DNA of 41,858 nt from Acidobacteriota bacterium (GTDB lineage: Bacteria; Acidobacteriota; DATKUA01; JAFGBY01), in assembly GCA_016932915.1 (NCBI GenBank), contig JAFGBY010000122.1, forward strand, positions 1 to 41,858, in the 5' to 3' direction. The translations under genes and the position numbers were made by a program. Below the pieces are notes generated by a model. The model had not been told where the DNA came from, searched no databases, and saw only the letters and a list, made by a program, of their open reading frames with translations. This document shows, in pieces, positions 1 to 41,858 of the stretch (its first letter is position 1; each line of letters opens with the position of its first letter).

Positions 1-868
1 CTAAAACTCTGGCTTTACCCCCCTTAAAAAGCGACACAAAAATATCACAAACATTCAATAGCCTGATGCTGTCTTCTCTATCATCCACAAACCTTACATG
101 TTCATCCAATTTTAAATCTTTAATAATGATCTCAAGTTTATCCCTGTTTTTTCCATCCCCGAATAACAGGAGCGAGAAATTAGCAGTCTTCTGTTTCAAT
201 AAAAACAGAGCCCAGAGAAGGATATCAAAAGCAGAACCTTCATCCGAAATACCCTTCGAAAATAGTATTGTATCAGGATGTTGAAGGTTATATTTCTCTG
301 CAAGAGAATCCCTTTCCTTGTCGCTATCTTCGATTTCCGGAAAAACAGGAGGTCCTGAAGATAAAACTATAAGTTTGTCCGGTGAGACACCAGTTTTTTT
401 CAGGAGTAGCGCTGCTTGCGCACTTGTTGTAAATACATTTCGCGCCAGGCTTTCAATAGCCCTGAATTTAGTGAACAAACTTGCCCGGCCTCTTAACTTT
501 ATAATTTCTTTATCAAAAAGAATAAGGGAATAAGGAATTCCTGTTTTTTTTGATATGTTATATGCCGCAGAGCCAGCATACTCCCAGGAGGAAGCAATAA
601 TGTGCGAAAACTTCTCTTTTTTTACAAGCTTTGATGCTTCTTTATTAAAGCCCAACACATTGCGTAATTTAGCTCCTTCACTGCCGGTCCGTATAATTGA
701 AAAATCCACGCTTTCATCAATTTTATCGCTTCCGCTGTATTTTACCGTGACAACATCTGCTCTTAGTGTCTTGTTAATCTCGCTGGCAAGAGAATATAGA
801 TATACACCCCGAGGAGACATTGAGGGTTCAAATTCACTTGCAATAATTAAAATCGGTATTTTATTCAC
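1..868 (-). CDS. glycosyltransferase, GT4/group 1-like (partial; C-terminus beyond left edge)
   Basis: Reverse-complement reading from GTG at 868..866 stays open to the window edge: VNKIPILIIASEFEPSMSPRGVYLYSLASEINKTLRADVV...PYSLILFDKEII...TTSAQAALLLKKTGVSPDKLIVLSSGPPVFPE...TANFSLLLFGDGKNRDKLEIIIKDLKLDEHVRFVDDREDSIRLLNVCDIFVSLFKGGKARVL. GT-B-like layout. Not in the supplied ORF track because no stop lies in the window. Confidence 0.8.
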   Translation of the reverse strand, partial: MNKIPILIIASEFEPSMSPRGVYLYSLASEINKTLRADVVTVKYSGSDKIDESVDFSIIRTGSEGAKLRNVLGFNKEASKLVKKEKFSHIIASSWEYAGSAAYNISKKTGIPYSLILFDKEIIKLRGRASLFTKFRAIESLARNVFTTSAQAALLLKKTGVSPDKLIVLSSGPPVFPEIEDSDKERDSLAEKYNLQHPDTILFSKGISDEGSAFDILLWALFLLKQKTANFSLLLFGDGKNRDKLEIIIKDLKLDEHVRFVDDREDSIRLLNVCDIFVSLFKGGKARVL

Positions 869-882
869 TCTGTATTTTAATT

Positions 883-2292
883 TTAATTTCCCATCTGCAG
901 GAAGTTCAGGGAATCAATTATAATTTCTTCGTCGCTTTCCTCGACCGTTCTGAGGTCTATCAACACCTGGTCATTTTCAAGCCTTGTTATTACTGGCACC
1001 TCGCTAGCCCGAAGCCTGGTCTGTAGTTCCAATGGTTTTAATTCTTTGTGAATCAGGCTAATTAAAACAGTTTCCAGAGTTTCTTCCGGCGCTGATCCGC
1101 CCCCCACAAGGGAATAGCCCTGAATACATTCTATAGTCAAATCCTGATTAGTAATCCGTTTCATAACTGACGTAGCGCGTTTCTCGATTTCATTTTTGGA
1201 TAAACGAAGCATCCTGTATATTGGGAGTATATTTCGATATTTTCCGGTCAGGTAGCTTTTGAAAGCTTCTTCAAGAATAAGATAAGTCAGTTTATCAACA
1301 CGAAGCGCACGCAACAGCTGATTTTGCCTGATCTGTTTTATATATTCAGGTTTACCAATAATTACCCCTGCCTGGCAGGCACCGAATAGTTTATCACCAC
1401 TAAAAGTAATAACCGGGACACCGCTCCTGGTAAGCTTATGAAGATCAGGTTCATCAGAAAACGCTATCTCATCCGGCGTAAACATATTCCCGCTGCCCAT
1501 ATCATGAACGAGGGGAAGATTAGCGCTCTCTGCAAGCCCAACGAGATCCCATGGAGGAATACTTAAAGTAAAACCGGAAATCTTGTAATTGCTCGGATGT
1601 ACAGTCATAAGCATTCCGGTTTTGCCGCTAATTGCGTTTTTATAATCGTTTATTCCTGTTTTATTTGTAGTACCGACTTCCTTAAGAATAGCCCCACTTT
1701 TCTGCATGACTTCAGGTATCCTGAAAGATCCGCCGATTTCCACCAACTCACCGCGTGATATAACAACTTCCTTTCCTAATGCAAAAGTGTTCAGGATAAG
1801 TAAAACCGCAGCAGCATTATTATTAACAATAACTGATTGATACCCGGGAAATAGCAATTCAATATACCTATCGAGTATAATATCGCGTTTTGACCTTTTT
1901 CCTGATTCAAGATCGAACTCAAGATTCAGGTACCCCGTAGCAAGATCATCAATTTTTTCCAGGAACTCATGTGGAATCGGTGAACGGCCCAGGTTTGTAT
2001 GCAAAATGACTCCAGTACCGTTTATAACTTTTTTCAGATACGAGTTCAGTTTTTTGTCTATTTCTGTTATCAGTTTCTCCTCCAGGTCAGCAAAGTCCTG
2101 GGTTAGCTCTGTAACCTCTCTATAGAATCCATCGTTCACCTTTTTTCGGAATTCATCAAGGATTATAGATAGTGAACTTTTAATGAAATCCCTGTCATAA
2201 ACCCTTAGATATTTCTGAATCCATTCATTTTTCAGAAGTTTATCTACAGAAGGTATTTCACGGAATAATTTATTTGTTAGATCATTATTCAT
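883..2292 (-). CDS. selA: L-seryl-tRNA(Sec) selenium transferase
   Basis: 469 aa; INGTGVILHTNLGRSP, NNNAAAVLLILNTFA, ELVEIGGSFRIPEVM, LKEVGTTNKT, SGDKLFGACQAGVIIG are characteristic SelA motifs. Confidence 0.95.
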   Translation of the reverse strand: MNNDLTNKLFREIPSVDKLLKNEWIQKYLRVYDRDFIKSSLSIILDEFRKKVNDGFYREVTELTQDFADLEEKLITEIDKKLNSYLKKVINGTGVILHTNLGRSPIPHEFLEKIDDLATGYLNLEFDLESGKRSKRDIILDRYIELLFPGYQSVIVNNNAAAVLLILNTFALGKEVVISRGELVEIGGSFRIPEVMQKSGAILKEVGTTNKTGINDYKNAISGKTGMLMTVHPSNYKISGFTLSIPPWDLVGLAESANLPLVHDMGSGNMFTPDEIAFSDEPDLHKLTRSGVPVITFSGDKLFGACQAGVIIGKPEYIKQIRQNQLLRALRVDKLTYLILEEAFKSYLTGKYRNILPIYRMLRLSKNEIEKRATSVMKRITNQDLTIECIQGYSLVGGGSAPEETLETVLISLIHKELKPLELQTRLRASEVPVITRLENDQVLIDLRTVEESDEEIIIDSLNFLQMGN

Positions 2293-2302
2293 AAAACTGT
2301 CT

Positions 2303-2337
2303 TTGACCGTAATCCACCTATTTGTTATATTTAGGTG
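2303..2337 (+). promoter_or_regulatory. putative sigma70 promoter with overlapping operator-like dyad
   Basis: TTGACC (2303-2308), 17 nt spacer, TATATT (2326-2331); inverted repeat CACCTA(2315-2320)...TAGGTG(2332-2337) spans the -10. Confidence 0.45.
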
Positions 2338-2352
2338 AAACTAGGATAATTC

Positions 2353-2736
2353 ATGATTAAGAAAAAAGCAAAAACTGAAGATCAATTGCCTCCAATTGTA
2401 CCTGTGGAAATTGAACAAGATCTTTATGAAAACATGAAAAATACCTTCGGGTTTAATACTGGAGGTGAGTACACAATTTCCCTGGAGATCGGAATAGAAG
2501 ACAGCGATAATTTCAACAGGCTTATGGATATGATCCGCGACCACGACCGCAAGCAAATAATCAAACGGTACGGAAAAGAATGTTACTACATAACTTATAA
2601 CCTTAAGCAACTCAAAGAGATGATGAACCTTTACTATGCGATGCAATCCCTGAACTATAAAGAGATGTATATTAATCACCTGAAACTGCCATATGCGCAC
2701 AGCTTATGGATTCAGTTGTTCCAATTAATGGCTTAG
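2353..2736 (+). CDS. uncharacterised small protein (127 aa)
   Basis: Complete ORF with promoter-like sequence upstream and tight spacing to the next gene; no family recognised. Confidence 0.7.
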   Translation: MIKKKAKTEDQLPPIVPVEIEQDLYENMKNTFGFNTGGEYTISLEIGIEDSDNFNRLMDMIRDHDRKQIIKRYGKECYYITYNLKQLKEMMNLYYAMQSLNYKEMYINHLKLPYAHSLWIQLFQLMA

Positions 2737-2755
2737 ACCTGGAAAGTAGGTAAAA

Positions 2756-3445
2756 ATGGCAGAAGAAAAAAAGAAAAGACGCTGGCTTCGTGTAATCCTC
2801 AGTTTGCCTCTGGTTTTCGTACTTTTTATGCTTTTAATGTATTTTATAAAACCCGCATTTATTACAGACTTTCTTCATATCGGAATCGACAGAGATGCAA
2901 TTAAGCTCAGAGAAGAAAAATTGACTCCACGAGAAAAAGTTATGAACAAATGGCATGAACTGGAACAAGAAAGAAATAAAACCGGGTATTATCCTGCGTT
3001 TACTTTTGATTCTCAGGAACTCCAGATTTTTGTCCAGGAGAGATATAAACACGCCCTTACTGAGGAAATCCGTGGTGTTGAAACCAGTCTGTCTGGAGAT
3101 AAAATTATACTCCGGCTGAAATTAAATCTATCTAAGTATGAATCCGAGATCCGTGAATCATCAACGCCGGAATTGGCAAAGATGTTAAAAGAAGATATCG
3201 TTTTGTCCGCAAAGGGAAGCGTCAATGCTATAAAACAAGGTAAAGTATATGTCTCCATCGATTCTGTTCATTTCGGGTTCATCCCTGTGCCAGTAAGCCT
3301 TATCGAGAAAATAGTAAATGCAGATAAAAATGTTAAAAAATACGGCAGAAAATTCGATTATACAGCATATCCATTACCTAAAGGAATCCGGTCTCTTGTA
3401 ATAAAAGATTCAATTTTATATGTTAATCAATCTATCAACCGGTAA
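2756..3445 (+). CDS. membrane-anchored extracytoplasmic protein of unknown function (229 aa)
   Basis: N-terminal KKKRR followed by one TM segment (VILSLPLVFVLFMLLMYFI), then a soluble alpha/beta domain with GKVYVSIDSVHFGFIPVPVSLIEKIV, vaguely reminiscent of YpmS/DUF2140-like or TULIP-like proteins. Confidence 0.7.
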   Translation: MAEEKKKRRWLRVILSLPLVFVLFMLLMYFIKPAFITDFLHIGIDRDAIKLREEKLTPREKVMNKWHELEQERNKTGYYPAFTFDSQELQIFVQERYKHALTEEIRGVETSLSGDKIILRLKLNLSKYESEIRESSTPELAKMLKEDIVLSAKGSVNAIKQGKVYVSIDSVHFGFIPVPVSLIEKIVNADKNVKKYGRKFDYTAYPLPKGIRSLVIKDSILYVNQSINR

Positions 3446-3561
3446 TACAACGTGAATTTAACACTTCACAGAAGACACCTTCGAATTCAAATAATGGGAT
3501 ATATCATCTCCGGTTTACTGAATAAAACAGTCTGTTATAATGCCCTCGGAGTGATAACCCG

Positions 3562-6372
3562 ATGAAAATTTTTGACAGGTATATAATAGCTGAACTTTTC
3601 CCATTTACTCTGGTGGGGCTGGCTGTTATTTCCTTTATTATTTTAATCAATCAAATCGTGGTATTGGCAGGATTCCTCATCAGGAATTCGGTTTCCATCT
3701 GGGTACTCCTTAAAATTATTTTCAACCTGATACCTTCAGCGATAATCTTCGGTATTCCGATGTCGATTCTAGTCGGGACAATCCTTGCAATAGGCAGATT
3801 ATCCGCCGAGAGCGAAATCACCGCGTTCAGGGCTTGCGGTATCAATATCATCAAATTTATAAAACCTATCCTTATTTTTACAATTTTCGCTTTCATCATG
3901 GATATTTTAGTATCTGTATACTGGCTGCCGGATTCTAACGATAAGCTGGTAAAATTATACCGTCAGATTATCGCTTCCCGAACGATCACAGGCCAGGTGA
4001 AGCCTAGAGTATTTTTCGAGCGTATTTCCAATAAGGTACTATACATTACCCAGACCCAGAACAATAACAGGGTTTGGAAAGACGTAATAATTTTTGATAC
4101 TTCCAAAGCTTATGAACCGAGCCTTATAATGGCAAAAAAAGGTGTCCCACACGATGAGGATGCTGAAAAAGGCTTAATGCTAACCCTTGAAGATGCTACT
4201 ATTTATGACATCAACCTGAACGACCCGATAAAAAAATCAAGAATGAGCCGAACGCCTTCAATGTTGATACAACTCGCCGAACAGAAGAAATTTCACAACC
4301 TTGCGATACAGAGAGCAAAAAGCGACCGGGCGATGAACATCAAACAGCTACAGGAAAGCGTAAAACAAACTTTTAAACAGAATCAAATAATCTTTCATTT
4401 TTATAATCATACAGAAGAATTAAAAACCCTGGCTGTTACCTTGACAATCAAGGACAAAGAAAACGAAAAGGATTATACTTCCAGTTTCAAACTGGCTCCG
4501 AATTCGATGGATAAATATAGCCTCTATTTCACCCTGCCGAAGAAAAAAAATCTACAATCAATGAGTTTAAAGGTAGTATCTCGCAAAGCAAATGGCATAG
4601 ATGATAATATTTATAACGGCACTATGACCGGGGATAAAATCAGGGAGATGGTCAATCGAAATGAAGCAGTCATTTCACATAATAACGCCTTCACATATGT
4701 TTTTCCTGACGCAAAGGGTAACAAAGATATATCTATCTCACAGGTCAAAATAAAAAATATTCAGTTCAGAAGACCTCATGAGAAATACCTGGTAGAAATT
4801 CATAAGAAATTTTCAATCCCCTTCTCCTGCCTGATCTTCGGACTGCTTGGACTTCCGCTCGGTATTACATCGAGGAGAGCGGGTAAATCTTTTGGTTATG
4901 TAACAAGTGTATTGATATTTACCTCTTATTGGTACCTCCTGATCAATGCCGAGATATGGGGTGATAAAGGTAAAGTATCACCATTTCTGGGCGCCTGGTT
5001 TGCTAATTTTATATTCCTTGCATTTGCAGTGATCCTGCTTATTCGGATGGGAAAACCGACAAAAGGAAAAGTCGGAGAACTTTTTAATATATGTATTACA
5101 TCGATTAAGAATTTCTCTCAAAAATACTTATCCCAGCTGAAAAAATCTGTATTCAGTAAAAAGGAAAAATCCAGCGCCTCTGTAAACAAGCAACAAAGCA
5201 CATCTTCCAGCATATGGCAAAACAGACAAGGGACACGAGTTGTGCTCCAGATCCCAAGATATTATTTCCGATTCCCTAATATCCTCGATAGGTATATTAT
5301 TAAAACATTCATTAAACTCTTTCTGATGTCCCTCCTGGTCCTATACATAATCTCTATGATTATCCAGTTCACGGAAATTAATGACGATTTTCAGGCAAAG
5401 AAATCTTCCTATACACTGCTGTGGGATTATTATAAATACCGATTACCTAGCACAATGTTGATGCTAATACCAATCTCATCATTAATTGCAACCCTTGCTA
5501 CATTCGGAGTACTTTCGAGAAATAACGAGACAATTGCGATGAAAGCGGCAGGCGTGAGCCAATACCGAATGGCGTTATCCATCATCGTACTAGCAATCAT
5601 TTTTAGTGGAATAACATATAATATAAATGAGAATGTAATTCCTCAATCAAAGATAAAATTTGATGAAGTTGAAAGAAAGATTAAAAAACTGGAAACTCAG
5701 ACAATTGAACAGCCGAGGCGTCAATTCCTTTTCGGGGAGTCAAAAGGAGATAATGTAAGCCGGATTTATTATTTCTATCGTTACAACGAGCAGGAAAAAA
5801 CATTTGATGATATCTCCTATTACGATTACAACAGGGAAACAATGACCCTGGTTCAGCGTCTGGCTGCAAAATCATCTGAGTGGGAAGATCATTATAAGGG
5901 ATGGTTGTTCCGTGACGGTTGGATACAAAAATATACTCCTCAGGGTTTTATGACCGAAGAATTCCAGAACCGGATTCAGAGACTCGATGAAACGCCGGAT
6001 TACTTTAAAAAGACCTGGAGAAGGCCTGATCAGATGGATTACCAGGAATTAAAAAAACTCATTAGCGAGATTAAATCCAAGGGGCTTGATCCGGTTTATG
6101 AACAGGTAAATCTCCACTGGAAAATGGCTTATGCTCTTGTTACATTTGTGGTTGTAATGATAGGGATACCTTTCAGTTTCAGGATGGATAATAAGGGATC
6201 CCTGGCAGGAATTTTCATCGCGCTGGTTATCATCCTGATTTTCTACCCGATGACAAATATATTTAGACATCTTGGATACTCCGGAGTTCTCCCCCCTACC
6301 CTTGCGGCGTGGGCAGGAAACCTGATTTTTGTACTAGTGGGTCTGATTTTTCTTACAAGAATGAGGACGTAA
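3562..6372 (+). CDS. LptF-LptG fusion: LPS export ABC transporter permease, two YjgP/YjgQ units in one polypeptide
   Basis: 936 aa. First unit MKIFDRYIIAELFPFTLVGLAVISFI...EIHKKFSIPFSCLIFGLLGLPLGI; second unit NILDRYIIKTFIKLFLMSLLVLYIISMIIQF...NLHWKMAYALVTFVVVMIGIPFSFR. Basic/Ser-rich linker (KKSVFSKKEKSSASVNKQQSTSSS) between them. Confidence 0.93.
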   Translation: MKIFDRYIIAELFPFTLVGLAVISFIILINQIVVLAGFLIRNSVSIWVLLKIIFNLIPSAIIFGIPMSILVGTILAIGRLSAESEITAFRACGINIIKFIKPILIFTIFAFIMDILVSVYWLPDSNDKLVKLYRQIIASRTITGQVKPRVFFERISNKVLYITQTQNNNRVWKDVIIFDTSKAYEPSLIMAKKGVPHDEDAEKGLMLTLEDATIYDINLNDPIKKSRMSRTPSMLIQLAEQKKFHNLAIQRAKSDRAMNIKQLQESVKQTFKQNQIIFHFYNHTEELKTLAVTLTIKDKENEKDYTSSFKLAPNSMDKYSLYFTLPKKKNLQSMSLKVVSRKANGIDDNIYNGTMTGDKIREMVNRNEAVISHNNAFTYVFPDAKGNKDISISQVKIKNIQFRRPHEKYLVEIHKKFSIPFSCLIFGLLGLPLGITSRRAGKSFGYVTSVLIFTSYWYLLINAEIWGDKGKVSPFLGAWFANFIFLAFAVILLIRMGKPTKGKVGELFNICITSIKNFSQKYLSQLKKSVFSKKEKSSASVNKQQSTSSSIWQNRQGTRVVLQIPRYYFRFPNILDRYIIKTFIKLFLMSLLVLYIISMIIQFTEINDDFQAKKSSYTLLWDYYKYRLPSTMLMLIPISSLIATLATFGVLSRNNETIAMKAAGVSQYRMALSIIVLAIIFSGITYNINENVIPQSKIKFDEVERKIKKLETQTIEQPRRQFLFGESKGDNVSRIYYFYRYNEQEKTFDDISYYDYNRETMTLVQRLAAKSSEWEDHYKGWLFRDGWIQKYTPQGFMTEEFQNRIQRLDETPDYFKKTWRRPDQMDYQELKKLISEIKSKGLDPVYEQVNLHWKMAYALVTFVVVMIGIPFSFRMDNKGSLAGIFIALVIILIFYPMTNIFRHLGYSGVLPPTLAAWAGNLIFVLVGLIFLTRMRT

Positions 6373-6379
6373 AATCATC

Positions 6380-7471
6380 ATGGCAAACATAAAAAGAATT
6401 GGAGTTTTTACCGGGGGAGGTGACGCCCCCGGGCTGAATGCCGTTATCAGGGCAGTGACAAAAAAAGCAATAATAAAATACGGATGGAAAGTACTGGGAA
6501 TCGGTCAGAGCACAATGGGATTTCTGCAACCGGAAAAAAACGTTTGGTTGGATTATAAATCGGTAAGCGGTATCCTTCCCAAGGGTGGTACAATACTGGG
6601 TACTACCAATAAAGGTGATCCATTTAATTTCCCTGTTGAGGAAGACGGTAAAATTGTTCTGAAAGATGTCTCCCAGATCATTGTCGATAAAATCCATGAA
6701 TATAAACTGGATGGTATCATTGCTATCGGTGGTGATGGGACGATGAGGATTGCATATAAATTCTATAAAATGGGTATTCCCATAGTTGGAGTCCCGAAAA
6801 CTATAGACAACGACCTACTTATCACGGATGCTACTTTCGGATTCGAAACCGCGGTTAATATAGTCATGGAAGCACTTGACAACCTTCATTCAATCGCTGA
6901 AAGCCGTGACCGGGTTGTAATAGTAGAAGTTATGGGTCGTGATGCGGGCTGGATTGCGCTCCATGCAGGAGTCGCAGGTGGAGCGGATGTTATACTGATA
7001 CCTGAAATTCCATATCATCTGAAATCGGTTATAAGAAAAATCGATGAGCGGCGAGGATACGGAGCTAACTTTACAGTGATAATCATTGCTGAGGGAGCAG
7101 TATCTGCAGGGGGAGAAACATCTTATCTGGAAGAGAAAGCAGCCGGTGGTATGAAGCGTTATGGCGGAGCAGGCGCATTACTAAAACAGAACCTGGAACG
7201 ATTTATTGATTCTGAAGTAATATTGACTGTACTTGGCCACATCCAGAGGGGAGGCACACCCTGTTCTTATGACCGTGTTCTTGCAACGCGTTTCGGTTCC
7301 GCTGCAGCTGACCTGATGGCAGAAGAGAAATTCGGCCATATTGTCTGCCTCAAAGGCACACAGATTTCCAGCGCCCCGATGATCGATGCTGCCAGTGGCC
7401 AAAAATTCGTGCCAATGGATTATGACCTTCTGGAAGCGGCAAGATCAATTGGCATTTCACTTGGTGATTAA
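6380..7471 (+). CDS. pfkA: 6-phosphofructokinase
   Basis: GVFTGGGDAPGLNAVIRA, AIGGDGTMRIAYKF, GVPKTIDNDL, VEVMGRDAGWIALHAG, GHIQRGG. Confidence 0.95.
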   Translation: MANIKRIGVFTGGGDAPGLNAVIRAVTKKAIIKYGWKVLGIGQSTMGFLQPEKNVWLDYKSVSGILPKGGTILGTTNKGDPFNFPVEEDGKIVLKDVSQIIVDKIHEYKLDGIIAIGGDGTMRIAYKFYKMGIPIVGVPKTIDNDLLITDATFGFETAVNIVMEALDNLHSIAESRDRVVIVEVMGRDAGWIALHAGVAGGADVILIPEIPYHLKSVIRKIDERRGYGANFTVIIIAEGAVSAGGETSYLEEKAAGGMKRYGGAGALLKQNLERFIDSEVILTVLGHIQRGGTPCSYDRVLATRFGSAAADLMAEEKFGHIVCLKGTQISSAPMIDAASGQKFVPMDYDLLEAARSIGISLGD

Positions 7472-7476
7472 TCATC

Positions 7477-8367
7477 ATGAACCTGGACTCACTATTCATA
7501 GGCACAGCAGGATGGAGTTATAAAGACTGGCTGGGTTATTTCTATCCGGATAAAATGCCGGGATCTATTGATAAACTTACTTATTACACCGATTATTTCG
7601 ATTGTGTGGAGATAAATTCAAGTTTCTATTACATTCCACCTCTTCGAAACGTTGAAGGTTGGATACGAAAGGTTGAACCAAATCCACGTTTCAAATTTGT
7701 TCTCAAACTCTGGCAGGGGTTTACTCACCATACTGAGTACCCATCAGCATCCGATACAGCATCCTTTAAAGCAGCGGCATCAATCCTTTCAGATTCCAGT
7801 AAACTTGGAGCGATACTTATCCAATTTCCATGGTCTTTTAAAAAAACGGATGAAAACATAAATCGCATTAAAACAATCACTGATGATTTAAATGAATTTA
7901 AGCTTGTATTGGAAATAAGACACGGCTCCTGGAATGAAAGCGGTTTTTATGATTTTCTCTCTAAAAACAGTATTGGATTTTGTAATATCGATCAACCGGT
8001 AATTGGAAGTTCAATTGCCCCCAGTGAGACTGTAACCTCCGATATTGGTTACGCACGCTTACATGGGAGAAATTATGATAAATGGTTTTCTTCTGATGAA
8101 GATTCTTCGGCAAGGTATAACTATCTGTATAAAGACAATGAAATAGATGAATGGGTTGAAAGAATAAAAAAGATAATTAAAAAAGATGCGGATACGTTTG
8201 TAATAACAAACAATCACTGGCAGGGAAAAGCTGCACATACCGCTCTTAAAATAAAACAGAAGATAAAATCCCAGAGAGTAAAAGTGCCAGAAAGCCTGAA
8301 GGAAAAATATTCCGACCTGGAAGAAATCTCAATTCCAGTGAAAAACAGTCAATCCAGCCTGTTATAA
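7477..8367 (+). CDS. DUF72 domain protein (YecE-like)
   Basis: IGTAGWSYKDWLGYFYP, DYFDCVEINSSFYYIP, LEIRHGSW, YARLHGRN, FVITNNHWQGKA. Confidence 0.9.
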   Translation: MNLDSLFIGTAGWSYKDWLGYFYPDKMPGSIDKLTYYTDYFDCVEINSSFYYIPPLRNVEGWIRKVEPNPRFKFVLKLWQGFTHHTEYPSASDTASFKAAASILSDSSKLGAILIQFPWSFKKTDENINRIKTITDDLNEFKLVLEIRHGSWNESGFYDFLSKNSIGFCNIDQPVIGSSIAPSETVTSDIGYARLHGRNYDKWFSSDEDSSARYNYLYKDNEIDEWVERIKKIIKKDADTFVITNNHWQGKAAHTALKIKQKIKSQRVKVPESLKEKYSDLEEISIPVKNSQSSLL

Positions 8368-8377
8368 AGGAACATTC

Positions 8378-9250
8378 ATGCTTAAATACCGCTCGTACGC
8401 AAAAATAAACCTGGATTTAAAAATTCTACGAAAACGAGATGACGGATACCATGATATATCGACAATCTTTCAGACAATTTCCTTATATGATGAGTTGTTC
8501 TTTAAAGAATCAGACCAAATAATAATCAATTGTTCAAATACGGGTATACCGACAGACGAACGTAATCTGATATATAAAGCGATTAAACTGCTGGAGGATG
8601 AATCGGGCATTACCATCGGTGCTGAAATTGAATTGAACAAGAACATTCCACATGGGGGCGGGCTCGGCGGAGGAAGCAGCAACGCGGCTGTTACCCTGCT
8701 TGCGATTAACGAAATGTATTCTCTTGGCTATTCTCATGAGGAACTCACAAGATTTGGGGCTTTACTTGGATCAGATGTGCCGTTTTTTTTCGTCGGCGGG
8801 ACAGCTCACGGCACGGGAAAGGGTGAAATTTTGACCCCGATGGAGGATATCGAAGATGTTCAAATCCTTTTGGCGCTTCCAGGTTTACAAATCTCGACAG
8901 CTAAAGCCTATAAAAAGGTATCCGAACTATTGACATCAAAGGATAGAGCGAATAATATTACAACCTTTAAAGAAGGCAAGAGGACTTTGCGTTCTTTGAC
9001 AAACGACTTTGAAAAAATCCTCTTTCCTGAGTATCCTCTTCTGGAGGATATTACAAATAGATTGCAGATTCTTGGGGCGGTAAAAGCTGGGGTCACGGGG
9101 AGCGGTTCAACTCTTTTCGGATTGTTTCCTATACCACATATTATTGATGATACTGTATATGAAATGGAAACCAGTTTCCCCCAAGTCGTGTTCACAGTGA
9201 CTTTTCCATTAGATAGAGAAGAATATGGGAAATCGCTGAGAGAATATTGA
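8378..9250 (+). CDS. ispE: 4-diphosphocytidyl-2-C-methyl-D-erythritol kinase
   Basis: SYAKINLDLKILRKRDDGYHDISTIFQTI; GHMP motif IPHGGGLGGGSSNAAVTL; GVTGSGSTLFGLF. Confidence 0.95.
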   Translation: MLKYRSYAKINLDLKILRKRDDGYHDISTIFQTISLYDELFFKESDQIIINCSNTGIPTDERNLIYKAIKLLEDESGITIGAEIELNKNIPHGGGLGGGSSNAAVTLLAINEMYSLGYSHEELTRFGALLGSDVPFFFVGGTAHGTGKGEILTPMEDIEDVQILLALPGLQISTAKAYKKVSELLTSKDRANNITTFKEGKRTLRSLTNDFEKILFPEYPLLEDITNRLQILGAVKAGVTGSGSTLFGLFPIPHIIDDTVYEMETSFPQVVFTVTFPLDREEYGKSLREY

Positions 9251-9258
9251 ATTAACAT

Positions 9259-9555
9259 ATGAACCAATTCTCTAAAGGGAGCAAGACTGCTATGAATATC
9301 ACGGATGTTAAAATTTATCCGATGGACGAAGATAAACTGAAAGCTTTTGTCTCAATAGTTCTTGATGATGAATTTATTATTAATGATATTAAAATAATCC
9401 AAGGCTCTGAGCGGTTATTTGTATCCATGCCAAGCAAGAAACGCAAAGATGGCAATTTTAAGGATATCGCGCACCCTATCCGAAAAGAGACTCGAGAAGA
9501 AATGGAAAACATTATCTTCGCAGCTTATGAATCAAAGCGTGATGTTGCAGTCTAA
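9259..9555 (+). CDS. spoVG: SpoVG-family RNA-binding regulator (true start may be the internal ATG MNITDVKI)
   Basis: MNITDVKIYPMDEDKLKAFVSIVLDDEFIINDIKIIQGSERLFVSMPSKKRKDGNFKDIAHPI is the canonical SpoVG signature. Confidence 0.95.
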   Translation: MNQFSKGSKTAMNITDVKIYPMDEDKLKAFVSIVLDDEFIINDIKIIQGSERLFVSMPSKKRKDGNFKDIAHPIRKETREEMENIIFAAYESKRDVAV

Positions 9556-9584
9556 TTAAAAAATTAGCACAACAATAATACTGT

Positions 9585-9659
9585 TGGGGTGTGGCCAAGT
9601 GGTAAGGCACGGGCCTTTGGAGCCTGGATTCGGAGGTTCGAATCCTCCCACCCCAGCCA
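9585..9659 (+). tRNA. tRNA-Gln (anticodon TTG), CCA encoded
   Basis: Cloverleaf: acceptor TGGGGTG/CACCCCA, anticodon loop CTTTGGA, T-arm GGAGGTTCGAATCCTCC, 3' GCCA. Confidence 0.95.
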
Positions 9660-9680
9660 TTTTTAGTTAATGGTAAGAAG

Positions 9681-10637
9681 ATGACTTCAGATGCACATGA
9701 AATGAAAGTCTTCACCGGTCGGGCTCATCCTGAACTGGCGGAGAAGATCTGTTCTCATCTCGGCGTTAAAATAGGAGATCAGCAAATCTCCCATTTTAAA
9801 GACGGCGAGATTTATACCCAGATCAAGGAGAACGTTAGAGGGCGGGATGTTTTCATCATTCAACCGATTGTAAAACCGGTCAATCAGAATCTGATGGAAC
9901 TCCTCGTTATGACAGATGCCTTTAAGAGGGCCTCCGCTCACAGGATAACAGCGGTGACCCCGTATTATGCATATGCAAGGCAGGACAGGAAAGACAAACC
10001 ACGTGTTCCTATCACAGCTAAACTTGTAGCGAACCTTCTTACTGCTGCCGGTGTAGACCGTGTTGTCACAGTTGATCTACATGCACCGCAGATCCAGGGC
10101 TTTTTTGATGTCCCTTTAGATAATCTTATTGCAGCCCCGATAATTATAGATTATATTAAACGGCTTAATATTGATAATTTGACAATTGTATCCCCGGATG
10201 CCGGGGGTGTTGAGAGAGCAAGGATAATCGCCAAGGTATTAGGCGCCCAGATAGCTCTCCTTGATAAAAGAAGAAACAAACCCAATGAAGCGGAAATTCT
10301 GAATATCATCGGTGAGGTTAAGGGCAGAAATTGCTTTATCGTTGATGATATGATCGATACTGCTGGAACATTGGTGAAAGCTGCTGAAACATTGGTAAAT
10401 AATGGAGCGGTAAGTGTTCGAGCTGCCGCGACTCATCCAATATTTTCAGATGTAGCTATTGAGAGAATAAAAGACTCAAAGTTAATTGAAGTAATAGTAA
10501 CGGACTCAATCCCATTGAGCGACGATGCGAAAAAGTTAAAAAAGATTAGTCAGCTGAGTATCGGAGTCTTATTGGGAGAGGCAATCTCGAGAATTCACAA
10601 TAACTCCTCAGTGAGCTCTCTTTTTGACTGGAGGTAG
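9681..10637 (+). CDS. prs: ribose-phosphate pyrophosphokinase
   Basis: KVFTGRAHPELAEKICSHLG, HFKDGEIYTQIKENVRGRDVFIIQP, YYAYARQDRKDKPRVPITAKLVA, FIVDDMIDTAGTLVKA. Confidence 0.96.
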   Translation: MTSDAHEMKVFTGRAHPELAEKICSHLGVKIGDQQISHFKDGEIYTQIKENVRGRDVFIIQPIVKPVNQNLMELLVMTDAFKRASAHRITAVTPYYAYARQDRKDKPRVPITAKLVANLLTAAGVDRVVTVDLHAPQIQGFFDVPLDNLIAAPIIIDYIKRLNIDNLTIVSPDAGGVERARIIAKVLGAQIALLDKRRNKPNEAEILNIIGEVKGRNCFIVDDMIDTAGTLVKAAETLVNNGAVSVRAAATHPIFSDVAIERIKDSKLIEVIVTDSIPLSDDAKKLKKISQLSIGVLLGEAISRIHNNSSVSSLFDWR

Positions 10638-10639
10638 AA

Positions 10640-11290
10640 ATGGCAGAAGATTTAATAGTTGATGCTCAAATCCGCAAAGAAACCGGCAAGAACGCAAATC
10701 ACAGGCTCCGCGCTGAAGGCATGATTCCGGCTATTCTTTATGGTGTGACTAATGAAAACATCTCCCTGGCGGTAAAACCACGGGAAATCACACAGATTCT
10801 TAGAAGTAAAAAAGGCGCTAATACCCTTTTCCATATCAACATGGTCGGTGAAAGAACAACCAGAAGTTCGGTTATGATTAAAGATTATCAGATCGACCCT
10901 CTCAGAGACGAACTGATCCACTGCGATTTTATCAGAATTAACCTGGAAGAAATGATTCAGACAACCGTGCCTATTCATATAATTGGCAAGGCAAAAGGCG
11001 TGACTGAAGCCGGTGGTGTTATGGAAACTATCATCAGACATATCGATGTTGAATGTTTACCGATGAATATTCCGGAATCGATCACTGTTGATGTAACGGA
11101 ACTTATGCTTCATGATTCAATAAGAATCGCCGATCTTAAAGTAAGCGAAGGGGTAACATTACTTGGTGATGAGAATATCCTCGTCCTTCATGTTGTTCCA
11201 CCTAGAAAAATAGAAGTTAAATCTGCTGAAGAAGGCGAAGAAGCTGAAGAAGGCGAAGAATCCGAAGAAGAAGCTGAATCCGAAGAATAG
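10640..11290 (+). CDS. rplY: 50S ribosomal protein bL25 (CTC/TL5 form) with acidic tail
   Basis: RKETGKNANHRLRAEGMIPAILYG; C-terminal TL5-like domain and EEGEEAEEGEESEEEAESEE tail. Confidence 0.93.
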   Translation: MAEDLIVDAQIRKETGKNANHRLRAEGMIPAILYGVTNENISLAVKPREITQILRSKKGANTLFHINMVGERTTRSSVMIKDYQIDPLRDELIHCDFIRINLEEMIQTTVPIHIIGKAKGVTEAGGVMETIIRHIDVECLPMNIPESITVDVTELMLHDSIRIADLKVSEGVTLLGDENILVLHVVPPRKIEVKSAEEGEEAEEGEESEEEAESEE

Positions 11291-11304
11291 TTTTACTGGT
11301 TTAG

Positions 11305-11904
11305 ATGTTTGGCTCTTTGAAATCCGACAAGAGAAATTACAAATGGTTGATTGTCGGACTGGGAAATATCGGTAAACGATATGCACATACCCGTCATAAC
11401 TATGGTTTTCTTGCAATTAATAAATATTTACAGGAAAACGGTGGCGGGCGATGGAAGAAGAAAAACACTTATTATTATAGCTGTTTAAAAGAATTCGGCA
11501 TCTTATGCGCGAAACCCAGGACGATGATGAATTTAAGTGGAATCGCTGTCGCCAGATTGGCGCGAAAATATGGATTCCCTCCTGATAAAATTCTTGTGCT
11601 GTATGATGATCTGGATATTAACCTTGGCCAGATCCGGATTCGCCCACATGGTGGGCATGGCGGGCACAAAGGGATAATGTCCATCATAGATTATCTCGAT
11701 ACGACTGAATTCCCAAGAATCCGCCTTGGAATCGGAGCTCCAGGGATAGATGATGTAATTTCCTATGTCCTGGAGGATTTCGGAGAAACCGAAACCGGTA
11801 TAGTTGAAAAAGTTTTGAAAATTGCCTCGGAGGCAATAGACGTGATTATTCAGGAAAACGCAACCGAGGCGATGAACAAATACAACAATAAAAAAATAAC
11901 TTAA
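11305..11904 (+). CDS. pth: peptidyl-tRNA hydrolase
   Basis: LIVGLGNIGKRYAHTRHNYGFLAI, PRTMMNLSGIAV, DDLDINLGQIRIRPHGGHGGHKGI. Confidence 0.95.
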   Translation: MFGSLKSDKRNYKWLIVGLGNIGKRYAHTRHNYGFLAINKYLQENGGGRWKKKNTYYYSCLKEFGILCAKPRTMMNLSGIAVARLARKYGFPPDKILVLYDDLDINLGQIRIRPHGGHGGHKGIMSIIDYLDTTEFPRIRLGIGAPGIDDVISYVLEDFGETETGIVEKVLKIASEAIDVIIQENATEAMNKYNNKKIT

Positions 11905-11916
11905 GAGTATTTATTA

Positions 11917-11964
11917 CTCCTTGCTCCTGTTTAATGGATGACAGGAGCTTGAAGCCGAAAGGAG
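11917..11964 (+). promoter_or_regulatory. structured rpsF leader, candidate S6:S18 autoregulatory motif
   Basis: Outer stem CTCCTT(11917-11922)/AAGGAG(11959-11964); inner stem GCTCCTGT(11923-11930)/ACAGGAGC(11941-11948); 3' bulge TTGAAGCCGA contains CCG; AAGGAG is also the rpsF SD. Confidence 0.6.
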
Positions 11965-11969
11965 AATGA

Positions 11970-12410
11970 ATGGCTACCTATGAATCTATTTTCATTCTGA
12001 ACGCGCAAATCGAAGACGAACTTGAGGAAAAAGTTGTGTCCGAAATTCGCGCGCTTCTCGAAAAAAACAAATGTAACATCAAATTGGAACTGAAGTGGGG
12101 AAAACGTCCCCTCGCCTACCTGGTTAAAAAGCAGAAAGAAGGCAACTTCTACTATTTCGTATGGGAAAGCAAAAACGGAAACATCGTGGACATACTCCAG
12201 GGCAAGGTAAAAGTAACCGATCCCATCATCCGTGCTTTCCATATCAGGATAGATGAAGAGCTGAGACTTCTCAAAAAACGCTATACATCAGGAAAAGAAA
12301 CAAATATTGCCGGTGTATTACGTCGCGATGGAGCAGAAAAAGAAGATATAGATGTTCTTGAACTGATTTATCACGAACCTACAGCTATTTATCTCAGGGA
12401 AGAATATTAA
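11970..12410 (+). CDS. rpsF: 30S ribosomal protein bS6
   Basis: [17 protein letters not shown]...[24 protein letters not shown]; adjacent to bS18. Confidence 0.94.
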
Positions 12411-12424
12411 TCAGGAGGTATGAA

Positions 12425-12664
12425 ATGAAAAGACGCGGTAAAAAAGTATTTTTCTATAAAAGGAAAAAAGTCTGCAAACTCTGTGAAGAGAAAATTGAAT
12501 ATATCGATTGGAAAGATGTTAAATTCCTGATGGGATTTATTCCTCTGCGCTCAAAGATTATCCCCAGAAGGATATCCGGTACATGCGCACGGCATCAGAG
12601 AAGGCTGGCGAGAGCTATTAAAAGAGCCCGCATGGCGGCATTGATTCCATTCACAACGGATTGA
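12425..12664 (+). CDS. rpsR: 30S ribosomal protein bS18
   Basis: [50 protein letters not shown]. Confidence 0.96.
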
Positions 12665-12710
12665 TATAGAACTCCGCAGTTATCTCTGCGGTAAGTAAAA
12701 ACGGTACGAA

Positions 12711-13709
12711 ATGGAAAAACAGGAAAATAATAACAATATCAGGATACAGGAAACAAGGCCCTATTACCCTTGGTATGACTGGGTTTCGTTTACTGCGCTG
12801 ACAATACTGTTGAGATTTGTCAGTTATATATTTATCCCGGTATCACTGTTATTACCAGCACCGATATTTGTACTTTATCTGCGGAAAGGCCTTAAAGAGG
12901 CTTTATCCTCTCTTTGCGCCGTCCTGGTTTTTCTGTTTATTTTTGATATAAATCTCGATATCTACATTCTTCAACTGATACTAATCGGAAGCATATCCCT
13001 GTTGTTTTTAGGAAAAATGCTAAAAATTAACAAAAAACCGATCACTGTGCTGACATTAGTTATTCTTATACCTCTTATACTTGTTCCGACTGTAATCCTG
13101 GTAAATAACTACCTGTTTGAAGGCACAACGGAAAAAGCAGTTGAAAATTCATTTAATGAACTCGAGAAACACGTTGAGGGAACGAGAAACTATCAGGAAA
13201 GTAAAGAATCCGACAAGATGATGATGGAAAATGTGCTAGAAAGCACCAGGTGGTTCATGCTGAACCTCTATCCGTTCATCTATTCCGTAATGATTGTACT
13301 TTCTGTCCTGGTTTCTTTATTCCTTGTGAAAAAATTCAGTATTAACCTGATTGCACGAAAATTTGAACTTTTTAAATTCAGCGAAATTGAATTACCTGAG
13401 TTTTTGTTAATCTTTTTCGTACTTTCCGGGTTGGGTGTTGTTCTCGTAAAAGGATTCTACCTTTTTATTGCGAACAACCTCTTATCTTATACCCTGTTCT
13501 TTTATTTTGTGCTGGGTTTCGCAATACTCTATTTCACATTCGAAACCTTCGAAATAACTATGGGAATGAGATTGTTACTGATAATCGGTATGTTCCTGAT
13601 ACCGTTTTTACCAATCCTGTTGATAGGAATCGGGATGCTCAATTCGAGGATCCCACTACGTAAAAAGATTAAAGAATACAAAGAAAAAATATCCAATAGT
13701 GTAGAATAA
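12711..13709 (+). CDS. polytopic membrane protein, DUF2232/YybS-like
   Basis: 332 aa with multiple TM segments; position between rpsR and rplI matches common DUF2232 context. Confidence 0.65.
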   Translation: MEKQENNNNIRIQETRPYYPWYDWVSFTALTILLRFVSYIFIPVSLLLPAPIFVLYLRKGLKEALSSLCAVLVFLFIFDINLDIYILQLILIGSISLLFLGKMLKINKKPITVLTLVILIPLILVPTVILVNNYLFEGTTEKAVENSFNELEKHVEGTRNYQESKESDKMMMENVLESTRWFMLNLYPFIYSVMIVLSVLVSLFLVKKFSINLIARKFELFKFSEIELPEFLLIFFVLSGLGVVLVKGFYLFIANNLLSYTLFFYFVLGFAILYFTFETFEITMGMRLLLIIGMFLIPFLPILLIGIGMLNSRIPLRKKIKEYKEKISNSVE

Positions 13710-13735
13710 ACTGAATTTGGTGATTTGGAGGTCCT

Positions 13736-14413
13736 ATGGAAATCATTCTTAAAGAAAACGTCGAAAACCTGGGGTTACGTGGTGACGTCGTCAAGGTAAA
13801 GAAGGGTTATGCCAGAAACTATCTCATCCCTCTGGGTTTCGCTGTTGAAGCAACTCCTGGAAACATCAAACAGATGGATCAGCAGCGTGAAAAAATCGAA
13901 GCTTTAAAAATCAGGGAAAAGGCGGACGCCGAGGCATTAAAAGAACAGGTTGATAAGATTGAATTGGAAGTCATTAAAAAAGCCGGTGAAAAAGGTGTTC
14001 TGTTCGGTTCCGTTACAACTCAGGAAATCTCTGAACTTATGAAAGAAAAAGGATTTGAGTTCGATAAAAGAAAAATTATCACTTCAGAACCTGTAAAAAC
14101 AATCGGAACATTCGAAATAACAATCAAGATTTTCCCTGAAGTGAACTCTACTATCAAACTGACAGTAATTTCTGAAGATGAATTTAAAGCTCGAAAAGAT
14201 GAAGAACAGGCTGCAGCTGAACAAGCACAGGAAGAAGCTGTAGAAACCGTAGAAACAGCTGAAGAGACCGCAGTAGCCGAAGAAGTAAAAGCAGAAGAAA
14301 CTGTCGAAGCTGAAGAAATAGCAGCAGAAGAAGAAGTAGTAGTAGCTGAAGAAAAATCTGAAGAAGCGGTTCAAGAAGAAGCTACGGAAGAAGAAGAAAA
14401 AGCAGAGGAATAA
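13736..14413 (+). CDS. rplI: 50S ribosomal protein bL9 with extended acidic C-terminus
   Basis: MEIILKENVENLGLRGDVVKVKKGYARNYLIPLGFAVEAT is the L9 signature; last ~70 aa are Glu/Ala/Val low complexity. Confidence 0.95.
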   Translation: MEIILKENVENLGLRGDVVKVKKGYARNYLIPLGFAVEATPGNIKQMDQQREKIEALKIREKADAEALKEQVDKIELEVIKKAGEKGVLFGSVTTQEISELMKEKGFEFDKRKIITSEPVKTIGTFEITIKIFPEVNSTIKLTVISEDEFKARKDEEQAAAEQAQEEAVETVETAEETAVAEEVKAEETVEAEEIAAEEEVVVAEEKSEEAVQEEATEEEEKAEE

Positions 14414-14487
14414 TCCAATGCGCTCATTGTCGTAGCTTTTTATGAAGCTTTAAAGATAGTGAAATCAATTCTTCTATTTTTATAAAG

Positions 14488-14518
14488 AAGAACGAGGACT
14501 TTGCTTCTCGTTCTTTTA
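14488..14518 (+). terminator. Rho-independent terminator after rplI
   Basis: AAGAACGAG-gactttgctt-CTCGTTCTT followed by a T-rich run. Confidence 0.7.
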
Positions 14519-14619
14519 CTTTATTAATAAATGTTGTAATATAACTCTCTTTATTGGAGTAATTATAGAATTAACCCGTCTTTCGGGAATCGGTTATTAA
14601 AACCCGGACATATTTTTAA

Positions 14620-15972
14620 ATGAATAATAATATCGCATTCGATCAAAGAGAAAGAACATTACCAGGAAATCCGGACGCTGAAGGTGCGGTATTAGGCGCT
14701 ATATTGCTGGAAAACCATGCATACAACGCAGCAGCTGAAATCATCAAAGCTGATGATTTCCTCTCTGAACGGAACCGGATTATATTCAACCATATACAAA
14801 GACTTGTCGATGGTGCTGGCGCTGTAGACGTCGAAATTCTTAAAAACAGTCTCACAAACAGTAACGAACTTGAACGTATTGGTGGAGTATTATACCTGGC
14901 GACACTCATCGAAGGCATACCCAGGTCTGTCAACGTCACCCACTATGCCAGAATAATCAAGGATAAATCTATCCTTCGCAGCCTTATCAATGCATCGAAT
15001 AAAATAATAGAGAAATGTTATTCTCAAACTGAAGATACAGAAGCAATTCTCGATGAAGCGGAAAAAAACATATTCGATGTCGCTGAAGACAGAATCCGCA
15101 GAGGTTTTGTAAAGATCGGTGACCTCTCTGACCAGGTTATCACTCTTATTGAAGATATGGATGCAAGAAAGGGAGGCCTTACAGGTATTTCCACCGGATT
15201 CCCTGATCTTGACCAGATGACAGCTGGTTTACAAAAGGGTGACTTGATTATCATCGCGGCCCGTCCTTCAATGGGAAAAACCGCATTTTCACTTAATATG
15301 GCCACACACCTGGCAATAAGAGAAAAGAAAAAAATTGGATATTTCTCGATGGAAATGTCGAAGGAACAGATTCTGCTGAGGATGTTATGCTCCGAAGCTG
15401 CAATCGATATGCAACGTGTTCGTGGCGGTTTCCTGCGCCAGGAGGAATGGATCCGGATACGGGATACGATGAACCTTATCTCCGAAGCACCGATTTATAT
15501 TGATGATACTTCGAGCCTTTCGGTTGTAGAGATGAGAGCAAAAGCGCGCAAACTGAAGCTGGAAGCCGGGCTCGATATCCTTTTTGTTGACTATATGCAG
15601 CTCATGCATTCGGCTGTACGGTATGACAGCCGCCAGCAGGAGATATCCGCAATCAGCAGGGGCTTGAAAGGGCTTGCTAAAGAACTGGAAATCCCGGTCG
15701 TAGCGCTCTCACAGCTCAGCCGCGCCCCGGAAGCACGCGCAGGCCACAGGCCGCAGCTGGCAGACCTCAGAGAATCAGGCGCAATAGAACAGGATGCAGA
15801 CGTAGTTAGTTTTATTTTCCGTGAGGAAATGTACAGGCAAACCGAAGAAAATGAAGGTAAAGCGGAAATTATCATCGCAAAACAGAGAAACGGGCCGACC
15901 GGAACTATTACTCTAACATTCATAAAGAAATATACTAGATTTGCATTATTTACCGCAAATCCTGGAGGCTAA
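14620..15972 (+). CDS. dnaB: replicative DNA helicase DnaB
   Basis: LPGNPDAEGAVLGAILLE, IIIAARPSMGKTAFSLNMA, FSMEMSKEQILLRMLCSEA, LFVDYMQLM, RESGAIEQDADVV, IIAKQRNGPTG. Confidence 0.97.
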   Translation: MNNNIAFDQRERTLPGNPDAEGAVLGAILLENHAYNAAAEIIKADDFLSERNRIIFNHIQRLVDGAGAVDVEILKNSLTNSNELERIGGVLYLATLIEGIPRSVNVTHYARIIKDKSILRSLINASNKIIEKCYSQTEDTEAILDEAEKNIFDVAEDRIRRGFVKIGDLSDQVITLIEDMDARKGGLTGISTGFPDLDQMTAGLQKGDLIIIAARPSMGKTAFSLNMATHLAIREKKKIGYFSMEMSKEQILLRMLCSEAAIDMQRVRGGFLRQEEWIRIRDTMNLISEAPIYIDDTSSLSVVEMRAKARKLKLEAGLDILFVDYMQLMHSAVRYDSRQQEISAISRGLKGLAKELEIPVVALSQLSRAPEARAGHRPQLADLRESGAIEQDADVVSFIFREEMYRQTEENEGKAEIIIAKQRNGPTGTITLTFIKKYTRFALFTANPGG

Positions 15973-16767
15973 ATGCAGAAAGCGGAAAACAGAGTATATT
16001 TAAAGCCGTTCGAGAAGATAGGGAAAGCTATCTTCAAAACAGCCGAGTTAACTGGAATGATTTCACTATTTATAGCAAAAACGCTTCGATGGGCTTTTCA
16101 TTGGCCTCTGGAAGGCAAACTCATATTCAAACAGATGGAGGAGATCGGGGTCAGATCCATACCGGTTGTATTTATTACAACGGGATTCACCGGTATGGTT
16201 TTCGCGCTTCAGAGTTATGCAGGTTTTAAACAATTTACCGCGGAATCGCTCGTAGGGGCTGCTGTTGCACTGGCAATTGTCCGTGAACTCTCTCCTGTTC
16301 TTACCGGATTGATGGTGGCTGGCAGAGCAGGCTCTGCTATGGCAGCCGAAATAGGGACGATGAAAGTCACAGAGCAGATTGACGCCCTTTCGACAATGGC
16401 CGTAGAGCCGATTCAATATCTTATCGTCCCGCGTATGATCGCTTCAATAACGATGCTGCCAATATTGACTATGGTAGGTAACTTCTTTGGTATTTTCGGC
16501 GGTTATCTCGTTTCGGTGGAATTGATGGGACTTAATCCTTCTGTTTACTGGGAGTCATCATATAAATGGCTTGTTATGAATGATTTTATAGCAGCAATGA
16601 TAAAAGCATCATGCTTTGGATTTATTATTTCAGTAATCAGTTGTTATTATGGTTTTAATTCAGAAGGAGGAGCAGAAGGAGTCGGTCAGGCTACAACACG
16701 TTCCGTTGTTATAGCCTGTATGATGATTCTGGTATCCGACTTTTTCCTTACTAAGGCATTGTTCTGA
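15973..16767 (+). CDS. mlaE: MlaE-family lipid ABC transporter permease
   Basis: IPVVFITTGFTGMVFALQ, ELSPVLTGLMVAGRAGSAMAAEIGTMKVTEQIDAL, PRMIAS. Confidence 0.94.
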   Translation: MQKAENRVYLKPFEKIGKAIFKTAELTGMISLFIAKTLRWAFHWPLEGKLIFKQMEEIGVRSIPVVFITTGFTGMVFALQSYAGFKQFTAESLVGAAVALAIVRELSPVLTGLMVAGRAGSAMAAEIGTMKVTEQIDALSTMAVEPIQYLIVPRMIASITMLPILTMVGNFFGIFGGYLVSVELMGLNPSVYWESSYKWLVMNDFIAAMIKASCFGFIISVISCYYGFNSEGGAEGVGQATTRSVVIACMMILVSDFFLTKALF

Positions 16768-17528
16768 TGATTAAATGTGAAGATTTATATAAAGCTTTTG
16801 GATCTAAGGTTGTTCTCGCGGGAGCAAACCTCGAGATAAAAGAAGGTGAATCGATGACGGTCATCGGTGGATCCGGTGTCGGCAAATCGGTTCTGATTAA
16901 AAATATTATAGGATTATTAAAACCTGATAAAGGTAAAATATGGGTTGAAAATACACTGGTAAATGACCTGAATGAATCGGACTTGAGAAAATTGAGGATG
17001 AAATTTGGAATGTTGTTTCAATATGCAGCTCTGTTCGATTCTCTTTCAGTTGGCGAGAATGTGGCGTTTGCATTAAACAGGCATACAAAATTGAGCCAGA
17101 AGGAAATTAAAGACAGAGTGACTGATTGCCTGAACATGGTCGGTCTTTTCGGTGTTGAACATCTCTTCCCCGCTGAATTAAGCGGAGGAATGAAAAAACG
17201 AGTGGGGCTTGCAAGAGCGATTGCAATGCGCCCAAAAATATTATTATATGACGAACCAACTACAGGGTTGGATCCAATAATGGCTGATGCGATTAACAAT
17301 CTTATCATACGCCTAAAGGAGAAACTCCAGGTTACATCGATAACAATTACACATGATATGGTCAGCGCTTATAAAATTTCCGACCGTATCGCCATGTTAT
17401 ACGAGGGGAAAATAATCGAGGTGGGAACTCCCGGCGAAATTAAAAAATCGCAAAATCCTTACGTTAAACAATTCGTAACCGGCAGCGCCGAAGGGCCGAT
17501 AAAAACGGTCTCACTGGAGGGAATATGA
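16767..17528 (+). CDS. mlaF: MlaF-family lipid ABC transporter ATPase
   Basis: Walker A GGSGVGKSVLIKNI; signature LSGGMKKRVGLARAI; Walker B ILLYDEPTTGLDP. Overlaps mlaE stop. Confidence 0.94.
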   Translation: MIKCEDLYKAFGSKVVLAGANLEIKEGESMTVIGGSGVGKSVLIKNIIGLLKPDKGKIWVENTLVNDLNESDLRKLRMKFGMLFQYAALFDSLSVGENVAFALNRHTKLSQKEIKDRVTDCLNMVGLFGVEHLFPAELSGGMKKRVGLARAIAMRPKILLYDEPTTGLDPIMADAINNLIIRLKEKLQVTSITITHDMVSAYKISDRIAMLYEGKIIEVGTPGEIKKSQNPYVKQFVTGSAEGPIKTVSLEGI

Positions 17529-18895
17529 ACTCAGAAACAAAAATCGGAATCTTTGTAATAATTGCTCTTATTATATTCGGATTCTTTCTTATTAAAATTG
17601 ATAAAATAAAACTAGGACAAAAAGAAACTGAAACTTACGATTTATATGCTCATTTCAAGAACATTGCGGGTTTGAGTACGAATGCGACAGTACGTCAACA
17701 AGGTTTTATCATCGGTAAAGTAAAAAGTATTGGCCTGACCGATAGCCAAGTACGTGTTATCATGTCAATACGGAAAGATGTCGAATTATACGAAGACAGC
17801 TCAGCCTCTATAAAAACTGTGGGCCTGTTGGGCGAAAAATATATTGAAATCAATGTTGGGAAAAAAAGAGTTAATAAACTCAAAAATCAAGATGAGATTA
17901 AAACAGGAGATGCCGGAGGCCTCGATGCCGTTGTAGATGTACTTAGCTCCATTGGTGGTGACCTCAAGGATGTTACTGCATCACTCAAGAAAAGCATAGG
18001 CCAGGGAACTGGGAATGAACGATTGGAAAAGATTCTGAACAACATCGAGAAATTTACCGCTGATCTAAAAGATATAACCAGAGAAAACAGTGATAAGATA
18101 GATGAATCAATGACTTCAATCAGGAATATTGCTAAAGATCTTGACGGAAAAATGCCCCAGATATCCGAGGATTTGAAAATCCTTATATCGGACTTGAAAG
18201 AAGTAGTAAAAGAAAACAGGGCAAACGTAAAGGACAGCATCCAAAACATTGAGGAGTTGAGCGATAAATTGGATAAAATCCTCGAAAAGATAAAAGATGG
18301 TGAAGGAACAGTCGGTAAACTTGTTACTGAATCAACTCTTCATGACAATGTGAACAAAGTGGTTAAAAATCTTGAAGATAAAGTTGAAAATGCGACAGTA
18401 ATTCTTCAACAGGCTTCTTATTTTCAGTTTTCTCTTGGTTTCAGGGGTGAATATTACACTGAAGGTGAAGACCTGAAGAATTATATCACCTTTAAACTTC
18501 GAACATGGGAAAACATGTTTTTCTTCGCCGAGATAGTCGATGATAACCTAGCCAGAGTTTATGATCCGAATTATGTTGAAGGCGTTGATAGTATTAATTT
18601 CGACCGGGAACTGACATTTACACTCCACTCCGCTGTCGAGATCGGAGATCTTGTACTACGGGGAGGATTAACAGAGAATAAATTTGGAGGAGCAGTGGAT
18701 TGGATGTTCCTCAATGACGCTTTTCGTTTCACCATGGAAGGATGGGACACAAGCAGGAAAGACGGACCACATCTGAAAGTGTCTCTGAATTACAGATTCC
18801 TCGACCGTCTTTATCTGAATGCCGGTTATGATGATTTTATAAATTCTGACCGCGCACAAGTTTTCCTCGGCATAGGTTTTTCCTGGCTTTACTAG
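17525..18895 (+). CDS. mlaD: MlaD-like MCE-domain protein with coiled-coil and C-terminal beta-barrel-like region
   Basis: N-terminal TM, MCE domain (NIAGLSTNATVRQQGFIIGKVKSIGL...GLLGEKYIEINVG), long helical region, then ~160 aa of amphipathic strands ending GIGFSWLY. Confidence 0.9.
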   Translation: MNSETKIGIFVIIALIIFGFFLIKIDKIKLGQKETETYDLYAHFKNIAGLSTNATVRQQGFIIGKVKSIGLTDSQVRVIMSIRKDVELYEDSSASIKTVGLLGEKYIEINVGKKRVNKLKNQDEIKTGDAGGLDAVVDVLSSIGGDLKDVTASLKKSIGQGTGNERLEKILNNIEKFTADLKDITRENSDKIDESMTSIRNIAKDLDGKMPQISEDLKILISDLKEVVKENRANVKDSIQNIEELSDKLDKILEKIKDGEGTVGKLVTESTLHDNVNKVVKNLEDKVENATVILQQASYFQFSLGFRGEYYTEGEDLKNYITFKLRTWENMFFFAEIVDDNLARVYDPNYVEGVDSINFDRELTFTLHSAVEIGDLVLRGGLTENKFGGAVDWMFLNDAFRFTMEGWDTSRKDGPHLKVSLNYRFLDRLYLNAGYDDFINSDRAQVFLGIGFSWLY

Positions 18896-18926
18896 ATTCT
18901 AAACTTTTTCAGATAAGGTTTTATCA

Positions 18927-20282
18927 TTGGGCCGTAATAAAGAACCGGATTACATCTGCATCGAATGTGATACTCCATATTATAAATGGATCGGGAGATG
19001 TACATCCTGTGGAGCATGGGACAGTATAAAGGAAAATAAAAAGTCATCTCAGAAAAAATCTGCCGCTATCGCAGGTTTGAACTATGCTCCAATTCCTTAT
19101 TCTGAATTGCCCCGGACAAACGAAGAGAGAATAGAAACGGGAATCGATGAGTTTGACCGCGTACTTGGTGGAGGATTAGTAAAAGGTTCGATTATTCTTC
19201 TCGGTGGAGAACCGGGAGTTGGAAAATCAACGATTCTTCTGCAGGTAAGCGCAAAACTGGCAAATTCAGGAGTTAAAGTCCTTTATATCTCAGGTGAAGA
19301 ATCCCCCGCCCAGGTGAAGCTGAGGGGTGAACGCCTGGGAATTGATGAAAAAAGCGGATTATTGTTCCTTGGAGAGACATCACTGGAAATAATCCTTGCC
19401 CTGGTTGAATCCGAAAAACCGGACCTACTCATTATTGACAGCATTCAGACTGTACGTTCCGAAAGATCCGGAACAGGTGCCGGATCAGCAACTTTGATCC
19501 GCGAGGCAACCAGTGCATTTCTTGAATCGGCCAAACGAGATGGAATTACATATATATTAACCGGCCACGTTACTAAAGAAGGAATTATTGCCGGGCCAAA
19601 AGCTATAGAACATATGGTGGATACCGTTCTTTATTTCGAGGGAGAAAAAAAATACGACCATCGGATAATAAGAACAACAAAAAACAGATTTGGTGCGGTT
19701 AACGAACTCGGTATCTTCGAAATGAGAAAAGAAGGCCTGATCCAGGCAGATGATATTTCAAGATATTTTATCAGCACAGCAGACCAGATTTCCCCTGGTG
19801 CGGCGGTTTTTCCCGCACACGAAGGAACAAGATCACTGCTCGTGGAGATACAGGCCCTGGTCAGCTTGAGTAATTATTCTACTCCCCGAAGAACTGTCGT
19901 AGGGATGGATTATAATCGCGCTATTCTCGTATTAGCTGTATTAGATAAGCAGCTGGGTCTGAATCTTTCGGACAGAGAGGTTTATTTGAATGTTGCCGGT
20001 GGAGTAAGTATTTACGAACCGGCAGTTGACCTGGCGTTGACTGGAGCTGTTCTTTCAAGTTATAGAAATCAACCTGTAGCTGAATCAACAGCTTTACTTG
20101 GTGAACTGAGCCTGACAGGCGAAGTAAGAGGTGTGAACGGTATTGAGGACAGATTGAAGGAACTGGCTCATTACAAGTTTAAAAAGGTAATTATTCCTGA
20201 TTCGGTAAGCGTAAATAACGATTACGGGCTTACGTTAATCCGAATCAGACATATTAATACTTTATTGGAAAAATTATTTTAA
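18927..20282 (+). CDS. radA: DNA repair protein RadA (TTG start)
   Basis: Zn finger CIECDTPYYKWIGRCTSCGAWDS; Walker A GGEPGVGKSTILLQ; KNRFG motif; Lon-like C-terminal domain. Confidence 0.96.
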   Translation: MGRNKEPDYICIECDTPYYKWIGRCTSCGAWDSIKENKKSSQKKSAAIAGLNYAPIPYSELPRTNEERIETGIDEFDRVLGGGLVKGSIILLGGEPGVGKSTILLQVSAKLANSGVKVLYISGEESPAQVKLRGERLGIDEKSGLLFLGETSLEIILALVESEKPDLLIIDSIQTVRSERSGTGAGSATLIREATSAFLESAKRDGITYILTGHVTKEGIIAGPKAIEHMVDTVLYFEGEKKYDHRIIRTTKNRFGAVNELGIFEMRKEGLIQADDISRYFISTADQISPGAAVFPAHEGTRSLLVEIQALVSLSNYSTPRRTVVGMDYNRAILVLAVLDKQLGLNLSDREVYLNVAGGVSIYEPAVDLALTGAVLSSYRNQPVAESTALLGELSLTGEVRGVNGIEDRLKELAHYKFKKVIIPDSVSVNNDYGLTLIRIRHINTLLEKLF

Positions 20283-20294
20283 CTGGAGGTTATA

Positions 20295-21281
20295 ATGAAC
20301 GCGAACATCTATTCTTTTATACTGATAATTATTCTCGCGGTTACAGGATATTTCTTTTTAATCCCTGACGGACCGCATTACCAGGGCGCGATAATCGGCC
20401 TGGTTTTTGGAGCTGTACTTTTCTTTTTCAGGAAAAGATCGGGGAAAGTATCTAATAATATTGTAGTTGGCATGATTATCGGCTTGATAATCTCAGGGTT
20501 GTCAGCTCTTATCTTCTTTGCCTTGATTGATGGATTAGCAATTGAAAACCATTATGTCCCTTATATAAAAATAGCCGTATTCATAGCGCTTGCATATTTC
20601 GGACTTCATTACGGTTGGACTCTTGGAAGCCGTTTCTCCCTGAAAAACATGCTTGCTTCGCTTAAAGGTGAATCAGAAGTCTATTCGAAAAGAAAAATAC
20701 TCGACACAAGCGTGATAATTGACGGAAGAATTGCAGATATAATTGAGACCGGTTTTATGGAAGGCCCCGTTGTAATCCCGCAGTTTGTGCTCAAAGAATT
20801 ACAGGCTATTGCCGATTCTCCTGATTCCACCAAGAGAAACAGGGGAAGACGAGGCCTCAATATCCTCAGAAAAATGCAGAAAAAAGGTGATACATATCTC
20901 GAAATATGGGAACAGGACTTTCCCGATGTAAAGGAAGTCGACTTGAAGCTGCTCGAACTTGCAAAACAGATTAACGGAAAAGTGGTCACAAACGATTTTA
21001 ACTTGAACAAGGTAGCCCAGCTGAGGGGAGTAGAAATCCTGAACATAAATGAACTCGCCAATGCCCTTAAACCGGTTGTTCTACCGGGTGAACATATGAA
21101 TGTCAAGATTCTCCGTGAAGGTAAAGAACAGAATCAGGGTGTCGCATACCTGGATGACGGTACGATGATCGTAGTAGACGATGCAAGGACTATGATCGAC
21201 AAAAGCGTGGATGTCGAGGTAACATCTGTGCTTCAAACTACCGCAGGCAAAATGATATTCGCCAAATATCTTGGAGATTAG
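20295..21281 (+). CDS. YacL-like membrane protein with PIN and TRAM domains
   Basis: N-terminal TM segments; PIN domain ILDTSVIIDGRIADI...VVTNDFNLNKVA; TRAM-like C-terminus. Confidence 0.9.
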   Translation: MNANIYSFILIIILAVTGYFFLIPDGPHYQGAIIGLVFGAVLFFFRKRSGKVSNNIVVGMIIGLIISGLSALIFFALIDGLAIENHYVPYIKIAVFIALAYFGLHYGWTLGSRFSLKNMLASLKGESEVYSKRKILDTSVIIDGRIADIIETGFMEGPVVIPQFVLKELQAIADSPDSTKRNRGRRGLNILRKMQKKGDTYLEIWEQDFPDVKEVDLKLLELAKQINGKVVTNDFNLNKVAQLRGVEILNINELANALKPVVLPGEHMNVKILREGKEQNQGVAYLDDGTMIVVDDARTMIDKSVDVEVTSVLQTTAGKMIFAKYLGD

Positions 21282-21332
21282 TATACCTTACGATATAATT
21301 CGCTCTTTAACAGAATAACTTGAGAACAGAAG

Positions 21333-22850
21333 ATGAAAAAGACATTCTATATTACAACCGCAATTGATTATGTTAACGGAGTGCCCCATCTGGGCACAGC
21401 ATACGAAAAGATTACTGCTGATATTATTAACAGGTTTAAGAAATTAGCCGGGTATGACACACATTTCCTGATGGGAAATGACGAACACAGCCAGAATGTG
21501 TTTAAAAAAGCGCAAGAACTGAACATGGATCCGGTTAAATACTGCGATATGATGGAGGAAAAGTTCACTAGCGCCTGGGGAAGATTGAATGTTAAATTCG
21601 ATGACTTCATCCGCACCACAGCGCCGAGGCACAAAAAAACTGTATCGGCTTTTCTCCAGAAAATTTATGATAATGGAGATATATTTAAAGGCTATTATGA
21701 GGGATTCTATTGTGTAAGCTGCGAGAGATTTTACACAGAAAAAGAACTTGATGAAAATAAAAACTGCCCGGTTCACAATACAAAACCTGAGTGGATAAAG
21801 GAAGAAAACTGGTTTTTCCGCCTCTCAAAATACCGTGATCCTTTGCTTGAACATATCGAAAAAAATCCAAGATTTATCCGTCCGGAAATTAGAAAAAATG
21901 AGATTGTAAACGTCTTAAAAGAGGGATTGGATGATCTTTCAATCTCCCGCGCTGGAAGTACATGGGGTGTGCAGATACCCTGGGATGAAAACTCAGTCAC
22001 TTATGTCTGGTTTGATGCATTGATAAACTATCTTTCAGGAATAGGTTATGCTAATGATACAGAAATGTATGAAAAATTCTGGCCGGCAAATATTCACTAT
22101 ATTGGAAAAGATATTACAAGATTTCACTGTATTTACTGGCCGGCAATGCTGATGGCTGCTGGAGTTGATCTACCTGAAACTATTTTCGGCCACGGTTTCA
22201 TAATGCAATCGGGAGCTAAGCTTTCAAAATCTTCAGGAAACGCGATGGATCTTTCTACTATGATAGACGAACTTGGAGCTGAACCGCTTCGTTTCTATCT
22301 TGCCAGTGAAGTAACTCTCGGACAGGATGGAGATTTCTCGGTGGAACGTTTTAAAGAAGTTTACAATTCCCAACTGGCTAACGATTACGGTAACCTGCTT
22401 AACAGGACTCTGACAATGGTCGATAAATACCATGGTAGAGTAGTCTATAAATCTTCTTTAGAAGATGAATTGACAAAAACAGTTACCGAAGCGGTAAAGA
22501 AATATTATGAGCTTTTTGAAGATTTAAGAATGAAGGAAGCTATACAGGAAGCTTTTAGGATTATTACTGAAGGCAACCTTTACATTGACAATAATAAACC
22601 GTGGGAACTGGCGAAAGACGAATCATCAAAAGAAAAACTCGAATCTGTTTTACATAACCTGGTTGACGCTTTAAGGGTATTCACCATTTTGCTCTACCCC
22701 GTAATGCCAGAAAAAACTTCAGAAGCCTGGCGGCAACTTGGATTCCACAACGAATTGGATACTATCCTATATGAAAAAATCCTGGAGGATAAAACTCCAG
22801 AAGGCCATACGACAGAAAAAGGAAGCCCTGTCTTCCCACGTATGGAATAA
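21333..22850 (+). CDS. metG: methionyl-tRNA synthetase
   Basis: YITTAIDYVNGVPHLGTAYEKI (HIGH region), KLSKSSGNAMD (KMSKS region), YVWFDALINYLSGIGY. Confidence 0.95.
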   Translation: MKKTFYITTAIDYVNGVPHLGTAYEKITADIINRFKKLAGYDTHFLMGNDEHSQNVFKKAQELNMDPVKYCDMMEEKFTSAWGRLNVKFDDFIRTTAPRHKKTVSAFLQKIYDNGDIFKGYYEGFYCVSCERFYTEKELDENKNCPVHNTKPEWIKEENWFFRLSKYRDPLLEHIEKNPRFIRPEIRKNEIVNVLKEGLDDLSISRAGSTWGVQIPWDENSVTYVWFDALINYLSGIGYANDTEMYEKFWPANIHYIGKDITRFHCIYWPAMLMAAGVDLPETIFGHGFIMQSGAKLSKSSGNAMDLSTMIDELGAEPLRFYLASEVTLGQDGDFSVERFKEVYNSQLANDYGNLLNRTLTMVDKYHGRVVYKSSLEDELTKTVTEAVKKYYELFEDLRMKEAIQEAFRIITEGNLYIDNNKPWELAKDESSKEKLESVLHNLVDALRVFTILLYPVMPEKTSEAWRQLGFHNELDTILYEKILEDKTPEGHTTEKGSPVFPRME

Positions 22851-22895
22851 AGTCTGGTTATGGACAATTTAAACCTTAACTTCAATCAATAAGGA

Positions 22896-24872
22896 GTGAC
22901 GATGAAAAGAATCCGGTTTTTTTCTTTTATCCTTGTACTTGCCCTGGCCTGCTTCCCAATAATAACGGGAGCAGAACAAACAGAATATGTACAACCACCT
23001 GAAACAATAATCAATGATCAGGTACCTCAGATACCGATTGATATTCAGAAAAAGATGGAACAGTACAGTAACATGAAATCGGCCTTTATTGCAGATTGGA
23101 CTCCGGATGGTAAATCGTTGATCGTAACAACCAGGTTTGGGAACACAAGCCAGCTTTACCTGGTAGAGAAACCGAACAGCAAATTGATCCAACTTACTGA
23201 TTACGAAGAACCCGTGACAAATGCATCTGTATGCCCAACGAAAGGGAAAAACTATTTCATTTTCAGTAAAGATGTCGGCGGCGCAGAAGCTTACCAGTAT
23301 TTTAAATATGATCTGACTAAACGCGAAGCGACTATGATCACTGACGGCAAATCACGTCACATGGGTTTATCATTCAATAACAAAGGCGACAAAATCGCAT
23401 TTGTCAATAACAGCCGTACCGGTATGTTGTTTGATGTATACACAATGGACCCGGAAAATCCTACAGATGTCAAAATGGTATTCGAAGCAAAGCAGCCTGC
23501 TTATTATCTTCCAACTGGCTGGTCCAAGGATGATACCAAATTACTGGTTATTGAATATATTTCGGCAAACGAAGTAAATACATACATGGTTGACATTACA
23601 ACAGGCACATCTGAAATGATCGATCCCGGTTGTAAAGACAAATGCGTTTTCACGATGGGTGATTTTTCCGAAGACGGTAAAGCTGTATACGGAATCAGCG
23701 ATATTGGTTCTGAATTCAAGAAAATTATATCCTATGATCTTGCCACAAAAAAAATCACTACCATCACTGATGACATTAACTGGGATGTCGATGGTGTCGT
23801 AGCAACAAAAGATAAAAAGACTGCTGTCTTCACTATCAACGAAAACGGTATTACCAAAATCTATAAAATGGATATGGCCACCAGTAAGTATGAAAAACTT
23901 GATGTCCTCCCATTTGGTGTTCTAGCTGGACTTGCCCTTAATGAGAAAACTAACAGATTAGCGTTTTCAATTTCAGGTCCGAAGACCAATAGTGATGTTT
24001 TTGAATTAGACCTTAATACAAAAAGTGTTACACGGTGGACAACTAGCGATACAGCCGGATTAGACCCAAGTACTTTCGTTGAACCTATAATTGTAGAGTT
24101 CCCGACATTTGACCAGGTTGCAGGCAAACCGCGTATAATATCCGCTTTTTATTATAAACCGGCAATTGCATCAGCAGATAAACCGGTCCCGGTAATTATA
24201 AATATTCATGGCGGCCCGGAAGCGCAGTATCAACCAAAATTCAGCACAACATTAGGTTATTGGACAAACGAATTAGGTATAGCGGTAATCTCTCCGAATG
24301 TTCGTGGTTCTGAAGGATATGGAAAAAGCTTTATGCTGCTCGATAATGCTGAAAAACGTGAAGATTCAGTAAAAGATATAGGCGCATTACTATCATGGAT
24401 AGAAAAACAACCGGAACTTGATAAAAACCGAGTAGCGGTATTCGGTGGCTCTTATGGTGGATATATGGTCCTCGCATCTATGATCAAATTCTCTGATAAA
24501 ATCAAATGCGCTGTAGATATCGTCGGCATTTCAAGCTTTGTGACATTCCTTAAGAATACATCTCCTTACAGGCAGGACTTGAGAAGAGCGGAATATGGCG
24601 ACGAAAGAGTAATCGGTGAATTTCTTGAAAGTATTTCACCATTGACTCATGCCAACAAAATAAAAGGCCCATTGTTCGTAATTCAGGGGAAAAATGATCC
24701 TAGAGTCCCTTATACAGAAGCAGAACAGATTGTAAAAACTGTACGCGAAAATGGTATCCCTGTATGGTATCAACTTGCGACTAATGAAGGACATGGATTC
24801 AGTAAAAAAGATAACCGTGACTTCATGAATTATTCAATAATCAAATTCTTCCAGGAATATCTGATAAAATAG
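22896..24872 (+). CDS. secreted S9-family prolyl oligopeptidase/acylaminoacyl peptidase
   Basis: Signal peptide (FFSFILVLALACFPIITGA), beta-propeller region, catalytic FGGSYGGY, D in QGKNDPRVP, H in NEGHGF. Confidence 0.93.
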   Translation: MTMKRIRFFSFILVLALACFPIITGAEQTEYVQPPETIINDQVPQIPIDIQKKMEQYSNMKSAFIADWTPDGKSLIVTTRFGNTSQLYLVEKPNSKLIQLTDYEEPVTNASVCPTKGKNYFIFSKDVGGAEAYQYFKYDLTKREATMITDGKSRHMGLSFNNKGDKIAFVNNSRTGMLFDVYTMDPENPTDVKMVFEAKQPAYYLPTGWSKDDTKLLVIEYISANEVNTYMVDITTGTSEMIDPGCKDKCVFTMGDFSEDGKAVYGISDIGSEFKKIISYDLATKKITTITDDINWDVDGVVATKDKKTAVFTINENGITKIYKMDMATSKYEKLDVLPFGVLAGLALNEKTNRLAFSISGPKTNSDVFELDLNTKSVTRWTTSDTAGLDPSTFVEPIIVEFPTFDQVAGKPRIISAFYYKPAIASADKPVPVIINIHGGPEAQYQPKFSTTLGYWTNELGIAVISPNVRGSEGYGKSFMLLDNAEKREDSVKDIGALLSWIEKQPELDKNRVAVFGGSYGGYMVLASMIKFSDKIKCAVDIVGISSFVTFLKNTSPYRQDLRRAEYGDERVIGEFLESISPLTHANKIKGPLFVIQGKNDPRVPYTEAEQIVKTVRENGIPVWYQLATNEGHGFSKKDNRDFMNYSIIKFFQEYLIK

Positions 24873-24892
24873 GATTACAATTAATTCATTAT

Positions 24893-24920
24893 AGCGGCAT
24901 CATTGATGCCGCTTTTTCTT
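24893..24920 (+). terminator. Rho-independent terminator
   Basis: AGCGGCATC-att-GATGCCGCT followed by TTTTCTTT. Confidence 0.85.
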
Positions 24921-25014
24921 TATGCAAATTCTTTACATCATCAAACCAAGTTGATATTATTCTGTCTTACAGAGTACTGCTATTCTTCACAAACTCAGAG
25001 GATATGGGAGATTT

Positions 25015-27397
<2,383 letters not shown>

Positions 27398-27403
27398 TCC
27401 CGA

Positions 27404-28237
27404 ATGCTCATTAAAACGAAGATTGTCGATATAAATAATCAATTATCCGTCGGAGGGGATTCTCCTTTTTTCCTTATCGCGGGGCCATGCGTGATAGAAT
27501 CGGAAGAACATATCCTTAAAATGGCAGAACAGATTAAGGAAATAACCGATAAGCTATCCATCCCTTATATTTTTAAATCATCGTATGATAAAGCTAACAG
27601 AAGTTCTGTCAGCTCTTACAGGGGTCCCGGAATGGAATCCGGCCTGAAGCTGTTGGAAAAGGTTAAAAAAGAGATGGATGTCCCCGTAATCTCGGATGTT
27701 CACTCCATTGAACAGGTAAAACCGGCGGCAGAAGTACTGGATATAATCCAGGTTCCCGCATTTTTATCCCGTCAAACTGATCTTTTGATTGCTGTCGGGG
27801 AAACAGGTAAAGTAGTAAACGTTAAAAAAGGCCAGTTCCTTTCGCCGTGGGATACTGAAAATATAATTTTAAAAATAGAAAGTACTGGAAATAAAAAGAT
27901 AATCTTAACGGAAAGAGGAGCATCATTCGGTTATAACCACCTCATTGTTGATATGAAATCTTTCCCGGTAATGAGAAGTTTCGGGTACCCGGTAGTATAT
28001 GATGTAACACATTCAGTTCAACTGCCGGGAGGAAAAGGAACGTCATCAGGCGGGCTTGGGGAATTCATAGAACCTCTGGCAAGAGCTGGAATGGCAACCG
28101 GAATTGACGGGATTTTCATGGAAGTACATGATTGTCCCGAGGATGCAATGTGCGATGGGCCAAATTCTCTGCCTTTGAGCAAACTTGAGAACCTTCTTGT
28201 TATACTTAAGGATATAGATAATATAGTTAAAAAATAG
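27404..28237 (+). CDS. kdsA: 3-deoxy-8-phosphooctulonate synthase
   Basis: FFLIAGPCVIESEEH, FKSSYDKANRSSVSSYRGPG, FLSRQTDLL, KKGQFLSPWD, GIFMEVHDCPEDAMCDGPNSLPL. Confidence 0.97.
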   Translation: MLIKTKIVDINNQLSVGGDSPFFLIAGPCVIESEEHILKMAEQIKEITDKLSIPYIFKSSYDKANRSSVSSYRGPGMESGLKLLEKVKKEMDVPVISDVHSIEQVKPAAEVLDIIQVPAFLSRQTDLLIAVGETGKVVNVKKGQFLSPWDTENIILKIESTGNKKIILTERGASFGYNHLIVDMKSFPVMRSFGYPVVYDVTHSVQLPGGKGTSSGGLGEFIEPLARAGMATGIDGIFMEVHDCPEDAMCDGPNSLPLSKLENLLVILKDIDNIVKK

Positions 28238-28246
28238 GGTGAAAGA

Positions 28247-28795
28247 ATGACAATGAGAAGCAGGATTCACAATACAAATTTAAAGGAAAAAGCCTGCAGG
28301 ATTAAAATGATTTTACTCGACAATGATGGCGTCCTGACAGATGGCAGTATTATCTTCGGTAAGAACGGTGTTGAATATGCTGTATTCGATGTAAAAGATG
28401 GACTCGGAATAAAACTGGCGCAGGAAGCAGGGATAATAATCGGTATAATCAGCGGCCTGGAATCCGATGCATTAAAAAAGCGGGCAGCATCATTAAAAAT
28501 AGACGAACTTCATACACGAGTGATAGATAAAAAAGCTGTGTACGAAAAAATCAGGGATAAATATAAATTAGAGGATGATGAAATCGCATTCATTGGTGAT
28601 GATGTAATAGATATACCAATAATGATCCGCTGCGGTTTTTCAGCAGCTGTGAACGATGCTCATGCACAAATAAAAAAAATTGCGCATTTTATAACCAATC
28701 AACCCGGCGGTAAAGGCGCTGTAAGAGAATTTATAGATTTCATCCTGACATCTCAAAACCACTGGAAGAACGTAATCAAAAAATATTACGAATAA
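28247..28795 (+). CDS. kdsC: 3-deoxy-D-manno-octulosonate 8-phosphate phosphatase
   Basis: HAD family: LLDNDGVLTDGSIIF, IGIISGLES, FIGDDVIDIPIM; adjacent to kdsA. Confidence 0.93.
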   Translation: MTMRSRIHNTNLKEKACRIKMILLDNDGVLTDGSIIFGKNGVEYAVFDVKDGLGIKLAQEAGIIIGIISGLESDALKKRAASLKIDELHTRVIDKKAVYEKIRDKYKLEDDEIAFIGDDVIDIPIMIRCGFSAAVNDAHAQIKKIAHFITNQPGGKGAVREFIDFILTSQNHWKNVIKKYYE

Positions 28796-28797
28796 AT

Positions 28798-29769
28798 ATG
28801 AGTAGTGAACAGGCGAATATCACATCAAAGAGAAAGAGTATTTCTAAGAAATATTTCAGAAATCCTCTTCTCAGGTTATTTTTCCTTCAATGCCTATTAA
28901 TAGGGAGAATCTTTCCAAGAAGTTTTCTTTTATTAATCGGAAGAGGGCTTGGGAAAATTGCGTATCATATTTTCCCTTCCGAAAGGAAAAAAGCGTTAAC
29001 TCATCTGAAAATTGCTTACCCTGAGAAGACAGAATCCGAAATCAATGATATCACCCGGAATGTTTTTAAACATATCGGTATGAATTTCATGGAGCTTATC
29101 TGGCTTCCACGTTTAAAGAAAAATAATATAGATAAATATGTTGAATTTATCGGGCTTGAACATCTCGATAAAGCCCGCAATCCTAATAAACCAACAATAA
29201 TAATAACAGGACATATCGGTAACTGGGAATTACTTGCCGCTGCCGCCTCTATCAAAGGTTATTCATCTGCAGTCATCGCGACAAAACAAAGAGATGATTG
29301 GATCAACAGGAAGATAAGCGACATTCGTGCAAAATGGAATGTCCATACAATCTGGAGAAATGGCGGTCAAAGTTCTCGGGAAATACTTTCAGTGATGAAA
29401 AATAATGGTGTTCTTGCACTTCTGATGGATCAAGATACAAAAGCGGAATCGGTTTTCGTGGATTTCTTCGGTCGCAAGGCTTTTACTCCTTCGGGCCCGG
29501 CAGCATTATCCTTAAGGTTTAACAGTGAAGTTATTTCTGCATATATCCATAGAAACGGCAACAGGAATCATAAAATAACCTTTAAAAATGCTGAGCCGCT
29601 TGAACCAACTGGAGACAGGGAAAAAGATATTGTTGACAGAACCCAACAATTCACGAAAATAATAGAAGGTGCAATTAACGAACATCCAGAACAGTGGGTA
29701 TGGATGCATAAAAGATGGAAAACACAGAATCCAAATTCCAATAAAGGAGAAAGAAATGACCTGGCTTAG
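28798..29769 (+). CDS. lpxL: lysophospholipid/lipid A acyltransferase, LpxL/HtrB family
   Basis: GHIGNWELLAAA, LLMDQDTKAESVFVDFFGRKAFTPSGPAAL, HPEQWVWMHKRWKT. Confidence 0.88.
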   Translation: MSSEQANITSKRKSISKKYFRNPLLRLFFLQCLLIGRIFPRSFLLLIGRGLGKIAYHIFPSERKKALTHLKIAYPEKTESEINDITRNVFKHIGMNFMELIWLPRLKKNNIDKYVEFIGLEHLDKARNPNKPTIIITGHIGNWELLAAAASIKGYSSAVIATKQRDDWINRKISDIRAKWNVHTIWRNGGQSSREILSVMKNNGVLALLMDQDTKAESVFVDFFGRKAFTPSGPAALSLRFNSEVISAYIHRNGNRNHKITFKNAEPLEPTGDREKDIVDRTQQFTKIIEGAINEHPEQWVWMHKRWKTQNPNSNKGERNDLA

Positions 29770-30121
29770 AATATTTGTGATCGTTGCCTTTGTAGTCTTG
29801 TTCCTCTTTTGGGCAGGACATAATCTGAATAACGTTGTATCAATAAATAATTTCAAAGGTGATACTATCGCAACAACACCGCTTTGGATAGTAGTTTTAA
29901 TTTCAGTATCATTTGGAATGTTTTTCATGGGCATCCTCGGAATTGTTCAGGAATTCAGGGATAAATCTATAATACGTAAACTCAACATTAAAATCGAAAA
30001 ACAGCAACAGGAATTAGCCTCACTACGGAATCTCCCAATCTCTGATGAAATGTCCATGGATGATGATATAGAAGAAGAACCGGAAAAAGAAGTATCGCCA
30101 CCCGACGAAAATGAATCATAA
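29756..30121 (+). CDS. lapA: LapA-domain membrane protein
   Basis: ATG at 29756 after AAAGGAGA; MTWLRIFVIVAFVVLFLFWAGHNLNNV plus second TM, then coiled-coil. The track's upstream start (29669) is inside lpxL. Confidence 0.8.
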   Translation: MTWLRIFVIVAFVVLFLFWAGHNLNNVVSINNFKGDTIATTPLWIVVLISVSFGMFFMGILGIVQEFRDKSIIRKLNIKIEKQQQELASLRNLPISDEMSMDDDIEEEPEKEVSPPDENES

Positions 30122-30125
30122 ATAA

Positions 30126-31304
30126 ATGTTCAATTTACCTGTAGATCCAATTCTCGTCCCTCTTTTTGCCCTTATTATTGGAATATTATTGGGCAGATTA
30201 TGGGGTTACTTTAAATATAAAGAAAAAATAAGCTATAATATAAAACATCAACGAAGCACAAGTTCATATGTTCTTGGGATTAGCTACCTGATTGCTGGAG
30301 AAAGGGATCTTGCAATATCCGAGCTCGCAAGGGCAGCAAAAACGGATACCGACAGAATAGAACTATATATAATCCTTGGTAATTTATACCGGGAAAAAGG
30401 ACAGCTCGAAAAAGCGATACAGATTCACCGAAGCATCCTGCATAGGAAAGACTTATCCCCAATCGATCTGGAAATGGCACAGCTTGCGCTGGGGATGGAT
30501 TTTATGCGGGCCGGAATGATGAGAAGGGCTAAAGATTCCTTCACGGAAATCTTGAAAGAAAAGCCGGAAAACGCAGAGGCGCTTAAGCTTATCCAGAGAT
30601 GTTATGAAGAAGAACGTAATTGGAAAAAAGCATACGATACCAGACAGAAAGTAATGAGGATTACCAGGTCTAAGGATTATTCAATATCTTCATTTATTCT
30701 AGCTGAATGGGGCATTGACAAATTTCGTGATGGTGATTTGCCGGGAGCAATCGCGAGTTTTAACGAGGCGCTTTCTCTTTATAAGGAATGTTATCCTGCC
30801 TATGAGTTTTTAGGAAAAATTTACCATCTGAACGGCGAAAACCGAAAAGCTGCGGAGACATGGGAAAAGCTTATCGAACTGATCCCTCAAAAAGCATTCC
30901 TGGTACTGTCACCCCTCTATGATATTTATAAAAAACTCGGTACAGAAGATAAAATTTACCAGTATTGCGATTATATCAAACGCCATAATGAATCAGACTG
31001 GAGAACAAACCTTTTCCTGGCTACAATTCATAAAAAAGACAAAGCGTCATCAGCAGAAAGAGAAAATCTTTTTAGTGCCCTCAAAATTAATCTAAACTCG
31101 CTTTTTCTTCATCAGCAGATTTGGAAGATGTTCCTTCGCGGAGGATTGGAAATCAAGGATATAAAAAAATACATTGATATGACTGAAGAAAATATCTTTA
31201 CCGATCCATTTATATGTACTAGATGTCATTATAAAATAAGCGAATTCAAACGAAGATGCCCCCATTGCCGTTCATGGGATACTCTGGTTGAGGAAAGGCT
31301 CTAA
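30126..31304 (+). CDS. lapB: LapB/YciM-like TPR protein with rubredoxin-type metal site
   Basis: N-terminal TM, TPR repeats, C-terminal FICTRCHYKISEFKRRCPHCRSWDTL; follows lapA. Confidence 0.9.
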   Translation: MFNLPVDPILVPLFALIIGILLGRLWGYFKYKEKISYNIKHQRSTSSYVLGISYLIAGERDLAISELARAAKTDTDRIELYIILGNLYREKGQLEKAIQIHRSILHRKDLSPIDLEMAQLALGMDFMRAGMMRRAKDSFTEILKEKPENAEALKLIQRCYEEERNWKKAYDTRQKVMRITRSKDYSISSFILAEWGIDKFRDGDLPGAIASFNEALSLYKECYPAYEFLGKIYHLNGENRKAAETWEKLIELIPQKAFLVLSPLYDIYKKLGTEDKIYQYCDYIKRHNESDWRTNLFLATIHKKDKASSAERENLFSALKINLNSLFLHQQIWKMFLRGGLEIKDIKKYIDMTEENIFTDPFICTRCHYKISEFKRRCPHCRSWDTLVEERL

Positions 31305-31315
31305 ATTATCAGTAA

Positions 31316-31906
31316 ATGATGCAGAAAATATATCTCGCCAGTAAATCTCCCCGTCGCAAAGACCTGCTCGAAAAAATTGGCCTGGAACATGAACAGATCA
31401 CCATCGAAGTCAATGAGGAGAATTCCAAAGATTTGCCACCAAATCAACTTGCCCTGGAAAATGCCAGGAAAAAAGCCGAAGCGCTCTCTGAAAAACTCCA
31501 AACCGGTATAATTCTGGCTGCGGATACCGTGGTTGTTCTTGGAGATAATACAGTTCTCGGAAAACCTGTCAATAAGACGGATGCAGCAAGGATGCTGAAA
31601 CTCCTCCAGGGCAATATTCATACAGTCATCACTGGGCTGGCGCTGATAGATAAAGAACAGGGAATTTCCCTAAATGCCTATGATTCCACCGAAGTTACTT
31701 TTTACCCAATGACTGATGAGGAGATCGAATGGTATGTTGAAACCGGGGAACCGATGGATAAAGCTGGTGCCTACGGTTTGCAGGAAAAAGGAATGCTCTT
31801 CGTTCAGAAAGTGGAAGGATCTGCGACAAATGTTATCGGTCTGCCGGTTCAACTGCTTTACCAGTTATTCAAGAAAGCCTCGATAGAAATTCTCGAGTAT
31901 ATTTAA
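31316..31906 (+). CDS. maf: Maf-like nucleotide pyrophosphatase
   Basis: KIYLASKSPRRKDLLEKIGL, ILAADTVVVLGDNTVLGKP, GAYGLQEKG. Confidence 0.95.
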   Translation: MMQKIYLASKSPRRKDLLEKIGLEHEQITIEVNEENSKDLPPNQLALENARKKAEALSEKLQTGIILAADTVVVLGDNTVLGKPVNKTDAARMLKLLQGNIHTVITGLALIDKEQGISLNAYDSTEVTFYPMTDEEIEWYVETGEPMDKAGAYGLQEKGMLFVQKVEGSATNVIGLPVQLLYQLFKKASIEILEYI

Positions 31907-31916
31907 AAAACCGGTA

Positions 31917-31954
31917 TTTATTCAGATTCCGTTTTTTTCCGATGTCTGAATAAA
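31917..31954. terminator. possible bidirectional terminator between convergent maf and permease
   Basis: Inverted repeat TTTATTCAGA...TCTGAATAAA (10 bp arms) near T runs on both sides; overlaps the 3' end of the permease CDS. Confidence 0.45.
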
Positions 31955-32991
31955 AAATCCCCTTTTTTTTCAAGAAAATACCTTATACCGATAAACAGGA
32001 TAACCAGCCCCTGGATAATTAAGATTAAATCTTTTGGTACATCGGCGCTGAGCTGGAGGTGCCGATCGGCAGCCCTCAAGGCCCCAAATAGAAGTGCAGC
32101 GAAGATAACCCCGATAGGATTATTCGAAGCAATTAATGCGACTGCAATACCATCAAAACCATACCCCGGCGAAAACTGTCCGTAAAATGTATGGTGCAGC
32201 CCGGTAATTTCGACTGCCCCGCCAAGTCCAGCCAAACCACCTGCCAGCATCATTGTAAAAACTATAATCTTTTTGCTGTTAAACCCGGCTGAGTCCACCG
32301 CAGTTTTATTCTGACCGGTCATCCGAAGCAGATAACCTGCAGTAGTTTTCTTTAGAAAAAACCAAAGCAGGACAGCGCTGAAGATAGCAATAATTATCCC
32401 AATCGATAAAGTCAGTGCTCCACTATGGATTATATTTGGTAATTCAGCAGCTGATTGAATCGGTTTACTTTTAACAATGTGGGGATCACCACGCATCGGA
32501 CCTTTAACAAAAAACAGGGTAAAGTGAATTGCTATATAATTCATCATAATCGTCGAAAGGACTTCATGGACTCCCCGATATGACCTTAGTAGGCCAGGAA
32601 CGAGGCCCCAAATTGCGCCGCCGAGAATAGACAGTATAAAAACCAGGGGGATTAACAGAAAACCGGAACCGATATTTATCTGTGCAGCCAGCCATGCTGA
32701 GATAATAGCTCCGATGTACATCTGCCCTTCGGCGCCGATATTAAAAAGTCCTGCTTTAAAACCGATTGCAACACTTAGCCCTGTAAAAATTAACGGAATC
32801 GTCTTTTGCAGGGTCAGAAGGATACTATCACCACTACCGATTGAACCGGCAATAAGGGCTTTCCCAGCTAAAATAGGATCCTTGCCGCTAATCACAATAA
32901 TGATAGAGCTGATTAAAAACGCAAAAAATAAGGCAAGAACTGCCCCCGTAAAACTTCGGAGCAAATCCTTGCCTGATTTTTTCAATAACAT
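31918..32991 (-). CDS. nucleoside-type ABC transporter permease (BmpA/NupP-YufP class)
   Basis: AIGFKAGLFNIGAEGQMYIGAI, YRGVHEVLSTIMMNYIA, PGYGFDGIAVALIASNNPIGVIFAALLFGALRAA. Confidence 0.9.
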   Translation of the reverse strand: MLLKKSGKDLLRSFTGAVLALFFAFLISSIIIVISGKDPILAGKALIAGSIGSGDSILLTLQKTIPLIFTGLSVAIGFKAGLFNIGAEGQMYIGAIISAWLAAQINIGSGFLLIPLVFILSILGGAIWGLVPGLLRSYRGVHEVLSTIMMNYIAIHFTLFFVKGPMRGDPHIVKSKPIQSAAELPNIIHSGALTLSIGIIIAIFSAVLLWFFLKKTTAGYLLRMTGQNKTAVDSAGFNSKKIIVFTMMLAGGLAGLGGAVEITGLHHTFYGQFSPGYGFDGIAVALIASNNPIGVIFAALLFGALRAADRHLQLSADVPKDLILIIQGLVILFIGIRYFLEKKGDFLFRHRKKTESE

Positions 32992-33005
32992 CCCGGTAAA
33001 AAGGA

Positions 33006-33410
33006 TTACTTTTTCTTAGCTTCCGATGTTTCAGTTTTTTCAGGTGCTTTTGACATAGAGCACTGCCCTTCAAGTAACGCTCCGTCATCAATAATCAGGC
33101 TCGGAGCAGTAATAGAGCCATAAACCTTACCACGAGAGTGAATCTCGATCCTCTCCTTGGCTTTGATATGACCTTCGACCTTACCGTTAATCGATATGGC
33201 GCCGACTTCAATTAATTCCGCCTTGACCGATGCAGTTTCCCCGATGATGAGTGTGCTGTCGGATTTAATTTTCCCGTTAAATTTCCCATCAATTCTCATG
33301 GTGCCGCCAAACTTCATCTCACCATTGAATTCAGTTCCTTCATCAAGGAAGCCCGTAATCTCGGTTGATTCAATTAAGGTTTCTCTGTTCTTTTCGTCCT
33401 TCATAATCAA
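33006..33410 (-). CDS. bactofilin
   Basis: TEITGFLDEGTEFNGEMKFGGTMRIDGKFNGKIKSDSTLIIGETASVKAELIEVGAISINGKVEGHIKAKERIEIHSRGKVYGSI. Confidence 0.94.
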   Translation of the reverse strand: MIMKDEKNRETLIESTEITGFLDEGTEFNGEMKFGGTMRIDGKFNGKIKSDSTLIIGETASVKAELIEVGAISINGKVEGHIKAKERIEIHSRGKVYGSITAPSLIIDDGALLEGQCSMSKAPEKTETSEAKKK

Positions 33411-33424
33411 TGTATCCTTATCTG

Positions 33425-34300
33425 TTAATACCTTATAGTCATTAAAGTATCGAATAGTCTCTGTAAATCTTCATCCGATGCAAAGTTAATAAGTATACTG
33501 CCTCGCCCGGCAGCATCTTTATTTATCTTCACCCTTGCACTTAATTTATCGCAGAGTTTTCTTTCAGCATCATTAACGTAGGGATCTGTCTGTTCTTCCC
33601 TCTGTATCTTTTCCGCTTTCTCAACTGTCTCCCTCAGTTTCTTTACGAAGCTCTCGGCCTCTCGTACCGAAATTCCTTTATTAACGATGAGGTTGAACAG
33701 GTTTTTCATCGCATCAGGATCGTTTTCCAGCATAAGAAGAGTACGGGCATGGCCACCACTGATCTGGCCATCGGATAGCGCCTCCCTCGCGTACCTGGGG
33801 AGTTTCAGGAGCCTTACAGTATTTGCAATGGTAGATCGCTCTTTACCGACGACGTTTGAAAGCTCTTCCTGAGTCAGGTTCTTCTCTTTCATTAAAGTAT
33901 CATACGCCTGGGCTTCCTCGAGAGGATTTAAATCTTCACGCTGAATGTTCTCGATCAACGCAAGCATCAGCAGGTCATCCTGATCAATATCTTTGATGAC
34001 AACTGGCACCTTCGACAGGCCAGCCATCTCGCAAGCCCGCAGCCTGCGTTCACCGGCAATCAGCTGATATCTCTCCCCGACCTGTTTTACAATTAGAGGT
34101 TGTATTACTCCCTGCTGCTTTATGGATTGGGAAAGCTCAGAGAGAGCTTTTTTATCCATGACCGTTCTCGGTTGTTCCGGGTTCGGGTCGATGAGGATAA
34201 TGGGTATCTCCTGCGCAACACTCTTCGGAAGATCAGACCTCTCTTCTGAAGAAATGGGAAGTATGGTATCGAGACCTCTACCTAGAGCCTTTCTTACCAT
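33425..34300 (-). CDS. parB: chromosome partitioning protein ParB
   Basis: KALGRGLDTILP, NPEQPRTVMDKKALSELSQSIKQQGVIQPLIV, YQLIAGERRLRACEMAGL, ALIENIQREDLNPLEEAQAY. Confidence 0.97.
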   Translation of the reverse strand: MVRKALGRGLDTILPISSEERSDLPKSVAQEIPIILIDPNPEQPRTVMDKKALSELSQSIKQQGVIQPLIVKQVGERYQLIAGERRLRACEMAGLSKVPVVIKDIDQDDLLMLALIENIQREDLNPLEEAQAYDTLMKEKNLTQEELSNVVGKERSTIANTVRLLKLPRYAREALSDGQISGGHARTLLMLENDPDAMKNLFNLIVNKGISVREAESFVKKLRETVEKAEKIQREEQTDPYVNDAERKLCDKLSARVKINKDAAGRGSILINFASDEDLQRLFDTLMTIRY

Positions 34301-35051
34301 CCAATATCTCCGAAGCTAGTTTAAGATAAGCATCCGCGCCCTTGGAGCGGATATCATATAAAATTACGGGCTTCCCAAAACTGGGAGCCTCACTCAATCG
34401 CACATTCCTGGGGACAATAGTATCGAATACCCTGTCCTTGAAAAATTCGCGTATTTCCGAAGTTACCTGTGAGGAGAGGTTAGTTCTCTCGTCATACATA
34501 GTGAGAAGTACACCTTCGATATCAAGCCTATCGTTGACTGATTTTCTAATCCGGTCCATAGTGCCAAGAAAATCACTAACGCCCTCAAGCGCAAAATATT
34601 CACACTGAATCGGGATAATAACTGAATCCGAAGCCGTTAATGCATTGACAGTCAACAAGCCTAGTGATGGTGGACAATCTATCAGAAGGTAATCAAATTC
34701 ATTTTTAATTACAGATAATGCCTCTTTTAGTTTGTACTCTCTCCCTATTTCGCTGAAGAGTTCATACTCCGCGCCGATAAGCGAACGGTCAGACGGCATA
34801 ATCCAGAGATGATCGAGCTCTGTTGGTACAATAACTTCTCTTGCCTGCTTTTCACCGAGAAGAACCTGATACACCGATTTCCCGGCATATATCTTTTGCT
34901 TCCCGAGTCCACTTGTACTGTTCGCCTGGGGATCAAAATCTATAAGTAAAACTTTCTGATCTGCTGCAGCAAGGCTGGCCGCAAGGTTGATGGTCGTCGT
35001 TGTCTTCCCTACTCCGCCCTTCTGATTCGCAATCGAAGTGACCTTTCCCAT
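34278..35051 (-). CDS. parA: chromosome partitioning ATPase ParA/Soj
   Basis: MGKVTSIANQKGGVGKTTTTINLAASLA, VLLIDFDPQANSTSGLG, LLIDCPPSLGLLTVNAL. Confidence 0.97.
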   Translation of the reverse strand: MGKVTSIANQKGGVGKTTTTINLAASLAAADQKVLLIDFDPQANSTSGLGKQKIYAGKSVYQVLLGEKQAREVIVPTELDHLWIMPSDRSLIGAEYELFSEIGREYKLKEALSVIKNEFDYLLIDCPPSLGLLTVNALTASDSVIIPIQCEYFALEGVSDFLGTMDRIRKSVNDRLDIEGVLLTMYDERTNLSSQVTSEIREFFKDRVFDTIVPRNVRLSEAPSFGKPVILYDIRSKGADAYLKLASEILDGKKGSR

Positions 35052-35144
35052 AGGTATTCCTTCTAATTAATATTTTGAGGATGAATGTTAACATACTGGC
35101 CTAAGTTATACAACATGAAAACATTTCTCCATTGGAGAGGCATT

Positions 35145-35173
35145 AAAAAGCCCTGTTGTGAAAGCAACAGGGC
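35145..35173 (-). terminator. Rho-independent terminator of the tRNA unit
   Basis: Minus strand GCCCTGTTG-ctttca-CAACAGGGC followed by TTTTT, downstream of tRNA-Asp. Confidence 0.88.
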
Positions 35174-35184
35174 AATATAAAAAA

Positions 35185-35261
<77 letters not shown>

Positions 35262-35278
35262 GCAAATCTAATGCATCA

Positions 35279-35354
35279 TGGTGGGCGCAACAGGGATCGA
35301 ACCTGTGACCCTCGGTTTGTAAGACCGATGCTCTCCCAGCTGAGCTATGCGCCC
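35279..35354 (-). tRNA. tRNA-Val (anticodon TAC), CCA encoded
   Basis: Minus strand GGGCGCATAGCTCAGCTGGGAGAGCATCGGTCTTACAAACCGAGGGTCACAGGTTCGATCCCTGTTGCGCCCACCA. Confidence 0.97.
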
Positions 35355-35360
35355 TCTCAT

Positions 35361-35389
35361 ATTATAAAAATAACAGAAATGGGAGTTTA
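35361..35389 (-). promoter_or_regulatory. putative promoter of the tRNA-Val/tRNA-Asp unit
   Basis: Minus strand -10 TATAAT (35366-35361) 6 nt before the tRNA-Val 5' end; weak -35 TAAACT 17 nt upstream. Confidence 0.5.
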
Positions 35390-35421
35390 GCATTTTAGGA
35401 AAACATGTCAATAGTCAAAAT

Positions 35422-37485
35422 TTAATTTTTTGATTTTTTATCCGATCGTTCTTCCATCTCAGCCAGGACGGAGCGAAAAGCTGATAATTCCTCATCTCTT
35501 CTTTGATGTGGTATAACCAACCTCCCTGGTTCTCCCATTTCTTTCAGCTTTTTTAACTTCGCTTTAAATTCAAGACTCGATGAAAAGATAAAATCTTCTT
35601 TAAACTGATCTTTAACACCAGGATATGAATATACCAGCGGAACTATCCCCTTCGCTTCCGCTTCAAGGATTGAATACGGTAATCCTTCGGATGTCGAAAC
35701 GGAAAGTATCGAAACAGGTTTTATATCATCGAACCAGCTGTTTATATCCACCTGCCAGCCGTGAAATATCACCCTGTTCTGCATCTTTAATGATTCAATC
35801 TGATTCAAGATAAAATCCTGGTATTCTTCGTCCTGAAAATCTCCTGCTATGTGTAATTTGAACCTTTTATCAGATGCATTGAGAAGATCTATTAAAAATC
35901 CAAGGTTTTTCCTTTTATGAATATACCCGACATAACAGAGATTCCATCGATTATAACTTTCAAGAGGTCTATATTGCTCTGGATCAATCTTGTTCTCGAT
36001 TATTGCCGTTCGGCAGGGCAATTCACCAGCTTTTTCCCTGATATACTTCGATGTAAATACAGCAAGGTGAACATTTTTCCAGTTAATCTCCTTGAAGAGG
36101 TTCTGATATACCTCATATCTATGAATCCTTGTGATAAGGTGGCACCGGAATTTATGCAGCGCCGCCTCGAAAAGATTCCTGTCCGCCCATTCCACAAAAG
36201 CGACATCCGCCCAGGCCATATGAGCAAGATCAAGGCGTTCATGTACGATAACATTATGGGATTTCTTCCAATCCTCGACAAGCCTTGTAGTAAACTGGCC
36301 TGTTGCATCGACAACATAGAGATTTTTCTTTTTAGAATCCGGTACTTTGATCCTTAATGCCGCCGCGCTCAATGAAGCCCTCACTCCCTCCAGCAAATCT
36401 CCGTTCTCCGGTTTTTTCTGCAATCCGATCATCCCTGCCCTAAAAGCCTTTGCATAGTTCCCCTGCGAGTAATGAAGCTGCATCAGCCTTAGCCACGGGC
36501 CGTGGGTTATCGCCAAGCCGTATCTGAAAAGATGATCCTCTTCCGGCGCCGTGTTTCCAGCAGTCAGCAGGAATCGCTCTGCCTCCCTCGGCTTATCCAT
36601 CAACAGGAAAACTTCTCCCAATCCCAGCCAAATCTCCGGGGAATCAGCACGGTACTCCAATCCCTTAAAGAAATTTTCCACAGCAAGATCAAATTTCTCT
36701 TTCGCTATGGAAATCATACCGAGTTTGTAATATGCCCAGCTCTGTTCGCTCTCAGAGGGAATCCCCTGATTTTCCGAAGCCTCGATATATTTCCGATAAT
36801 ATACCTCCGCCTGGTCATAAAGTTCGCTGTTAAGATAACTCTGCGCCAGGTAAAATAAAGACCGAAGGTCTCCTGGGTTTTTCTCGATCTCAGGCAGAAA
36901 AACCTTCTCAGCCATCTCGAGCCGCTGGATCTTCCTGATCTTCGCATTTTCTTTAGTGCGCTGATGAAAAATCACAATCTCCGGGGTTTTAATCCTGAAT
37001 TCTGTCGGGCATGATTCAGTCGAGATATAGTTATGCATCGCTCCATCATAAATAACCTCAAAATCATTCCGCCAGAGGTGATCCTGGAAAAACCTGCTAT
37101 TCGGTTGTCCATCCACCCATTCATCCCACATCTCTATTGCCACAAGCCGGATATCTTCAGGGATAACATTCAATAGTTCTTTGATCTTTTCCTCATCCCC
37201 GGGTCGCAGGAATTCATGCCCATCAAGCTGGAAAATCCAATCGCAATTACATCTGGCAATCGCATTGTTTCTCGCTTCTGCAAAGCTGTCATTCCACATG
37301 AACTCAAAAATCTCAACCTCACCATTGAAAGAAGGGAGAAATTCGCTGATCACATCTACCGTAGAGTCTGTTGTCGTATCATCAATACCGATGATAATTT
37401 CATCACTGAATCTTCCTGCGCTCTCAAGTGTCCGCATAAGTGTTGCCGCCTCATTCTTTACAATGATGAAGGTTGAGATACTCAT
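35422..37485 (-). CDS. multidomain glycosyltransferase: GT2 + TPR + GT4-like
   Basis: Start at MSISTFIIVKNEA (SD AAAGGAG, 8 nt spacing) rather than the track's 37530. N-terminal GT2 fold (TFIIVKNEAATLMRTL...IIIGIDD...WIFQLDGHEFL), middle TPRs (DLRSLFYLAQSYLNSELYDQAEVYYRKY), C-terminal GT-B region (NLCYVGYIHKRKNLGFLIDLL...FHGWQVDINSWFDDIKPVSILSVSTSEGLPYSILEAEAKGIVPLVY). Confidence 0.85.
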   Translation of the reverse strand: MSISTFIIVKNEAATLMRTLESAGRFSDEIIIGIDDTTTDSTVDVISEFLPSFNGEVEIFEFMWNDSFAEARNNAIARCNCDWIFQLDGHEFLRPGDEEKIKELLNVIPEDIRLVAIEMWDEWVDGQPNSRFFQDHLWRNDFEVIYDGAMHNYISTESCPTEFRIKTPEIVIFHQRTKENAKIRKIQRLEMAEKVFLPEIEKNPGDLRSLFYLAQSYLNSELYDQAEVYYRKYIEASENQGIPSESEQSWAYYKLGMISIAKEKFDLAVENFFKGLEYRADSPEIWLGLGEVFLLMDKPREAERFLLTAGNTAPEEDHLFRYGLAITHGPWLRLMQLHYSQGNYAKAFRAGMIGLQKKPENGDLLEGVRASLSAAALRIKVPDSKKKNLYVVDATGQFTTRLVEDWKKSHNVIVHERLDLAHMAWADVAFVEWADRNLFEAALHKFRCHLITRIHRYEVYQNLFKEINWKNVHLAVFTSKYIREKAGELPCRTAIIENKIDPEQYRPLESYNRWNLCYVGYIHKRKNLGFLIDLLNASDKRFKLHIAGDFQDEEYQDFILNQIESLKMQNRVIFHGWQVDINSWFDDIKPVSILSVSTSEGLPYSILEAEAKGIVPLVYSYPGVKDQFKEDFIFSSSLEFKAKLKKLKEMGEPGRLVIPHQRRDEELSAFRSVLAEMEERSDKKSKN

Positions 37486-37486
37486 C

Positions 37487-37921
37487 TTATAAACTCCTTT
37501 CGTAATTGACCTCCAATTCAACAGTAACAAGAAAATAGTTATCGTTATGGATATCGATAGATTTACTGAAATTATTGAACGAAAAATTATCGCTGACAGT
37601 ATTTTTAATGAACTCGGTTTCTACTCGTGAACATTCTTCCAAGATTGACTTCCTTGCTGCAACTGGATCCTGGTTTTTTATCTGGTAGAGAACCTGAACA
37701 TGTACATTGTCTCTGCAATCCGCAACATAACCTGAGTTATAATTTCGCGTTAATTGGGTTGTTCCCGATAGAAAAAATACCGGCTGATCGATATCAGGAA
37801 GATCATCTGTGGAGATCGCCCAGGGAATCTGCCTGTAACCTAAAACCGTTGAAAATCTTTCTATAATAAAATCCAATATCTCATCAAGCGAATCGCCTGT
37901 AATCTGGTTTTTATCAGTCAT
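37487..37921 (-). CDS. small protein, possible phage tail-terminator/minor-tail-like
   Basis: 144 aa; LDEILDFIIERFSTVLG...VQVLYQIKNQDPVAARKSILEECSRVETEFIKN...YFLVTVELEVNYERSL; fold-pattern resemblance plus operon context only. Confidence 0.45.
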   Translation of the reverse strand: MTDKNQITGDSLDEILDFIIERFSTVLGYRQIPWAISTDDLPDIDQPVFFLSGTTQLTRNYNSGYVADCRDNVHVQVLYQIKNQDPVAARKSILEECSRVETEFIKNTVSDNFSFNNFSKSIDIHNDNYFLVTVELEVNYERSL

Positions 37922-37929
37922 CCGCTCAC

Positions 37930-38238
37930 CTACTCAACATAAAAAAAGATATCGTCTTCAATCAGGTTTTTCGAATCAGATACAAAGCTGACCGTTGCAC
38001 GGTATTTACCAGCAACACCTGTCAAAGAAGTCTGAAAATTATATTCATACACTCCAACTGAAATCTGGGTCATTGTAGTGACAGTCTGCACCGTAGTATT
38101 GTGCGGATTAACAAGCTTGATCAAAGCTGATGTCGGATCGGTGGCAATGGCATCCTTGAAGAAATTAACTTTGATACGGATCGATGATCCAAGATCATTC
38201 ACGTTATTGACAACTGCCCATGTCACTTGATCTATCAT
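37930..38238 (-). CDS. small all-beta (Ig-like) protein, possibly phage virion-associated
   Basis: 102 aa; LGSSIRIKVNFFKDA...ALIKLVNPHNTTVQTVTTMTQISVGVYEYNFQTSLTGVAGKYRATVSFVSDSKNLIEDDIFFYVE; good SD in tight operon. Confidence 0.45.
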   Translation of the reverse strand: MIDQVTWAVVNNVNDLGSSIRIKVNFFKDAIATDPTSALIKLVNPHNTTVQTVTTMTQISVGVYEYNFQTSLTGVAGKYRATVSFVSDSKNLIEDDIFFYVE

Positions 38239-38241
38239 CGC

Positions 38242-38964
38242 CTAGCTCCTTTCTATTGAAACATTGGATAAATCTTTAGCCGGTTCATTGGCAAATCCAT
38301 CCATAGTATCGTCATAATGGATAGTTTGAGTACTTATCATCTCTTCGAAATCCTCTATGTAACTCTCAGCTAGGGATGAATAGGAATCATCAGGATTAGT
38401 GGACATATTGCGGTAGATGATCGAAAGCGCGAGCTTCAACAATGGCATTTTTAATTCAGACCAGTTGAGAATCCTCCAGGGCTTGAGTCCCTTCTTGTTC
38501 AACAGAATATTGGATAGTTCCATATATGCCTGTTTGATCTCATTTTCCCAGCGGTAATTTTCATCAGGCGCCAGAGTTTTTAATTTGGAATCACGGCTGA
38601 TCAGGTCATCATAGGTCAGTGGATTGAACGGCTCTGTATTCGAGATATGGAACCATAAATCCTTGTAATACGAACCCGAGTTATAAGTGAAAGCAAATGT
38701 AGCTTTGTAATAATCGCCTAGGTTTGCTGTATTCTCGGAGGTCATTGCACATCCAATCCAACCGTCACTTTCGGGAGTCACACTGACCTCGCTTACAGGA
38801 TTTGGAAGATCGTAACCATATCTGTCGTTGATAGTGACCGTTGTGTTTGAAAACAATGCGCCATTCTCAACGATATATCCTGTATCGGGATCCCGGAAAT
38901 AAAATCCGAGTTTCCTTTTTGTATAAGATCTACCCTTTCTTAAAACTATAGTTTCCTCATTCAT
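38242..38964 (-). CDS. two-domain protein (N-terminal beta, C-terminal helical), possible phage head-tail connector-like
   Basis: 240 aa; beta region TIVLRKGRSYTKRKLGFYFRDPDTGYIVENGALFSNTTVTI; helical region TYDDLISRDSKLKTLAPDENYRWENEIKQAYMELSNILLNKKGLKPWRILNWSELKMPLLKLALSIIYRNM. Confidence 0.45.
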   Translation of the reverse strand: MNEETIVLRKGRSYTKRKLGFYFRDPDTGYIVENGALFSNTTVTINDRYGYDLPNPVSEVSVTPESDGWIGCAMTSENTANLGDYYKATFAFTYNSGSYYKDLWFHISNTEPFNPLTYDDLISRDSKLKTLAPDENYRWENEIKQAYMELSNILLNKKGLKPWRILNWSELKMPLLKLALSIIYRNMSTNPDDSYSSLAESYIEDFEEMISTQTIHYDDTMDGFANEPAKDLSNVSIERS

Positions 38965-39000
38965 TTTGATTTTCTCCTTGAGATTGTGAAAATATCTATT

Positions 39001-39058
39001 CGACTTTTTGTCGTATGTGACATTAAAATTCTATCAGTCACAAGCGACATTATGTCAA
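39001..39058 (-). promoter_or_regulatory. putative promoter/operator of the phage-like operon
   Basis: Minus strand TTGACA (39058-39053), 19 nt, extended -10 TGATAGAAT (39036-39028). Palindrome GACATTATGTC (39046-39056), direct repeats GTGACATTA (39017) and GCGACATTA (39044), hairpin CGAC-ttttt-GTCG. Confidence 0.45.
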
Positions 39059-39103
39059 GCATGAGGAAAATATTTGAAGTTGAGGTAAATGGTAACTCTG
39101 ATA

Positions 39104-40894
39104 CTAGTCTTTGCGAAGAATAGTGTGGAAGGCCTCCTGGGGAATCTCAATCTTGCCCAGTTTTTTCATCCTCTTCTTGCCTTCTTTCTGTTTTTCCAGG
39201 AGTTTCCGCTTCCTTGTGATGTCACCGCCGTAGCACTTGGCAGTAACGTTTTTCCGCATCGGTTTGATCGTCTCACGTGCAATGACTTTATTTCCAATCG
39301 CACACTGAATTACGACTTCGTAAAGTTGCCTTGGAATTACTCTCTTCATCTTAAGAGCCAATTCCCTGCCCTTGCTTGGAGCATTGCTCCGGTGAGTAAT
39401 TAACGACAACGCATCAACAACTTGCCCGTTCACCAGGACATCCAGTTTGACCAGCGGTGATGTTTCAAATTTTTTGAAGTTATAATCGAAAGAGGCATAT
39501 CCCCTGCTGACGCTTTTTAGTTTATCGTAAAAATCTATGACAACCTCGTTCAGCGGAAGATCATAGCGGAAAAGGACCTTACCGACTGAAAGGTATTTCA
39601 TTTCCTGCTGTACACCACGGCGGTCTTCGAGCAGCTTCAGTATTGGACCAATGAATTCACTCTCGGAAAGAATCATCGCTTCGATAATCGGCTCAGCAAC
39701 ATCCAAAATCTCATTAGCTTCGGGCCATTTTGCAGGATTATCAACGATTTTTTCGGTTCCGTCTTTATACTTAATCTGGTAACCGACTTCAGGGGCAGTC
39801 GTAATTAATTCCAGGTTAAATTCTCTCTCCAGCCTCTGTTGGATTATCTCCATATGCAGTAAACCAAGGTAACCACATCTGAAACCAAAACCAAGAGCCA
39901 TACTTGTTTCCGGTTCGTACTGAAATGAAGAATCGTTGAGCTGGAGTTTTTCCATTGCGCTCCGCAGGTCTTCATAATCTGCGGGGTCTATTGGGTAAAG
40001 GCCGCTGAAAACCATCGGCTTAACCTGTTTAAAACCCGGAAATGGTTTCACATTAGGGTGTTTGGCATTAACAATGGTATCGCCGATTTTTGTATCCTGG
40101 ATATTTTTAATTCCCGCGATGAGGTAGCCGACCTCTCCTGCGGATAAGGTTTTAGTTCTCGTCATCTTTGGAGTGAAAATACCCAGTTCCGTTAATTCAT
40201 ACTCACTGCGCGATGACAGCATCTTGATAATATTCCCACTTGTAATTGTACCATCAAGAATACGAACTAACATCACTACACCACGGTAAGAGTCATACCA
40301 AGAGTCAAAAAGCATTGCTTTAAATGGAGCATGCGGATCACCTCCCGGCGCAGGAATCCTGTCAACAATTCTCTGAAGAACCTCGCGCACCCCGTCTCCC
40401 CGTTTTGCGCTGATTGACAAAGCATCCTCTGCCGATACTCCCACAATCTCTTCGATCTGTTGTTTGACGTAATCTGGCCGGGCTGATGCTAGATCGATTT
40501 TGTTTATTACAGGTACGATCTCCAGGTCGTTATCGATTGCCTGGTAGGCATTAGCAACAGTTTGGGCTTCGACACCCTGTGAAGCGTCAACAACCAGTAA
40601 TGCGCCCTCACAGGCTGCAAGGCTCCTGGACACCTCATAAGAAAAATCGACATGCCCTGGTGTATCTATGAAATTGAAAAGATATTTCTCTTTATCGTCA
40701 GCAGTGAACTGGATTGTCACCGCCCTTGCTTTTATGGTGATCCCTCTCTCACGCTCGAGTTCCATATCATCAAGCACCTGCTCCCGCATCTCTCTAGTGC
40801 TAACTGCCTGTGTAAGTTCAAGAATCCTGTCTGCAAGCGTAGATTTACCATGATCTATATGCGCTATAATACTGAAGTTTCGTATATGTTTCAT
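39104..40894 (-). CDS. lepA: elongation factor 4
   Basis: [94 protein letters not shown]-terminal [25 protein letters not shown]. Confidence 0.98.
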
Positions 40895-40917
40895 CTGAAG
40901 TTCTGTTCCGAATCAAC

Positions 40918-41858
40918 TTATCCAAGTTTCTTATTATCCCGGGCCAGCATTGCAGCCCCGAAGGCGCCTGTATCGCTTCCCGCAATCGATTTCAATATAC
41001 TGACCGAATCAAAAGAAGGCCTGATGGATTTCCTTCTTGTTTCTTCAATCATGCTTTCAAAAAAATAATCGGCTGCTTTAACAATACCGCCGCCAATCGC
41101 GATTATCTGCGGATTGAATATATTAATCAATATGGAAATTAACTGTCCAAGATATTTTCCTGTTTTTTTAAAATTAGCTATTGCCATAAAATCACCGGAT
41201 ACAGCAAGGTTTGCAAGGTCTTCTGTAGTCATTCCATCTAATGACAGTGAATCAGTGGATTCTACATCCTCAGATAGATATAACTCCCGGTAGCCTTTAA
41301 CTATCCCTTTGTTCCCCAGGTATGCTTCAGCACAACCAGTGGAACCGCATCCGCATTGTTCACCTTCGGATTTAATTTTAATATGTCCGATTTCTCCGCC
41401 AAATCCTCTGGACCCTATAAGGAGATTCCCGTCAACTATTATCCCCCCACCGACACCAGAACCCAGTGTGACCAAAATAAGGTCTTTAATAGTCTGGTTT
41501 TCCTTCTTTCTTAAAATATATTCACCATAAGCAGCAGCATTTGCATCATTATTGATAACAAATTGAAGTCCATCCACTACTTCAGTCAGATCATCCCAGA
41601 TATTCCGTTCTGAGAGTATCGCAACATTCGGAGATTGAATAATCTTTCTCTGGACAAAATCAATAAAACCAGGCAGACATATTCCTATACCAGACAGGTT
41701 AATGGTAGTTTTATTTTTAAGCTCGGATAAGATCTGAGATATCTGGTATAGTAAAAGTCGATATTCTGTCAGCACTGTCTTCGCTGAACCTTGGTATATA
41801 ATCTCTCCTTCTATATTAGAGAGAACGTATTTTGTATTCGTTGCCCCGATATCTATAC
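40918..41858 (-). CDS. ROK-family sugar kinase/glucokinase-like (partial; N-terminus beyond right edge)
   Basis: Frame continues upstream of the track's GTG to the edge: IDIGATNTKYVLSNIEGEIIYQGSAKTVLTEYR...; LVTLGSGVGGGIIVDG, GGEIGHIKI, zinc motif CGCGSTGCAEAY. Confidence 0.92.
   Translation of the reverse strand, partial: IDIGATNTKYVLSNIEGEIIYQGSAKTVLTEYRLLLYQISQILSELKNKTTINLSGIGICLPGFIDFVQRKIIQSPNVAILSERNIWDDLTEVVDGLQFVINNDANAAAYGEYILRKKENQTIKDLILVTLGSGVGGGIIVDGNLLIGSRGFGGEIGHIKIKSEGEQCGCGSTGCAEAYLGNKGIVKGYRELYLSEDVESTDSLSLDGMTTEDLANLAVSGDFMAIANFKKTGKYLGQLISILINIFNPQIIAIGGGIVKAADYFFESMIEETRRKSIRPSFDSVSILKSIAGSDTGAFGAAMLARDNKKLG

Follow-up and report, generated by a model that had tools for sequence, protein, structure and literature searches.

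The locus described here raises the question of what a compact operon with phage-like genes is doing among the housekeeping genes of a bacterial chromosome. The source genome is a metagenome-assembled genome (MAG) of 2.33 Mb, which is distributed over 178 contigs and is 75.6% complete. The window analysed is the entire 41.9-kb contig C8 of this MAG. The operon (positions 35422-38964) consists of four minus-strand ORFs, which are separated by 3, 8 and 1 bp and have good ribosome-binding sites. It is bordered by lepA, which ends at 39104, on one side, and by tRNA-Val and tRNA-Asp genes, with parA and parB beyond, on the other. The tight spacing, the Shine-Dalgarno sequences and the housekeeping setting had all been reported in a preliminary description and are borne out, as is the claim that the window lacks other phage genes, since none was seen on the whole contig besides the operon. 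No attachment-like direct repeat was found around the block, including beside the tRNA pair. All four ORFs are open, and their codon use and composition resemble those of their neighbours; a foreign origin by composition was rejected, codon use being host-like. Elsewhere in the window, a single 936-aa ORF (3562-6372) looks by eye like fused halves of an LptF/LptG-type permease, which are normally encoded by separate genes. The four operon genes are the following:

P0001, 38242..38964, minus strand: 240 aa; N-terminal Ig-like (BppU_N-like) domain and C-terminal helical head-tail connector
P0002, 37930..38238, minus strand: 102 aa; Ig-like domain standing on its own, a possible decoration or collar protein
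P0003, 37487..37921, minus strand: 144 aa; tail terminator (lambda gpU-like fold)
P0004, 35422..37485, minus strand: 687 aa from the ATG; fusion of a GT2 glycosyltransferase, TPR repeats and a GT1-type glycosyltransferase

Direct similarity searches with P0001, P0002 and P0003 (Pfam, PHROGs, NCBIfam, phage records, viral contigs and genome contigs) returned nothing firm, nor did PDB sequence searches with P0001 and P0003. Connector and terminator profiles were built from phage-contig proteins only, and 3,528 ORFs of the genome, covering 54% of the assembly, were scanned with them. P0001 was the top match of the connector HMM (E 1.2e-8), and P0003 the sole match of the terminator HMM (E 8.6e-7). 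P0001 was also recovered by a smaller connector profile (E 1.5e-6), and BLASTP aligned it to a protein of the uncultured phage L020 (24% over 202 aa). The AF2 model of P0001 features a beta domain followed by long helices (mean pLDDT 65, about 90 in the C-terminal helices). In BFVD, this model matched an uncultured marine virus protein over its whole length (E 1.3e-9). Its PDB matches were to chains of entry 4v96, a phage injection device of which the baseplate protein BppU is a component. Foldseek searches with the P0003 model (pLDDT 68) retrieved mostly phage necks and tail terminators from the PDB, including NF5, Milano, A-1(L), T5 p142 and lambda gpU. P0003 thus combines a gpU-type fold, as modelled, with an HMM match, and the connector-like and tail-terminator folds that had been predicted for the operon are both recovered. 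The Ig-like fold predicted for P0002 is also retained, though weakly supported: the match to Pfam BppU_N is below the cut-off (E 0.0066), P0002 is the second-ranked match of the connector HMM, by way of the Ig region (E 0.08), and phmmer relates it to the L035 connector (E 0.008).

Homology to the phage connector and terminator profiles shows that the operon ORFs are real genes, not chance frames. Profiles and models together identify P0001 and P0003 as the predicted neck of a tailed phage, made of an Ig-connector and a tail terminator. In phages, the terminator gene directly follows the connector gene; at C8, one Ig gene (P0002) lies between them. The tail terminator points to a tail, whether still present or since lost. 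Weak matches to P0003 in genomes of the phylum were rejected as unrelated frames (G208 was checked).

The head genes map to two other contigs. A terminase search of the genome led to contig C174, in which genes for a 111-aa protein, TerL and a portal lie in a row. TerL matches phrog_2 (E 2.4e-23) and carries ATPase and nuclease motifs (IEKSRQMM, IFIDEAA and YGDPAG), and the portal P0007 matches phrog_145 (E 4.4e-55). The contig starts only 267 bp ahead of these genes, and about 76 bp past the portal gene begins a series of housekeeping genes (a pepQ-type peptidase gene, trxA, plsX, fabH, fabD and fabG). A search with the capsid family phrog_267 led to contig C66. Here, the first two genes of an operon encode small cysteine-rich proteins, and the third a protein of 120 aa. 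Next come a scaffold-like protein, called solely from position and composition, then the major capsid protein (phrog_267, E 6.5e-13), and lastly a protein of 102 aa. A repressor gene, P0012, is divergent from this operon, which is followed by dxs, an ispA-type synthase gene and xseB/xseA. The terminase-portal, capsid and neck genes thus occupy three separate loci among housekeeping genes, and all are intact. The two cysteine-rich proteins that open the capsid operon (C66 5396-6087) are zinc-ribbon-like, and no phage counterpart of them was found. The capsid of L020-type phages was also sought; its profile finds nothing in this genome, and the C66 capsid belongs to another family.

The three loci were compared with the IMG/VR viral contigs L020, L035, L036, L038, L183, L185 and L188. 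The C174 TerL shares about 40% identity, along its full length, with the TerLs of uncultured phages (L020, L035, L036 and L038, as well as L032). These phages carry a gene for a protein of ~230 aa with an Ig domain and a helical C-terminus, then a gene for a protein of ~140 aa and then a tail tube gene. The IMG/VR phages share the Ig-connector protein and the tail terminator with the C8 operon, and L036 also has a related capsid. L036 carries homologs of genes from all three loci (TerL, 38%; capsid, phmmer 2.5e-7; connector; terminator), and the three loci therefore fit one kind of virion. In the phages, however, the genes are contiguous, with a tail tube gene past the terminator, and no glycosyltransferase gene lies at that place. 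No conserved homologs of TerL, the terminator or the glycosyltransferase were found in 396 genomes of the phylum, the closest relatives compared, which gives long vertical inheritance no support. The portal P0007 shows no detectable relation to the portals of those phages whose TerL is closest, so the gene set is mosaic. Among the related sequences, L032 (JAGLON010000059.1, a Candidatus Zixiibacteriota MAG) is a prophage-like region in which a gene for a TerL 39% identical to that of C174 heads an uninterrupted series of portal, scaffold-like and capsid genes, arranged as is usual.

P0012 features HTH_3 (PF01381, 1.6e-7) and Peptidase_S24 (PF00717, 2.1e-6) domains, an AG cleavage motif (IAAGSP, at 231), a serine (DSMIPV, at 270) and lysines downstream. 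With its HTH and S24 domains, AG site, serine and lysine, it is a predicted self-cleaving repressor of the LexA/CI type. The gap between the repressor gene and the capsid operon contains two exact GACAN3TGTC palindromes, each overlapping a TTGACA (-35) box, and a third exact copy lies inside the first gene of the capsid operon. Similar elements occur in the gap between lepA and P0001:

O1, 39046..39056, no strand assigned: operator-like palindrome GACATTATGTC, overlapping the -35 hexamer of the operon promoter
O2, 39002..39012, no strand assigned: operator-like palindrome GACTTTTTGTC, with one mismatch, 44 bp downstream of O1
Promoter, 39028..39058, minus strand: promoter-like element TTGACA-N19-TAGAAT, with the 19-bp spacer also seen in the C66 capsid and C174 terminase operons

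O1 is the only exact copy of GACANNNTGTC in the 41.9-kb window and lies over TTGACA, as at C66. The whole genome contains 12 exact copies, 3 of which map to the C66 repressor/capsid locus; a reversed control pattern occurs 30 times. Intergenic pairs of operator-like sites including an exact one are found only at C8, C66 and C152. When the C8 gap is aligned to the C66 gap, 17/20 positions match, which ranks joint first among 366 upstream regions; the other 17/20 match falls in a ribosome-binding region. TTGACW-N19-TANNAT occurs in 6/472 upstream regions, half of them (3 of 6) being those of the C8, C66 and C174 islets; the pattern was picked after the sites had been seen, so that, of the three, C174 alone approaches an independent test (about 1 in 100). 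No clear operator was found upstream of the C174 TerL operon. Since the C8 neck and C66 capsid operons share a rare operator (one exact copy in the window, 12 in the genome), they are probably under the joint control of a DNA-damage-sensitive type of repressor.

Other copies of the palindrome deserve mention. Exact GACAN3TGTC sites at C3, C43, C97, C100 and C104 were set aside, as they lie inside ordinary genes. On contig C78 (5796-5806, L096), an exact site over TTGACA, with a 19-bp spacer, is found upstream of a clpB-like chaperone gene; the regulator may control this stress gene as well, or the site may have arisen by chance. On C152 (1514-1657, L093), three operator-like palindromes, two of them exact, precede the gene of a 177-aa secreted-type protein without family match, and no recognisable phage gene is present on this contig.

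The last gene of the neck operon encodes a glycosyltransferase. In Pfam, P0004 matches Glycos_transf_2 (3.7e-15), TPR and Glycos_transf_1 (4.1e-13), and it matches phrog_13126 with an E value of 9.5e-25. One weak match was obtained in phage records and none in viral contigs. The nearest solved structures are GmaR and SunS, and P0004, scoring 39 bits, falls far below the SunS family cut-off of 350 bits. The N-terminal GT2 domain is the part in which P0004 resembles these GT2 protein glycosyltransferases; unlike them, it adds TPR repeats and a C-terminal GT1-type domain.

We consider it somewhat probable that the C8 operon supplies the neck of a domesticated tailed-phage virion that resides in the host, resembles a gene transfer agent (GTA) and has its genes spread over at least three loci. 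This reading rests on homologies, gene order, intact frames and shared operator sequence, from which we infer repressor binding, SOS induction, particle formation, DNA transfer and a target for P0004. Counting against it are the tail genes that were not found, the lack of a clear operator at the TerL operon, the operator-like sites at C152 and clpB, the missing homologs in the phylum and the mosaic nature of the set. More tentatively, the product would be a GTA-like particle with head and neck genes in separate operons under one phage-type, damage-sensitive repressor and with a dedicated glycosyltransferase. The S24-type repressor of C66 would occupy GACAN3TGTC operators that overlap the -35 boxes of three promoters, namely those of its own gene, of the capsid operon and of the neck operon. 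Upon DNA damage it would cleave itself, and the capsid and neck operons would be transcribed together. Capsid and scaffold would build the head, portal and terminase would fill it with whatever DNA the terminase takes, P0001 and P0003 would close the neck of the filled head, and P0004 would glycosylate one of the particle proteins. What results would function in the manner of a GTA. The preliminary description had left the choice between a remnant of a larger element and a domesticated surface or appendage module. The TerL, portal, scaffold, capsid and repressor genes at two other loci, and the operator shared by C8 and C66, carry that choice further; with a terminase, a portal and a capsid in the genome, a DNA-packaging particle is more likely than a surface or appendage module.

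The operon is not part of an intact prophage, as no contiguous genome, integrase or attachment repeats accompany it and the head genes lie on other contigs. The genes might instead be relics of one or more former prophages, split by rearrangement and deletion, kept intact by recency or chance and devoid of joint function. Phages with such a gene set do exist in contiguous form (L020, L036, L038 and L188), conservation in relatives was not found, and tail, lysis and integrase genes were not found alongside. Yet pseudogene debris is absent, every ORF is open and host-like in codon use, the junctions with housekeeping genes at the three loci are clean and fall at gene boundaries, and operators and matching promoter spacing recur at separate loci. 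We regard relics as unlikely, if by no means negligible. Tail tube, tape measure and lysis genes were not found in the whole assembly using two PHROG tail families and a phage tail-tube profile, and profiles run over 54% of the assembly found no tail genes, which are fast-evolving. Their absence is not decisive because the MAG is only 75.6% complete. Two candidates were dismissed: a possible tail protein at C68 (E 0.0035), which is of secreted type and lies at a contig end beside glycosyltransferase genes, and a match to a tail family at C48 (E 0.02), a 945-aa frame judged to be a chance hit.

The failure to find tail genes would also suit a domesticated capsid-and-neck particle that does not serve DNA transfer. 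It could, for instance, form a protein shell, act in defence or be a glycosylated particle on the surface. The phage relatives do continue to a tail tube gene past the terminator, and the neck operon holds a glycosyltransferase related to the protein glycosyltransferases GmaR and SunS. A DNA-free or tail-less particle, however, would need neither a TerL with ATPase and nuclease motifs nor a portal and a tail terminator, and we hold this explanation to be quite improbable. Still less credit is given to an assembly or binning artefact, in which phage pieces were misjoined to bacterial contigs. The MAG is indeed fragmented into 178 contigs, and C174 starts 267 bp before its phage genes, but housekeeping genes flank both sides at C8 and C66, promoters and ribosome-binding sites are correctly placed at the junctions, codon use is host-like, and it is unlikely that mis-joining happened three times independently, always at the end of a gene. 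The domesticated, dispersed virion is the reading that we carry forward.

If it is true, the cell may make virus-like particles of its own. Screens for prophages and GTAs mostly look for virion genes in clusters. They would miss a virion scattered in small operons among housekeeping genes, and DNA-transfer particles could be commoner than counted. With operators of a phage-type repressor at a locus remote from the gene of that repressor, the takeover of a phage regulon by its host becomes open to test, and the pairing of the neck operon with a protein-type glycosyltransferase makes particle glycosylation testable.

GTAs feature virion proteins related to those of tailed phages, encoded by endogenized genes that often lie at multiple loci and are mostly inherited vertically, co-diversifying with the host; they form caudovirion-like particles, package random host DNA and not all of their own genes, and deliver DNA to other cells (PMC9662315). 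In the genome analysed here, TerL, portal, capsid, connector and terminator are of tailed-phage type, and their genes are found at three loci among housekeeping genes. Packaging of the whole gene set in one head is unlikely, given its dispersal on three contigs. Our claim, to which we lean only slightly, is that the system works like a domesticated GTA-like virion, and not that it is a member of the GTAs. RcGTA genes lie at five loci, whereas the structural genes of BhGTA (VSH-1), which is induced by DNA-damaging agents, form one 16.3-kb cluster, with a likely single terL outside it (PMC9662315). Judging from RcGTA and BhGTA, dispersal as such is already known. A limited literature search did not turn up the combination of a terminase-portal/capsid/neck split, a distant neck operon with operators of a phage-type repressor and a glycosyltransferase in that operon. 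In RcGTA, BhGTA and the present set alike, structural genes of tailed-phage type have become fixed at several loci of a bacterial chromosome. Unlike the single cluster of BhGTA, the terminase-portal, capsid and neck genes form three separate operons in the present set; also unlike BhGTA, an S24 repressor gene faces the capsid operon, and a glycosyltransferase gene is part of the neck operon.
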